Assembly (NCBI GenBank): GCA_937923145.1 | Contig: CALAJT010000016.1 | Location: 20,489-84,488 of the forward strand | Source: an uncultured Rubritalea sp. | GTDB taxonomy: Bacteria; Verrucomicrobiota; Verrucomicrobiia; Verrucomicrobiales; Akkermansiaceae | DNA length: 64,000 nt | Direction: 5' to 3' | Part shown: positions 1-64,000 of the stretch, piece by piece | How the letters are laid out: every line of letters starts with the position of its first letter | How positions within the stretch are numbered: the stretch's first letter is position 1 | Position numbers and translations under genes: made by a program | Notes under the pieces: generated by a model | The model's database searches: none | Seen by the model: only the letters and a program-made list of their open reading frames with translations | Told to the model about the DNA's origin: nothing

Positions 1-453
1 TTTTAAGTAATTTCAGGACAACCCTCCTCACCTAGAGCTGTATGATATGTAATTAGGCTTAGGAATTAGTCTTAGGAATTTGTCACGACAAACAAGCTAG
101 GGAATTTCTTGAATAGAATTTATTAGAACCGCAGATTTTCATAGATTAGCTCTGATTTTTCTTAGTCTTTTGGAGCACAAAAAGATCTACTTGGAAGATT
201 TTTGACTATCAGTAGCAACTTCCAATATTGGGCTGTGTCTTTTAATGACTTTAAGAACGCTTCCCATAGAAATCTGTGTGAAATCAGCCTAATCTGCGGT
301 GACTTTTTTTCTTAATTGCCCTCCCTAGCTTAATCGCCCTGAGGAATTTGGCTTCGATTTTGGCTTGCACTTAATATATCACCGCTCATCATGGCATTAT
401 CCGCCATTATCTGTCAGTGCGGGAGATTTGATGAGGCGCCACGCTTTACTTAA

Positions 454-786
454 TCAAGGTATGACTTCTATCAGGCAGTCCTGATCAAGCAGCTTCCCTG
501 CATCACTAAAGAAAACGCCCTCCGACTCTAGTAGCTTCCTTTTAATAACGATCTTCTCACCGGATGTCTGCCCTGAGTAGCCTCCTATAGATAGACTCGC
601 AGGGATGACTCTATGGCAAGGTATCCTAGGGGCGTAGGGGTTTCGCCGCATTGCATTCCCTATCGCCTGTCCTGAATTACAGCCCACAGAAAGCCCTAAA
701 GTTTTGTAGGTGACTATTTTACCACTAGGCACACGGGAAAGTGCCGCGTAGACTTTCTGCTCAAATAGTGTGGGTTCACGCTGCAT
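454..786 (-). CDS. methylated-DNA--[protein]-cysteine S-methyltransferase (Ogt/MGMT family)
   Basis: PCHRVIP active-site motif; GNAMRRNPYAPRIPCHRVIPASLSIGGYSG typical of MGMT DNA-binding domain; only 110 aa. Confidence 0.9.
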   Translation of the reverse strand: MQREPTLFEQKVYAALSRVPSGKIVTYKTLGLSVGCNSGQAIGNAMRRNPYAPRIPCHRVIPASLSIGGYSGQTSGEKIVIKRKLLESEGVFFSDAGKLLDQDCLIEVIP

Positions 787-806
787 AGTCTAAGCACTGA
801 ATGGAT

Positions 807-2780
807 CTAAATCCTCACGAATGGTGGGATACTACAGCCGATGGAATCTGCCACTGCTCTGAGCATTTCTGCCTCGCTGTTTTCTAGAATCCCATCACTC
901 ATGACGGCTACTCCACAGGCATGAATGAGCTGTTTTTTCACTATCGGTGATGCGAGTTCTATTTTCTCTAGTGCTTGGTCGACTTGTTTAAGACCGCATT
1001 CTTCTGGTGGTAGGAGGATGGTGTCGTCACCTAGTTCGTAGCGTAAATATTGGGTTGCTTGCATGTAAGCATGCTGGACGCTTTCTCTACTGTTGGCGCC
1101 TATTCCAGCCATGGTGGTGAGGAGTACATTTGCCTCATAGCGGACTTTAGAGAGTTTGTTGTATTTGGTTTTCTTATTGCCAGTGCGTTCGTAGTAGCTT
1201 GCTAGGTGGCGCTCTACCATCTTCTGCAGCATGAATTCGAAGATATTTACTGAGCCATCACTCGCTATCATCCAGCGGGTGATCTCTATGAATCTCTCAT
1301 ACTCGGGTGCTGTTAGATTTCGCAGAGTCGGGATAGATAGATCTATGAGAGCTATCTTCTTAGATGAATGGATACCACCCAAGGTGCCTGACCATTCGTG
1401 GGCTAATTTAGCAGCGTCTGCTCCTGCTAACTTTTCTAGGAATGAGATCTCTCCTTCACGGAGTTCATCATCCTCAGCCAATAGGAGTCCGAAGATTAGT
1501 GCCTGAGCATATTCACGGTCATGGCATGCATCGATCCAAGCGTCTTGGAGTCCTGCACGGATGCTTTTTCCTACTTCTAAATTCTGCTGGGCTGATTCAC
1601 CTATAGCGTCCCACTTCTCCATCTTGACTGACATTGCGACCTTATCTGTTCCTGCTAGTCCGGCGAGACCAGAGACTGGGTATGCCTTTCCTTTGACGTG
1701 GAAATTTCCATCGAGTTCGTGTGCTACTGGGCGAAGTGTTACTTTATCAAATTTGCCGTCCCATTCTTTTTCGATGATGCTGATGCGTTCATCTAGTGGT
1801 GGGTGGGTATCGAATCCATAGCTGAACATTCCTGCGTCTGAGAAGAACATGTGGCTAGCTTCGCTGGCTCTGGCATTATCTATTTTACCGCCGTATTGTG
1901 CACCGCCTATTTTCTTAAGCGCTCCTGCTATCCCGCTGGGATCACGGGTAAATTCTACTGCGCTAGCATCTGCTAGATATTCTCTCTGACGGGAAATAGC
2001 AGCCTGAATCATCCTAGCGAAAAATACTCCGATCGAGCCTACTACCATGAGGGCTATTCCCGCAGCTAGCATTGCAATGATTATCCCCCCACCGTTGTTG
2101 TCCTTATTATTACCCCTGACTCTGACAAAACGTAGAGACTGGAAAAGCATCTGACCGAGCATCGAAAGCATCATGATACCGAATAACCAACCGATGAGAC
2201 GCATGTTCATCTTCATATCGCCATTTAAAATGTGGCTAAATTCGTGGGCTATCACTCCCTGAAGTTCTGAGCGATTCAGGTGCTGCACACAGCCACGAGT
2301 GACTCCTATCACTGCATTGCCTGGCTCTGTTCCAGCTGCAAAGGCATTGATGCCTGGTTCATTATCCATGATCCAGACTTGTGGAGTGGGCACTCCGCTA
2401 GCTATGGACATTTCTTCTACGATATTGATGAGTTTTTTCTCATCTAGATTTCTTGTGTGTGGATCTACTGGTCTGCCGCCTACATCTCTGGCTACTGCCT
2501 CACCTCCACCTGCTAGCTGGAGAGATTTAAATACATTTCCTAACAGAATCACCCCAGTCGTAACACCAGCGATGGTGAGGAATGAACGTGTGTCCCAGAA
2601 TGAGCCGCCAAATTCTCTCAGCTCCCCAGAGTTCGTGTAGACATATCCATTACGCGTCATCAGGTAGATGCCATAGATAGAATATAATGCTATGACGACA
2701 CCGATGACCGCTAAGATAAAGTAGATAACTAGCCACTTTGTCTTCTTGCGAGCTTGGTCCTGAGCTTCGTAGAAATTCAT
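807..2780 (-). CDS. M48-family metallopeptidase (HtpX-like) with C-terminal TerB-like region
   Basis: HEFSH zinc motif, N-terminal TM segments, FDTHPPLDERI motif; C-terminal MIASDGSVNIFEF and VAVMSDGILENSEAEML resemble TerB. Confidence 0.85.
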   Translation of the reverse strand: MNFYEAQDQARKKTKWLVIYFILAVIGVVIALYSIYGIYLMTRNGYVYTNSGELREFGGSFWDTRSFLTIAGVTTGVILLGNVFKSLQLAGGGEAVARDVGGRPVDPHTRNLDEKKLINIVEEMSIASGVPTPQVWIMDNEPGINAFAAGTEPGNAVIGVTRGCVQHLNRSELQGVIAHEFSHILNGDMKMNMRLIGWLFGIMMLSMLGQMLFQSLRFVRVRGNNKDNNGGGIIIAMLAAGIALMVVGSIGVFFARMIQAAISRQREYLADASAVEFTRDPSGIAGALKKIGGAQYGGKIDNARASEASHMFFSDAGMFSYGFDTHPPLDERISIIEKEWDGKFDKVTLRPVAHELDGNFHVKGKAYPVSGLAGLAGTDKVAMSVKMEKWDAIGESAQQNLEVGKSIRAGLQDAWIDACHDREYAQALIFGLLLAEDDELREGEISFLEKLAGADAAKLAHEWSGTLGGIHSSKKIALIDLSIPTLRNLTAPEYERFIEITRWMIASDGSVNIFEFMLQKMVERHLASYYERTGNKKTKYNKLSKVRYEANVLLTTMAGIGANSRESVQHAYMQATQYLRYELGDDTILLPPEECGLKQVDQALEKIELASPIVKKQLIHACGVAVMSDGILENSEAEMLRAVADSIGCSIPPFVRI

Positions 2781-2862
2781 ATTTTTAAAAGTAGTTAGTA
2801 GAGAGTAGATAGTAGACAGCAGAACCTTTCCTACTCACTACTTTACTACTCTCCTACTTCCT

Positions 2863-3444
2863 TTAGAACGACACCTTAACACTCTCGCGTTCGGCATCTG
2901 TAGATACTTCAAAGAGGACTGCTTGCTTAAAGTTGAATGTGTTGGCAAAAATACTGGATGGAAACATCTCGCATTTGTCATTATACATAGTCACTGCGTC
3001 ATTGTAAGCCTGTCTTGAGAAGCTTACTTTATTCTCAGTAGTGGTGAGTTCTTCGCTGAGTTGCATCATATTCTGATTAGATTTCAGATCAGGATATCCC
3101 TCAGAGAGGCCTATGAAGCTTCCCATGCTAGAACCTAGGCTAGTCTCTGCCGCAGCGAGTGCACCCATGGAGACATTGTCTTCTGGTGACACGGATTTAC
3201 GTGCGCTTTCAGCATTGTTACGCGCCTGAATGACGTTCTCTAGAGTCTCGCTCTCGTGCTTCATGTATGCCTTGGCTGTCTCGATCAGGTTTGGGATTAG
3301 ATCGTGTCTACGCTTTAGCTGCACATCGATTTGCGCAAAGGCGTTCTTGTATCTGTTCCTCATTTTCACGAGACCATTATACATTCCCATTAGCCAGAAT
3401 ACGGTGAGCACGGCTACTACTATTAATACTATTGTTATCCACAT
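2863..3444 (-). CDS. LemA family protein
   Basis: N-terminal TM then YNGLVKMRNRYKNAFAQIDVQLKRRHDLIPNLIETAKAYMKHE and YPDLKSNQNMMQLSEELTTTENKVSFSRQAYNDAV are LemA hallmarks. Confidence 0.95.
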   Translation of the reverse strand: MWITIVLIVVAVLTVFWLMGMYNGLVKMRNRYKNAFAQIDVQLKRRHDLIPNLIETAKAYMKHESETLENVIQARNNAESARKSVSPEDNVSMGALAAAETSLGSSMGSFIGLSEGYPDLKSNQNMMQLSEELTTTENKVSFSRQAYNDAVTMYNDKCEMFPSSIFANTFNFKQAVLFEVSTDAERESVKVSF

Positions 3445-3544
3445 AATTTTTGTTTGGTTATTCTTTGAGTAGACTCTGAACGCTGATTTGTAAAATTTCC
3501 ATTATAAAACTCCACTATTTCTGTAACGACACCATAATCACTTC

Positions 3545-3982
3545 ATGAAGCACACTATCATCGCTGCCGGAAAACCTGCGCTTAGCTATTGTAAGGACGG
3601 AGTAGCTGAATATCTAAAGCGGCTCAAGCGCTATGGAAACTATGAACTCAAGCATATTAAGGATGGAAGCTCAGTGCAGGTTTCCCAGCGTCATCGCGAG
3701 CAGAGTCAGGGAACGATAAGAATAGTGCTAGATGAGCGAGGTGAGCAACTCACCACAGATCAGCTGCTTAAAAGAATTAATGCATGGGAAATGCGTGGGG
3801 AGAAGCGAGCTACTTATCACATCGGAGCATCAGATGGGCACACTGAAGATCTGCGAAAGGAAGCAGATCTGGTCTGGGCACTAAGCCCACTAACACTCCA
3901 GCATGAGCTAGCTTTGGTAGTACTGTTAGAGCAGCTCTACCGCATCGCTACGATTCAAAAAGGTGAACCGTATCACCGTTAG
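3545..3982 (+). CDS. rlmH: 23S rRNA (pseudouridine1915-N3)-methyltransferase RlmH
   Basis: LDERGEQLTTDQ, IGASDGH, LSPLTLQHELALVVLLEQLYRI and C-terminal KGEPYHR. Confidence 0.93.
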   Translation: MKHTIIAAGKPALSYCKDGVAEYLKRLKRYGNYELKHIKDGSSVQVSQRHREQSQGTIRIVLDERGEQLTTDQLLKRINAWEMRGEKRATYHIGASDGHTEDLRKEADLVWALSPLTLQHELALVVLLEQLYRIATIQKGEPYHR

Positions 3983-4027
3983 GCACAATAGATTGAACAT
4001 TTCTGAATGTAGTATGTCTAAGACCGC

Positions 4028-4465
4028 ATGCGGCGTATTCTTACCTACATCCTCACATTTCTCATCAGCTCTGCAATCGTTTCTCAAGCAGGAAAGCTAG
4101 ATGACTTAACTAAACTGCGTTCGGAGGTATCTCTCGCTTTAGATAGTCTCAAAGTGTCCGGCTTAGGGCATGCGCATCCTAAGATTAAAGAGATGCAAAA
4201 AGTGCTGGGAACACTTGAACTACAAATTGAGAACACTAAAGAACTGCAACAAGAAATCATTATACTAATAGAAGGAACCAAATCAAAATATTTGGCAGGA
4301 CACGCTAGATACGAAAAATCAGACATTGCACTTACCGAGCTACTAGAAGCAGGCTGGAAAATCGAAAAAATAATCTCTGCAGGCACGACTAAAGAATTAC
4401 CTGAAATCCAAGAAGAGGCAGATCTTCTCAAAGCCGCTTATGTGTGGCTTAGTTTCGAAGGTTGA
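4028..4465 (+). CDS. hypothetical secreted protein
   Basis: ORF with N-terminal signal-like hydrophobic segment; no recognised family. Confidence 0.55.
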   Translation: MRRILTYILTFLISSAIVSQAGKLDDLTKLRSEVSLALDSLKVSGLGHAHPKIKEMQKVLGTLELQIENTKELQQEIIILIEGTKSKYLAGHARYEKSDIALTELLEAGWKIEKIISAGTTKELPEIQEEADLLKAAYVWLSFEG

Positions 4466-4468
4466 AAA

Positions 4469-5245
4469 TCATTCAGTCCACTGAATAGTAGTCACAATTA
4501 CATTATGGTCTGATGCGACAGTCCCCTCTTTATGTAGAGTTAGTATCTCTGCAGAATGAACTTTTAGGCTCGGTGATGTTAAGATATAGTCAATCCTACG
4601 ATTTCCTTTCTTGCTCACCTTCCAGCTATTGTATGTGCTACTATTTTCGAGATCATGATCATTGATGGTGTAGCTATCTCGTAATATTTTCTTATCAGCT
4701 AGCAATATTTTAAGTGGCTTGCTTCCTGGCTTGCAGTTTAGATCACCCATTAGGACTACAGGGTCATCTTTGTGTTCTCTTTCACCTATTTGTTTCAGAA
4801 GAAACACCGCAGACATTCTTCTAGATTTCCATGACATGTGATCTAGGTGAGCATTATAGATATAGATACCCTTGCCGTTTTTATCGACTAATCTTATCCA
4901 TGTGCACATCCTAGGGATTCTGTTTCCCCATGATGTTGAGCCTGGCACTTCTGGTGTTTCAGAGAGCCATAGATTTCCATGGTCAGTTTTCTTCCACTGT
5001 TCATCCTTATAGAAAATAGGGATGTGTTCACCAGTTTCATGACCATCATCACGACCCACTCCCACGTAGGAATAGTCGACCATCGTCTTCTTTAAATCTG
5101 CTAATTGCTCAGGGAGAACTTCTTGGAAGCCGACTATACTGGGGGTGACTATAGCCTCAGCCATGATCGGCAGTCTATTCGCCCAATATCTACTTTTTCT
5201 AAATCCTCCACTAGCATAGCGGATGTTGTAGCTCATTATCTTCAT
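4469..5245 (-). CDS. endonuclease/exonuclease/phosphatase family protein
   Basis: MSYNIRYA, GFQEVLPEQ, NAHLDH, LMGDLNCKPGS, RIDYIL, ASDHNVIV motifs. Confidence 0.92.
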   Translation of the reverse strand: MKIMSYNIRYASGGFRKSRYWANRLPIMAEAIVTPSIVGFQEVLPEQLADLKKTMVDYSYVGVGRDDGHETGEHIPIFYKDEQWKKTDHGNLWLSETPEVPGSTSWGNRIPRMCTWIRLVDKNGKGIYIYNAHLDHMSWKSRRMSAVFLLKQIGEREHKDDPVVLMGDLNCKPGSKPLKILLADKKILRDSYTINDHDLENSSTYNSWKVSKKGNRRIDYILTSPSLKVHSAEILTLHKEGTVASDHNVIVTTIQWTE

Positions 5246-6372
5246 TGAGCTTTTTTTTTGTCTTCTCTAGCGCCTGGAAATAAAATCCACATAGGGCGCT
5301 TTAGGTTTACTGACACATCTGTTTTAGTAAGCTTCCCTGTAGCCGCATCACGCTTATGAACGATAACTTTGTCAGCTCTTTGACCTGCAATAAGCATCCA
5401 TTTTCCAGTAGGAGAAATACCAAAGTGTCTCGGAATCCATACACCGGCTGGGTGCTCTTGGATGATTTCTAGAGTTGTTGCGTTTAACACTGAGATCGTA
5501 TCTCTGCCTTTTTCTTTTAGATCCCTGCAGGCTGCGTAGATGAACTTACCGTCTGCTGAGAGTTGGATTTCTGAGCAGGTTATACCCTCTTCGAATTTAG
5601 CCATCACAGGCATAGTCTCCTCTAATTTTAGACCTCCTGTCTCTTCATCTCTAGCGAACTGTGTGACGGTTACGGTGAGTTCATTTAGCACGTATAGCTT
5701 ATCGCCCGCTGGTGAGAAATCCATGTGTCTAGCGCCTCCACCCGCTTGGGTCTTGGCTGAGCCCGCTGGTGTGAGTGAGCCAGTTTTTTCATCGAATTTG
5801 TAGATGACTACCTGATCCATTCCTAAGTCAGCTACATAGACAAATTTATTATCTAACGATGCGTAAATCGAGTGAGCGTAAGGCTTAGTCTGACGCTGTG
5901 GATGAATACTAGATCCTACATGCTTATGATGACTTGTTACTTCCGAAATAGTCCCTGGCTTGCTTTCATTCTGAAGTGAGTAGCTCGAAACACTACCGCC
6001 AGAGTAATTTGCTACTAATAAATTGTTAGAGCCTTTATCTAGCGATATATGGCATGGCCCTACTCCCATCGAGCTTTGCTTGTTGATCGGGGTAAGGGAG
6101 TTATCATCCTTACGAACGAACGATGCGACGAAGCCATGTTTCTCTCCTTTATTCTTACCTACAGCGAAGAGAATTTTCTTATCATGCGAAATAGTCAGTG
6201 AACTTGGAGAATTTGTCGTAGCCACATTTTTCAAGTCGCTAAGTTGGCCAGTTTCCTCATCTAGATGGACTAGGAAGATTCCTTGATCCGATCCAGTCCC
6301 TAGATAAACAGGGGTTTTTTCAGCCAATACGTGCAAAGTCATGACACTAGATAGAAGAATTGTTTTCAGCAT
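5242..6372 (-). CDS. lactonase family beta-propeller protein (6-phosphogluconolactonase-like)
   Basis: Signal peptide; GVGPCHISLD, ANYSGGSVSSY, PHAHSIYASLD-type, GGGARHMDFSP, PRHFGISPTGKWML repeats. Confidence 0.9.
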   Translation of the reverse strand: MLKTILLSSVMTLHVLAEKTPVYLGTGSDQGIFLVHLDEETGQLSDLKNVATTNSPSSLTISHDKKILFAVGKNKGEKHGFVASFVRKDDNSLTPINKQSSMGVGPCHISLDKGSNNLLVANYSGGSVSSYSLQNESKPGTISEVTSHHKHVGSSIHPQRQTKPYAHSIYASLDNKFVYVADLGMDQVVIYKFDEKTGSLTPAGSAKTQAGGGARHMDFSPAGDKLYVLNELTVTVTQFARDEETGGLKLEETMPVMAKFEEGITCSEIQLSADGKFIYAACRDLKEKGRDTISVLNATTLEIIQEHPAGVWIPRHFGISPTGKWMLIAGQRADKVIVHKRDAATGKLTKTDVSVNLKRPMWILFPGAREDKKKAQ

Positions 6373-6469
6373 GCTCTATAGATGCCACAGATCTAAAGAC
6401 AGTCCAGTAACAAAAATTCCTTACTTCTCCCTTTCATCCCACTGCCAATACGCTATAGAAAGTCCTGTT

Positions 6470-7744
6470 ATGAAAAGAGAAACGATATGCCTACATGGCG
6501 GCCAGCAGCCAGATCCTACTACGAACTCAAGGGCAGTCCCTGTCTATAGAACTGCTTCTTATGTATTCGACTCTACTGAACACGCCGCAAATCTCTTCGC
6601 TCTAAAAGAACTAGGCAACATCTACACACGCCTCATGAACCCGACTACTGACGTGTTAGAGAAACGTGTAGCTCTGCTCGAAGGCGCTCATGAACTCGGC
6701 GGACTCGCTGTAGCATCTGGCACATCTGCTATCTTCTACGCTATCATCAACCTCGCTCAAGCAGGTGATAACATCATCTCATCTACTAATCTCTACGGCG
6801 GTACTTACACTCAGTTTAATGACATCCTCCCAGCACTCGGAATCACAGTGAAGTTCGTAAATGTCAACGATCCGGCTGCTATTGCAGCGGCTATCGATGA
6901 CAAAACACGAGCTGTCTTCACAGAAACTATTTCTAACCCTGCTTCTGAGGTAATGGATCTCGAAGCAATCGCAGACGTTGCTCACGAGCATGGACTTCCA
7001 CTCATCGTCGACTCCACATTTTCTACACCACACCTCTGCCGCCCTATCGAGCACGGTGCAGATGTGGTCGTACATTCACTGACTAAATGGCTCGGCGGTC
7101 ACGGCACTGCGATCGGTGGAATTGTCATCGACTCTGGTAAATTTAACTGGAAAGCAGGCAAGCATCCACTCTTTGATAAACCAGATAATTCCTATCACGG
7201 ATTACGCTGGGGACATGATCTGCCTGAGGCACTTGCTCCACTAGCCTACATCTTACGCATGAGAACAGTGCCGCTCAGAAACCTCGGCGCATGTATCTCT
7301 CCAGATAACTCATGGCATGCGCTCCAGGGCATAGAGACACTCCACCTACGCATGGACCGTCACTGTGAAAATGCTCTAACAGTAGCTAAGCACCTCAAGG
7401 CTCACCCAGCAGTAGAATGGGTAAAGTTCCCTGGACTTGAAGACGACTCAGAATACGAGCGTAACCAAAAATACCAATCAGGTAAAGGTGGCTCAGTAGT
7501 CACCTTCGAAATCAAGGGCGGAGAAGTAGCTGGCAAGAAATTCATAGAATCCCTGCAACTCTTCTCTCACCTAGCTAATGTGGGCGATGCCAAATCACTA
7601 GCCATCCACCCAGCCTCTACTACCCACTCACAGCTAAACCCAGAACAACAAGCATCTGGCGGAATCACCGCTGGGCTCATCCGCCTATCAGTAGGTATCG
7701 AACACATCGATGATATCTTAGCTGACCTAGATTCATCACTCTAA
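6470..7744 (+). CDS. O-acetylhomoserine aminocarboxypropyltransferase / cysteine synthase family
   Basis: [33 protein letters not shown] start, [18 protein letters not shown]-lysine region, [17 protein letters not shown]-track start at 6341 looks like an artefactual extension. Confidence 0.93.
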
Positions 7745-7770
7745 CAATACACTCTAACAATACTAAAATC

Positions 7771-8817
7771 ATGCAAGTCTCAGACCTAAACATTACTAAA
7801 AACATTCCGCTCCCATCTCCAGCAGACATGATGAGCGAGATCAGCCGCTCTGATGAGCAAGCTAAATTCATGGCAGAGTCCCGTGAAATCATCCGCAATA
7901 TTCTCAAAGGAACTGACTCACGCTTCCTCCTAATAGTAGGACCATGCTCGATCCACGACACTAAGGCTGGCATCGAATACGCTGAGAGACTAGCTAAGCT
8001 AGCGGAAAAAGTGAAAGACAAAGTCTACATCGTCATGCGTGTCTACTTCGAAAAACCACGCACCACAGTGGGCTGGAAAGGTCTCATCATGGACCCTAAT
8101 CTCGATGGCTCTGACGACATCGCTGCTGGACTCCGTAAGGCACGTAATTTCCTCCGTGAAGTCATCGACCTAGGTCTCCCTACTGCTACAGAATTACTCG
8201 ACCCTATTACACCACAATACATCGCCGATCTCATCTCATGGTCAGCTATTGGAGCACGCACCACTGAGAGTCAAACACACCGCCAGATGGCTTCTGGGCT
8301 TTCTATGCCACTTGGATTTAAGAACACGACGACAGGTGATCTCATCGCCGCTGTGAATGCTATCAATGCTGCTACTCAGCCACAAACATTCCTAGGAGTT
8401 TCTGATCAGGGAGTAGCTTCAGCAGTCACTACCTCTGGAAACCCAGACTGCCACATCATCCTACGCGGTGGAGACAATGGACCTAACTACGAAGCATCAC
8501 ACGTGAGACAAACCATAGAGAAACTTTCTAAGAAAGGCGCCTGCGATAGCATCATGATCGATGCATCACATGCTAACTGCGAAAAAAACCACGAGCTTAT
8601 GCCAGACGTCTACCGCGATATTTTCAAACAGAGAGCTCCAAAAACAGGGGGAAATACTCAGATCATCGGCGCTATGTTAGAGAGTCATCTCGCAGCAGGT
8701 GCACAGAAATTCCCTCAGCCGCTTGAAGACCTCAACTACGGTCAATCTATCACAGACAAATGCATCGACTGGGACACCACTGTCGAGCTAGTGAATGAAA
8801 CCTACGCGGCTCTCTAG
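7771..8817 (+). CDS. 3-deoxy-7-phosphoheptulonate synthase (AroF/G/H type I)
   Basis: LLIVGPCSIHDTKAGIEYA, VMRVYFEKPRTTVGWKGLIMDP, GARTTESQTHRQMASGLSMPLGFKN. Confidence 0.96.
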   Translation: MQVSDLNITKNIPLPSPADMMSEISRSDEQAKFMAESREIIRNILKGTDSRFLLIVGPCSIHDTKAGIEYAERLAKLAEKVKDKVYIVMRVYFEKPRTTVGWKGLIMDPNLDGSDDIAAGLRKARNFLREVIDLGLPTATELLDPITPQYIADLISWSAIGARTTESQTHRQMASGLSMPLGFKNTTTGDLIAAVNAINAATQPQTFLGVSDQGVASAVTTSGNPDCHIILRGGDNGPNYEASHVRQTIEKLSKKGACDSIMIDASHANCEKNHELMPDVYRDIFKQRAPKTGGNTQIIGAMLESHLAAGAQKFPQPLEDLNYGQSITDKCIDWDTTVELVNETYAAL

Positions 8818-8841
8818 ATCACTATTAACTATAGAATTATA

Positions 8842-8876
8842 AATCCCTAGTCGATCACTCGGCTAGGGATTTTTCT
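8842..8876 (+). terminator. rho-independent terminator downstream of DAHP synthase
   Basis: AATCCCTAGTCGA / TCGGCTAGGGATT hairpin followed by T tract. Confidence 0.85.
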
Positions 8877-8898
8877 ATTTTAAAATTAATAAAAAGTA

Positions 8899-9112
8899 TT
8901 ACTTCTTTATGATACTATGATTAGTCGAATAAAAAATTCCATTCTGGAGAGACACTGTTTTCCCACTAGTGCCATCCCCTGTGAGCATAGGGACTGACCA
9001 AATTTGAACAGCCTTATCCATTACGTCCAGGATAGATTTAGCATTATCAGTAGTAGATGGTACTGCTGGGGCTTCCAGCTTGAGAGAATACAGATGTCAT
9101 ACTTAAAAGCAT
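8899..9112 (-). pseudogene. frameshifted small secreted protein
   Basis: Signal-peptide-like MLLSMTSVFSQAGS in one frame, then LEAPAVPSTTDNAKSILDVMDKAVQIWSVPMLTGDGTSGKTVSLQNGIFYST...stop in another frame. Confidence 0.3.
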
Positions 9113-9324
9113 AGTCGTGATAGTTGATAACAGTAGTCAAGTATCCGTAGTAGTTCCATAATTAGCAGAACTCACAGGGCATAATAAAGTAAAATTAGTA
9201 TACATGAATAACAGTTACTAATACCTCAATTAAGAGATGAGAGCCAGCCATTAGCCCTAGGAAAACACCAGTAATCATCGCTATTAATGACAGAGCTTCT
9301 TCTTTCTCTATAGAGATATTACGG

Positions 9325-10371
9325 TCAGTAGCTTAGCTCACAACTATGGGCAGAAAAACCAGCTCCAAAACTACATATCCATAGCGAATTGATTTCTCCA
9401 ACTTTCATTTCTTCAAGACACATCTCTAGCGCGACCAAAACAGATGGGCTGCTAAGGTTACCATACTTTCGCATCACGGCTCTAGCGTAATCCATCTTTT
9501 CTGGAGGCAAAACTCGCTCCAGCTGCTCAATCACATCTCTACCGCCACCATGAGTGATCCAGCGTTGTGGGACATTTCGTGCTTTTTCATAAAGCTTCTT
9601 TACAGTCTCACCCGCTAACTCTGGCACACTCCTATGCAGTTGATTTCTGAGCTTTCCTTTAGCATTGGTAAATCGGATTTTCTCTCGCTCTTCGGGAATA
9701 TGTAACGACTCAAAATGCTCCGCCTTCCATCTTCTGCGTGAAGAATCATCAGAGGCAAAGTCATCGCCACACCAGAGAGCTGCCGCAGCTCCATCTCCGA
9801 ACAAGCATGTGCTAATCAATACACCAATATCATTCTCAACATAAAATGCGGCAGAACATATCTCTACAGCTACAGTTACAATCAAAGCTTCAGGGTTATC
9901 TGCTATATATCCCTTAGCACACCGCATCAAAGGAACTGCAGCTCCACAACCTAGACCTGTCATATCCTGATGGAATACATCCGCTCTCAGCCCCAGCTTC
10001 TCAGCTACATGACTGCTCACTCCTGGGCATAGATAACCAGTACATGAACAGAGAAAGAGCGCGTCTAAATCTTTAGCTTTTATACCTGCGTCATCTAGTG
10101 CTTTTTGAACAGCCTCAGCTGCCAACTCCGGAGCTTTCACCTCATAATATTCACTGAGGCCTTGGGCATCCATTTGCCACGCTTTCTCCAGATCATCTAG
10201 ACAGAAATGCCTACCATCGATCCCGCTATCACCGTTTAGAACCTTCTCTAACAGATTTCGCGATGATCCGCTAATCTCACTCCAGAACTTCGCACCTCGC
10301 ATCGCTGCCAGACATTCCGTCTGGGTGTAGTAATAAGGAGGGAATGCGGATTTCACTGTGAGTAGATTCAT
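9325..10371 (-). CDS. type III polyketide synthase (chalcone/stilbene synthase-like)
   Basis: Cys in GLGCGAAVPLMR, His in THGGGRDVIE, Asn in YGNLSSPSV (thiolase-fold catalytic triad); LFLCSCTGYLCPG. Confidence 0.95.
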   Translation of the reverse strand: MNLLTVKSAFPPYYYTQTECLAAMRGAKFWSEISGSSRNLLEKVLNGDSGIDGRHFCLDDLEKAWQMDAQGLSEYYEVKAPELAAEAVQKALDDAGIKAKDLDALFLCSCTGYLCPGVSSHVAEKLGLRADVFHQDMTGLGCGAAVPLMRCAKGYIADNPEALIVTVAVEICSAAFYVENDIGVLISTCLFGDGAAAALWCGDDFASDDSSRRRWKAEHFESLHIPEEREKIRFTNAKGKLRNQLHRSVPELAGETVKKLYEKARNVPQRWITHGGGRDVIEQLERVLPPEKMDYARAVMRKYGNLSSPSVLVALEMCLEEMKVGEINSLWICSFGAGFSAHSCELSY

Positions 10372-11459
10372 GGTGTTCTGAGTAGTTTGAATAAAAATTG
10401 AAATGAAGGAAATCCAGAGCTAGCTACTGACTTCAGCGCCATCTGACCCACTGGATGAAAAAATAAGGGATGCAACATCTTAGCTATTGTAGTGCGCTTA
10501 GTAAAAAACTTCTTCGCCGCTAAGCTATTATTTCTAACAGCCTCATACCAATCGCACTCTCCAATAGAAAATCTGCCTAGAGCTACGGCTGCTATCCTAC
10601 TAGACTCCAGAGCCATACTCATCCCATTACCTGTAAATGGAGGAATCAAATAAGCAGCATCTCCAATACAAAACGGGTGATCCACACTCTGTGCCCCAAG
10701 GTTAAAACCTGCGATAGCTGAAAATGAATCATCATCAAAATCATGTATTTTCAACCAGTCTAAAAAAGCAGTCATCCCACACGCTTCCGCGTAACTCATC
10801 AACATAGCGACCTTTTTGCTACTAGTTAATTTACCCCATCTCTGCATAGCCAAACTCGGAGTAATATCACTCTGTACTTCAAACAGTCCACAGCAATTCA
10901 CTCTATCATTCTCGATAGGACATAAGCCTAAATAGCCGTTCTTCTTACCTTTCTGACCACTATGCATAGCCAGTCCTCTAAGATCCTCAGCCTTCACATC
11001 CAGCGCATGAATTTTTAGCCCTATCCATGTATTATTAGACCTCGTGGCAGACTTATTCTTACCAGCAGCCCAAACCCATCCCTCCTGATTTGCATCGCTC
11101 AGTTTCACAGATACTTTCAACTCTAATTCACCACCTAGACTCACAAATTCCTCCGCCAATCTTTGATCTAACAGATAGCGAGAAATGCCTAAAGCCACAC
11201 TCGGCGTTTGTTCACTTAGCACACAGGCATCACCCATCCACCAACTCATTTGATCGTGACGTTCTGCATCTGCTAGAAATGAATCGATTCCTAAATATTC
11301 TAAAGTCTCCTCAGATACCCCTGCGATAAATTCTCCACAAACCCGATGCCTAGGATACCCCCCTGACTCTAACAGCCTCACAGGTATACCCTGCTTTCGC
11401 AGACAAACACCAAGACTTAGCCCAGCCAATCCTCCGCCAACTATCGTGATTTCTTTCAC
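10368..11459 (-). CDS. FAD-dependent oxidoreductase (geranylgeranyl-reductase-like)
   Basis: ITIVGGGLAGLSLGVCLRKQGIPVRLLE Rossmann motif, CIGDAAYLIPPFTGNGMSMALESS; GTG start at 11459 overlaps upstream stop (GTGA); ORF track extends to 11519. Confidence 0.9.
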   Translation of the reverse strand: MKEITIVGGGLAGLSLGVCLRKQGIPVRLLESGGYPRHRVCGEFIAGVSEETLEYLGIDSFLADAERHDQMSWWMGDACVLSEQTPSVALGISRYLLDQRLAEEFVSLGGELELKVSVKLSDANQEGWVWAAGKNKSATRSNNTWIGLKIHALDVKAEDLRGLAMHSGQKGKKNGYLGLCPIENDRVNCCGLFEVQSDITPSLAMQRWGKLTSSKKVAMLMSYAEACGMTAFLDWLKIHDFDDDSFSAIAGFNLGAQSVDHPFCIGDAAYLIPPFTGNGMSMALESSRIAAVALGRFSIGECDWYEAVRNNSLAAKKFFTKRTTIAKMLHPLFFHPVGQMALKSVASSGFPSFQFLFKLLRTP

Positions 11460-12133
11460 TTCCTTACCCCCTTCAAACACAATCCACCCAGTAAACTCTT
11501 CTTCTCCTCGCAAACCCATTGATCACCCAGTAGGCTAGTCAACTCCCCCTCCACAAATCCCGCCTCGATACTGATCATCATATCATGCTTAGTCACATGA
11601 TTGATCAGCGGATAAATCAGCTTTCCTAGAAATTTAGCACCCTTTGATCGATAAGGCTCCGCTAGCAAAATGACACCAGCTCCACTTAACATCCCCAGTA
11701 AACTCTCTAACTCACCATCCTCAAAATGGTGTATAAATAAATTCGACACTACTGCTACAGATACATCAAATTCCAGCGATTTTTCTAAATGAAACACATC
11801 CTCCTGCATCCACTCTACCCCCACAGCTAGCCCCTCAGGTCTAGCGATCCTGTCCAGCGCAGTTACTTTCATATCAGGAAACGCGCACTTAATAGCTTCT
11901 GATAATCTCCCTTCACCTGCACCTATCTCAATACAATGTTTGATCCCCTCACACTCTCCGAGTTGCTTAACAATCCACCGCTCCCCGCCCATCATCGTAT
12001 TAATCAGCCTAAGATCTCTACGCGAGCGCACTGCAGCTGGATCATCAGTATCCATCTCATCCAGCCACTCATCTTGCACACTGCGGTTCATTAATGTCAG
12101 TAAACACCACCATTCATCATTGTCTAGTAGCAC
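11456..12133 (-). CDS. class I SAM-dependent methyltransferase
   Basis: IEIGAGEGRLSEAIKCAFPDMKVTALD motif I, then VSNLFIHHFEDGEL. Confidence 0.88.
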   Translation of the reverse strand: MLLDNDEWWCLLTLMNRSVQDEWLDEMDTDDPAAVRSRRDLRLINTMMGGERWIVKQLGECEGIKHCIEIGAGEGRLSEAIKCAFPDMKVTALDRIARPEGLAVGVEWMQEDVFHLEKSLEFDVSVAVVSNLFIHHFEDGELESLLGMLSGAGVILLAEPYRSKGAKFLGKLIYPLINHVTKHDMMISIEAGFVEGELTSLLGDQWVCEEKKSLLGGLCLKGVRK

Positions 12134-12186
12134 TTAACTAAATCACACCTTGACTCAACCATACTGAGACTCTAGTTTACAGCCAA

Positions 12187-12276
12187 CGACAGGGGTGCCA
12201 CCACCGTGGCTGAGATTCTAACTGAAATAAGAAAACTCTTCGAACCTGAATCGGCTAACACCGACGTAGGGAGTCG
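12187..12276 (+). ncRNA. TPP riboswitch (THI element)
   Basis: AGGGGTGCC...GGCTGAGA...CGAACCTGAATCGGCTAACACCGACGTAGGGAGTCG; P1 CGAC/GTCG pairing; directly upstream of thiC. Confidence 0.95.
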
Positions 12277-12318
12277 AATTTCCATAACTGGAAGCAATAG
12301 ATTTCTAATAAGAATCCA

Positions 12319-12348
12319 TGCCTGTCTCTACACAAGACAGGCATTTTT
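12319..12348 (+). terminator. intrinsic terminator between TPP riboswitch and thiC
   Basis: ATGCCTGTCT-CTACACA-AGACAGGCAT followed by TTTT; expression platform candidate. Confidence 0.88.
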
Positions 12349-12369
12349 ATTGCTCCAGACTTAACTTAA

Positions 12370-14523
<2,154 letters not shown>

Positions 14524-14550
14524 GTTTTAAACACAATCATTCAAGATCAG

Positions 14551-14585
14551 TAGGCTTCATGATTTTCCATGGAGCCTATTTTTTG
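14551..14585 (+). terminator. rho-independent terminator after thiC
   Basis: TAGGCTTCATG / CATGGAGCCTA hairpin followed by TTTTTT. Confidence 0.8.
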
Positions 14586-14708
14586 TCTTTCTCTTGCTAG
14601 GTCGACCTTGGTCTCCAATTCAAAAATCCACGAGAACAGTTCGACAACCAACGTTATGTTAACACTGAATTGTCTTGAGACTCGCTAGAGTAATCAGCTA
14701 TAATGGGG

Positions 14709-16109
14709 ATGTCCCACAGATCGTTAAAACTCAGCTGTGGCTAATTGCGTGATTTTTATCATTTGTTAGGTGTTGTGCAAGGTTTAAGCTCCGCATTATC
14801 AGCTGGAGTGGAGTTCTCCGAGCGTAGCGAGGGGGACGTAACGGATGCTGATAATGCGCTCGCCAATGCCCCTAGATCCTTCGCATGTCGGATCTTGTTG
14901 AAGCCGCTTTCTGCCCACAACATTCCGCTTGCGCTCCAGCGACTGACCATATCGCGCTTGAGACTCCAGCGTTTGACGTTCCCGGTGGCTTCTCGCCAAT
15001 TTCTAAAAGCATTTTCGATACAATTGGTGCTTAAGAAAGTTACATTTAGCGTGCTGGGAACATCCAAACTATGTAGGGCTGTTAGATCCTCTTTTCTAGC
15101 TCTGAGTGCTATTGCAGCAGCCGCATTTCGCTCACTGAGGTAGTCTAACAGATCCATGAATGCTTCGTCTCCGGCAGCTTTCCCTTGGGCATCTCTCAGA
15201 CGGGTACAGTAGCTGTCAAATTCTGCTCGATCACGGGTGCGTAGCTTATCTCGTGTGTGACGTTGCATGTGGATCAGGCATTCTTGTTGCACCGCCTCTG
15301 GCCAATGCTTACTTACTGCTTTTTTGATCGCCGGGCTACCGTCTCGAACCACTAAAAGTCGACGTTTTGTTGATGAGTTTACCCCTCTCTTTTTGAGGCG
15401 GTTGATGAGTTCGCTGACCACCGTTGAGTTTTCAGAACTGCCTTCTTCAAAATCTAGCATCATCTTGTTTCCAGAGGCATCTATTCCCATCGCTACTAAT
15501 ACCCAGACTCACTCTGCTAGCCTTATTCCGTCAATCATGAGAGCTAGTATATTGTAATCTGTTAGAGATCTTGTGCGTAGTTCATTTAGTTGCTCAACGC
15601 TCTTTTCATACCACATTCTACTAGCTGCGCTCTTGCTCAATACCTTTGAATTTACGCGTGCAGCTCCTCGTTGTGACAGACCTTGCTCCATGTAGCCTAC
15701 TACTTCTTTGAAGATATTTCGTTGAGTGGAGGCTGCTTTATAAACTTCTAGCGAGACCTCACCATCTTCTGTTCTCACTCTGGGCCGCTTGATAGCCTCT
15801 TTTTTGCCGTCTAGATAGACGCTACCTTGTTCGCTGCCTGCTCGCTTGTATTCGCTCTCTGAAGGCTTGTATTTAGCTCCACAGAGTAGATTTACTTCTT
15901 GTTCCATCGTCTCGTATAGAGCCATTCTGACGCTTTGACGCAAGGTTTGCTGTAATAATTCGACAGCTTCAATATCTGAGGCTTGCGCCAGGACTTCTCT
16001 TAGGTTAATTTCATTCATGGTTGTTGGTTGGTTATGTTTTGTTTCAAAGCCATGCTAACGCATGGTAAAACAATTAACCAACAGCCTATTTTAACGACTC
16101 AGGGGACAC
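14709..16109 (-). mobile_element. IS256-family (Mutator) insertion sequence
   Basis: Imperfect terminal inverted repeats ATGTCCCACAGATCGTTAAAACTCAGCTGTGG and GTGTCCCCTGAGTCGTTAAAATAGGCTGTTGG flank the transposase. Confidence 0.8.
14759..16018 (-). pseudogene. IS256-family transposase interrupted by an in-frame TGA
   Basis: Two track ORFs (15509-16018 and 14759-15490) share one frame; ...MIDGIRLAE-TGA-VWVLVAMGIDASG...; DDE residues present (MIDG, VRDGSPAI, NCIENAFRNWR). Confidence 0.88.
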
Positions 16110-16113
16110 TTCC

Positions 16114-16221
16114 GAAAACTTCTATCAAGAGCTCAAACATATCAAAAAATATGAGAACAATCACAATCTATTCAAAGCAATGATTTTCTTAGCCTCGATT
16201 CTTATATACATTAGGCAATAA
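16114..16221 (+). pseudogene. C-terminal remnant of an IS5-like DDE transposase
   Basis: Open reading ENFYQELKHIKKYENNHNLFKAMIFLASILIYIRQ* resembles the IS5-group C-terminus (ENF...LK...RY...AFLAAIHLAS..IWL). Confidence 0.5.
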
Positions 16222-16264
16222 TTAGCAAACATACGGTAGCTTAATCGCTCTGAGCTACTCAGTC

Positions 16265-16513
16265 CTAACCTCCATTTTTAGTCCTAATCATGTCATAAAC
16301 TGTGAGAAGGAGGAGCAATAATGTGTAGAGAGTGACTGCCCCCCAAAAGATACCAAATCTTGCCACACTAGCATCCAACCAGCCATCAATCACCCATGTT
16401 CCTATGACGATTGATACTAATAAAAGCACCAATACCCCTGCCATTACCTTTCTTCGCAGTATACTGTTACGCAACACCTTGCGACCTTGTTCTAGAGGAG
16501 CATATTCATTCAT
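16265..16513 (-). CDS. small two-TM membrane protein of unknown function
   Basis: Two hydrophobic segments; start overlaps menD stop (ATGA). Confidence 0.65.
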   Translation of the reverse strand: MNEYAPLEQGRKVLRNSILRRKVMAGVLVLLLVSIVIGTWVIDGWLDASVARFGIFWGAVTLYTLLLLLLTVYDMIRTKNGG

Positions 16514-18084
16514 GATAATTTCCTATACGCTTCCCAAAAAGCATTTGTTTGTTTCTCGCTAGGTACTAATTCTACTACTAATGGAACGGGACCTCCTTCG
16601 ATCTCTAGCTCATCTGCATCCTCCACTCGGAGGTAATCCCAGCCCCACATCATCGCCCATGATTCGAAACTAAATGCATGTTCGTTAGTTATTATAGCAC
16701 TTTTTTCTGGAGCCATATTCTGCACCCTTGGCAGACGATCGAAGATTCTCCCACCACCATTATTCATCACTACTATGACACGTCCTTCTGCATCGCAATC
16801 ATGGAGTAAAGTCGGCGCTGAAAGATCATAGAGAGTGGTTAAATCACCTATTAGAATCCATGCATCATCGATCCCGTGTGTCCAACCTGCCCAAGTCGCT
16901 AACTGACCATCGATTCCATTTGCACCGCGGTTCGCACGGACGACTTCGATAGGATTATCTCTCTGGGCAAATTCTCCCCACTCACGGATCGGCAGGCTAT
17001 TTCCTAAATATAGGCTCTCCCCAGTGTATGCGTAGATCGATAGTAAGCGTACCATCGCAGGCTCACTATCAGGATAGGCTTCTAACAGTTCGCTAAGCTG
17101 ACTAGCTCGTCTGCCGTTGCCATTTAAAATATCTAATACATCACCAACTTCATCAAATTCACTAGCTGCTGCTCCGCGTAAGATTCTGCCTATGTCACCA
17201 TGGATCACTTGACTCTCGCGAGCTAATCCGCTGAATCCGGTGCGAGTCATACTCAGCACTTCTACGTCTTTTAAATTTTCTAAATCTCTCCAATATCTAC
17301 CTACAGGCACATCTCCGATTCTTAAGATCTTGCCGGGTTTGCTCTCTAACAGAACTTTATCAGGATTTACTATGCACAGAGAGCCTAACAGTTCTCGTAA
17401 GCCAGAAGTAGCATCTGCGACTACTGGTGCTTTGATCTTCTGGAGGAAATGTAACACATCTCCCCTGTCCTCAGGCTCTAGTCCTCCCACCATTACCACG
17501 ACGCCTTGCCAGACATCATCGAAGAATCGCACGAAGGGAGAGACATCAAGTTTTAGACGCTCAGGCTTCCATGCTGCTATCGCTACTTGCTTGAACTTTT
17601 CATCTGTTAGATCTTCACCTAGACAGACATTGAGATGCCATGGTTTTCTGCCACTCCAGCTTAAGAAAAGATCATCGGCAGACTCCTGAACATCATCGCA
17701 GCCTTCCACATAACTCCCAAGTATCCCGACCTGTTCAATAGCCTGAGGTGCTCCGCTACCACGAAACTCAACTGGACGATCCGCACTGATGATCACTAAT
17801 GGACGTGACTGATAGAAGCTTTCTATAGTAGCAGGTAAAAGCTCTGCAACTGCCGTCCCCGATGTAGTAATAACAGCGCATGGTTCACGTGAGTCCATCA
17901 TTCTACCAAGCGCAAAGAATCCTGCCGCTCGCTCTTCAAAGTGAGACCAGAGCACCACTTCCTCATGCAGAGTCAGAGCGTTGATCAGTGCTAAATTTCT
18001 AGCTCCAGAGCACACTACAAATTCTCTGATACCACGTGCTAGGCACGAATTGATCACTTTTCCTGCTATATCATGTTCAGTCAC
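16510..18084 (-). CDS. menD: 2-succinyl-5-enolpyruvyl-6-hydroxy-3-cyclohexene-1-carboxylate synthase
   Basis: CSGARNLALINAL, HFEERAAGFFALG, TTSGTAVAELLPATIESFYQSRPLVIISADRPVEFRGSGAPQAIEQVGILG; ThDP C-terminal domain. Confidence 0.93.
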   Translation of the reverse strand: MTEHDIAGKVINSCLARGIREFVVCSGARNLALINALTLHEEVVLWSHFEERAAGFFALGRMMDSREPCAVITTSGTAVAELLPATIESFYQSRPLVIISADRPVEFRGSGAPQAIEQVGILGSYVEGCDDVQESADDLFLSWSGRKPWHLNVCLGEDLTDEKFKQVAIAAWKPERLKLDVSPFVRFFDDVWQGVVVMVGGLEPEDRGDVLHFLQKIKAPVVADATSGLRELLGSLCIVNPDKVLLESKPGKILRIGDVPVGRYWRDLENLKDVEVLSMTRTGFSGLARESQVIHGDIGRILRGAAASEFDEVGDVLDILNGNGRRASQLSELLEAYPDSEPAMVRLLSIYAYTGESLYLGNSLPIREWGEFAQRDNPIEVVRANRGANGIDGQLATWAGWTHGIDDAWILIGDLTTLYDLSAPTLLHDCDAEGRVIVVMNNGGGRIFDRLPRVQNMAPEKSAIITNEHAFSFESWAMMWGWDYLRVEDADELEIEGGPVPLVVELVPSEKQTNAFWEAYRKLS

Positions 18085-18172
18085 ACAGAAGATCTACAAC
18101 AGAGAGGCTAAGCTGACAAGAATTCACAAATAAAATATCGTTCTATTCAAAAACGTAGTTTAGCCTGAAAGT

Positions 18173-20188
18173 ATGAGTAAAGGCAAAATCCCAATTCTTG
18201 TTCAAAATGATGGCTGGCTAGAAAGTCAGACTGAACAGATCAACGAGCGTATCAAACGCTACGACGAACGACTCAAGCAAATCAACGAACAGCACGACTC
18301 TCTGTATAAATATGCTTCAGGTCATGAGCTCACAGGCATACATTATCATAAAAATATCGACCAATGGATCGTTCGGGAATGGGCACCTGGCGCGAAGGAT
18401 ATTCTCATAGTAGGCGACTTCAACGACTGGCAACCTAATGAGCAAAAGCACAGACTCAGCAAAATCGGACACGGTGTCTGGCAAGTGAGTCTCCCTGGAG
18501 ATACTTTTAAACACGAAGACAAGGTCAAGCTACGCATACACGGAGCAGATGATTCTGTTAGAGACCGTATCCCAGCCTGCATCACCAGGGCTATACAAGA
18601 CCCTGAAACTCATGACTATTCTGGACAGATATGGGAGCCAGAGACTCCATATAAATGGAAGCATGAGTTCGATCCAAAATCCATCGATGCTCCCTACATC
18701 TATGAGGCGCACACTGGAATGGCTGGTGAGGAACCACGCCTGCACACCTACAGAGAATTTGCAGAGAATACCATCCCTCACATCGCCGAGCTCGGATACA
18801 ATATCATTCAGCTGATGGCTGTTCAGGAGCATCCTTACTATGGATCTTTCGGCTACCATGTTTCTAACTTTTTCGCTGCCTGCTCACGCTATGGCACTCC
18901 AGAGGATCTAAAATTCTTGATCGATACTGCACACTCACACGGCATCGCAGTGCTGATCGACATCGTTCACTCCCATGCAGTGAAAAACATTGCAGAAGGG
19001 CTTAATTACTTCGACGGAACTGACCACCAGTATTTCCATGGCGGACCTAGAGGAGATCATCCTCAGTGGGACTCTAAATGTTTCAACTATCAGAAAGCAG
19101 AGGTGCAGCAGTTCCTGCTCTCAAATGTTCGTTACTGGCTAGAGGAATACCGCTTTGATGGCTTCCGCTTCGATGGCATCACATCAATGCTCTACGAGCA
19201 TCACGGCACGATCTCCTTTGACCACTTCGATAAATATTTTAAAGACGGTATCGATAAAGACGCCATTCTCTATCTTCAACTTGCTACTGCTTTAGCAGAA
19301 GAAATAAAGCCTGGCGCACTACTCATCGCAGAAGACATGTCTGGAATGCCAGGACTCTGCCGCCCTATTCATGAAGGTGGAATAGGCTTCCACTACCGAC
19401 TCGCTATGGGCATCCCTGACTTCTGGATCAAGCTGCTAAAAGAAAAGCGTGATGAAGAATGGAATCTTCATGAGATCTGGGGAACCCTTGTTAATAGACG
19501 TCACGGAGAAGCAAATATCGCTTACGCAGAAAGCCATGATCAGGCACTCGTAGGAGATAAAACTTTAGCCTTCTGGCTCATGGATCAGCACATGTATTGG
19601 CACATGGGCAAGGACGATGACCACCAAGCAATCGACCGCGGGATGGCTCTGCACAAGATCATCCGCCTGTTTACTCTTAGTCTCGGGGGTGAAGGCTGGC
19701 TGAACTTTATGGGTAATGAATTCGGTCACCCAGAGTGGCTTGACTTCCCACGTGAGGGCAATAACTGGAGCTACCAATACTGCCGCCGTCAGTGGTCTCT
19801 CATGGAAAACCCTGACCTCAAGTATCAGTATCTCAGCAACTTCGACAGAGATTTAGTAACGGTAGGTAAGGACTCCAAACTGCTCGACGCGGAACAAGCT
19901 CAGCAGATCTGGTGTAATAACGACGACAAGATTATTGCCTTCGAGCGAGGTAATCTCATCTTCGTAATCAACCTTCACCATAGCGAATCACGCGCCGACT
20001 ATCGTATCCCGCTACCAATCGAAAAGCAGGCTACCTACGAAGTCATCTTAGATACAGATCAGCCGATCTACGGTGGACATAATCGTGTCGATAATAGCGT
20101 AAAGCATAAGAGCGAGCCTAGCTATGATCAGCAGTCACTTCATCTCTATATCCCAGCTAGAACAGCTATGGTCTTGAGAAAAGTGTAG
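18173..20188 (+). CDS. glgB: 1,4-alpha-glucan branching enzyme (GH13, eukaryote-like)
   Basis: REWAPGAKDILIVGDFNDW, YGSFGYHVSNFFAACSRYGTPEDLK, DGFRFDGITSMLYEHHG, AEDMSGMPGLCRP, YAESHDQALVGDKT, NFMGNEFGHPEWLDFPREGN. Confidence 0.95.
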   Translation: MSKGKIPILVQNDGWLESQTEQINERIKRYDERLKQINEQHDSLYKYASGHELTGIHYHKNIDQWIVREWAPGAKDILIVGDFNDWQPNEQKHRLSKIGHGVWQVSLPGDTFKHEDKVKLRIHGADDSVRDRIPACITRAIQDPETHDYSGQIWEPETPYKWKHEFDPKSIDAPYIYEAHTGMAGEEPRLHTYREFAENTIPHIAELGYNIIQLMAVQEHPYYGSFGYHVSNFFAACSRYGTPEDLKFLIDTAHSHGIAVLIDIVHSHAVKNIAEGLNYFDGTDHQYFHGGPRGDHPQWDSKCFNYQKAEVQQFLLSNVRYWLEEYRFDGFRFDGITSMLYEHHGTISFDHFDKYFKDGIDKDAILYLQLATALAEEIKPGALLIAEDMSGMPGLCRPIHEGGIGFHYRLAMGIPDFWIKLLKEKRDEEWNLHEIWGTLVNRRHGEANIAYAESHDQALVGDKTLAFWLMDQHMYWHMGKDDDHQAIDRGMALHKIIRLFTLSLGGEGWLNFMGNEFGHPEWLDFPREGNNWSYQYCRRQWSLMENPDLKYQYLSNFDRDLVTVGKDSKLLDAEQAQQIWCNNDDKIIAFERGNLIFVINLHHSESRADYRIPLPIEKQATYEVILDTDQPIYGGHNRVDNSVKHKSEPSYDQQSLHLYIPARTAMVLRKV

Positions 20189-20200
20189 AAGAAATCAACC

Positions 20201-21145
20201 ATGCTAAAATATTTACCATTAGTCTGCATCATGACCCTGTTAACAGGTCATGCGCAGCAGGTAAAATCATGGCCTACGGCTTTGAAAGGCCGTGGAATGG
20301 CTAGAGTAATACTGCCTAAAAATGAGCTTCCCCCGTTTCTCTATCTGAGTAAGAACTTTAAGTTCATCTCTAGCAGAAAGCTAGATCCTACGAAAATAGC
20401 TACCTTTGCCGCCACTGCCGAATCTGTGCCAGCGGCTCTAGGGAGAATACCTCTGAAGCTCAGGCGACTTCCTGAATTGTTAGAGGGAGAAGAAAGGCAT
20501 CCTATCTACATCACCTCAACTGTTGATGAATTTATCCAGATGGGTGGATCCGAGCATTCTGCTGGATATTATTCAGGGAGGCAGAAAGCGGTGATTCTGC
20601 GTGCAGATAAATTCCTAGATGTGAAGCGACCTGACTACCGTCTACTGACCCACGAACTAGTGCATCTGACAATGCACGGTATCAATGGCAAGGCGAACGC
20701 GTGGTTTACCGAGGGTAATGCCGAGTATTTCGCCTGTGCATTCTATGGCACGAGTTCGTATAAATTCACCTCCATGACTCAGAGTATCAAGGATAGAACT
20801 AAGAGATTAATCCAACGAGATAAGCCTATCAGACTCTATCCATTAAAGGACTTTGTCACACGCGATGTGCAACGATGGATAATCATCAATAAGAATTTAG
20901 ATCCGAGTGATCGTTATAGTCAATACATGACCGCTCTGCTGTTAGTTCACTACTTTTATCATATTGATCCCAAGGGTAGAGAAAAGATAGCGAAGTATCT
21001 GGAACTCATGGAAGAAGGAAAAAAGAGTATTGCTGACCAGACACATTTGTTTCCTGAAGGTGAGTTTATAAAAATTCAGAACTCCATAGTCAGCTACTGG
21101 AAGCCTCGTGGTTACCAGATATTTTTCTCAGATCCTACTCAGTAA
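20201..21145 (+). CDS. secreted gluzincin-like metalloprotease of unknown family
   Basis: Signal peptide; HELVHLTMHG with ANAWFTEGNAEYFA (HExxH...E arrangement). Confidence 0.7.
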   Translation: MLKYLPLVCIMTLLTGHAQQVKSWPTALKGRGMARVILPKNELPPFLYLSKNFKFISSRKLDPTKIATFAATAESVPAALGRIPLKLRRLPELLEGEERHPIYITSTVDEFIQMGGSEHSAGYYSGRQKAVILRADKFLDVKRPDYRLLTHELVHLTMHGINGKANAWFTEGNAEYFACAFYGTSSYKFTSMTQSIKDRTKRLIQRDKPIRLYPLKDFVTRDVQRWIIINKNLDPSDRYSQYMTALLLVHYFYHIDPKGREKIAKYLELMEEGKKSIADQTHLFPEGEFIKIQNSIVSYWKPRGYQIFFSDPTQ

Positions 21146-21184
21146 AGGGTTGAGTTTTATCGGCTCAGTGCTTGAATAAAGATA

Positions 21185-22297
21185 ATGATAGATTTCCCCA
21201 TCTGGTCTCATCCATTCTACGCCATTGCTGCCTTCTTATTTGGTATCTGTGTGGGCTCCTTTTTGAACGTGGTAATCTATCGCGTGCCACGTGGGCTGAG
21301 CGTTAATAAGCCAAAGAGATCATATTGCCCTACCTGTAAAAAGGAGATACCCATAAGCCGAAACATACCTCTCGTAACATGGCTCATCCAGCGCGGTAAA
21401 TGCGCAGAATGTGATGCTCCCATAGCGTCTAGATATTTCTGGGTGGAACTGATGAATGGTGTTCTCTGGGTTGCTTGCTGGTATTACTTTTCTAATCCGA
21501 TGGAAGCTGTATTTTACATGATTCTAGCTACCCTAGCACTGATCATCATCGCAATAGATATTGAGTTAATGTTGATCCCTAGGACGTTCACCCTTCTATG
21601 GCTTGTCGTGGCATTAGCAGGTGGAGCTCTGATGCCCTATCGTTTTGGAGTTGATAGTGTATTAACGTGGCAAGAAGGTTTACTCTACTCGGCATTCGGT
21701 GCGGCAATTGGCTGGGCGGCACTTTGGTTGATTGTATTATTAGGTAAGGCCATGTTCGGAAAAATGGAATTCAAGTTCGAAGATCCAGTCGAATGGTATC
21801 TCCGTGAACCGCAAAGTGATGGTGAAGAAATCAGCTTCGTGATCGATGGTGAGCAAATCTCATGGTCAGATATTTTCTTCCGTAAATCAGATAAACTTGT
21901 GATCGATGGGCTCACAGAAGTGAAGATGGATGGAATCCTCCGCACTGCTACTAAAGTAGAAATCCACGACCACTACGTCATACTCGATACAGACCGCTAT
22001 GAGATTGAGAATTTACAATCCTTCGCAGGTAAGACAACTTCCGCTACAGTTCCCAGAGAAGCGATGGGGATGGGAGATGTAGATCTGTTGGCAGTGTTAG
22101 GGGCTACCTTCGGACCTCCTTCGCTGTTACTCATAGTACTCTTTGCATGTGCCTTCGCTCTGGTGATGGCATTACTAGGCAAGATTGGCTTCAGTAAGAT
22201 GATACCTTTTGGACCATCTCTGATCGCTGGCGGAGTCTTTTGGCTACTCTATGGGAAAGAGGCTTGGGCTTGTTATATGGCGTTCTTTCCCACTTAG
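21185..22297 (+). CDS. prepilin peptidase (A24 family)
   Basis: FGICVGSFLNVVIYRVPRGLS, CPTCKKEIPISRNIPLVTWLIQRGKCAECDAPI, AIDIELMLIPR, GMGDVDLLAVLGA. Confidence 0.95.
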   Translation: MIDFPIWSHPFYAIAAFLFGICVGSFLNVVIYRVPRGLSVNKPKRSYCPTCKKEIPISRNIPLVTWLIQRGKCAECDAPIASRYFWVELMNGVLWVACWYYFSNPMEAVFYMILATLALIIIAIDIELMLIPRTFTLLWLVVALAGGALMPYRFGVDSVLTWQEGLLYSAFGAAIGWAALWLIVLLGKAMFGKMEFKFEDPVEWYLREPQSDGEEISFVIDGEQISWSDIFFRKSDKLVIDGLTEVKMDGILRTATKVEIHDHYVILDTDRYEIENLQSFAGKTTSATVPREAMGMGDVDLLAVLGATFGPPSLLLIVLFACAFALVMALLGKIGFSKMIPFGPSLIAGGVFWLLYGKEAWACYMAFFPT

Positions 22298-22356
22298 GAT
22301 AGACGAATTATGAATTTAATCATATACAATGACATCAATGATGCTACATTTGATTC

Positions 22357-22611
22357 ATGAGGACGACAATCACAATTGACGATGATCTTTTTGATAAGGC
22401 AGCCGGAGCGGTAGGAGATAAGAATGTTTCTAGTATTGTGACTAAGGCACTAGAGCTCTTAGTGGCTGCAGACAGTAAGAAGAGAATTCTCAGATTATCA
22501 GGCGCTATGCCAGATTTCGCAGTGCCTAATAGAGGCGCTAAAAATATAGATTATCGGGATCATTTAGATTCTGGTGACACGCCTATGGTTGCTGAAGATT
22601 CACCAGAGTAA
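22357..22611 (+). CDS. VapB-like antitoxin
   Basis: MRTTITIDDDLFDKAAGAVGDKNVSSIVTKALELLV ribbon-helix-helix-like; directly upstream of a PIN gene. Confidence 0.85.
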   Translation: MRTTITIDDDLFDKAAGAVGDKNVSSIVTKALELLVAADSKKRILRLSGAMPDFAVPNRGAKNIDYRDHLDSGDTPMVAEDSPE

Positions 22612-22623
22612 GTTAATTTCATT

Positions 22624-22998
22624 ATGGATGCTGTTCTGGCTGATACTAATATCTGGTGTAAATATTTTCGCTATGGAAATCCCCTGCTATCTCAGTTGAT
22701 AGAGAATGATTTTTTGGCAGTTCATCCGATTGTGATTGGTGAATTAGCAGTTGGGAATCTGAAGGCTCGAGATCAGACGATTTATGATTTACAAGCATTT
22801 CCAATGGTAAAGGTAGCTAGTAACGAGGAAACTCATTTTCTACTCAGTAAGCATGAACTCTGGGGTAAAGGGATTCAATGGAACGATCTTCTTATCTTGG
22901 CTTCAGTCATTGCCTCGCCTGGAAAATTACTTTGGACTCAGGATCGGAGGTTGGCTGAGATTGCGAAGAGTTTTTCAGTTAGCTATGATCCTGTTTAG
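22624..22998 (+). CDS. VapC-like PIN-domain ribonuclease toxin
   Basis: MDAVLADTNIWCKYFR, HPIVIGELAVGNL, GIQWNDLLILASVIASPGKLLWTQDRRL PIN acidic residues. Confidence 0.88.
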   Translation: MDAVLADTNIWCKYFRYGNPLLSQLIENDFLAVHPIVIGELAVGNLKARDQTIYDLQAFPMVKVASNEETHFLLSKHELWGKGIQWNDLLILASVIASPGKLLWTQDRRLAEIAKSFSVSYDPV

Positions 22999-23065
22999 AT
23001 TCTTACACGAGAATTTCACCAATATTGCCAAATACAGATTCACCTGATAACTACAGTCTTAGTAT

Positions 23066-24529
23066 ATGAAGCTTCTTTTTTACCTGCTCTTCTCGGTTTT
23101 AATCAGCCCTCTAATCTCAGCACACACGTTTGAGATTACTTATGCTGTGCCTAATGAGAAGCCAGTCTATAAGACTCGTGTTTATATAGCAATGAGTGAG
23201 GGCTTTCGCTCACCTCGATCACGAATAGGTGACTGGTCTAACTTGCCGATTCTCTATGCCGTAGATGATACGGATCTCGACGGTAAAGTGACTATCAATG
23301 CGAAGACTTTAGGCACTACGCCGATGACTGATTTAGAGGGCATATTAAAGGTGCAAGCTATCGTGAGGATAGCTCCTGACTGGATGTTACCAGGCGATGG
23401 TGAAGGTGATTTATATAGTGATGCTCAGAAAGTGGAATTCGTGAAGGGTGAAGACGTAGAGTTAAAATTTGATGCTAATATAGTAGTTAACGCTCCTGTT
23501 TTTCGTAATGAGGGACCTGTGCAGGACCATTATTTTCGGAGTGATAAGCTGAGTGAATTTCATAAGAGAGATTACAATATGCGCTATTCTGTAATCTTGC
23601 CTGAGGGCTGGGATAAAAGTAAAAAATACCCAGTGATCATCTATGTTACTGGCTTCAGTGCGGTGCATCAAAAATCTACTAGGCGGATACAGCGTCAATT
23701 TGGAAAAAAGGGTAAACAGGCTATCATCGTAATAGCAGATGCCAATTGTCGCTGGGGACATTCTGTTTTCGCTAACTCCTCAGTGAATGGCCCGTGGGGC
23801 GATGCTCTGACTTACGAGCTACTTCCGCACATTGATAAAACTTACGGGGGGGCAGGTGCCGAGCATCGATATATCACGGGAGTTTCCTCTGGCGGATGGA
23901 GCGCTGCGTGGGCGATAGTAGCCTACCCCGAAGCCTATGCTGAGGCTTGGCCAGTCTCTCCTGACCCAGTAGATTTCGAGGCGTTTCAGGAGTTAAATTT
24001 AATAGATACTGAAGAGGATAATTTATTTATAACCACACAGCAGGAAGAGAAAGTAGCACGGTATATCAGCCTTCCATCGATGGGCTGGACATTTGAAAAT
24101 ATGGCGAACTTTGAAAATGTACTGGGTTACGGTGGTCAGTTGCTTTCCTTCGCAGCAGTATTTTCGCCTAAAATGAATGCTGATGGTAACCCTGATGCTT
24201 GGTATGATGTTTCGACTGGAAAAATAGACATGAAGGTGACTGATGCATGGAAACCCTATGATATCGCACAGAAGCTAGAAGAAAACTGGTCTAAGCTAGA
24301 GCCTAAGCTAAAGGGTAAGATACATTTTGCAGTTCATGAAACTGACATATTTCACCTAGACCACTCCATGCGCCTGTTAGAGAAAAAATGTCAGAAGCTC
24401 GGATCTGACGCTACTTTTACCTACTTCAAGGGCATAGGTCATCATATGACCCATAATCATGCGGAGAAGATAATGGATTCTATATTGAAGCGCTGGAATG
24501 AAAGAATAGAGGAAAACTCTGCAAATTAA
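23066..24529 (+). CDS. secreted putative esterase (alpha/beta hydrolase fold)
   Basis: Signal peptide; YNMRYSVILPEGWDKSKKYPVIIYVTGF, YITGVSSGGWSAAWAI nucleophile elbow, GIGHHMTH. Confidence 0.75.
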   Translation: MKLLFYLLFSVLISPLISAHTFEITYAVPNEKPVYKTRVYIAMSEGFRSPRSRIGDWSNLPILYAVDDTDLDGKVTINAKTLGTTPMTDLEGILKVQAIVRIAPDWMLPGDGEGDLYSDAQKVEFVKGEDVELKFDANIVVNAPVFRNEGPVQDHYFRSDKLSEFHKRDYNMRYSVILPEGWDKSKKYPVIIYVTGFSAVHQKSTRRIQRQFGKKGKQAIIVIADANCRWGHSVFANSSVNGPWGDALTYELLPHIDKTYGGAGAEHRYITGVSSGGWSAAWAIVAYPEAYAEAWPVSPDPVDFEAFQELNLIDTEEDNLFITTQQEEKVARYISLPSMGWTFENMANFENVLGYGGQLLSFAAVFSPKMNADGNPDAWYDVSTGKIDMKVTDAWKPYDIAQKLEENWSKLEPKLKGKIHFAVHETDIFHLDHSMRLLEKKCQKLGSDATFTYFKGIGHHMTHNHAEKIMDSILKRWNERIEENSAN

Positions 24530-24534
24530 TATCT

Positions 24535-25122
24535 ATGAACTATCTATCCCACCTAGCACTCGCTCCGAATACAGATGCTGCTCGTATCGGAAATCTACTC
24601 GGAGATTTCGTCAAGGGCACAGAGATTTCGCTCAGACAGCTATACCCTGAGGAGCTTGTAGATGGTATCATGCTGCATCGGGCTATTGATAAGTTTACCG
24701 ATAAGCAGCCTGCCTTTATTGCGTCTAGGAAACTGCTAGCCCCTGAGCGACGTCGTTATGCAGGGGTCGTAGTAGATCTGATCTATGATCATTTTCTCTC
24801 GGTGCACTGGGATGATCTCTATGATCAGCCACTCGATAATTTTATTGAAGAAATATATACCACTATCGATGAGAAAAAAGAATGGCAGTTAGGCACATTA
24901 AAAGAAGCCTTTCCCTACATGAAGTCGCAGAACTGGCTAGGCTGCTATGGGACGCTAGAGGGTATGAACATGACATTTCGTCGAGTCTCTAGCAGGAGTA
25001 GATTCACCACTCTAATTGCAGACACGCATCTCGACCTCGAAAAACATTACAATGAATTTGAAGTTCACTTTCATGAGATATATCATGATCTACGTAAATT
25101 TGTGGCAGAGCACAGTCCTTAG
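24535..25122 (+). CDS. ACP phosphodiesterase (AcpH-like)
   Basis: MNYLSHLALAPNTDAARIGNLLGDFVKG, LHRAIDKFTDKQPAF, VVDLIYDHFLSVHWDD. Confidence 0.9.
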   Translation: MNYLSHLALAPNTDAARIGNLLGDFVKGTEISLRQLYPEELVDGIMLHRAIDKFTDKQPAFIASRKLLAPERRRYAGVVVDLIYDHFLSVHWDDLYDQPLDNFIEEIYTTIDEKKEWQLGTLKEAFPYMKSQNWLGCYGTLEGMNMTFRRVSSRSRFTTLIADTHLDLEKHYNEFEVHFHEIYHDLRKFVAEHSP

Positions 25123-25131
25123 TGACAGGAG

Positions 25132-25461
25132 TTACTCCTCACCCAGTCCTCTCAAATACTCGTAACTGTAAATACCCGTCCCATGTCCATCTGCCCATTT
25201 GAGTGCTATGGCATAGCCCCCTATATTTTCTATATTTATAAGGTTAAAACTATTCTCTTTATAGAAAACTGGGGGTCTGACCACTAGTCCTGTCACATCT
25301 GGCTCACCTTGGCATGTGGCGCATGGGCAGGCTTTCCGGACTGTTTCTAGCTTGAGATAATTTTCCACTCCGTCCTCCCAGGAGATCGCTAGTTCATCCG
25401 TAAAAGTGGCAATGCTTGAGATACTGAGTTTCTGGTTGCTCATGGCTCGGGTATAGATCAC
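25132..25461 (-). CDS. DUF971 family protein
   Basis: LAISWEDGVENYLKLETVRKACPCATCQGEP and GGYAIALKWADGHGTGIYSYEYLRGL. Confidence 0.88.
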   Translation of the reverse strand: MIYTRAMSNQKLSISSIATFTDELAISWEDGVENYLKLETVRKACPCATCQGEPDVTGLVVRPPVFYKENSFNLINIENIGGYAIALKWADGHGTGIYSYEYLRGLGEE

Positions 25462-25690
25462 TTTGATAGATTTTCAATCCTTCAGATCACCATAGATTCC
25501 TATAACTCTAGACCGTAATGTATAAAAATTTGCATTTTATCACTTTTGTATGAATATTCTTTGTGTAACATAAGTCTTATGTGGGATGAGACGATAATTT
25601 ACCGCTTAATGGCAAAAGAAATGTTAGAAAACAAACACTTGCCAAACCTCTCAAAAAGAATACGCTAAGCATTATTAACTATTAACCAAA

Positions 25691-25954
25691 ATGAACAATA
25701 TGAAAAGAACAATACTATCAATCACAGCAGCTGTTTCAGCGCTTACATTCTCTAACTGTGCAAATCCTTACGGACCTGGAGCAAACAATGCACAGCGTAA
25801 TACTGCTACAGGAGCAATCGGCGGAGCTCTCCTCGGCGGAGTCATCGGTCACCAGTCAGGCAGAGGTCTAGAAGGTGCAGCAATAGGTGCAGCAGTTGGC
25901 GGCGTAGGTGGAAACCAAGTAGGCAAGAGACAAGACGCTCAAAGAGGATACTAG
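25691..25954 (+). CDS. glycine-zipper lipoprotein
   Basis: Lipobox-like TFSNC; GAIGGALLGGVIGHQSGRGLEGAAIGAAVGGVGGNQVG. Confidence 0.8.
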   Translation: MNNMKRTILSITAAVSALTFSNCANPYGPGANNAQRNTATGAIGGALLGGVIGHQSGRGLEGAAIGAAVGGVGGNQVGKRQDAQRGY

Positions 25955-26031
25955 GACAGCCTCACATATATTGCGGATAGTTGACACGAAACAGCTTTCA
26001 CATTCAATCACTTTACATTTGTAAAAATGTC

Positions 26032-26067
26032 AGAGACTCTGTGATCTTCACAGAGTCTCTTTTTTTC
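26032..26067 (+). terminator. rho-independent terminator
   Basis: AGAGACTCTGTGA-TCT-TCACAGAGTCTCT perfect hairpin plus T tract. Confidence 0.93.
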
Positions 26068-26089
26068 AATTTTAGTTCTTAACTTATCT

Positions 26090-26737
26090 ATGCACATCAT
26101 TTTCGATCTCGACGGCACCCTTATCAACTCGCTCCCTGGAATAGCAAACTCGCTCAATACAGGTCTAACAGAGCATGGGCATCCGACACACTCTATAGAG
26201 GTAATCAGAGAATTTATAGGTGATGGTTCTTGGATGCTTTGCCGCAGAGCTATTCCAGATGCTGAGGAAGACATCGTTGATGAACTCAACACCAGCTTTG
26301 TAAAAAACTACTCTAATCTCTGGCTCGAAGGGACTACGCTCTATGACGACATACTAGATCTCCTAACTACTATTCCTGAAAAACATCACCTCAGTATCCT
26401 TTCTAACAAGCCTCATGCTTTTACGACTGAAATAGCCAGTAAGATTTTTCCAGAAAATACATTTCATATCGTTCTGGGTCAGCGAGAAGGTATTGCTAAG
26501 AAACCTGATCCTAAGGGCATCCATGAAATTATTGAGAACTCAGGACATAGTGACAGACGTGCTATACTTATAGGAGATTCCACTGTCGATATCCAGACTT
26601 CTAAAAACGCTGAGGTAGGCTCTATAGCTGTGACATGGGGGTTTGAAGATGCTGATGATCTTCTGTCTCTCTCCCCTGATCATATCGTAAATTCAGTTTC
26701 AGAACTACAGGATTTGCTTCTGAAAATATCACTCTAA
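26090..26737 (+). CDS. HAD-family hydrolase (phosphoglycolate phosphatase-like)
   Basis: IIFDLDGTLINSLPGI, LSILSNKP, KPDPKGIHEII, ILIGDSTVDIQTSKNAEVGSIAVTWGF. Confidence 0.93.
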   Translation: MHIIFDLDGTLINSLPGIANSLNTGLTEHGHPTHSIEVIREFIGDGSWMLCRRAIPDAEEDIVDELNTSFVKNYSNLWLEGTTLYDDILDLLTTIPEKHHLSILSNKPHAFTTEIASKIFPENTFHIVLGQREGIAKKPDPKGIHEIIENSGHSDRRAILIGDSTVDIQTSKNAEVGSIAVTWGFEDADDLLSLSPDHIVNSVSELQDLLLKISL

Positions 26738-26743
26738 ATTTAC

Positions 26744-28504
26744 ATGTACAAATCCACTGCTACTGATACTGATAAGATGCCAAAAGGCATCCCCTATATT
26801 ATTGGAAACGAAGTTGCAGAGCGATTTTCTTTCTATGGGATGAAGACCATCCTTGCTGTATTCATAGCAAACTATCTTCACCTCATGGGAGAGACAGCAG
26901 GCTCTCCTATTGGCGAAGCTCAGGCTAAGGTCTACGTACATAATTTTAATTTTTGGGCATATTTCACTCCAATATTAGGTGCTCTATTTGCTGACTTTTT
27001 CTTTGGCAAGTACCGCGTCATTATGTGGCTAAGTGTTGTCTACTGTCTAGGTCACGGGGTTTTGGCTCTTATGGGCATCACTGGTGACTCTAAGACGTGG
27101 ATGATAGCTGGTCTGGCACTCATCACGTTAGGAGCTGGTGGCATTAAGCCTTGTGTCTCTGCACACGTGGGAGATCAGTTTGGTAGAAATAATCAGCATT
27201 TACTCACTCAAATATTCAATTGGTTTTACTTCTCTATCAATCTGGGAGCTCTTCTATCCACGCTAGCCACTCCACTATTACTTAAATACTACGGTCCACA
27301 CATCGCCTTCGGCATCCCTGGGATACTAATGGCTCTGGCTACTATCGTATTCTGGATGGGTAGAAATAAATATGTGCATATTCCTGCCCAAGGCCACAAA
27401 CTATTCGATGAACTAGCAAAGCCTGGCGTGCTCATGCGTATTCTAAAGCTATGCTGTTTGTTCCTCTTCGTAGCTGTTTTCTGGGCACTCTTTGACCAAT
27501 CTGGGACTTCATGGGTATTCCAAGCTGAGGATATGAATACTAATTTACTAGGAATCGAGATACTGCCTAGTCAACTCCAGGCATTTAACCCGATCATGGT
27601 CCTGACACTGATCCCTATTTTCACCTTCCTCATTTATCCTGCGGTCGACAAAGTATTCACTCTTAGCCCTCTGCGTAAAGTTAGTATCGGACTCTTCATC
27701 ATGGTGTCTAGTTTCGCCCTCATTACTCTGATTCAGACTTGGATCGATGCTGGCGAGTCACCTAGTATTGTATGGCAAATTCTAGCCTATATTCTACTCA
27801 CATCCTCAGAGGTCATGGTCTCCATCGTATGTCTAGAGTTCGCCTACACTCAGGCTCCAAAGTCGCTCAAGTCTATATTAATGTCCGTCTTCCTACTCGC
27901 TGTAGCTTTCGGAAATATCTTCGCATCTGCTATAAATAGCTACATTCAGATAGACTCACCTCTCACTGAGGCTGCTGAAGAGATCATATTCGATGGCGAA
28001 GAAATCTTCATCGGTGCTGCGAACACTCTAAAGCTATCGATAGATAACAGCTCTGTTTTACCTAGCTTAGAGGACGGAAATATGCTGATTGGAAACCTAT
28101 CGGACAGTTACGGAAATCCTATTTACTACGAGATCCTTAATAGCAAAACTGCCAGACTCCGCAGTGATGGATCTGACCAGAAAGCACGCACTCTCCATGA
28201 CATAGGTGTGATGATTAATCTCAACGACACCCCTGATCCTAGTGATTCTAAAACATGGTTAGACAAGCGTAAGGAGAAGCTCGGCATCGCCATTCAAGCG
28301 AGTGAGTTTGAACTAATTACTACAGAGAAATTTATAGGTGGTTCTAGCGGCATGACGACGATGGAAGGCGCATCCTACTTCCGCTTCTTCACTTACATCA
28401 TGCTCGGAACAGCGATCTTATTCATCCCATTCACACTCATTTACACTTATAATGTATATGAAGATGATACAGAAGTTGAAGGAATAGTAGAGACACAAAA
28501 ATAA
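26744..28504 (+). CDS. peptide MFS transporter (POT family)
   Basis: ERFSFYGMKTILAVFI, LGAGGIKPCVSAHVGDQFG, FNWFYFSINLGALLS; insertion before last TM segment. Confidence 0.92.
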   Translation: MYKSTATDTDKMPKGIPYIIGNEVAERFSFYGMKTILAVFIANYLHLMGETAGSPIGEAQAKVYVHNFNFWAYFTPILGALFADFFFGKYRVIMWLSVVYCLGHGVLALMGITGDSKTWMIAGLALITLGAGGIKPCVSAHVGDQFGRNNQHLLTQIFNWFYFSINLGALLSTLATPLLLKYYGPHIAFGIPGILMALATIVFWMGRNKYVHIPAQGHKLFDELAKPGVLMRILKLCCLFLFVAVFWALFDQSGTSWVFQAEDMNTNLLGIEILPSQLQAFNPIMVLTLIPIFTFLIYPAVDKVFTLSPLRKVSIGLFIMVSSFALITLIQTWIDAGESPSIVWQILAYILLTSSEVMVSIVCLEFAYTQAPKSLKSILMSVFLLAVAFGNIFASAINSYIQIDSPLTEAAEEIIFDGEEIFIGAANTLKLSIDNSSVLPSLEDGNMLIGNLSDSYGNPIYYEILNSKTARLRSDGSDQKARTLHDIGVMINLNDTPDPSDSKTWLDKRKEKLGIAIQASEFELITTEKFIGGSSGMTTMEGASYFRFFTYIMLGTAILFIPFTLIYTYNVYEDDTEVEGIVETQK

Positions 28505-29253
28505 TGTTAGAAGATGATTTCAATGATGTTCTAGGTAAAGCCATTCGTCGATTAGGTATCTCTAGTTCTGATCTAGAAATCTCTGAGAGAAGCCTGAGTA
28601 AGCTACTAGCTGGAGAAATGAATGAGGATTTCATTAAGAAAACAGCTCCCCTGTTAAATTTAAATGCAGAGAAATTAATTCAGCTAAAAAACTACTCCCC
28701 TGCTGTCACAGCGCCTGATTTCCTTCATACATATGTCTCACCATATGGTCATTTAGGAGTAAATGCCTTCGTAGTGGAAACTTCAAGTTACCTGCTCATC
28801 TTTGATACTGGCACAGATTCAGAGGATCTTCTAAAATGGATATCGGAGCGTTCTGAAAAGACAGCACTACTCTATATCACACACGATCACGCTGACCATA
28901 CCGCAGGAGTTCATGAGTTTAAAAAGCGAGAAATCACTGTGATCTACCCTGAAAACGCTACTGACCAAGTCTATGATAATTTCTTCTTCAAATGTCTGGA
29001 TGTAGCAGGTCACTGCTCACCCGCTACTGCCTATCTGCTAGAGTCATCAACTCTGGAATCTCCCCTCTGCATAGTCGGTGATGCTGTATTTGCCGGTTCA
29101 ATAGGCGGCTGTAAAAGCACTCATGCTTATTCTATAGCGATCCCTAACATAAAAGAAAATCTTCTCACTCTTCCTCTAGATACAATCCTCTGCTCAGGAC
29201 ACGGTCCACTGACTACTGTAGGACAAGAGCTTGAGAATAATCCCTTTTTCTAA
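28504..29253 (+). CDS. MBL-fold metallohydrolase with N-terminal HTH-like segment
   Basis: THDHADHTAG zinc motif, GHCSPATAYLLE, GDAVFAGSIGG, CSGHGPLTTV; start overlaps transporter stop (TAATG). Confidence 0.85.
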   Translation: MLEDDFNDVLGKAIRRLGISSSDLEISERSLSKLLAGEMNEDFIKKTAPLLNLNAEKLIQLKNYSPAVTAPDFLHTYVSPYGHLGVNAFVVETSSYLLIFDTGTDSEDLLKWISERSEKTALLYITHDHADHTAGVHEFKKREITVIYPENATDQVYDNFFFKCLDVAGHCSPATAYLLESSTLESPLCIVGDAVFAGSIGGCKSTHAYSIAIPNIKENLLTLPLDTILCSGHGPLTTVGQELENNPFF

Positions 29254-29503
29254 AGCTCGGAAGTATTTAGCGCAAACTTAATTCCGACTAACTTGGTGAT
29301 AGCTACAGCCTACGCAGAGGTGGTCATTGAAGGCCTGAGACTTTTTTACCTAACCGGTCTAAAAATAGTATCAGTCTTGCTCCCTCTGGTGCAGCCATTG
29401 CATAAATTTCTTTTCTTAAGACATCACGTATCACCAATTAATCCAATAATTAGAAATAGTTTCAATATCACTCGCACACTAGATCTATAGATCTAAATTG
29501 GAC

Positions 29504-29535
29504 ATAAAAAAAGCCCTTCGCAATGAAGGGCTTCA
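29504..29535 (-). terminator. terminator downstream of tRNA-Leu
   Basis: GAAGCCCTTCATTGCGAAGGGCTTTTTTT on minus strand. Confidence 0.85.
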
Positions 29536-29547
29536 AGAAGAGAAAAG

Positions 29548-29629
29548 TACCGAGAACAGGAATCGAACCTGCACGTCCTAAGACACCTGAACCTAAATCA
29601 GGCGCGTCTACCAATTCCGCCATCTCGGC
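29548..29629 (-). tRNA. tRNA-Leu (anticodon TAG)
   Basis: GCCGAGATGGCGGAATTGGTAGACGCGCCTGATTTAGGTTCAGGTGTCTTAGGACGTGCAGGTTCGATTCCTGTTCTCGGTA; cloverleaf with long variable arm. Confidence 0.96.
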
Positions 29630-29734
29630 TTTCGCTTCTGGACGGAAAACTAACTATTTTTTCTCCGGATGCAATACTTAATGTTACTTTTTCACCATTT
29701 TTTTAAAGTTTTTTGCTTTTTCTAGACTGATAAA

Positions 29735-30490
29735 GTGTCTAGCCTTACCTCTACAATCTATATCACACTTACTATGCCTAGAATCACTATTTCCGAACCA
29801 GGAAAAACACCCCAACCGTATCGACTTAAAACTGACCGACAGAGCACTAAAATCGGCAGAGGCAGTGACAACGACATCATCCTAGAATCAGGCTCTGCAT
29901 CTACTTATCACTGTGAAATGATACGAGTAGACGGTGGCTTTATACTAGAGGACAATGACTCTACAAACGGCATCTTAATCGATGACACTCGCTTCAAGAT
30001 AATAGATCTAGTCGATGGCATGACTGTCAGTATTGGTGAAGATATTGAGTATAATTTTGAACTCAGTGAGGAAGAGCTAGAAATTCTAGAAGAAGAGGAG
30101 TTTGAGCCTAAACAGCGAGCAGCATTCCCTAAGGCTAAGAGCCAGCCTGAGCCTAGACAGAAAAAGAAAGCTGTATCTCTACATGATGACGAAGAAGATG
30201 ACGAAAAAGAGGAAGAGGAAGAGTATGAAGAAGTAATTGTCCGCCGAAAAGTTAAGAAACAGAAGGAATTAACTATAGTCGAGGACGAAGAAGAGGAGGA
30301 ACAAGAAGTAATCAAGCCTCAGTTACGTTCAGATCCCGCAAAGTCTGCTCCATTAGCACCTGCTAAATCAGGCGGGATATTTACTATACTAATCTTCGCT
30401 ATTCTCGCAGTGGCATGCCTATTAGGTGGAATGATCGTTAGACATTACCAAGATCATAAAACATTACTCTTTGAAAAGCACTTTAAGTAG
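29735..30490 (+). CDS. FHA-domain protein with acidic linker and C-terminal TM
   Basis: TKIGRGSDNDIILESGSASTYHCEM...LEDNDSTNGILID; Glu/Asp-rich linker; GGIFTILIFAILAVACLLGGMIV. Start likely the internal ATG at 29774. Confidence 0.88.
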   Translation: MSSLTSTIYITLTMPRITISEPGKTPQPYRLKTDRQSTKIGRGSDNDIILESGSASTYHCEMIRVDGGFILEDNDSTNGILIDDTRFKIIDLVDGMTVSIGEDIEYNFELSEEELEILEEEEFEPKQRAAFPKAKSQPEPRQKKKAVSLHDDEEDDEKEEEEEYEEVIVRRKVKKQKELTIVEDEEEEEQEVIKPQLRSDPAKSAPLAPAKSGGIFTILIFAILAVACLLGGMIVRHYQDHKTLLFEKHFK

Positions 30491-30580
30491 TAGGCTCATC
30501 ATTTAGATTTCATTAAATCTACTCAGCGATCACTAGGCAATTAGTAGACGCTTAATTTTTTAGGGATACCAGCTCTAGAG

Positions 30581-31474
30581 CTACTCACCCATCCTATCAC
30601 CCATCCTATCACCCATCAGAGCGTAGAGCTCTTGCTGCTGGGAAGAATGCTCTAACAGATCTTCTGCGAGTTTTACTTTTCCAGGCTGAAAAATAGTGAT
30701 CGTAGATGATCCTCCAAATGCGAAGTAACCTTTCTCAGCACCCTTCTCGACTTGCTCACCAGCTTTGTAAGTCTGGTGTATAGAGCCGACACATGTCGCT
30801 CCTATTTCCATAATCAGTACATCCCCATGATCTGAAGTTTCTAACACTGTTCGAGTGCGTTTGTTCTGCCACATGTAGGAAAGATTCTGCCTGAGCGCAA
30901 TCGGCGACACAGAGAATAGAGGACCATTGATCATCTTAGTATCTCCAGCCTTCCCTGCTGCTGGGAAATGGTATCGATGATAGTCTACTGGACATAGTCT
31001 AGAAAGGACTAGTGAGCCACCCTTGAACTTCTCATAGAGTTCATTATTAGCTATTAGTTTTTTAAGATCCCACTTCTGGCCCTTAATAAATACACCCTCT
31101 ACATCCTCCGCATTTTCAAATCCTAGGTGTCTTCCATCCGCAGGGAACACGATAGCGGCATCATGGATAGGACGAGCTTCTGGCTTCAGCTTACGGTAGA
31201 AAAATTCGTTGAATGTCTTGTAACTGTCTGCTGAATCTATGAAGTCAGATTCCTTCATTCCATAGTCATCTATAAATGGACCAACCTTTTTTTTCGTATC
31301 TGGGTTATCCATTCTACGACCATACCATTTAGAGAAAAACGGACGCTTCACGAAGCTGAATAGAGCTAATTTACCCAGAGGATTACCATACGCCCACTTG
31401 AGAAACCCTTCTCCGTAAACTTGCTCAGTTTCTATCTTTCCAGTATTGCGATTGTAGTAAGTGATTGGTTCCAT
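30581..31474 (-). CDS. psd: phosphatidylserine decarboxylase
   Basis: FNEFFYRKLKPEARPI, FPADGRHLGF, CPVDYHRYHFPAAG, FGGSSTITIF pyruvoyl (GSST) cleavage site. Confidence 0.94.
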   Translation of the reverse strand: MEPITYYNRNTGKIETEQVYGEGFLKWAYGNPLGKLALFSFVKRPFFSKWYGRRMDNPDTKKKVGPFIDDYGMKESDFIDSADSYKTFNEFFYRKLKPEARPIHDAAIVFPADGRHLGFENAEDVEGVFIKGQKWDLKKLIANNELYEKFKGGSLVLSRLCPVDYHRYHFPAAGKAGDTKMINGPLFSVSPIALRQNLSYMWQNKRTRTVLETSDHGDVLIMEIGATCVGSIHQTYKAGEQVEKGAEKGYFAFGGSSTITIFQPGKVKLAEDLLEHSSQQQELYALMGDRMGDRMGE

Positions 31475-31520
31475 CGAGTCAGTGAATTATGAGATTTAGT
31501 AAATGTGTGAATAAGTTTCT

Positions 31521-31958
31521 CTAAGTGCAAGTGGGGCAGGTGCCGAAAAACTCTAGCTCGTGATAGAGGCTAGTGTAGCCTGTGTTGGTAGCTATTTCCT
31601 TTTCGAGCTGATGCACTGGGCAAGGAGCATTAATCGGCTGAATGTCGCCGCAGTCGGTGCAGATTAGGAAGTCTTGATGACGCCCTGGAATGAGTAGTGT
31701 GAAATAAGCAGCTCGCTCATGTAAACCAAGTCGCCTCACTACGCCTTTATTAGAGAGCTTCTGTAGCAGGCGAAAAACCGTTGCGCGGTCACATAGCTCA
31801 GTGAGATTCTTATGATCTGAAAGATCCGCCAGCGTCATCGGAGAGTCGCTCGTGATAAGTGTCTCTATGAGCATACTAAGAGCCTTCGTCCGTCTTAGCC
31901 CGGCGTCTTTACACTGTTCTAAGGTAACTTCTAGCTGATCTTTTTGCATCTCCTTCAT
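31521..31958 (-). CDS. Fur-family transcriptional regulator
   Basis: AGLRRTKALSMLIETL, ELCDRATVFRLLQKLSNKGVVRRL, HHQDFLICTDCGDIQPI-like metal sites, CPTC. Confidence 0.88.
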   Translation of the reverse strand: MKEMQKDQLEVTLEQCKDAGLRRTKALSMLIETLITSDSPMTLADLSDHKNLTELCDRATVFRLLQKLSNKGVVRRLGLHERAAYFTLLIPGRHQDFLICTDCGDIQPINAPCPVHQLEKEIATNTGYTSLYHELEFFGTCPTCT

Positions 31959-32075
31959 TTTTTAAAACAGTAAGAGGGAAAGGATGATGGTGAAAGGAAA
32001 AAGGAGAAAGTTTGGTCAGATAATCTTGGGATTATTAATGACATATCCTGCTTAGGTTTATATGAATTAATAACA

Positions 32076-33935
32076 ATGAACACGAAGCCATCCAAAAGTA
32101 AGATCTATTCTCAGTCTTCTGATAATGGGCAGACTTGGAATGTCCCCGCTAAGAAAGGCGTGGGATTTCTCATGATATTCGGCTGCTTCTTTGCAGGGCT
32201 GCCGCTACTAGTTATGGCAGTAATGATTTATGCCCACTTATTTGGAACGGTTGAAAACTCAACTAACTGGGCAATCCTGGGGCTTTTTCTATTCTTAAGC
32301 ATGCCCATAATGATAGGTGGGTTATTCTTCTTTATCGGTCTAAAAATGCGCTACACTTCCTATGAGATAAGCGTAAATGATGGGTCCGTGAATCTAGTAA
32401 AAAAGTTCTTTAAGAAAGAAACTTCTGAGAATTTGGAAAGCGGTGAAGTGCATGGAGTTGGTCTGTATTCTAGTTTCAAAACAAATGGAAGGTCCAACTA
32501 TGGGCTTCTAGTAAAAGCTAGGTCAGAAAAAGACATCAAGTTCTCATGTGGATATAATGAATCTGAGCTACGTTGGCTGGCGAGCGAGATGTTAGCTGAG
32601 CTTGCAGAGCAAGGAGGCTTGCCTACGGAAGAGGAACTGGAAAAAACATATTTTAGCTCTAGCGATGGAGAATCTACTGATGATACAGAGAATCAATTTG
32701 CTAAAAATGGAGTTACCATTTCATTTTTAGATAAAGCTAATACTAGAAGTGGGAGTGGGAGTGATCAGTTTTTGATTGAGAAAAATGGCCCAGTAGTCGC
32801 CAAGACTATGATCTATGCAGGTTTATTTGGGATGCTCTTTAGTAGTGTGTTTATATGGGTCGGTTTCTGGGCTGACGATGGTGATCTCATCTTCGGGCTA
32901 GCTGGTATTTTTATTGCTACAGTCTCTATCGTATTTTTCATACTGGGATTATCTAAGCTCAAGACATCAGAGAAATTCACATTCAAAGCCGATACTATCA
33001 TTAAAGAAAAGCTACGTGGTGATGTAAGTAAGAGTAAAACAGTCTTTCAAAAATCTAGCTTTACGAAACTTAAGGTAGCATCCAGCGGTAAGAGTAATAA
33101 TGACACTCGCTATTCTGTGAAGCTAAGAGGAACTGGCGGGACTAAAGACTTAAAGCTATTCAACTGGGTAAGTCAGGAGGTCTCTGAAGTGGTAAAACTG
33201 AAAGTGAACGCATGGCTAAAACCATCAGTGTCTCCAATAACTACACCTGAAAAAACCACCTTTAACAGCGGATATGGAAGCGCCATGGTCACAGAAGCCA
33301 CACAGAAGCAAATTATAGAACGTGAATCTCTACCTCCAAAGATAGCCCCTGATGAAGTGCCCATATATTCATCAGCTATGAATCTAAAAGACATCAAAGG
33401 CGGTGCGTGGATACTTAGAATATTCCTCATGATCTTCTTATGTGTTGGACTGGGCTTAATTATTTTTGGTGTCCTCAGTATCAAAACTGCTAAGGACAGC
33501 GAGACTTGGCCAAGCGTGCAAGGAGTCATTTTAGACAGTAGAATAGCTATCAATCACGGTGATGATAGCACCACCTATGGAGCAGATGTGAGCTATAGAT
33601 ACGCAGTCGAGGGACATAAATACAAAGGTGATAAAGTCACTGTGAGCGAGATGAGCACCAGCAGTCAAACTAGAGCAAGTAAGATTGTACAACGCTATCC
33701 CATCGGTAAAAAAGTACCTGTCTACTATAACCCAAAGGAATCAGAAGACAGCGTTCTTGAAACAGGATTGAGTGATGGCAGTTGGTTATTACCTGGTATA
33801 GGTCTACTCTTCTTCATCGTCCCGCTTATTATTCTAATTATCACTGAAAAATCAAATCGAAAAGAGAACAAGAAACCCAAAGTGAACAGGAACTCTGTGA
33901 AGAGTATTGAAAGTCGCTATGGGAAGATGGGTTGA
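32076..33935 (+). CDS. multi-TM protein with DUF3592-like C-terminal domain
   Basis: SVQGVILDSRIA...ADVSYRYAVEGHKYKGDKVTV...YPIGKKVPVYYNPKESEDSVLE is DUF3592-like; several TM segments. Confidence 0.75.
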   Translation: MNTKPSKSKIYSQSSDNGQTWNVPAKKGVGFLMIFGCFFAGLPLLVMAVMIYAHLFGTVENSTNWAILGLFLFLSMPIMIGGLFFFIGLKMRYTSYEISVNDGSVNLVKKFFKKETSENLESGEVHGVGLYSSFKTNGRSNYGLLVKARSEKDIKFSCGYNESELRWLASEMLAELAEQGGLPTEEELEKTYFSSSDGESTDDTENQFAKNGVTISFLDKANTRSGSGSDQFLIEKNGPVVAKTMIYAGLFGMLFSSVFIWVGFWADDGDLIFGLAGIFIATVSIVFFILGLSKLKTSEKFTFKADTIIKEKLRGDVSKSKTVFQKSSFTKLKVASSGKSNNDTRYSVKLRGTGGTKDLKLFNWVSQEVSEVVKLKVNAWLKPSVSPITTPEKTTFNSGYGSAMVTEATQKQIIERESLPPKIAPDEVPIYSSAMNLKDIKGGAWILRIFLMIFLCVGLGLIIFGVLSIKTAKDSETWPSVQGVILDSRIAINHGDDSTTYGADVSYRYAVEGHKYKGDKVTVSEMSTSSQTRASKIVQRYPIGKKVPVYYNPKESEDSVLETGLSDGSWLLPGIGLLFFIVPLIILIITEKSNRKENKKPKVNRNSVKSIESRYGKMG

Positions 33936-33947
33936 AGTTAGAATAGA

Positions 33948-36900
33948 TCAGATAGATCTTAACATCCTAATACACTCGATAAGCTTCTTATGCGGATTCG
34001 TCGCTTTCAGCCTAGGGAACTTGGTTTGTGAGAGCATGATGTATTGGTTGTTTCTTGTTAGCATTAGGCGTTGGCCTTTGATTTCTATGCTGGTGATGTT
34101 GGCTTTTGAGGCAGCTATTTTTAGCTGGGTGGTGTCTAGGAGATTTTGGGCTGGGGATGGAAGTTTGCCATATTGGTCTTCCCAGGTGTCGCGAAGCTGG
34201 GAGATTACTTTTTCGGAGGATGCTTCGGCTAGTTGCTTGTAGGCTCGGATACGCATCGTTGGCTCCGTCATGTAGTGAGCTGGGATGAAACAGTCTAGTT
34301 CCTGACTTGAAATTGGTGATTCAAGTTTAGTTGATTGCTGCTTTGCCGTTTCGGTGAAGTTGATGAAGTCGGCTCTGAGGGTAACGTCTATGCGGATGGC
34401 GTTTCTGTTGCCTCGGAGGCGCTCGATGGACTGGCGGAGGAGCTGGCAGTAGAGGTCGAATCCTACGCTGGAGATGTGGCCACTTTGCTTGGTGCCTAGG
34501 AGGTTGCCTGCACCTCGGATTTCTAGGTCTCGCATAGCGATCTTGAAGCCTGATCCTAGGGCGGTGTATTGCTTGATGGCGTTGATGCGCTTGGTGGCGT
34601 CACCTCCTACTGTGAGATCGCGCGGGATGAGCAGGATGGCATAAGCGTTCTGCCCTGCTCTGCCTACACGACCTCGAAGCTGGTAGAGATCTGATAGTCC
34701 GAAGCGGTCTGCACGGTCGATGATGATGGTATTCGCATTAGGAATGTCGATGCCACTTTCGATGATGGTGGTAGCTAGGAGGATGTCTGCTTCACCTTTG
34801 ACGAAGGTGCGCATGACTTGCTCTAGCTCGTCCTTAGGCATCTGTCCGTGCCCGATGACGATCTTCGCCTCGGGGCAAAGTGCGTGGATTTTGTCCCGCA
34901 TGATTTCGATGGTTTGGACGCGATTATGGAGGAAAAAAGTTTGTCCGCCACGAGCCATTTCTCGGGTGATGGCGGTGCGTATAATGCGTTCGTCATAGCC
35001 ACAGATGGAGGTCTGGACTGGGACTTTGTTAGGCGGTGCGGTGTCGATGGTGGACATGTCCCGTGTGCCCATGAGTGCTAGGTAGAGAGTTCTTGGAATC
35101 GGTGTTGCAGAGAGTGTTAGAAGGTCGATTCCAGCGAAGAGTTCTTTGAATTTTTCTTTGTGCTTTACTCCGAAGCGTTGCTCTTCATCGATGATGGCGA
35201 CTCCTAAGTCTTTGAAAGAAATATCGTTCGATACTAGGCGATGAGTCCCAATGACAATGTCTACTGATCCGTCTGCTAATCCTTGAATAGTAGAACGTAT
35301 TTCTGCTGGTTTACGGAAGCGGTTGAGGAGGTCTACGCGTATCGGGTAGTCGCTCATACGCTCGCGAAATGTGCGCCAGTGTTGCTCTGCTAGGACTGTG
35401 GTGGGGACTAGGATGGCGACTTGCTTACCGCCTGTGACTGCCTTGAATGCGGCCCGGATGGCTACTTCTGTTTTGCCAAATCCTACGTCGCCACAGATGA
35501 GACGATCCATCGGTTTCGGGCATTCCATGTCTGCCTTAGTATCCTGGATAGAGGTGAGCTGGTCTGGGGTTTCGGTGTAGCGGAATGAGTTCTCGAACTC
35601 CCACATCCATTTAGTGTCTGGTGGGTGTCCTTTGCCTTTGCTGACTTGGCGTTCGGCTTGGAGGCGGAGTAGCTGGGCGGCGTAGTCCATGATGGACTTC
35701 TCTGCGGACTTTCTGATGCGTGCCCATTTGGCGTCACCAAGCTTTGTGAGTGTGGGGGTCTTGCCGCCCATGCCTACGTATTTGGCTAGAAGGTGGGCTT
35801 GGTCTATAGGGACAGAGAGGATGGCTTTGTCACGGTAGCGGATGTTGATCTCCTCTGTGCCATCTTGGTCAGTGCTGATGTCTTGGAATCTTCCGATACC
35901 GTATTCGGTATGGACTACGAGGTCACCTCTTTCGATATCGAGAATGTCTGTTTGAGCTCTGGCTTTGGCTTGGTGATCTAAGTGCGTATTTTTGCGGTTG
36001 TTTGATGTCTGGTATCTGCCGAATAGTTCTGCGGATGAGAGGACCGCTAATTTTACTGAAGGTATTGTAAATCCATGGGCTAGCTCACCTACCGTGACTT
36101 CTACTCCATCTAGAATCGACTCTCCCATGAGTTCTTTGAAGCGCTCTATCTCTCCTTTGTTAGAGAAAATGAGATGAATATTCCAGTCATCGGTGTTCCA
36201 TTCTGTTAGCTGCTTAGTAAAGGCATGGCGCTTGTTCTGCTGGAGTACGAAGTCGCCTGCTTCGAACGCTCCCAGTGGAGAGGGATTGATAGAGAGTCCA
36301 GCTAATGGATCTGTAGTGATTTCTAGGGAGTGTTTGACCTCGCTGGGGAGATCGTGTTCTCCTGTGTAGATAATTAGATCATTTTTTCCAATGTAGTCTG
36401 CTACTGTGGCGGTGTCTTCAGTTTCTGTTAGATGGAATTTTATCTGCTGGAGTTTTTTAATCGATGTCTGGGTATTGAGATCGAATTCGCGGATGGATTC
36501 TATTTCTGTGTCGAAAAATTCTAATCTAACAGGTAGAGGTGCCTGCCATGTATAAACATCCAGGATTCCTCCACGGAGTGCGTATTGACCTCGGTTATGG
36601 ATGTGGTCTACACGTTCGAATCCTACTTGCTCGAAGGTGGCTATGAGAAGGTCTGGTTCTATTTCGTCCCCTACCTTGATAGCATTCCCCTGCTGAGAAA
36701 TCTCTGCTGGTGGTGGGCAGGGTGACTCTAGGTTTGTAGTGATTACTATGGTTGACTGAGCAGCATTCTTTTCTAATGAGGATATCAGCGAAAGGGTGTG
36801 AAGACGGTCAGCATTCGTCTCAGGATCATCTAGTTCGGTAGCCGTGGTGTCTGTTTTCTTATCTAACAGAATGAGACCATTCGCATTCCAGAGATCCATT

Positions 36901-37193
36901 TCTGTGCGCAGAGTCTGGTGAAATCTTGGCTGGCTAGAGAGATACCATACGAGACTTTCTGGATATTTCTGCTGATACTGATGTGTGATGGCGGCTAGTA
37001 AAAAGGATAATCCTGAGTGATGGTCGGAGTCAGCTACGCAGATAGAATAAGCAACCGCTACAGAATTCACTTCTGAACTCGCTCTGGAATCTAGGCTCAT
37101 ATCATCCTCACCAGTTAGGCTCTGAGGCAATAGCTGCGAACAGAACTCTGGGTCATCAAATGCCTGATTGAGAGCGCAATGGTAGTGTTTCAT
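33948..37193 (-). CDS. mfd: transcription-repair coupling factor Mfd
   Basis: GDLVVHTEYGIGRF, DRLICGDVGFGKTEVAIRAAFKAV, AIIDEEQRFGVKHKEK, TLSATPIPRTLYLALMGTRDMS, YQLRGRVGRAG. Confidence 0.97.
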   Translation of the reverse strand: MKHYHCALNQAFDDPEFCSQLLPQSLTGEDDMSLDSRASSEVNSVAVAYSICVADSDHHSGLSFLLAAITHQYQQKYPESLVWYLSSQPRFHQTLRTEMDLWNANGLILLDKKTDTTATELDDPETNADRLHTLSLISSLEKNAAQSTIVITTNLESPCPPPAEISQQGNAIKVGDEIEPDLLIATFEQVGFERVDHIHNRGQYALRGGILDVYTWQAPLPVRLEFFDTEIESIREFDLNTQTSIKKLQQIKFHLTETEDTATVADYIGKNDLIIYTGEHDLPSEVKHSLEITTDPLAGLSINPSPLGAFEAGDFVLQQNKRHAFTKQLTEWNTDDWNIHLIFSNKGEIERFKELMGESILDGVEVTVGELAHGFTIPSVKLAVLSSAELFGRYQTSNNRKNTHLDHQAKARAQTDILDIERGDLVVHTEYGIGRFQDISTDQDGTEEINIRYRDKAILSVPIDQAHLLAKYVGMGGKTPTLTKLGDAKWARIRKSAEKSIMDYAAQLLRLQAERQVSKGKGHPPDTKWMWEFENSFRYTETPDQLTSIQDTKADMECPKPMDRLICGDVGFGKTEVAIRAAFKAVTGGKQVAILVPTTVLAEQHWRTFRERMSDYPIRVDLLNRFRKPAEIRSTIQGLADGSVDIVIGTHRLVSNDISFKDLGVAIIDEEQRFGVKHKEKFKELFAGIDLLTLSATPIPRTLYLALMGTRDMSTIDTAPPNKVPVQTSICGYDERIIRTAITREMARGGQTFFLHNRVQTIEIMRDKIHALCPEAKIVIGHGQMPKDELEQVMRTFVKGEADILLATTIIESGIDIPNANTIIIDRADRFGLSDLYQLRGRVGRAGQNAYAILLIPRDLTVGGDATKRINAIKQYTALGSGFKIAMRDLEIRGAGNLLGTKQSGHISSVGFDLYCQLLRQSIERLRGNRNAIRIDVTLRADFINFTETAKQQSTKLESPISSQELDCFIPAHYMTEPTMRIRAYKQLAEASSEKVISQLRDTWEDQYGKLPSPAQNLLDTTQLKIAASKANITSIEIKGQRLMLTRNNQYIMLSQTKFPRLKATNPHKKLIECIRMLRSI

Positions 37194-37282
37194 GGATTTA
37201 AAACAGTCGATTTATTTAGCACACATTGGAGGTATTTCAAACTGTAAGTTTTTTACATGATGGCTAGCAATACGGTTTAAAT

Positions 37283-38293
37283 ATGATATTAGGGTTAGGT
37301 ATGAAATGCATTACATGGTTTATCCCTCTCTTAGTTGCCGCTGGTATCGCAGCAGTCGTGTCCTGTAGCAGTGATCCTAGCTATTCGAGTTATAATGGTG
37401 GAAACAGTAGCGTCTCTTCCAATAATCCAGGAATGAGCTCAGGAAGATCAGCCATGTCTCCAAGTACTCTCCTGCGCGAGATCAATATCAGAAAAGATCT
37501 TATCCCATCTAGAACCCATGCCCGCAGAGAAAATAAGAGTATGAGACCACGCTACATCACCATTCATAGTACGCAGAACTATAGTCCAGCAGCTGATGCC
37601 ATGCAGCATAGTAGAGCTCTAAAAAATGGTAAATTACGTGCTTATAAGCGCAAGGGTGGCAACAGGATCGGCTACCTCTCTTGGCACTACAGTATTGATC
37701 AAGGTCGCGTGGTGCAACATTTACCAGATAATGAGCAGGGTGAGCATGCGGACTTCGATGGTCCTGGTAATAACTATTCACTAGGTCTCGAAATGTGCGA
37801 GAACCGTGGCAACAGCCGAGCTGCTACTATGGAGAGAACTGCTAAACTAGCAGCCTACCTCATGTATAAGCACAACATCCCTATCAGTGGTATCAAAGCG
37901 CACTATCACTGGACTCGTCGTGGGCTCAGTAAGCCTAATAAGAACTGCCCACACTATCTGATGACCAATGGTAGACCTGGAGCTAAGTGGTTTGCTTTTG
38001 TAAAGAAGATCGAGGGCTACCACAGAATGATAAGTCAGCCTGCCAGAAAAGTGACTGTGCCTCTTCCTGTTCCAACTCCTACACCGATTCCTATCCCCGT
38101 AGTGCCTGCTCCATCTCAGTCGCCGTATTATCCGCCGACACAGCAGCCTTACTCACAATCACCGTATTCTAATCCACAGTATACACAATACCCACAGAGA
38201 CAGGCACAGCCTGCTGCGGCTTACCCTAGACAGACGTACAATACCCCTAGCAGCTCTACTAATAATCCTTATGGAGTTCCTAGCATACGCTAA
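37283..38293 (+). CDS. N-acetylmuramoyl-L-alanine amidase (amidase_2) with Pro-rich tail
   Basis: PRYITIHSTQNYSPAADA, SWHYSIDQGRVVQHLPDNEQGEHA, IKAHYHWTRRGLSKPNKNCPHYL; repetitive P/Q/Y-rich C-terminus. Confidence 0.88.
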   Translation: MILGLGMKCITWFIPLLVAAGIAAVVSCSSDPSYSSYNGGNSSVSSNNPGMSSGRSAMSPSTLLREINIRKDLIPSRTHARRENKSMRPRYITIHSTQNYSPAADAMQHSRALKNGKLRAYKRKGGNRIGYLSWHYSIDQGRVVQHLPDNEQGEHADFDGPGNNYSLGLEMCENRGNSRAATMERTAKLAAYLMYKHNIPISGIKAHYHWTRRGLSKPNKNCPHYLMTNGRPGAKWFAFVKKIEGYHRMISQPARKVTVPLPVPTPTPIPIPVVPAPSQSPYYPPTQQPYSQSPYSNPQYTQYPQRQAQPAAAYPRQTYNTPSSSTNNPYGVPSIR

Positions 38294-38295
38294 AA

Positions 38296-38706
38296 ATGGC
38301 TATGGAGAGCGATACCTGGTATCAGTGTGACCGCTGCACTGCCTGCTGTAAATGGCCAGGGGATGTCAGAGTAGAAGATGATGAGATCGGCAAAATCGCT
38401 GATTTTCTAGGAATGGATGAAGATACCTTTATCCAGCAATTCACTCGGCTGAGAATGAACCGAAATGGGCTCTCATTGATCGAAAGAGAGAATCACGAGT
38501 GCATCATGCTAGAGAATGATCGGTGTATTATTCAGGAAGTGAAGCCATTTCAGTGCAAGGGATTTCCTAATCGTTGGAACTTCCCTGATTGGCAAAAAGT
38601 CTGCCAAGCCAAGCCAGTCCCTATGCAACAGGCTATTGATCTAGGACTAGTGGATGATGGAGATGTCTCAGCTGATCACGTAATCCGCGGTCGAGATTTG
38701 ACTTAA
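38296..38706 (+). CDS. YkgJ-family cysteine cluster protein
   Basis: YQCDRCTACCKWPGDVRV, CIMLENDRCIIQEVKPFQCKGFPNRWNFPDW. Confidence 0.88.
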   Translation: MAMESDTWYQCDRCTACCKWPGDVRVEDDEIGKIADFLGMDEDTFIQQFTRLRMNRNGLSLIERENHECIMLENDRCIIQEVKPFQCKGFPNRWNFPDWQKVCQAKPVPMQQAIDLGLVDDGDVSADHVIRGRDLT

Positions 38707-38805
38707 ACTCTGATTCTTAAAAAAAATCATAAAATAGGTAAAAAGATCTTGCAGAACTCTGCTGAATATGGTTTTTTGCGCCCGCGCTAGTCGCACCCAT
38801 TAAGC

Positions 38806-38885
<80 letters not shown>

Positions 38886-38903
38886 AAAATCAGAAATGTA
38901 ACT

Positions 38904-38940
38904 AAAAAGCCTTACAGTATATAGCTGTAGGGCTTTTTTG
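38904..38940 (+). terminator. element-borne terminator downstream of reconstituted tRNA-Glu
   Basis: AAAGCCTTACAG-TATATAG-CTGTAGGGCTTTTTT. Confidence 0.85.
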
Positions 38941-39008
38941 TGCCCTTTTCACAAAATCCCGTCCTGTCTCTAAAATGCCCCAAAATGCAGGTTTTTGCGC
39001 TATCTGAG

Positions 39009-39028
39009 ACGGGACATGAAACGGGACA
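39009..39028 (+). repeat. paired direct repeat ACGGGACA at left end of element
   Basis: ACGGGACA at 39009-39016 and 39021-39028 (12 bp offset). Confidence 0.75.
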
Positions 39029-39392
39029 AATATTCTGAATTGATTTCAGATAATAATTAAATGATCTTAATTAAGCTGAATTGATTAGAATAAAGTTTCT
39101 ACTATTCAATCAATTGACCTCAGCTTGTCTCTGAAGAGCTAGGCTATTGAGCTAACCAATCAAAGGGGGGGGTAAAGAGACTCCCGCTTGTTTTATAAGC
39201 ATAGGGCTACCCTTTGCTGAACTAAACCACACAAAGTCCACTTGCTCTCCGTCATCTATACCTAAGAGTATATAGAGAAAATACACTATCGTAGTTATTT
39301 CTATTTAACGCACATCAGCGAAATCTATTCTAATAAGTCTATGTAATTTTCTCTTCACAAAAGGAAAAACATAAATATATAATCTCAATGTT

Positions 39393-40064
39393 ATGAATAT
39401 TAAAATCGCCCTCTTATTATCGTTATTTTCCACACTGTTTCCATCTTGCTCCAGCACCTCACAAAATAAATCTGTCGCTATCAAATCAAAAGCCACTGAA
39501 ACTTTTAGGATCAATGAAGGCTACAAAAGACATGTGCTAACAAGAGATCAAGCTGCTCATCTAAAAAAGAGACTAGCTAGTTCTAATCTTCCTAACTCAG
39601 CATTATCTGCCAGAGACAAAAGCATAATTTTAAGCAAATTAACCTCAGTAAGTAAAAACAATCCCTTCATAGATATAAATCGTGATTTCAATAACAATCT
39701 TATCAGCAAAAAACAATGGGAGTATAGAACTAAGAAAACAAATCAAGCTCTAGCGAACCAAAGTCATATAGCACGACAAAAAACGAATTATAGCCGTGGC
39801 AGAGATTACTCAAGAGAATTTGCCATGGCTTCACAGCAATCAGATAGGAATGCTGCTATTAATAACGCCGCAGTCATCGGAGCTGCGAGCCGTGGATTTT
39901 CAAATATAGGTAACACCTCTTATAGCCAACCAAAACCCACTTCATATGGTATCTATAACAATAATGGTATTCAAACAGGCACATTAAGCCCAATCAAATA
40001 TTCGGGTATAGGTGGAGTGGGTGTAGGTTCTTCAAATGGAATAAGCTACGCTAGAGGTTATTAA
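39393..40064 (+). CDS. putative lipoprotein of unknown function (element cargo)
   Basis: Signal peptide MNIKIALLLSLFSTLFPSC with lipobox-like cysteine; Asn/Ser/Gly-rich C-terminus. Confidence 0.65.
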   Translation: MNIKIALLLSLFSTLFPSCSSTSQNKSVAIKSKATETFRINEGYKRHVLTRDQAAHLKKRLASSNLPNSALSARDKSIILSKLTSVSKNNPFIDINRDFNNNLISKKQWEYRTKKTNQALANQSHIARQKTNYSRGRDYSREFAMASQQSDRNAAINNAAVIGAASRGFSNIGNTSYSQPKPTSYGIYNNNGIQTGTLSPIKYSGIGGVGVGSSNGISYARGY

Positions 40065-40087
40065 GTATATTTAATGAATCAATTGAA

Positions 40088-40201
40088 GGTAATTAAAAAC
40101 CCTTACAACAATTATAATTACCTGTTCTGAAGAAGTCTAAGGTAATTGATCACTCTTTTAAGTTCATAGCTATTTTAAAGAGATCAGGGCTGGTAATTGA
40201 T
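40088..40201. repeat. iteron-like GGTAATT(G/A)A cluster
   Basis: GGTAATTA 40088, inverted TAATTACC 40115-40122, GGTAATTGAT 40141 and 40192. Confidence 0.55.
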
Positions 40202-40280
40202 TTGTTCATATATAGGGGATATGTGATGAATATATGATAGGCAATTCATCTAAAACATGTTATGGTAGTTTCAGAAAATA

Positions 40281-40802
40281 ATGAAAGATACTACCAATAA
40301 AAAGACTGAGCGTAGCAAGTTAGACTTGGCTGTCATCCGTGTGCTAGTCAGTGAAGGCGTAACTACTCCCGCAATTATCGCTAAGCATGTCACATGTAAC
40401 CTCAGAACAATAGGTAAGCATTTGAAGACTATATCCATGGAGCTTACCACCAAGGCGAATAAATCTACGCTTTTTGACGTGTTCTCTTACCCTAAGGTGA
40501 ATCTGGTTAAAGAACGAGACCAGCAAATGAAAGACCTTAAAAACGAGTCCTCAGCCTTATCAAAAGCATTAATAGAGCATGAGGCTGGAACTAGAGACTG
40601 GCTTGCTATCCATAAGCAATTACTCAGCACCCGTAATGAATTGAATAAAATCTCAGGCTTACAAATGGCTTTAGATGTAGCCAAGGCAGGGACAATGAAG
40701 AATCTAGATAAGCAGGCTAAACCAGCAAAGCCTGTTAATCCACGTATTGTAGGCTATCAGCCCGCATCCATCACTAAGAAAAAAAGATGTCTGAATGACT
40801 AA
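40281..40802 (+). CDS. HTH-containing protein with helical C-terminal region (element)
   Basis: LDLAVIRVLVSEGVTTPAIIAKHVTCNLRTIGKHLKTI HTH-like; coiled C-terminal half. Confidence 0.65.
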   Translation: MKDTTNKKTERSKLDLAVIRVLVSEGVTTPAIIAKHVTCNLRTIGKHLKTISMELTTKANKSTLFDVFSYPKVNLVKERDQQMKDLKNESSALSKALIEHEAGTRDWLAIHKQLLSTRNELNKISGLQMALDVAKAGTMKNLDKQAKPAKPVNPRIVGYQPASITKKKRCLND

Positions 40803-40840
40803 AACCACTATTTTGCTCCTTAGGGGCGCTGCCTTTCTTC

Positions 40841-41659
40841 CTACTTTAGCCTCTTAACACCTATCGAATTTGACATTCTTTCGACTTTCATTCTCCAACC
40901 TCCATACTCAGAAGGATAAATCAGAACATTAGGCGAGAATTCATAATTATATTCATAGTCGTATTCGGATTGTTGCCATATTTGTCCATTCCTTAGCTTA
41001 AAGATAGTATCTCCATCCCAGCCTTCAAAATTTCCATCTATCTGACTATTAAAAGCACTCGCTGTATAAGCTCCATTAGATGCCGTAAGTGTGCGACTCC
41101 TCGGTACTGCCACATATTTTCTTTGCGCTGGTTGAGGTTTTGCCCATGATATCTTTTCCTCTTTTACTCTTCGTTTAAGGGTGCTCTCAATACTCGTCTT
41201 AGTGTGATTGCTATTGGAGGCTTGAGATAGACTGAATACTCCACGTTGTTGACCTAAATTCCTGAAGTTTTCAACAATAAACGCCCCCTTAAAATAGCTC
41301 CCTTGGATCTTTCCTTTAAAATGGATAGCTGGACCTATTCCGCTTTCTGGGAGCTTGGTGAACGAACAAGTATCTCCAGTAATGAGACCATTGAATCTAC
41401 CTGAGCCATTTAGAGGTTTTGCGACAATCATAATACCATTCACTACACCTGTAGAATGAGAGTAATCATTAATGTGTAATAAAACTTTAGCATTACCTCC
41501 ATGTGTTTTATTTGAAACAACACCTTCAAGGATCGAGCCTTTAATTATTAAACTTTGCTCGTAACTGCTACTACTCTGGTTAGCTAGATTGGGCTGGTTA
41601 GAGCAAGATGCAGAAAGGATGGGAATCACTATAAGAGAGAGTAGCTTGGCATATTTCAT
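40841..41659 (-). CDS. putative lipoprotein of unknown function (element cargo)
   Basis: MKYAKLLSLIVIPILSASC lipobox-like; no recognised family. Confidence 0.65.
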   Translation of the reverse strand: MKYAKLLSLIVIPILSASCSNQPNLANQSSSSYEQSLIIKGSILEGVVSNKTHGGNAKVLLHINDYSHSTGVVNGIMIVAKPLNGSGRFNGLITGDTCSFTKLPESGIGPAIHFKGKIQGSYFKGAFIVENFRNLGQQRGVFSLSQASNSNHTKTSIESTLKRRVKEEKISWAKPQPAQRKYVAVPRSRTLTASNGAYTASAFNSQIDGNFEGWDGDTIFKLRNGQIWQQSEYDYEYNYEFSPNVLIYPSEYGGWRMKVERMSNSIGVKRLK

Positions 41660-41928
41660 AAATAGTTAAATACGAACTTCACTAAGCCCTGTCAATTAGC
41701 ATCCTCTGAGCAAGGATTTTCTAATTTTGGTTAAGTCATATTATATTGATTATGAATGGTTGAATTGTCACTACTGGAGATTTCTACTATCCTGTGGTGA
41801 AAGTAGGATACGATATAAGTTATAACGTGAGCTTCATGGGAATGCCAGTTAGATAGGTCATCTCTAATGCTTTACTTACTTCCCCTTTGATCCCCCCCCC
41901 CCCTACCATGCGATTAGTTTTGTCCACC

Positions 41929-43269
41929 TCACCTTTTCTCTAACACCTTCAAATCTCGCTGTATAGTTTTAGAGCTACATTCAAGTTGAGTTGCTAAATC
42001 CACATGTCTAGCATTAGGGTTTATACTAACCAGCTTCTCAAGTGCCTCTCTGCGCTCTTTGATCATCCATGCTTTAGAGGCTTTCATTTTGCGTTCTTCT
42101 TTTAGGGATTGAGGTATCAGTTGTACTAATCCTAGGGCTTCTGCTGATGCTCGGTTAATATTCAACTTTTTTACTATGGTCTCATCTCTGCTAAAAGGGA
42201 CGTTTGCATCTTGTCCGTTAGCTATAAAATCTGCTGGGTTTAGTTTTCCGTATGAAGTAATGATGTTCTCTAGTTCATCTTCTGGGTATGGTGGCAAGGT
42301 AAGTTTCGAGTAGCGTTTGAGGCATTTTTCAAATTCCTCTCCATGTATTCTTAAAGCTCTTAAGTGTTTGGCTATTTCTGTTAGCGCAAATCGTCTGTAG
42401 CCTTCATAGATCATTTTATTTTCAAATAGAATAGAAAGGTCATTCAGCCTATTTTCATTTAGTATTTTGAATCCTTTATCACCTGTCTTGTTATCTTTGG
42501 CTTTGAAACTAATGATAGATTTTCGTGGGGTTGCCTTTTGGTTAGACACAGATAGCCTCTGAGCGAGTTCTTCTAGGTTGTAACGATAAACTCCTTGCTC
42601 ATCTCCCTGTAGAGACCATGAGACGCTGGCATGTGACTTAGAGTTTATGCTATTAGGGTAACGAATGATTCTCGACGCATCACAAATACTATCTACTGGA
42701 AGGCTGGGGAATTTCTGTTGTAGTGCTTTGTTTACTGATTTGTATATAGCTAAGCGTTCTGCCATTCTTCTGCGGTGGTAAGGCTGCTCGTCTGCTTCTA
42801 GTAGCCATAAAGCCCACATTCCTTGACCAGATCGGATGAATACTGATGGTTTCGGTATTTCTCCTAGCTCAGCAAGTTTTCTAATTTCTGTTTCAGCCTC
42901 AAATACTGAGAGCATAGAATTATGGTGCTTTTTACCCTCTTCATATCGTCCACAATCTACATCGATGTAAACAGCGTTTAAGTGCGTGAGATTTTTCTCT
43001 TTGAAGGAATTAGGAATGAAAGGAATGATCTTGCCTTTGTTTTTGGCTAAGATTTTTTCAGGGCAGAAGAATGAGTTTATAGTCATAAATAGATCTACCT
43101 TATCATACAGAATGCTAAGATGAGGAGTTATTATATGCTCATATTCTAATACAGTAAACGCTCCATAGGTAGATACTTCACTGTCTTCTTTTTCGCTTAT
43201 GATGAATGTGCTTCCTTCTCTTTTGTGATTATAAAGTTGCCTTAAAATTGTGGGTGTATCGCTAGCCAT
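41929..43269 (-). CDS. AEP-superfamily primase-like replication protein with C-terminal HTH
   Basis: HLNAVYIDVDCG, PSVFIRSGQGMWALWLL, SICDASRIIRYPNSINSKSH resemble AEP/RepB-type primase motifs; C-terminal HVDLATQLECSSKTIQRDLKVL HTH. Confidence 0.65.
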   Translation of the reverse strand: MASDTPTILRQLYNHKREGSTFIISEKEDSEVSTYGAFTVLEYEHIITPHLSILYDKVDLFMTINSFFCPEKILAKNKGKIIPFIPNSFKEKNLTHLNAVYIDVDCGRYEEGKKHHNSMLSVFEAETEIRKLAELGEIPKPSVFIRSGQGMWALWLLEADEQPYHRRRMAERLAIYKSVNKALQQKFPSLPVDSICDASRIIRYPNSINSKSHASVSWSLQGDEQGVYRYNLEELAQRLSVSNQKATPRKSIISFKAKDNKTGDKGFKILNENRLNDLSILFENKMIYEGYRRFALTEIAKHLRALRIHGEEFEKCLKRYSKLTLPPYPEDELENIITSYGKLNPADFIANGQDANVPFSRDETIVKKLNINRASAEALGLVQLIPQSLKEERKMKASKAWMIKERREALEKLVSINPNARHVDLATQLECSSKTIQRDLKVLEKR

Positions 43270-43335
43270 TATATAAATAGAAAGAGCCGTGAAGTTGTAT
43301 CTCTACGCCTCCACGGCTCATTTGTTAGGGTTCTG

Positions 43336-43605
43336 TTAGGCTACTAGATCGTTAAGTTGATCTGTGGGAAGTGAATAGAATGAATAGCAGATGGAACGTC
43401 CTACCTGCTTTTTGTATTCTATCCGATTTCTGATGCTCCATCCGTAGTCTATCCGTAGCGTTGAAATGACGCTATGAACTGCCATCGAATGAGCATGAGA
43501 TGCTAGCTTGAATCCTTCTACTTCAGCGCCATTTGCTTCAATGAGTATTTGTAGAACGATTGCGCCTTGTGTGCCTTCTCTCGGCTGTTTTGGCTCATCT
43601 AACAT
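43336..43605 (-). CDS. small winged-helix-like protein (element)
   Basis: Start MLDEPKQPREG at 43605 preceded by GGAGG; track ORF to 43653 overlaps an upstream coupled ORF. Confidence 0.55.
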   Translation of the reverse strand: MLDEPKQPREGTQGAIVLQILIEANGAEVEGFKLASHAHSMAVHSVISTLRIDYGWSIRNRIEYKKQVGRSICYSFYSLPTDQLNDLVA

Positions 43606-43721
43606 GTTTTGCCTCCTTCTCTGGTGAGAATGGCTAGCTGGGCTAGTAGGCATTCCGTAGCTTCTGCTACTATGCTGTTGATTTCTTCATCTGTTAGATG
43701 ATTATTTTTTAAATGTGGCAT
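43599..43721 (-). CDS. unlisted 40-aa small ORF coupled to downstream gene
   Basis: MPHLKNNHLTDEEINSIVAEATECLLAQLAILTREGGKTC*; ends in ATGTTAG overlapping the next start. Confidence 0.5.
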   Translation of the reverse strand: MPHLKNNHLTDEEINSIVAEATECLLAQLAILTREGGKTC

Positions 43722-43830
43722 AATTTTTTTAATTGAATTATGCTTGCCTCAAGGAGTAAGAAAGAGTATCAAAAGTGCTTAGGATTTACTTTTGATTCCG
43801 TTTGCTCTTTGGGGCAAGCGGTTTCTTTTT

Positions 43831-44064
43831 TTAGTCGATGGAATTAATTGTGAAGCGTTTTTCTAATGCTGTTCTGACGTGATCTACACGATAGAATATG
43901 CGCTTCCCGACTTTGATGAATGGCACGTAACCTTTCGATTTCCATTCGAGAAAAGTTCTAAGTCCCGGTCTTGATGCTTCATCCTCAAAAATGAGTTCTA
44001 AGCACCGCTTCGTGCCAACTAATGTAGGCTCTTGTCTGGTGGTGGTATTTTTATGCTTGTGCAT
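43831..44064 (-). CDS. AlpA/excisionase-like helix-turn-helix protein
   Basis: LRTFLEWKSKGYVPFIKVGKRIFYRVDHVRTALEKRF matches HTH_17/excisionase layout. Confidence 0.7.
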   Translation of the reverse strand: MHKHKNTTTRQEPTLVGTKRCLELIFEDEASRPGLRTFLEWKSKGYVPFIKVGKRIFYRVDHVRTALEKRFTINSID

Positions 44065-44150
44065 GTTGACAGTAGTTTCAGGAATTTCTGAAAATTATCA
44101 ACTGGGGGTATTACTTTAGCAATTCCCCCACCTTTAAAAAACAACAAAAA

Positions 44151-45134
44151 TCACCGCAACTGACTTATAAACAGCAACCCAGAGCCTCTTAACGTTTTTC
44201 TTATTTTTTCTGCAGAAGCCTGTTCCTCGATCAATGATTTATTAGTTAGATTGTGAAAAATTGCTAATTCTTCTGGATTATTTGGTATGCGATAGACGCA
44301 AGAAATGAAATTATAATAGGATCGCATATACTGAATAATTTTGTATTCATTGCGCTTCATTAATTTTGTATAACAATCGATTAAAGATTTAAGTTCGCCA
44401 TGTCTGCCTGCCTGTAGATATTCTGCGAATAAGTATCCAATCGCCTCTCTAGACTTAACCACTGTTTGAGGGTGAGTCCTTAGACCTAGCGAAAAGGCAG
44501 AACCATGAGAGTTTTCACTTAAAGCACCTCCTATATTTCGGGTTAGCCAGACTGCTTCTGTATTGAGCTTTATTTTGTCTTTAGACTTCTTTGCATCTTT
44601 AGTATGCCTACTAGCGTCTAACCTAAATTTGACAGCTTTATCAGCTTCAAATGCTAAACGGTATTTTTCTCTGAGGGTTTCATTATCTTGAAATAAAGGT
44701 GATGAAACAAGTTCGCCACTCTCTTCACAAAGCCCTATCGTGAGTTCATCTAATTCTTTAATAGACTTATAAGTAAAGGCACTATCTTTCATTTTGAATA
44801 GCAACTCAGGCTTCTCAAAGACGACTGGTTTAATTGTAGCTAGATCTATAAGCTCCTTTTCTTTTCGGGCTAGCTCTTGTTTGAGGATAATTATTTCACG
44901 CTGTTTATGTAGTTTTGCTAATTTCTCCTCACCGCTAGCAATTGCCTTCTCATCTCTAGCAACTAACTCTAGGTGCTTCTGATTTCTAATTTCGTTTAGC
45001 TCATCTACTTCCGCTTCAAAATAGCTTAAAATAATATCACGTTCTCTTTTCGTGAAGTGGTCAAAATGAGATACTATTTTATCATACCTAGCTAGTAACT
45101 CATCTTCCTCTTCATTCATTGTTCGATATTTCAA
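44151..45134 (-). CDS. coiled-coil protein of unknown function (element)
   Basis: Long charged helical N-terminal half (ELNEIRNQKHLELVARDEKAIASGEEKLAKLHKQREIIILKQELARKEKEL); C-terminal half unrecognised. Confidence 0.6.
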   Translation of the reverse strand: MKYRTMNEEEDELLARYDKIVSHFDHFTKRERDIILSYFEAEVDELNEIRNQKHLELVARDEKAIASGEEKLAKLHKQREIIILKQELARKEKELIDLATIKPVVFEKPELLFKMKDSAFTYKSIKELDELTIGLCEESGELVSSPLFQDNETLREKYRLAFEADKAVKFRLDASRHTKDAKKSKDKIKLNTEAVWLTRNIGGALSENSHGSAFSLGLRTHPQTVVKSREAIGYLFAEYLQAGRHGELKSLIDCYTKLMKRNEYKIIQYMRSYYNFISCVYRIPNNPEELAIFHNLTNKSLIEEQASAEKIRKTLRGSGLLFISQLR

Positions 45135-45186
45135 ATTATTCTATATTAGCGATACTGATTCTATAAGTAAATGAATCAGATTTCAC

Positions 45187-45486
45187 CTAAGCCGATAGCT
45201 CCACTACTGGCTCTATGCCTTTGATTAGTTCATTGCGTTTACTTTTCAGCGCTCGGAAATCGCATTCTACTTGGATGCCGTGCCAGAAGGTGTCTGACTG
45301 GTTGAAGTATGCGCCAAACCTTATCGACATACTGGGAGTGATGGAGCGCTTGCCAAGGACGATTTCATTGATAGCTCTGGGTGGCACTCCGATAGCTCTT
45401 GCCATGGCATTCTGTGAGATGCCTAGGGGCTTTAAGTATTCTTCTAGAAGGATTTCTCCTGCTGTGATTGATTGATTCATAGGCAT
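45187..45486 (-). CDS. HigA-like antitoxin (XRE family)
   Basis: [62 protein letters not shown]. Confidence 0.92.
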
Positions 45487-45516
45487 AACGTAGCGCGTTA
45501 TGGCTAGAGTTCAAGT

Positions 45517-45795
45517 TTAATGGTAATCTACTATGGCAACTTCTTGTATTCCTTGCGGTGTCCAGATGAAGGTGATGCGCCATTGTCTATTGATGCGGAT
45601 AGAGTGATAGCCTTTGAGGTTGCCCCTTAGTGCTTCTAGACGGTTGTTAGGTGGCACGGATAGGTCTTGGAGTGTGGAGGCTTGGTTCAGCTGAATGAGC
45701 TTTCTCAGTGCGACTCTGGCTATGTTATTGAAGCGTTTATTTTTCTCTTCATGGAATAGCTGCTCTGTATCTCGGTTAGCAAAGGATAGGATCAT
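45517..45795 (-). CDS. HigB/RelE-like toxin
   Basis: [58 protein letters not shown]. Confidence 0.92.
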
Positions 45796-45798
45796 GGA

Positions 45799-47106
45799 CT
45801 AGATAGCTTTGAGGTGTGATTCGTTAGCGCTCTCATCTGGCTCGGCTAGTATCGCCTTTCCTGCTTTCATGTCTGGAATGATGCTAAAGAACTCTGCTCC
45901 CTCCTCGGCTGGTCTATGGTCTAGGTAGTGCTTCTTAATCATGCGCTCACTATTTCCTGCTTCCTGTGCTGTGTTCCCTATCGATCTGTGAAGGGCGATG
46001 TGATAGCTTATGAATGAATGTCTGGTTTCATCTGTCTGGAGGTTGAATTTCTTTCTAATCTTTGGGTAGTCTGTAATTAGATTAGGTGGCATGATTGGCT
46101 TTCCTTCATATGCTTTTAGCCATGCTATTAGGTTTTCACTCATTTTAATAGGTCTGCTATCCTTGGTCTTTGCTACATCGGCAGGGATCATGATACGCCC
46201 TGTAGTGAGATTGATAAGCTCTTCTTCACGTGCTGAGAGCTTGTAGAGTTCGCCATTATCTATTGATGGTCTGATTCCTGCAAAGTAAGCTAGAGCGAAC
46301 CATTTCACTAGGCTACCGTCTTTATAGTTCATAAGGTAGCTGAATAGCTCCTTGGTGGTGTCTGTCTTAGTGGTGGCGATGTCTGGACGTTCTTCAGCTA
46401 TTCTCTTAGCTGAGTGAACTGTAATTCCCTCTACGGGATTATTAAATGTCCACGGGCGATTGGTGCTAAGGTCTCTTTCTCCAGCCCATATGAAAAAGGA
46501 TGCTATCTCGTTGCGGTGATTGTTCCACGTCTTCTTTTTAGCCACGGTAGAGCCGTCACGGCTTCGCAGTGTCTTGAGATATGATTTCACGCTTACCTCG
46601 GTGATGGTGTGAACAAGCGCATCCTCTGTGAATCTAGAGAATGATCTGAGAATGGTTCTAGTCTTCTTTCTCGTTGGCTCTCTCACTCCTTCACGCTCCT
46701 TATCATCCAGATAGTGTTTCAAGCCGTCCTTGATAGAAATAGTAAATTCTGGGGGGCGATGATGCTTAAGATAAAACTCGGTAACTTCTCTGAGTGAATA
46801 GGCTTCACCTAAATCCTTGTATGCTTGCTCAGACTCTCTTAGCTGGCTTTCATTTAGTGAAGTGAGTAATAGAGCTTGGTGTGTGCCTCTGTTCTTTAGA
46901 TTGATGTTTACTGAATTTGCATAAGTTTCAGCTTTAGTCTGGTCAGTGAATTGCTTGCGCTGCCATTTGCCGTCTTCTTTCCAGCCTCGGACGATGTAGC
47001 CAAAATACTCAATGCCTCGCTTAGTGTAGGTGTGAGGATAGACTTTCGCCTCTTCATCTTTTCCTCTATAGCCGTCTTTCTGCTTCAATCTCACTCTCTT
47101 GCTCAT
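45799..47106 (-). CDS. tyrosine recombinase/integrase
   Basis: N-terminal SAM-like core-binding domain; catalytic candidates R in FAGIRPS, DETRHSFISYH, Y in MIKKHYLDHRP. Confidence 0.85.
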   Translation of the reverse strand: MSKRVRLKQKDGYRGKDEEAKVYPHTYTKRGIEYFGYIVRGWKEDGKWQRKQFTDQTKAETYANSVNINLKNRGTHQALLLTSLNESQLRESEQAYKDLGEAYSLREVTEFYLKHHRPPEFTISIKDGLKHYLDDKEREGVREPTRKKTRTILRSFSRFTEDALVHTITEVSVKSYLKTLRSRDGSTVAKKKTWNNHRNEIASFFIWAGERDLSTNRPWTFNNPVEGITVHSAKRIAEERPDIATTKTDTTKELFSYLMNYKDGSLVKWFALAYFAGIRPSIDNGELYKLSAREEELINLTTGRIMIPADVAKTKDSRPIKMSENLIAWLKAYEGKPIMPPNLITDYPKIRKKFNLQTDETRHSFISYHIALHRSIGNTAQEAGNSERMIKKHYLDHRPAEEGAEFFSIIPDMKAGKAILAEPDESANESHLKAI

Positions 47107-47151
47107 GGGTGCAAACTAGCGGTATTCAATAGCATAAAACAAGCATTAAAA

Positions 47152-47170
47152 ACGGGACAAGGGACGGGAC
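47152..47170 (+). repeat. paired direct repeat ACGGGAC at right end of element
   Basis: ACGGGACA 47152-47159 and ACGGGAC 47164-47170 (12 bp offset), matching the left-end pair. Confidence 0.75.
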
Positions 47171-47204
47171 GATACACTATTCACCCATTTCATATACTAG
47201 TCCA

Positions 47205-47239
<35 letters not shown>

Positions 47240-47254
47240 ACTGAAATGTTAAAA

Positions 47255-47288
47255 AAAGCCTTTCAGAGCAATCTGAAAGGTTTTTTTG
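47255..47288 (+). terminator. terminator displaced from original tRNA-Glu locus
   Basis: GCCTTTCAGA-GCAA-TCTGAAAGGTTTTTTT. Confidence 0.85.
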
Positions 47289-47812
47289 TGCCCTGTTGCT
47301 TCATGGATGATTAGGTTTAATTTAAATTTTAGTATCACTGTTTAATAAAAAATCAATTCAGCGAAAGGGTATCCTCTAGAGTTCTTTGCACAAGTTATTC
47401 ACAAACATTCTCAACCTTGTGGAACAGTTCTATTTAGGTGCTTTCAGGGTCAAACTATTTTAATCTAACAATTTGGATATTTTTCATCCTCCTACGTGCT
47501 AAAGCCCACAAGCTATTTAACAACACCACACAAAAAAAAAACAACTTATTATTATACAGGTATTTACAGTTTTACGTGTTTTATTTAATTTTTCATGCTC
47601 GGATTAAATTACATGAATCCATGTAATAAATAAGCCGATAAATCTTAGCATCACAAAGTAATCCAGTTTGTTTAATTTCCAATGGTTTATAGAGTAATGA
47701 AAATGTTATTCACAGTATTATGAGTAAATTTCATACATAGCATTTAAGGCTATTCTGACTGTTGAAAAACTTACTCTTGATTGGCTTAGTTGATTTTATT
47801 AGTGTGCGCGCC

Positions 47813-48199
47813 ATGCAGCCGTTGCACTTTGAAAAAGCCCTAGAAAAAATCTTATCGCGCGATAGCCGCTATGAGGGCGAAGCCTATGTTTTTCTTAAGG
47901 AAGCACTAGATTTTACTGTGTCTAATGAATATGCAGAAAAGCTAGCTAACTCGAAGCACGTCTCCGCTAAGGAGTTACTCATGGGCTTCAGGGAGTTTGC
48001 TCTCAAGCAGTATGGCCCTATGGCTGCCACACTTTTTAGCGAGTGGGGTATCAACTCCTGTGACGACATCGGTAACATGGTCTTCTTACTCATCGAGGAA
48101 GGTATGTTTGGAAAGCAAGATAGTGATAGCCCTGATGACTTTAAGCCCTACTACAGCTTTCAGGAAGCCTTCGTGGAGCCATTCTTACCGAAACAGTAA
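47813..48199 (+). CDS. Minf_1886-like Planctomycete/Verrucomicrobia-restricted protein
   Basis: ILSRDSRYEGEAYVFLKEALDFTV, HVSAKELLMGFREFALKQYGPMAATLFSEWGI, DDIGNMVFLLIEEGMFGKQDSD; ATG at 47813 preferred over TTG at 47762. Confidence 0.8.
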   Translation: MQPLHFEKALEKILSRDSRYEGEAYVFLKEALDFTVSNEYAEKLANSKHVSAKELLMGFREFALKQYGPMAATLFSEWGINSCDDIGNMVFLLIEEGMFGKQDSDSPDDFKPYYSFQEAFVEPFLPKQ

Positions 48200-48252
48200 C
48201 GACACTTAGCCTAAGATCTAGATCTGAGCGCCCAGACTACCGAAGAAGTTAC

Positions 48253-48399
48253 TTAGACTAGATTATTATCTGTCGGAGATTGGACTAGCTGTGAAATTGA
48301 AACCGCAGAAACAGCAGAAACTGCGGCAGTAGCTATTGAAAGGCTAATAATCTTACTACTCTCCACTGTGGAGCTCTCATCTGTGAATTTCTTTATCAT
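48253..48399 (-). CDS. unlisted 48-aa small membrane protein candidate
   Basis: MIKKFTDESSTVESSKIISLSIATAAVSAVSAVSISQLVQSPTDNNLV*. Confidence 0.3.
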   Translation of the reverse strand: MIKKFTDESSTVESSKIISLSIATAAVSAVSAVSISQLVQSPTDNNLV

Positions 48400-48660
48400 A
48401 GCCCTAACTCTAACTCAAGTTTGATCTATCTTCTAAATATCAAAGGTTTTCTCTGCAGATATATTGGCTATAAGATTGAAGCTAGCGCCGTGGATGAATT
48501 GATAAAACTGTTTACATTCTGAATAGGAACTGAGGTGTTCATTTTCTGCATGCTCTAAGGGGTTGGACTCATCAAGCTTCTCTGAGAGACAGAGCTGCGT
48601 CCATGATATCACAGACACAGCTTATTTCAAAGAGTAGACATACTCTGATATTGTGTATTA

Positions 48661-49980
48661 TTATTCTTCAATATCGCGTCTCATGTCTCTCAATCTCATC
48701 TTCTTTTCCTGCTCTTGCTGAGCTAGTGCGACGATGGCTGGAGCCAGACCAGAGAGATATTCTAGGTGCTTAGTAGCGAGAGGTCCACGGCTAGCAGTAA
48801 TGATACCATTATCATCGACCGAGACCGCCATCGCCCAGCCTTTATCAGACTCAGTAATGTCTACCATGAGTCTGTCTACGAGTGGCTTCGCCATACCGAA
48901 TTCTTCGCCAAGCATTCCTGTTTCAGCTAGCTTCCCATATTTTTCTGCCATTTGGGTCAGAAGTTCTTTTGAGACATAAGCCATAGTATTAGCTGTGGCA
49001 GGGAGTCCCTCCATCGCAGCTTTATACTCAGCTGAGTCAGCGAGAGTGTTTTCACCACTCATGCACTTAGTAAGAAATGCCTCGTTAGAGCCGATCCATA
49101 CATGGTTATTCTTGATGTCTATAATGGCTATAGGTGAGAGATTCAAAACCTCGCTCACTTGCTTACCATTTCCTTCTGTCATCTCTGATCTAGCTTCAAG
49201 GTTTGGTTTGAGAATGATCATACCGTCTTTTTCTGAAATATCTACAGGAGCTTCTGATTCTAGTAGAGCCTTCTTGCCGATTTTATCCCAGAGCCATGCT
49301 ATCCCATCTACACGAGCTGCCATGTATGGTCTGCCTACTTTACCGAATGGCGTAGGGATGCTGTCCGCAGCATCCAGGTCCATCATAAAGTTTACTCGGA
49401 CATTCATTTTAGAAAGTACTTCTGAAGCAGTCATTCCGAGTTCTGGAATAGGCTTCTTCATATTTTCATCTATCTTATCTCCTTCGCCTACTGCCTTCGC
49501 CATCGCCGTAGCCATTTCTTCTACTTGCCTAAAGTCTAGCTGAAGCTGGAATGCAAGGTCAGTTCCAGAAGGGCTGATGGTCGGAACAACAGCGGCCTGA
49601 CCCTTATCACCGAAGAGTGAGAATATTCCCTTTTTGTTGCCACCGTTATCCATGTAGGAGAGGTTGAGCCATGCATTATCCACTTTTGCAGAACTATCAC
49701 CGTATGCCTTGAGAGTATTGATTCCCAGTATCTCCATCATCTCTTTTGCTTTAAGATTTGGTGGGATTTTCTCTCCGCTCTTACGTGCAGTGTCTAGAAT
49801 CAGCTCTAGATACTGAGTGATAGCTCCCATATCGCCACTGACCTTATTCAGCTTTATATATTCAGCTTTAGTATCGATCTTAGCAGCAACACCCGCTAAA
49901 TCTGGATGTGTCTGCGCTAGGGCAGAGGTCTGGAGTGCACAGGTAAGTGCCGGCAGTAGGAATAAGTGTCTCTTTTTCAT
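48661..49980 (-). CDS. secreted protein of unknown function
   Basis: Signal peptide MKKRHLFLLPALTCALQTSALAQ; long ORF with no recognised motif. Confidence 0.75.
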   Translation of the reverse strand: MKKRHLFLLPALTCALQTSALAQTHPDLAGVAAKIDTKAEYIKLNKVSGDMGAITQYLELILDTARKSGEKIPPNLKAKEMMEILGINTLKAYGDSSAKVDNAWLNLSYMDNGGNKKGIFSLFGDKGQAAVVPTISPSGTDLAFQLQLDFRQVEEMATAMAKAVGEGDKIDENMKKPIPELGMTASEVLSKMNVRVNFMMDLDAADSIPTPFGKVGRPYMAARVDGIAWLWDKIGKKALLESEAPVDISEKDGMIILKPNLEARSEMTEGNGKQVSEVLNLSPIAIIDIKNNHVWIGSNEAFLTKCMSGENTLADSAEYKAAMEGLPATANTMAYVSKELLTQMAEKYGKLAETGMLGEEFGMAKPLVDRLMVDITESDKGWAMAVSVDDNGIITASRGPLATKHLEYLSGLAPAIVALAQQEQEKKMRLRDMRRDIEE

Positions 49981-50118
49981 AATGTATTTAGTATTGAATA
50001 TATTATCTACATATACTTAGTACAGTAAATCTATTTGGTTACAGAAAATGAAAAAAATTATGACATTTTAAATTTGATAAGGTCGAGCAAGAGAATACCA
50101 TAATAATAATTTTACACT

Positions 50119-50991
50119 CTAAGCTCTATCGCTAAGATCATAATTAAGCTCTATAGATTCTCTGAGCGCTCTAATAATTTTACAGAGCCCAGCCTTATCC
50201 TTAGTGGCTTCTCGGCACTGAGAATTTGTAAAATGTTCCTTGCTGATATGGTTTCCAATCTCAGCGTAATGCTCAATTAGTTTACCTTCTAATAGCCCTA
50301 ATTGGGAACGATATGTGGAGAGAGCTTTGTTAGCCTTACCTATGATTCCATAGTTCTCTGTAGCTTCGTTTCTATAGTTAGATTTCTTAGCATTTATAGA
50401 GGTCTCTATCTTCTTGAGAACCGCTGATTGATTTACTAGGTTTTGATCACGCTCGACTTTCTTTTCTTTTAGGTCGGCGAATTTTTGCTTCAGTTTAATC
50501 AGGCTTAATTCCTCGTTGTGTAATAGATCTTCACTAGCTCCTTCTTTTTTCAATGTCTGAAGCTTGAGGACTGTGCCATCATGAAGCCTCCGTATGTTAT
50601 CTGCTATTTTAGTGATCCCTTTGAGTTCTTCTTTGATCTGCGCTACACGATCATTCTGCTTGGTGTACATTTTTTGTAAGTCATTATCACCATCGTTATT
50701 AGTCTGCTCGAACTGATGCTCCTTCTTCTTCTTAAGCTGCTTAATCTGTAGCTCTATCTCATCTACCTTTACTTCGATTTCATCTTTTTTAAGATGCATT
50801 TTCTTGAGATCCCAGTAGTTGACTTTGTATTTATCAATCCCCTCCAGATTTTTCCATACACTTCTGCCAAGTATATCCTCAGCTTGGCGAAGTAATTGAA
50901 TTTCTACAGCGGCATCGTTCAGGCGCTTCTGTTTTTTCTGAATACCAAATTTCTTTAGCAGCATAGCAATCTTGAATTTTGATTTAGTCAT
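50119..50991 (-). CDS. coiled-coil protein of unknown function
   Basis: Heptad-like charged helices throughout; 6 nt downstream of acs on the same strand. Confidence 0.6.
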   Translation of the reverse strand: MTKSKFKIAMLLKKFGIQKKQKRLNDAAVEIQLLRQAEDILGRSVWKNLEGIDKYKVNYWDLKKMHLKKDEIEVKVDEIELQIKQLKKKKEHQFEQTNNDGDNDLQKMYTKQNDRVAQIKEELKGITKIADNIRRLHDGTVLKLQTLKKEGASEDLLHNEELSLIKLKQKFADLKEKKVERDQNLVNQSAVLKKIETSINAKKSNYRNEATENYGIIGKANKALSTYRSQLGLLEGKLIEHYAEIGNHISKEHFTNSQCREATKDKAGLCKIIRALRESIELNYDLSDRA

Positions 50992-50997
50992 CTTTAT

Positions 50998-53013
50998 TTA
51001 TTCTGCAATGGATTTTTGAAGGGCATCGATCACCCTACTATCTTCAAGTGTTGTTATATTCCCAGTAACCTTGCCCGTCTTGACGAGTTCCTTAAGAAGT
51101 CTTCTCATGATTTTGCCAGAGCGAGTTTTAGGTAATGCTGGTGCGAAGTGGATCGCATCCGGCTTAGCAATAGCTCCGATAACTTTACCTACGTGGTTTC
51201 TAAGTTCAATTTTTAATGCATCAGTCGCTTTCACGTTTCCTTTCAGAGTTACGAAGCACACGATGGATTCTCCCTTGATATCATGTGGCTTACCAACTAC
51301 TGCAGCCTCAGCCACAGTCTTGTGACCTACTAGCGCTGACTCCACCTCAGCAGTGCCGAGACGGTGACCAGATACATTGAGAACATCATCGAGTCTGCCT
51401 ACGATGTAGATATTCCCCTTCTTATCTTTGCGCGCTCCATCACCTGCTGTGTAGATGTCTTTATAGTCGCTCCAGTAAGTCTCCTTGTAGCGTTTCTTGT
51501 CGCCATAAATACTACGTAGCATCGATGGCCACGGCTTACGAATGACCAGTTTCCCTGGCTCACCAGTTTTGCATTCATTGCCATCTTCATCTAGGATTGC
51601 AGCGTCCACTCCGAAGAATGGCAGAGTCGCAGTTCCAGGTTTAATCGGAGTGCAGCCTGGGAGAGGTGAGATCATAATAGCACCTGTTTCAGTCTGCCAC
51701 CATGTGTCTACGATAGGGCAATTACCACCACCTATCTTCTCATAATACCAGAGCCATGCAGCAGGATTGATCGGCTCACCTACTGTACCTAGGAGTCGCA
51801 GTGAGGAAAGATCGTGCTTTTCGACGTGCTCGTCACCAGCCTTGATGAAGGCTCTGATCGCAGTCGGTGCTGTGTAGAATATAGAAACACCATATTCCTC
51901 GATAATGCTCCAGAAGCGGCTCCAGTCTGGGAAGTTCGGAGCGCCTTCATACATGATCTGAGTCACTCCATTAAGAAGTGGTCCGTAGGTGATGTAGGAG
52001 TGTCCTGTGATCCAGCCCACATCTGCAGTGCACCAGTAGACATCATCTTCCTTCATATCAAAAATATATTTACAGGTAGCATACGTGCCTACCATGTATC
52101 CTCCAGTGGTGTGGAGGATCCCCTTTGGCTTTCCAGTAGATCCTGAAGTGTAGAGGATAAATAATGGATGCTCAGCATTGAAACCTTTTGCCTTATGAAC
52201 TCCAGACATACCTTCTACTACATCGCTCCACCACTTATCACGGCCTTTCTTCATCTTGACGTCATTACCTAGACGTTTTTGAACGATCACTGTCTTGACC
52301 ATCTTGTTACCTTTTAGGGCAGCATCAACATTTTCTTTCAGAGCTACATTACCACCACGTCGCCATCCACCATCACAGGTAATGATCGCTACAGCTGCGG
52401 AGTCCTCTAGTCTATCCTTAATAGACTCTGCTGAGAATCCACCGAATACTACAGAGTGAACAGCTCCAATACGAGCACACGCTAACATCGCCACTGTAGC
52501 TTCTGGAGTCATCGGCATATAGATCAGAACATTATCCTTAGACTTTATTCCTTCTGCGATCAGTGCATTAGCAAATCTAGAAACATCTCGGAGCAACTGT
52601 CGGTAAGTAATGACCTGCTTGTCGCCCGGCTCACCTTCCCAGATAATCGCAGCTTTATTACCACGACCTTCTTCCACATGGCGGTCTACGCAGTTCTCGC
52701 AGACATTGACTTTCGCTCCACTAAACCACTTTGCGTTAGGTACTTTCCAGTCTAACACCTTGTCCCACTTCTTCTGCCATTTCAGCTCATTTGCCTCACG
52801 AGCCCAGAAGACATCTGGCTTATCGATCGACTCCGTATGCATCCGCTTATACTCTGCCATGCTCTTCACGCGAGCATTCTTAGAAAATTCTTTAGAGGGT
52901 TTAAATTCAGTATTCTCGTCTATCTCCACAGCCTTGGCAGCTTTCTTACTAGTCTTCATACCAGTCTTCTTTGCAGTTTTTTTACTCATGGTTTTTAAAT
53001 ATTTATCTAGCAC
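50998..53013 (-). CDS. acs: acetyl-CoA synthetase
   Basis: FILYTSGSTGKPKGILHTTGGYM, WWQTETGAIMISPLPG, YTAGDGARKDKKGNIYIVGRLDDVLNVSGHRLGTAEVESAL, KTRSGKIMRR; Lys-rich N-terminus. Confidence 0.97.
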   Translation of the reverse strand: MLDKYLKTMSKKTAKKTGMKTSKKAAKAVEIDENTEFKPSKEFSKNARVKSMAEYKRMHTESIDKPDVFWAREANELKWQKKWDKVLDWKVPNAKWFSGAKVNVCENCVDRHVEEGRGNKAAIIWEGEPGDKQVITYRQLLRDVSRFANALIAEGIKSKDNVLIYMPMTPEATVAMLACARIGAVHSVVFGGFSAESIKDRLEDSAAVAIITCDGGWRRGGNVALKENVDAALKGNKMVKTVIVQKRLGNDVKMKKGRDKWWSDVVEGMSGVHKAKGFNAEHPLFILYTSGSTGKPKGILHTTGGYMVGTYATCKYIFDMKEDDVYWCTADVGWITGHSYITYGPLLNGVTQIMYEGAPNFPDWSRFWSIIEEYGVSIFYTAPTAIRAFIKAGDEHVEKHDLSSLRLLGTVGEPINPAAWLWYYEKIGGGNCPIVDTWWQTETGAIMISPLPGCTPIKPGTATLPFFGVDAAILDEDGNECKTGEPGKLVIRKPWPSMLRSIYGDKKRYKETYWSDYKDIYTAGDGARKDKKGNIYIVGRLDDVLNVSGHRLGTAEVESALVGHKTVAEAAVVGKPHDIKGESIVCFVTLKGNVKATDALKIELRNHVGKVIGAIAKPDAIHFAPALPKTRSGKIMRRLLKELVKTGKVTGNITTLEDSRVIDALQKSIAE

Positions 53014-53102
53014 AGATTATCTTCTGATATGATCCTCTATTTTGATTAGCACAAGCTATCAAAAGAACTTCGCATAACACAACTACTTTTCAGAAAAAGG
53101 TA

Positions 53103-53705
53103 TCAGTCAGGATGAAGTAATTCTTCTAGCGCCTCCGCTAATAATTCCTTATAAACATCCCGTGGAACTTCATAACCGCCGAACTGCTTCAAGTGCTCAG
53201 TGAGCCACTGCGTATCTAAAAGAATAGCACCTTCATCTCGTAAATGCTCCACTAGACTCACCAAGGCAATTTTACTAGCATCCGTCTTTCTACTAAACAT
53301 ACTCTCGCCGAAAAACGCCTTCCCGAGCCTCACTCCATAGAGCCCACCTTGCAGTCCCTCATCATCCCAGCATTCGACAGACAGACCGAACCCTAGTTCA
53401 TAAATTTCCTGATACGAATCCATTATCACTTCATCTATCCAAGTAGAATCCCGATCTGCACAGCCTCGCATCACTTCGCGATACGCAGTATTCATCCGTA
53501 TTTCAAATGGCTCCTTCCTCAGCGCCTTCCGCAAGCCTCGCGGAATATGAAAACGCTCATCCAGCGGCATCAGCCCACGCTGCACAGGAGAAAACCACAA
53601 CAACTCACCCTCCTCTGCCATAGGGAAAACCCCCTCGGTGTAGGCACCTAGTAAAATATGTGGCTCGATTCGCTCCATTGCTAATAATCTATCTGACAAA
53701 TCCAT
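53103..53705 (-). CDS. aat: leucyl/phenylalanyl-tRNA--protein transferase
   Basis: GVFPMAEEGELLWFSPVQRGLMPLD, TWIDEVIMDSYQEIYELGFGLSVECWDDEGLQGGLYGVRLGKAFFGESMFS. Confidence 0.96.
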   Translation of the reverse strand: MDLSDRLLAMERIEPHILLGAYTEGVFPMAEEGELLWFSPVQRGLMPLDERFHIPRGLRKALRKEPFEIRMNTAYREVMRGCADRDSTWIDEVIMDSYQEIYELGFGLSVECWDDEGLQGGLYGVRLGKAFFGESMFSRKTDASKIALVSLVEHLRDEGAILLDTQWLTEHLKQFGGYEVPRDVYKELLAEALEELLHPD

Positions 53706-53758
53706 TCTGAAAAGCGATTTTTCTCTGGCAACTTTCTAGGAATGCGCTTCACTCAGTC

Positions 53759-54277
53759 ATGCCTCAAGCATTAATAGACGCAATCCGCGATGTCCAAGAT
53801 TTCCCTAAACCAGGCATCATCTTCAAGGACATCACTCCTATACTCGGAGATCACGCGCTACTCCAGCGCTCCATAGACCTACTCGTAGAAAAAGCCAGTG
53901 ATCATCAGATTGATAAGGTTGTGGCTATAGATGCCCGTGGATTTATCTTCGGAGCACCAGTGGCACTCGCTCTCGGTGCTGGGTTCACACCAGTGCGTAA
54001 AAAAGGTAAGCTCCCATGGAAAACTTATGAGGAAGCATACTCACTAGAATATGGCGAAAACATCGTTGAGATCCATCAGGACGCCATCAAGCCTGGTGAT
54101 AAAGTTCTCCTCGTAGATGACTTACTAGCTACTGGCGGAACTGCCGCTGCTGCTGTAAAGCTTTTGGAGAAATTAGGTGCAGACATCGTAAGCGTTTCCT
54201 TTCTCATCGAACTTTCCTTTCTCAATGGCAGAGGAAAAATCAATCATCCTAAAATTAACTCAATCATAACATACTAA
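53759..54277 (+). CDS. apt: adenine phosphoribosyltransferase
   Basis: IRDVQDFPKPGIIFKDITPIL, IDARGFIFGAPVALALGAGFTPVRKKGKLPWKT, VLLVDDLLATGGTAAAAVKLLE. Confidence 0.96.
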   Translation: MPQALIDAIRDVQDFPKPGIIFKDITPILGDHALLQRSIDLLVEKASDHQIDKVVAIDARGFIFGAPVALALGAGFTPVRKKGKLPWKTYEEAYSLEYGENIVEIHQDAIKPGDKVLLVDDLLATGGTAAAAVKLLEKLGADIVSVSFLIELSFLNGRGKINHPKINSIITY

Positions 54278-54281
54278 TACA

Positions 54282-55832
54282 ATGTCAAACTGGACAGAAT
54301 ACAACAACCTACTCCGCTACCAAGACCTGAGAATCTCTATGGACTTCTCACGCATGGATGTCCCTGAATCTCATACCAAGGGACTCGACTCCAAAATCAA
54401 CAAGGCATTCGCCGATCTAGTAAAGCTAGAAGCAGGTGAAATCGCCAACCCTGACGAAAATCGTATGGTAGGTCACTACTGGCTACGCGATGCAGACCTC
54501 GCTCCTAACGATGAGATCCGCAAGCAAATCACTGAGCCTATCGAGCAACTTAAGCAACTAGCAGAGGACGTTCAGTCTGGTAAAGTAGCTCCCCCGAGCG
54601 GTGGCAGATTTGAGAATCTACTCATCATCGGTATCGGTGGATCAGCACTTGGACCGCAGCTCGTATATGACGCTCTAGGCGGTAAAAGCCAACTCACCAC
54701 CTACTTCATGGACAACACAGACCCGGCTGGATGCGATAACACACTCGCTAAAATAGGTGGAGGTCTTAACAAAACTCTTTCGCTAGTAGTCTCCAAGTCT
54801 GGTGGCACAGCCGAGACCAGAAACTCTATGCTCGAAGCTCAAAATGCTTATGAGAACGCGGGCTTGAAATTCGGAGATCACACCATAGCCATCACTGGTG
54901 ACGGATCAAAACTCTACCAATATGCTACTGAGAATAACTGGATCATGAAGCTACCTATGGAAGACTGGGTCGGCGGAAGAAGCTCAGTCATGTCCACAGT
55001 AGGACTCGTCCCAGCAGCTCTACAGGGTATCGATATCGATGCATTCCTTCAAGGCGCTAAAGACATGGACAAGAAGACTCGCGTAGCTGACGTTACTGAG
55101 AATGCAGCGATGCAGCTCGCTCTTGCTTGGCATCATGCTGGCAATGGTAAAGGCGAAAAGGACATGGTCGTTCTCCCTTACAAAGACTCTCTAGTCCTCT
55201 TCTCAAAATACCTCCAGCAGCTCGTAATGGAGTCGCTCGGTAAGGAACATGATCTAGATGGAAATGTCGTAAATCAAGGCATCGCAGTCTACGGTAATAA
55301 AGGCTCCACAGACCAACACGCATACGTGCAGCAGCTCCGCGATGGAGTGCATAACTTCTTCGTAACATTCATCGAAGTCAGAGAAGGCCGCAATGGTGAG
55401 AGCATCGAAGTAGACCCTGGTAACACCAGCGCAGACTACCTCCAAGGCTTCCTCCGTGGCACACGCAAGGCACTCTACGAGTCAGGCAGAAAGTCTATCA
55501 CTATCTCGATCAATGAAGTCACTCCTTACACACTCGGAATGCTCATCGCACTATTCGAGCGTGCTGTGACATTCTACGCATCACTAGTCAATATCAATGC
55601 CTACCACCAACCAGGTGTGGAAGCTGGTAAGAAAGCGGCGGGAGATTTCCTAGAAATCCTCAACCAAGTTCGCGGAGCTATCACAGGCTGGCAGAAAACC
55701 GCTGGCGACATCGCTGAAGCGATCTCACACGACCCAGAAGATGTCTACCACGCACTCATCCACCTATCTGCTAATGGCGAAGCCATCAAGAGCGAAGGCA
55801 CAAACCCAGCAGAAGACAGCTTCATGCTTTAA
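54282..55832 (+). CDS. pgi: glucose-6-phosphate isomerase
   Basis: LIIGIGGSALGPQLV, SKSGGTAETRNSML, EDWVGGRSSVMSTVGLVPAAL, GKEHDLDGN, GSTDQHAYVQQLRDG. Confidence 0.95.
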   Translation: MSNWTEYNNLLRYQDLRISMDFSRMDVPESHTKGLDSKINKAFADLVKLEAGEIANPDENRMVGHYWLRDADLAPNDEIRKQITEPIEQLKQLAEDVQSGKVAPPSGGRFENLLIIGIGGSALGPQLVYDALGGKSQLTTYFMDNTDPAGCDNTLAKIGGGLNKTLSLVVSKSGGTAETRNSMLEAQNAYENAGLKFGDHTIAITGDGSKLYQYATENNWIMKLPMEDWVGGRSSVMSTVGLVPAALQGIDIDAFLQGAKDMDKKTRVADVTENAAMQLALAWHHAGNGKGEKDMVVLPYKDSLVLFSKYLQQLVMESLGKEHDLDGNVVNQGIAVYGNKGSTDQHAYVQQLRDGVHNFFVTFIEVREGRNGESIEVDPGNTSADYLQGFLRGTRKALYESGRKSITISINEVTPYTLGMLIALFERAVTFYASLVNINAYHQPGVEAGKKAAGDFLEILNQVRGAITGWQKTAGDIAEAISHDPEDVYHALIHLSANGEAIKSEGTNPAEDSFML

Positions 55833-55856
55833 TCTCGTCCAACAGGATTCACCTCA

Positions 55857-55890
55857 AATCTCATAGCCCTTAATTAAGGCTATGAGATTA
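55857..55890. repeat. perfect 12-bp inverted repeat after pgi
   Basis: AATCTCATAGCC-CTTAATTAA-GGCTATGAGATT; no T tract. Confidence 0.75.
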
Positions 55891-56151
55891 CTCGTTACAA
55901 CTTAGCCATTGAATTCATTGTTTTGCTATTTAGGAATGGTAAATTGGTTGTAAGGACCAAGCTTACTCTCCTGAACCACGCTTCAGCCCACTGTATTATT
56001 GAATAAATCAAGCCTTTCATTTTAGTTTAAAGGTAATTGTCTAATTTATGTGGGCATCAGTGTACTTTCGGTACTACTGCCAATACCCTTGGATTCCTTG
56101 ATTAACACTTCCCTTTTCAATGAAAATTAGTAATGTTAATAATTATCAATT

Positions 56152-56817
56152 ATGAATTCTCCAACTATCGCTATCGCTATTGACGGCCCCGCTGCTTCTG
56201 GAAAAAGCACCGTGGCAAAGACACTTGCCAAAAGACTTGGCTTAATCATGGTTAATACTGGCGCTATGTATCGCGCAGTAGCTTGGGCTACGATCCAGAA
56301 AAACATCGATCCTACAGACACTGATGCAGTGATTAACATGATCAGTGAGGTAGTGTTTACATGTGGAGTGGAAGATGGGTTTTCGACTATCCTAGTAGAC
56401 GGTTTTTATCCTGGTGAGGAACTCAGGCAAGATGCTGTAAATGGACGCGTATCGAAAGTAGCAGCTATTCCTGAAGTGCGTAAGTTACTAGTTGCCAAAC
56501 AACGCGAATATTTACGACTAGGTAGTGTCGTCATGGAAGGTCGTGACATCGGCAGCGTAGTTTTCCCTGACACACCATTTAAACTCTATATAGATGCCTC
56601 TGAAGAAGTCAGACTCGCTCGTAGATCAGCAGAAGGTCTCGCAGATGAAGTTGCCAAGCGTGATGCAGAAGATAGTAAGCGCAAAACTTCTCCACTAATA
56701 GTAGCCGATGGCGCCACAGTCATCGACTCAAGTGAGATGGGTATTGAAGAAGTAGTTCAAGCAGCAATGGATATACTCAGAGAGAAAGGCGCTCCAGAAG
56801 AGCTACTAAATAGATAA
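56152..56817 (+). CDS. cmk: cytidylate kinase
   Basis: IAIDGPAASGKSTVAKTLAKRLG, NTGAMYRAVAW, VVMEGRDIGSVVFPDTPFKLYIDASEEVRLARR. Confidence 0.96.
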   Translation: MNSPTIAIAIDGPAASGKSTVAKTLAKRLGLIMVNTGAMYRAVAWATIQKNIDPTDTDAVINMISEVVFTCGVEDGFSTILVDGFYPGEELRQDAVNGRVSKVAAIPEVRKLLVAKQREYLRLGSVVMEGRDIGSVVFPDTPFKLYIDASEEVRLARRSAEGLADEVAKRDAEDSKRKTSPLIVADGATVIDSSEMGIEEVVQAAMDILREKGAPEELLNR

Positions 56818-56821
56818 TCTT

Positions 56822-57439
56822 ATGAAGACAATTTACTGGTTAGGTTACACTTTTTTCCGCGCTGCGGGAAAGGCATTTTATAATCTCCGCGTAGTTAATG
56901 AAGACAAGTTAGTTCAAACGGGCGGTGTCATGATGGCGGCGAACCATGAGAGCTTTCTAGATCCACCATTGATCGGAATTACTCATCCAGAAAACGTCAC
57001 CTACCTAGCTCGTAAGACTCTCTTTGTAGGTCTCACAAAATGGCTCTACACGAATTGGGATGCCATTCCCATTGATCAGGATAATCCCGACATGACTGGT
57101 CTCAAAAGGATCATTAAGGCCCTTAAAAATGGTAAGAAAGTAGTCATGTTTCCCGAAGGTGAGCGCACCTTGACGGGTGATCTTAATCCTGCACTTCCAG
57201 GAGTAGGTCTTATCATCGCCAAATCTCTAGCTACCGTGCAGCCGATGCGAATATTCGGAGCTAGAGAAGCTCTGCCCAGAGGTTCTGGAAAGATGAACAT
57301 GGCACAGATCGTAGTAGTGGTCGGAGACCCAATATATTTTGATAAAGAGACAATAGTACAATACCGCGGTAAAGAAGGTTATCAAGCTATAGCTGATATA
57401 ATCATGAATGCCATCGCTAACCTAAAAGACCCACGCTAA
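56822..57439 (+). CDS. 1-acyl-sn-glycerol-3-phosphate acyltransferase (PlsC-like)
   Basis: MMAANHESFLDPPLIG, VMFPEGERTLTGDL. Confidence 0.92.
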   Translation: MKTIYWLGYTFFRAAGKAFYNLRVVNEDKLVQTGGVMMAANHESFLDPPLIGITHPENVTYLARKTLFVGLTKWLYTNWDAIPIDQDNPDMTGLKRIIKALKNGKKVVMFPEGERTLTGDLNPALPGVGLIIAKSLATVQPMRIFGAREALPRGSGKMNMAQIVVVVGDPIYFDKETIVQYRGKEGYQAIADIIMNAIANLKDPR

Positions 57440-57446
57440 ATAAATT

Positions 57447-58985
57447 TTGAGTGAAAAAACGCCAGATAAGATAGAGCCAAGTGACCCGATAAACGCGGAG
57501 ACACTCGATGCCGAGAGAGCTGAACTTGAGAAAGCTAGCGTGCTCAGCAAAGGTAAGAAATCCCTTCTTTGTCTCTGCATAATACTCGTTATTGCAGCAT
57601 TAACATGGGGTATCCTCAGCTACTTCTTCTTCATCCCTAAAAAAAATAAGGAGATTAAACAGGATAAGCACCGTGAAGAGCAGGCTGAACAGCTGAAAGA
57701 ACAAGACAAGCTAGTACAGATAGCTAAAGAAAAAGCAACAAAGCTTAAAGAAGATGAGCGTCTTAAGCGAAATAGTCAAAACAGTATTGCTGCTGAGGTA
57801 GCTATTAAAGATAGAGACTGGGTGCTCGCTAAGAAATATCTAGGTGAGCTACAAAATGACCAACACGATCTTAGTGAAATTTCTAAGATTCAATCGCGTA
57901 TTGACCAAGGCAAAGACGATGAGCGCAAGGCTCTGCTTAAAGTAAACACACTACTTGAGCAGACTAAAAAGCTGGATACTGGAGTTTATTCAGCAGAAGC
58001 GATTGCTCTATTAGATGAAGCTCTCACCCTCTACCCTAAACACCCAGAAGCCACCTTACTAAGGAAGAAAATAAATGCTTATCAGAGTGAATTTCGTATA
58101 CCTGAGGACTTCCCTACTATCGCTGAAGTAATGCCAAAACTTAGAGCTGGTGATACTATTTTATTAGGCACAGGAACATTTAATTTCTCTGCCATACTCA
58201 CCAAGCCAGTCACCATTAAAGGAGCTGGCATAGGTAAAACTATCGTCAAAAGTGATACCACGAAGCAATCTGCATTTGTCTTTCTAAAAGACGCTAATGC
58301 GGGAGATAAAACTTATAAAATAAGCGATCTTACAATCAAAGGCACTAGCTACCAAGATTTTAACATTGATCGATTCCCACTAGTCCTCATCAAGGCTGAG
58401 GTCACAATGAATAATACTTACATAGGGATGTCATCTGGTCACGGGATAGCTGTTCTATCTGGCGCTCTAACCATCAGCAACTCTGAGATCACCACCAATG
58501 GCTGGGATGGTGTTAGTGTCCGAGGCATTGGTGCGGTAGCGAATATTTCTAAATGTAAAATCCACACAAATTATGATCACGGGATCGATTATTGGCAGGA
58601 TGCCTCAGGCACTATTTCAGAAACTGAAGTCTACGAGAATACTGGCAGTGGAATAGTAGTAATGGGCAAGAAAGCAGCCGTAAAAATCACCCAAGTCCGC
58701 TCTTATAAAAATGAGCAATGTGGCATTGTAACTATGGACGGTGGTAGTATAGTATTAGCTAGAGTGGTAGCCGCAGGCAATGTTCTCTCAGGAGTAGCAG
58801 TCCACGGCGAGAATTCCAAAGCTAACTTCGGAATGGTAATCTCTAACAACAACAAGGAAGCAGGCTATTACCTCGATCCAGCCAGCACAGTGATAGGCTA
58901 TGAGCGCACTACCTCAGAAGGAAATGCTAAAGGCAATGTCGTGCGAAAAGCTTTCAAATATACTATCGAGCGTCAGGTCCAATAA
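57447..58985 (+). CDS. membrane-anchored protein with right-handed parallel beta-helix domain
   Basis: TTG start; N-terminal TM, Lys/Glu coiled coil, then LDEALTLYPKHPEA and beta-helix repeats (KCKIHTNYDHGIDYWQDASGTISETEVYENTGSGIVVMGKKAAVKITQ...). Confidence 0.8.
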   Translation: MSEKTPDKIEPSDPINAETLDAERAELEKASVLSKGKKSLLCLCIILVIAALTWGILSYFFFIPKKNKEIKQDKHREEQAEQLKEQDKLVQIAKEKATKLKEDERLKRNSQNSIAAEVAIKDRDWVLAKKYLGELQNDQHDLSEISKIQSRIDQGKDDERKALLKVNTLLEQTKKLDTGVYSAEAIALLDEALTLYPKHPEATLLRKKINAYQSEFRIPEDFPTIAEVMPKLRAGDTILLGTGTFNFSAILTKPVTIKGAGIGKTIVKSDTTKQSAFVFLKDANAGDKTYKISDLTIKGTSYQDFNIDRFPLVLIKAEVTMNNTYIGMSSGHGIAVLSGALTISNSEITTNGWDGVSVRGIGAVANISKCKIHTNYDHGIDYWQDASGTISETEVYENTGSGIVVMGKKAAVKITQVRSYKNEQCGIVTMDGGSIVLARVVAAGNVLSGVAVHGENSKANFGMVISNNNKEAGYYLDPASTVIGYERTTSEGNAKGNVVRKAFKYTIERQVQ

Positions 58986-60021
58986 TACGTAGGGAACTGA
59001 CATCTAAGTTTGGATCTATTGCAGATCTATCAACTAAATGTTCAGCAAAGTGCTTAGCCACACTCGGCGCCGTGATCACTCCCCTACTCCCTAGTCCATT
59101 GAATAATTTCACTTGAGGGTATATAGGGTGAGCACCCACCATTGGTTGACTCTTACGCACTATAGGTCGGACTCCAGCAATGTGATCCACTACTTCGAAG
59201 TCATCATTACCGAGCATCGTGATAAGCTTTGCTTCCACTTCGGCTCTTCCCGGCGAGGTAGTAGAGCCCTGCATGTCATGCCATTCGTAAGTGGCTCCTA
59301 CTTTGTATAAATCATCTTCCACTGGCACTAGCCAACCATTCTTACTGATGATCTTGTCTCTGGCTTTACCCTTTATTTTCACTAACAGCATCTCACCTTT
59401 CGCACTACGATGATCTAAAAAATGAAAGCGGCTATTACTACCTATTAATCCGTCTACTCCAAGGCAGAGAATTACCGCCTTAGCAGAAATTTCTTCGTAT
59501 CTGACACCATCAGATTCTAGTTCTAACAGGTCAGCATCAAACTCTCTCCTAGCATAGCTATCTCCAAGTATTTCCTGAACTATTTCCAGATAAGTATTCG
59601 TATCCAGCCAGCCCCCCTGCTCCATAATAAAGCCTCCTTGTGGTGATTCCCATTCAGATAGATCCTCAGCTTTAGCTTCGCTATGCCATGCTGACACATC
59701 GCCTTTCTTTCGCTCAAATTTAGCTCGCTGCTTTTCATCATGAAACAACTTAAGTAGCTCCATATCATGAAACAGTTTCCGTCCGGAGAGCTTTTCTAAC
59801 TTACGATAATACTCCATCGCCTCAGGTAGATATTCTTCCTGACGCCAGCTCGGATTCATACCTTTACCTGCCAGAGTAGTCACTAACCCAGCAGCGACTC
59901 TAGAAGCAGAGTTAGGCTTTTCCCTATCGATGACCATGACTGAAGCACCTAGATCTCTCAGCGAAAGCGCCATAGCACTACCGGCAAGACCTTGCCCTAC
60001 GATCAGATAATCTACCTTCAT
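58963..60021 (-). CDS. FAD-dependent oxidoreductase (DAO family)
   Basis: DYLIVGQGLAGSAMALSLRDLGASVMVIDR; GVRPIVRKSQPMVGAHP...LFNGLGSRGVITAPSVAKHFAEHL. Confidence 0.9.
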   Translation of the reverse strand: MKVDYLIVGQGLAGSAMALSLRDLGASVMVIDREKPNSASRVAAGLVTTLAGKGMNPSWRQEEYLPEAMEYYRKLEKLSGRKLFHDMELLKLFHDEKQRAKFERKKGDVSAWHSEAKAEDLSEWESPQGGFIMEQGGWLDTNTYLEIVQEILGDSYARREFDADLLELESDGVRYEEISAKAVILCLGVDGLIGSNSRFHFLDHRSAKGEMLLVKIKGKARDKIISKNGWLVPVEDDLYKVGATYEWHDMQGSTTSPGRAEVEAKLITMLGNDDFEVVDHIAGVRPIVRKSQPMVGAHPIYPQVKLFNGLGSRGVITAPSVAKHFAEHLVDRSAIDPNLDVSSLRIIGPDAR

Positions 60022-60030
60022 AGGAAATGA

Positions 60031-61149
60031 TTACTCCGTTTCTGCTTTATTGACCGAATCAATCAACATACGCAATCTACCGAAATCTCTACGCTTGTGA
60101 CGCAACACGATACGAGTCATATCTGCTAGATCTTCTTCTAGATTCTCAGCATCTAGAGCTCCGCATTGCTCAATAACTCCATCTTTGATGATGTCCTTAA
60201 ATTCTTTATTTAGTATTTCGATAGCAGAATCACTTAGCTTCTGCTGAATACGCAGAACCAGTTTATCCCCTATATAGCGATAGGAATGAAAGTTCTTATA
60301 AAATTGAAGAATTTCCTCAACTGCTACTTCGATATCATCTGTGACTTTAAATAATGCGAAATCAGTTCTAGAAATAAGATTCAAACGCATCAGATGTTCT
60401 TCCACAAATTGTAGCCAGAACTTCCAATATGTCCCTCCTTTAGCATCCACTAGCACGATCGGATAAACTGTCGCCTTGCCAGTCTGGATCAGTGTCAAAG
60501 CCTCAAATAGCTCATCCATAGTTCCTACACCTCCTGGGAATGCCACAGCCGCATCAGCTTCTTTTACAAATGATAATTTACGGGTGAAGAAGAAGTTAAA
60601 GTCGATTAATTTCTCATCATTAAGAATGAATTCATTTGCCGAGGTTTCGAATGGAAGGCTGATATTAAGACCAAAGCTATTCTCACGCCCTGCACCCTCA
60701 TTTCCAGCTGCCATGATGCCAGGTCCAGCTCCAGTGATCGTCATGAAACCTTCGTCCTTCATGCGCTTAGAGAAATGCACTGCAGTTTTATACTCATCCT
60801 CAGAAGGTTTAGTTCTCGCTGAGCCGAATACTGCGACCTTGCGCTCACCACGGAAGTTAGCAAAGACCTCATTCGCATGACGCATTTCCTTAAGAGCACG
60901 GTTCAGCATCTTAAAGTCACCATCAGTCGCTGCGCCTTTGCTCAGCTTCACCGCCGTCATCATCATCTCTGCTAGCATGCAACCACGATCACCAGGTGCT
61001 AGCTTATCTACGAGAGCTAGTATCTCTTTATCCTGATCCTTATCACCAGTAGTACCTATGTATTTGCAAGATGCCGAAAGCGACATACCTCCTGTAAAAT
61101 CTTTCTCCTTCGGAGCTTCTGGGTGGGGCTTCACTGATTTATCTTTCAT
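60031..61149 (-). CDS. LOG/TIGR00730-type Rossmann-fold protein
   Basis: VAVFGSARTKPSEDEY, TGAGPGIMAAGNEGA, AVAFPGGVGTMDELFEALTLIQTGK. Confidence 0.92.
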   Translation of the reverse strand: MKDKSVKPHPEAPKEKDFTGGMSLSASCKYIGTTGDKDQDKEILALVDKLAPGDRGCMLAEMMMTAVKLSKGAATDGDFKMLNRALKEMRHANEVFANFRGERKVAVFGSARTKPSEDEYKTAVHFSKRMKDEGFMTITGAGPGIMAAGNEGAGRENSFGLNISLPFETSANEFILNDEKLIDFNFFFTRKLSFVKEADAAVAFPGGVGTMDELFEALTLIQTGKATVYPIVLVDAKGGTYWKFWLQFVEEHLMRLNLISRTDFALFKVTDDIEVAVEEILQFYKNFHSYRYIGDKLVLRIQQKLSDSAIEILNKEFKDIIKDGVIEQCGALDAENLEEDLADMTRIVLRHKRRDFGRLRMLIDSVNKAETE

Positions 61150-61207
61150 GAAGTAAACGCTAACCTAACATTTAGGATAGCGCTAGCTAGAAAATAAAGA
61201 ACGCTAA

Positions 61208-62257
61208 TTACATCTCCTCGTTGTAATAGACCTTCACATACTTCATCTTCATCTGCTCATCGTAACCGCGCTCCAGAATATCTGACTCACGCTCTACAAA
61301 GTCTGGCGTAAAGCGCATGATGACTCCCGTATCTAGCTTCATAATACCCTTGATTTTTCCGCCCATGCGCTTGGCTTGTTGCTTCGAGATGGTGAACTTA
61401 TCTTCTAGCTCTTCGCCATTGCTGTCGGTGAACTGAGACTTATAAGTCTGGAAATTTTCTACGAGCGATGGTTCTTTAAGTACCTCTTCTTGAAAGTGGT
61501 TTACGTCAAATTGATCTCGCTCAGTCATATACTGGATCGCATCATTTGCGACACGGTAGCGTTCTTCAGTAGGGACGTCTCCAGGTAGCCCATCTTCTGC
61601 GAAGGAGACACACATTTCCGCATACTGACGGGTCTTAAAATCATCATCCTTAAGAGCCTTAGCACCTAGGAAATCTCTCACCCAGAAGTTAGCATCCGCA
61701 CCTGCTTTATCGAAAGTGTAAACGATGCATCCTTTCTCTCTCTCGGTGTTTAAGATCAGACAACCTTTGTCAATTTTCTCTGGATAAATTCCGTTGTGGG
61801 TTGTTAAATGCAAGTCACCATCTTTGTCAGAAATTTCTAGAAATGGATACAAGCTCTCAGACTTAACTATGGCAATTCCAGAGACTGGCTTACCGTCGAC
61901 TTTGATGTCTTCAATATATGCAACACATAGATCTCCTGACTTGATATTAGGGTGCTTAGTTTGATCGTATAGGTGTCTTGCGATCTTGCGGCTATAAGTT
62001 AGAAATCTATCTTGTTGATCAAAGATGGTCCCCGCATAGCTATTCATCTCGTTCAGATCAAGCGATGATTGATGAGTGAAGTGATAGCGGTCTAGGTTCT
62101 TAAATGGCTTAGTAAAAGCAAGCGTCAGCATATCAACATCATCTTCACCGAATTGACAAAGTTCCTTAGAGGTCTTTAGCGATTCTCCACGTTGTGGATT
62201 ACCCACCTGAGCGAGAGCTAGAGAAGTAATGCGAGCGGTATTGAAGTTTACGACCAT
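61208..62257 (-). CDS. nucleoid-associated protein (NdpA/YejK-like)
   Basis: IFDQQDRFLTYSRKIARHLYDQTKHPNIKSGDLCVAYIEDIKVDGKPVSGIAIVKSE and overall NdpA-like layout. Confidence 0.75.
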   Translation of the reverse strand: MVVNFNTARITSLALAQVGNPQRGESLKTSKELCQFGEDDVDMLTLAFTKPFKNLDRYHFTHQSSLDLNEMNSYAGTIFDQQDRFLTYSRKIARHLYDQTKHPNIKSGDLCVAYIEDIKVDGKPVSGIAIVKSESLYPFLEISDKDGDLHLTTHNGIYPEKIDKGCLILNTEREKGCIVYTFDKAGADANFWVRDFLGAKALKDDDFKTRQYAEMCVSFAEDGLPGDVPTEERYRVANDAIQYMTERDQFDVNHFQEEVLKEPSLVENFQTYKSQFTDSNGEELEDKFTISKQQAKRMGGKIKGIMKLDTGVIMRFTPDFVERESDILERGYDEQMKMKYVKVYYNEEM

Positions 62258-62281
62258 GTTATTTGTTTCTAAATGCTTAGA

Positions 62282-62926
62282 TTAATTGTTAGTGAATTTC
62301 CAGACGTGGATGTATTGAAATTCTTTCCAGATAAAATTTATTTTACTCCCCTTAGATGTGAACAATGAGGTTCTAGTAGCTGATGGCTTAGCAGGAATAT
62401 CGTAATAGTTTGCAATATTGCAAGCTCGTTTTAAATGCCAAGGATCACTCACTATTAGCGAACTCCCATAGCCCTTTTCCTGCATGATATTTTTAGCTTC
62501 AAGTAAATTTTCTTCGGTAGTTTGTGATTTTTTTTCAATGTATATATCCTCCGCTGGGATACCCTTTTTCATACAATAATCCTCTGCTACTTCTGACTCA
62601 GCATAGTCAGCACCTTTACCAAAACCACCCGTCAGAATAATCGCTTTAATACGCTTAGTCTCATATAATGTGATAGCATGATCTAGCCGAGCTTTAAATA
62701 CTGGCGATGGTTTATTATGCCAAGCTGCAGCCCCGAGCACAATGCCGCAGTCCGCACTAGAGCCATCATCACTATGACCAAAATCATGGATACTCCACAT
62801 CTGCCATACTGTGTAAACAGCAGCTACAACTATAGCTATCACAGCCCACCTAAGTTTACGCAAATGGCGCTTAACTAGGGAAGGCTCTTCAGTTGAAGGA
62901 TTTTCGAGTTGGACAGGATCTGACAA
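62282..62926 (-). CDS. YdcF/DUF218-family membrane protein
   Basis: N-terminal TM; DCGIVLGAAAWHNKPSPVFKARLDHAITLYETKRIKAIILTGGFG, EDIYIEKKSQTTEENLLEAK, SLIVSDPWHLKRA. Confidence 0.92.
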   Translation of the reverse strand: MSDPVQLENPSTEEPSLVKRHLRKLRWAVIAIVVAAVYTVWQMWSIHDFGHSDDGSSADCGIVLGAAAWHNKPSPVFKARLDHAITLYETKRIKAIILTGGFGKGADYAESEVAEDYCMKKGIPAEDIYIEKKSQTTEENLLEAKNIMQEKGYGSSLIVSDPWHLKRACNIANYYDIPAKPSATRTSLFTSKGSKINFIWKEFQYIHVWKFTNN

Positions 62927-63119
62927 GGGAGTCGGAGCATAAGTCAGAAAATTCGATAATCAACACCAATCGTCTTAAGAATTCAGGTGCGTTTCTTCAC
63001 TACCACCACTGCACCTGATACCATGAGCAGTCTATATTTTCTAGTAGGAATCTGGCTTGTTAATTCTAATTCCCCAGATAGCTTCACCTATATAAAGTAA
63101 ATACACTATTTCTACAATC

Positions 63120-63794
63120 ATGAGTGATCAAAACATAGAGGTAAGAACGTCTCAGAAAGCTGGCTACGTGATGAGTCTAGATGGAGATTTATTAGAAATC
63201 CCTCGAAGCTGGGCTCTACTCCCCCCGGGTGACGCGGCATTGAGCAGAAGGATTAAAAAGGATGGCCCTACATGGACGGTAAAAGAGCCTAAAGGGCGTA
63301 AGATGTTCTCTAAGGGCATTTATGCTCCTGCAGAGAGAATTGAATTTCTAAAAAAGCAGTTAGTCGGTGAACGTGAAGATCCATCTTACCAGAAAAAACT
63401 GGATGCTGGTAGAGCCAGACGAGAGCGCGAGCAGGAGGTTTATAAGAAAGAATTCTGGGCTGCGGTGGTGGCGTATTTAGACTTCCATCCAGATATAGAT
63501 GATCTCGCTACCGACATGGCGAATCACATCACTGACCACGCTATCCCAGTAGGTAGCGGGACAGTCGCTAGGACTAAAAGAATCCCTATCGAGAAACGAG
63601 CTGAAGCCGCAACCATCGCCTGGATGCGACACCAAACCACAGCCTACGACCACATGGTAATATCACGCGAAAAAGGTAAGCGCCGAGAAGTTAGAAAGAT
63701 GCTAGCCAAGCGCTCGAAGCAACTGCTCGATAGCTATCGCAAAGGAGATGTGGACTTGATAAAGTGTCCGTTATATGAGGTTTTGTGTAGTTAA
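63120..63794 (+). CDS. DUF2293 domain-containing protein
   Basis: AAVVAYLDFHPDIDDLATDMANHITDHAIPVGSGTVARTKRIPIEKRAEAATIAWMRHQTTAYD. Confidence 0.8.
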   Translation: MSDQNIEVRTSQKAGYVMSLDGDLLEIPRSWALLPPGDAALSRRIKKDGPTWTVKEPKGRKMFSKGIYAPAERIEFLKKQLVGEREDPSYQKKLDAGRARREREQEVYKKEFWAAVVAYLDFHPDIDDLATDMANHITDHAIPVGSGTVARTKRIPIEKRAEAATIAWMRHQTTAYDHMVISREKGKRREVRKMLAKRSKQLLDSYRKGDVDLIKCPLYEVLCS

Positions 63795-63880
63795 GGGGTG
63801 CTCTGTTCCGCCGTGCCACCAGCACGGTAGATATGAAAAAACTATACCTAGGGATTCATCCCTGACTTTTATACATAAGT

Positions 63881-64000
63881 TTATTTCATGCTCGTAAAGG
63901 CTAGCCATGCTTCTCCGTAAGATTCTACTTTTAGAATTCCCTTCCACAAGCACTCTGGTCCTGGTGGTGGATCATGTTTACGATTTAAATAGCCTCCTAA
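63881..64000 (-). mobile_element. 3' end of an IS4-like transposase running off the window
   Basis: LGGYLNRKHDPPPGPECLWKGILKVESYGEAWLAFTSMK* resembles IS4-family C-terminus (LGGxLxRKxDxxPGxxxLWRG...); CTGACTTTTATACATAA just outside may be the terminal IR. Confidence 0.6.

Follow-up and report, generated by a model that had tools for sequence, protein, structure and literature searches.

A probable ColE2 Rep-like replication initiator-primase on a helicase-free 8.35 kb integrative element in an uncultured Rubritalea sp.

ColE2 Rep binds its own origin and synthesises a primer that is extended by DNA polymerase I. Its PriCT-1 and helix-turn-helix (HTH) domains are reported to unwind duplex DNA without an NTPase domain (via PMC5862659). 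In two families of archaeo-eukaryotic primases (AEPs), PrimHYQ and RepE/RepS, every representative has an AEP domain, a PriCT-1 domain and an HTH, and no helicase is present in the protein or in the element that encodes it (Kazlauskas et al. 2018, PMC5862659). The same authors asked how such helicase-free elements open their origins, and proposed ColE2-like unwinding by the PriCT-1-HTH module (PMC5862659).

The window examined here is a 64,000 nt stretch of a contig from an uncultured Rubritalea sp. A first-pass annotation, made from the sequence alone, placed an AEP-like primase fused to an HTH at 41929–43269, without stating the strand. A 446 aa ORF spans the whole of this interval on the minus strand, with its ATG at 43269 and its stop at 41929, and the plus-strand frame across it contains stops throughout. 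The three motifs and the C-terminal HTH string that had been quoted are all found in the ORF. The mobile-element setting that had been supposed was also borne out, as the gene lies within an 8352 bp element inserted in a tRNA-Glu gene and bounded by 33 bp exact direct repeats of the 3′ end of that gene, at 38853 and 47205. The GC content of the element is 39.7%, versus 44.6% elsewhere in the window. In the genome of a congener (G009, locus L075), where the upstream YkgJ-like gene adjoins tRNA-Glu and the p145 gene, the tRNA-Glu site is naturally empty; in the window the p145 gene comes after the element. The features of the element and its target are as follows.

38806–38880, plus strand: tRNA-Glu(ttc), the integration target (ARAGORN)
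38853–38885, no strand: left att, 3′ end of tRNA-Glu, 33 bp exact repeat (repeat search)
39393–40064, plus strand: 223 aa lipoprotein-like cargo, judged by eye (ORF)
40281–40802, plus strand: 173 aa HTH/coiled-coil-like protein, in the opposite orientation (ORF)
40841–41659, minus strand: 272 aa lipoprotein-like cargo, signal peptide with Cys judged by eye (ORF; no family match)
41929–43269, minus strand: 446 aa AEP primase/replication initiator, AEP + PriCT-1-like + HTH (ORF, PHROG, tblastn, AlphaFold model, Foldseek, PriCT_1 search, alignment)
43336–43653, minus strand: 105 aa small protein upstream of the primase (ORF; no family match)
43831–44064, minus strand: 77 aa excisionase/AlpA-like protein (blastp, 38–57% identity to proteins encoded close to the integrase of 8 sister elements; alignment)
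44151–45134, minus strand: 327 aa coiled-coil-like protein (ORF; no significant family)
45187–45486, minus strand: 99 aa HigA antitoxin (TIGR02607, 6.1e-23)
45517–45795, minus strand: 92 aa HigB-like toxin (position beside HigA and sequence pattern; no NCBIfam match)
45799–47106, minus strand: 435 aa tyrosine integrase (PHROG integrase, 5.8e-13; Phage_int_SAM_4, 4.8e-6)
47205–47237, no strand: right att, second 33 bp copy, 8352 bp away (repeat search)

When all six frames of 38886–47204 were searched for the Walker A pattern [AG]xxxxGK[ST], the sole match fell in a 32-codon open stretch that is not a plausible gene. The first-pass claim that neither the primase gene nor its neighbours encode a helicase is thus upheld for every plausible gene of the element. 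A reading of the 173 aa protein as a small terminase was not supported: it has no PHROG or Pfam match or other profile signal, a search of 98 genomes gave no relative, blast did not match it to the terminase of the sister element L057 (see below) and its predicted fold is poor (pLDDT 60.7). A reading of the cargo as defence genes was set aside, as there was no PADLOC match of weight.

A search for iterons or an origin near the primase gene returned nothing convincing. The 66 bp gap between the 105 aa gene and the primase gene contains a 19 nt imperfect inverted repeat with a 4 nt loop (43281–43322), a candidate attenuator, terminator or origin. Similar palindromes, TTTCAGAAAATAATGAAA and TTTCAGGAATTTCTGAAA, are found at 40269–40286, at the start codon of the 173 aa gene, and at 44076–44093, just upstream of the 77 aa gene. 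These were a possible shared operator, but the palindrome (TTTCAG..TGAAA) occurs at two element sites and also in a terminator outside, and the excisionase genes of the sisters do not have it upstream, and this reading was discarded. Intergenic homopolymers are present at 41892–41903 (C12) and 39165–39172 (G8). Diverged copies of a terminator-like hairpin (38904–38949 and 47253–47297; 84% over 25 nt) follow both att repeats, as if the element brings its own tRNA-Glu terminator.

The 446 aa protein was confirmed as an AEP with an RRM-derived fold, by its motifs, its predicted structure and its homology to plasmid replication proteins, and the AEP core described in the first-pass annotation therefore stands. 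The parts of the protein are as follows.

42955–42969, minus strand: motif I, YIDVD (D103 and D105), both Asp invariant in 16/16 homologues
42814–42834, minus strand: motif II region, RSGQGMW, with Trp152 at the usual His position (16-homologue alignment)
42643–42693, minus strand: motif III (D193, with D197 nearby) and motif IV (R203..N209) (alignment; motif IV spacing)
42244–42405, minus strand: PriCT-1-like helical domain, residues 289–342 (sub-threshold PriCT_1 match; helices in the model)
41932–42060, minus strand: C-terminal HTH, residues 404–446 (HTH_11, 3e-5; Foldseek, FapR)

In the AlphaFold model, the overall pLDDT is 73.8 and the blocks of the AEP core are mostly at 85–94. The sole PDB match below 1e-3 returned by Foldseek was the AEP domain of S-2L PrimPol (6zp9; E 2e-5, probability 1.00, TM 0.67 on the target), and the ranks after it were mostly other AEP primases. 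When viral models were searched by structure, the best named matches were primases, replication proteins and ATPase fusions. PDB sequences, searched by profile, gave HTH matches at best. The AEP fold is therefore present in the model, and the metal-binding residues D103, D105 and D193 are all retained; the first-pass annotation had named the loss of either as grounds for giving up its reading.

D103, D105, G150 and D193 are unchanged in all 16 aligned homologues, and R203 is retained in 15 of the 16. The spacing R203..N209 equals that of motif IV of PolpTN2, R231..N237 (PMC5862659). D193, ten residues before R203, is likelier than D197 to be the motif III residue, because the corresponding spacing in S-2L PrimPol runs from D146 to R157. 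The features of AEP membership found are thus an hhhDhD motif I and an acidic motif III; the sxH of motif II is absent (GMW). This absence is not decisive, because the motif II His is family-specific and gives way to Gln or Tyr in a number of accepted AEP families (PMC5862659). Among the 16 homologues the position is occupied by Trp (5), Tyr (5), Gln (3), His (2) and Ala (1), and Gln149 of the window protein is Arg in most relatives.

With Trp in place of His and Gln149 in place of Arg, nucleotide binding by the window protein may differ. The same two substitutions, and a C-terminal HTH similar to those of repressors, could also mean that the AEP is degenerate and no longer catalytic, and that its role is DNA-binding regulation or copy control. 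However, the metal-binding residues and motif IV are intact and the ORF is full-length and undisrupted. As Trp is common to four relatives (L016–L019), Trp152 is best read as a lineage trait and not as decay. We therefore regard loss of catalysis as highly improbable.

The domain reading of the first-pass annotation, an AEP core followed by an HTH, was right as far as it went but overlooked a PriCT-1-like domain between the two. The AlphaFold model has helices in the middle region of the protein, and when the whole genome was searched for PriCT_1 at a relaxed threshold, one match was returned at E ≤ 10, to residues 289–342 (12.4 bits, E 0.31; below the Pfam cut-off). Homologues from two records (W02, W05) and two genomes (G502, G503) also contain weak PriCT_1 matches, all below the curated cut-off. 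Such positional agreement of sub-threshold matches would be hard to get by chance. For the C-terminal HTH, which had been correctly noted, residues 424–445 match HTH_11 at E 3e-5 with 24.3 bits, just under the Pfam cut-off of 25, and Foldseek aligns the domain to FapR at 0.6 Å over about 41 columns.

When the protein was used to query plasmids with tblastn, 308 records were returned at E ≤ 0.01 (best 9e-11), comprising replication proteins of plasmids and ‘RepB family DNA primase’; phage replication proteins were matched as well (2e-8), and genomes from this order or phylum gave matches at 2.8e-21, 2.2e-19 and 1.3e-25. Residues 92–239 match the PHROG family ‘DNA polymerase/primase’ (E 6.5e-5). 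Relatives that are 20–31% identical come from Verrucomicrobia, Lentisphaerae, Acidobacteria, Gemmatimonadetes and Oscillospiraceae records. Single-protein scans of viral and genome contigs found no homologue, whereas profile scans of the same contigs did. Three homologues lie next to recombinase genes, namely a site-specific integrase (L008), a serine recombinase (L014) and a tyrosine recombinase (L005). The gene is rare in related genomes, as only two others among 143, both from another family of the same order, gave a match.

Relatives of the integrase, 42–49% identical, were found in congeners and in other genera, and the 77 aa gene is also present downstream of the integrase in 8 of the 11 loci fetched. 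In five of these sister elements the borders are tRNA-Met gene repeats of 31–69 bp, and in one a tRNA-His repeat of 29 bp. Seven sisters encode a replication protein with a Walker A motif, which the window element lacks. These are AAA_25 proteins in L057, L061, L062 and L064, a DUF3987 protein in L058, a BT4734-like AEP with DUF5906 in L059 and a BT4734-like AEP with AAA_25 in L065. In L063, the replication-gene position is occupied by a 431 aa protein (3478–4773) that has no Walker A or family match; motif strings like those of DNA polymerase A (VANIDMKAAHL, LPDTDALIAP) were seen in it by eye.

A terminase small subunit is clear in L057 (5563–6003; PHROG, 4.9e-12) and has relatives in L062 (6336–6866) and L064 (7628–8242). 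Because of these small terminases, the sister-element family looks like phage satellites, and its varied replication genes suggest modules that are exchangeable on satellite-like elements. A further reading, which we hold to be somewhat less likely than not, is that compact tRNA-inserted elements of this order, which share an integrase and excisionase and in some cases carry small terminases (and so are probably phage satellites), swap their replication module freely, with the window member relying on a helicase-free AEP with Trp in motif II and its sisters on helicase-primases. A search of one literature collection found no paper on small-terminase-bearing elements like L057, L062 and L064 in this order. 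In L057 (1664–1667) and L060 (2732–2735), the integrase gene shares 4 nt with the gene that follows it, whose place is held by HigBA in the window; an overlap of this kind with the integrase has been reported for ‘iolg’ of PICMIs (PMC10803314).

The window element may itself be a phage-inducible satellite of the PICI/PICMI kind, whose primase amplifies it during infection by a helper phage. Its size of 8.35 kb and its order of integrase, excisionase-like gene, small gene and primase, which is that reported for PICMIs, are consistent with this, as are its compact, tRNA-inserted sisters with their small terminases and DUF3987 or DUF5906 proteins. However, neither a terminase small subunit nor any other packaging gene was detected in the window element, no helper phage is known, and the 77 aa protein has no match to AlpA/HTH_17 models, with a weak HTH_17 match in two sisters only. 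A satellite role is thus somewhat doubtful for this member, and is compatible with the explanation that we favour for its primase.

That explanation, to which we assign a probability of roughly 0.78, is that the gene encodes the replication initiator-primase of the 8.35 kb element, acts like ColE2 Rep and fits PrimHYQ by its motifs and architecture. The tyrosine integrase and the excisionase-like protein would first excise the element. Its origin would then be bound and locally opened by the HTH and PriCT-like domains of the primase, the AEP domain would lay the first primer, and a host DNA polymerase, with a host helicase as needed, would copy the circle.

The first-pass annotation held that a host helicase must be recruited for replication. 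On such a view the primase would only prime, and unwinding would depend wholly on the host replicative helicase DnaB. The element has no helicase, and sisters with the same integrase carry helicase-primases, which implies that elements of this kind need helicase function and that here it has to be supplied from some source. Against this, ColE2 Rep, which is built alike, reportedly opens its origin with no NTPase domain, PrimHYQ elements are helicase-free as a class (PMC5862659), and no DnaB-interaction domain was identified in the window protein. Complete dependence on DnaB therefore seems unlikely. Use of a host helicase is a possibility, not a necessity; a ColE2-like start may still draw on DnaB later, and the two readings overlap to that extent.

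How helicase-free AEP elements open their origins was a question posed in 2018 (PMC5862659). In related genomes, a single integration system occurs with replication modules that have a helicase and with one that lacks it, so that a matched comparison is available. The subgroup with Trp in motif II, which includes relatives from Acidobacteria and Gemmatimonadetes, offers a test of AEP nucleotide binding without the classical His.

Among described systems, PrimHYQ, of the PrimPol-PV1 supergroup, is the best fit for the window primase, which is placed by motifs and architecture, whereas the family was defined by clustering. They share a C-terminal HTH after the AEP, the lack of a helicase in protein and element, the motif IV Arg and residence in integrated elements, often in tRNA genes (PMC5862659). 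Between AEP and HTH, where PrimHYQ has PriCT-1, the window protein has a helical region with a sub-threshold PriCT_1 match and none over the curated cut-off. The motif II position of PrimHYQ is variable, with His, Gln and Tyr prevalent (PMC5862659); the window protein has Trp there, and its 16 homologues between them hold Trp, Tyr, Gln, His and Ala. RepE/RepS has the same domain architecture, also without a helicase, but has His in motif II and Gln for the motif III Asp, and Trp152 and Asp193 of the window protein do not fit this. ColE2 Rep is likewise an AEP, PriCT-1 and HTH initiator without an NTPase, acting together with host DNA Pol I at the origin of a plasmid, but belongs to a separate AEP family, and the window protein has no match to the Replicase family (PF03090) at E ≤ 1. 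RepB′ of RSF1010 (PF16793) combines an AEP with PriCT-1, and two relatives in each alignment weakly match RepB_primase. However, RepB′ consists of those two domains only, has Gln in motif II, and works with a separate helicase (RepA) and initiator (RepC). S-2L PrimPol (6ZP9, PMC8065100), though the best structural match to the AEP fold, is fused to PriCT-2 and a VirE-type domain and has the canonical motif II His. Of the features of PICIs and PICMIs, an att site, an integrase and a primase are present in the window element, and an AlpA is suggested by analogy only. The absence of a helicase, which the first-pass annotation rightly observed, is the uniform trait described for PrimHYQ and RepE/RepS (PMC5862659), a point that it had overlooked. 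The gene is ordinary for its family, in which, as described in 2018, a helicase is normally lacking.
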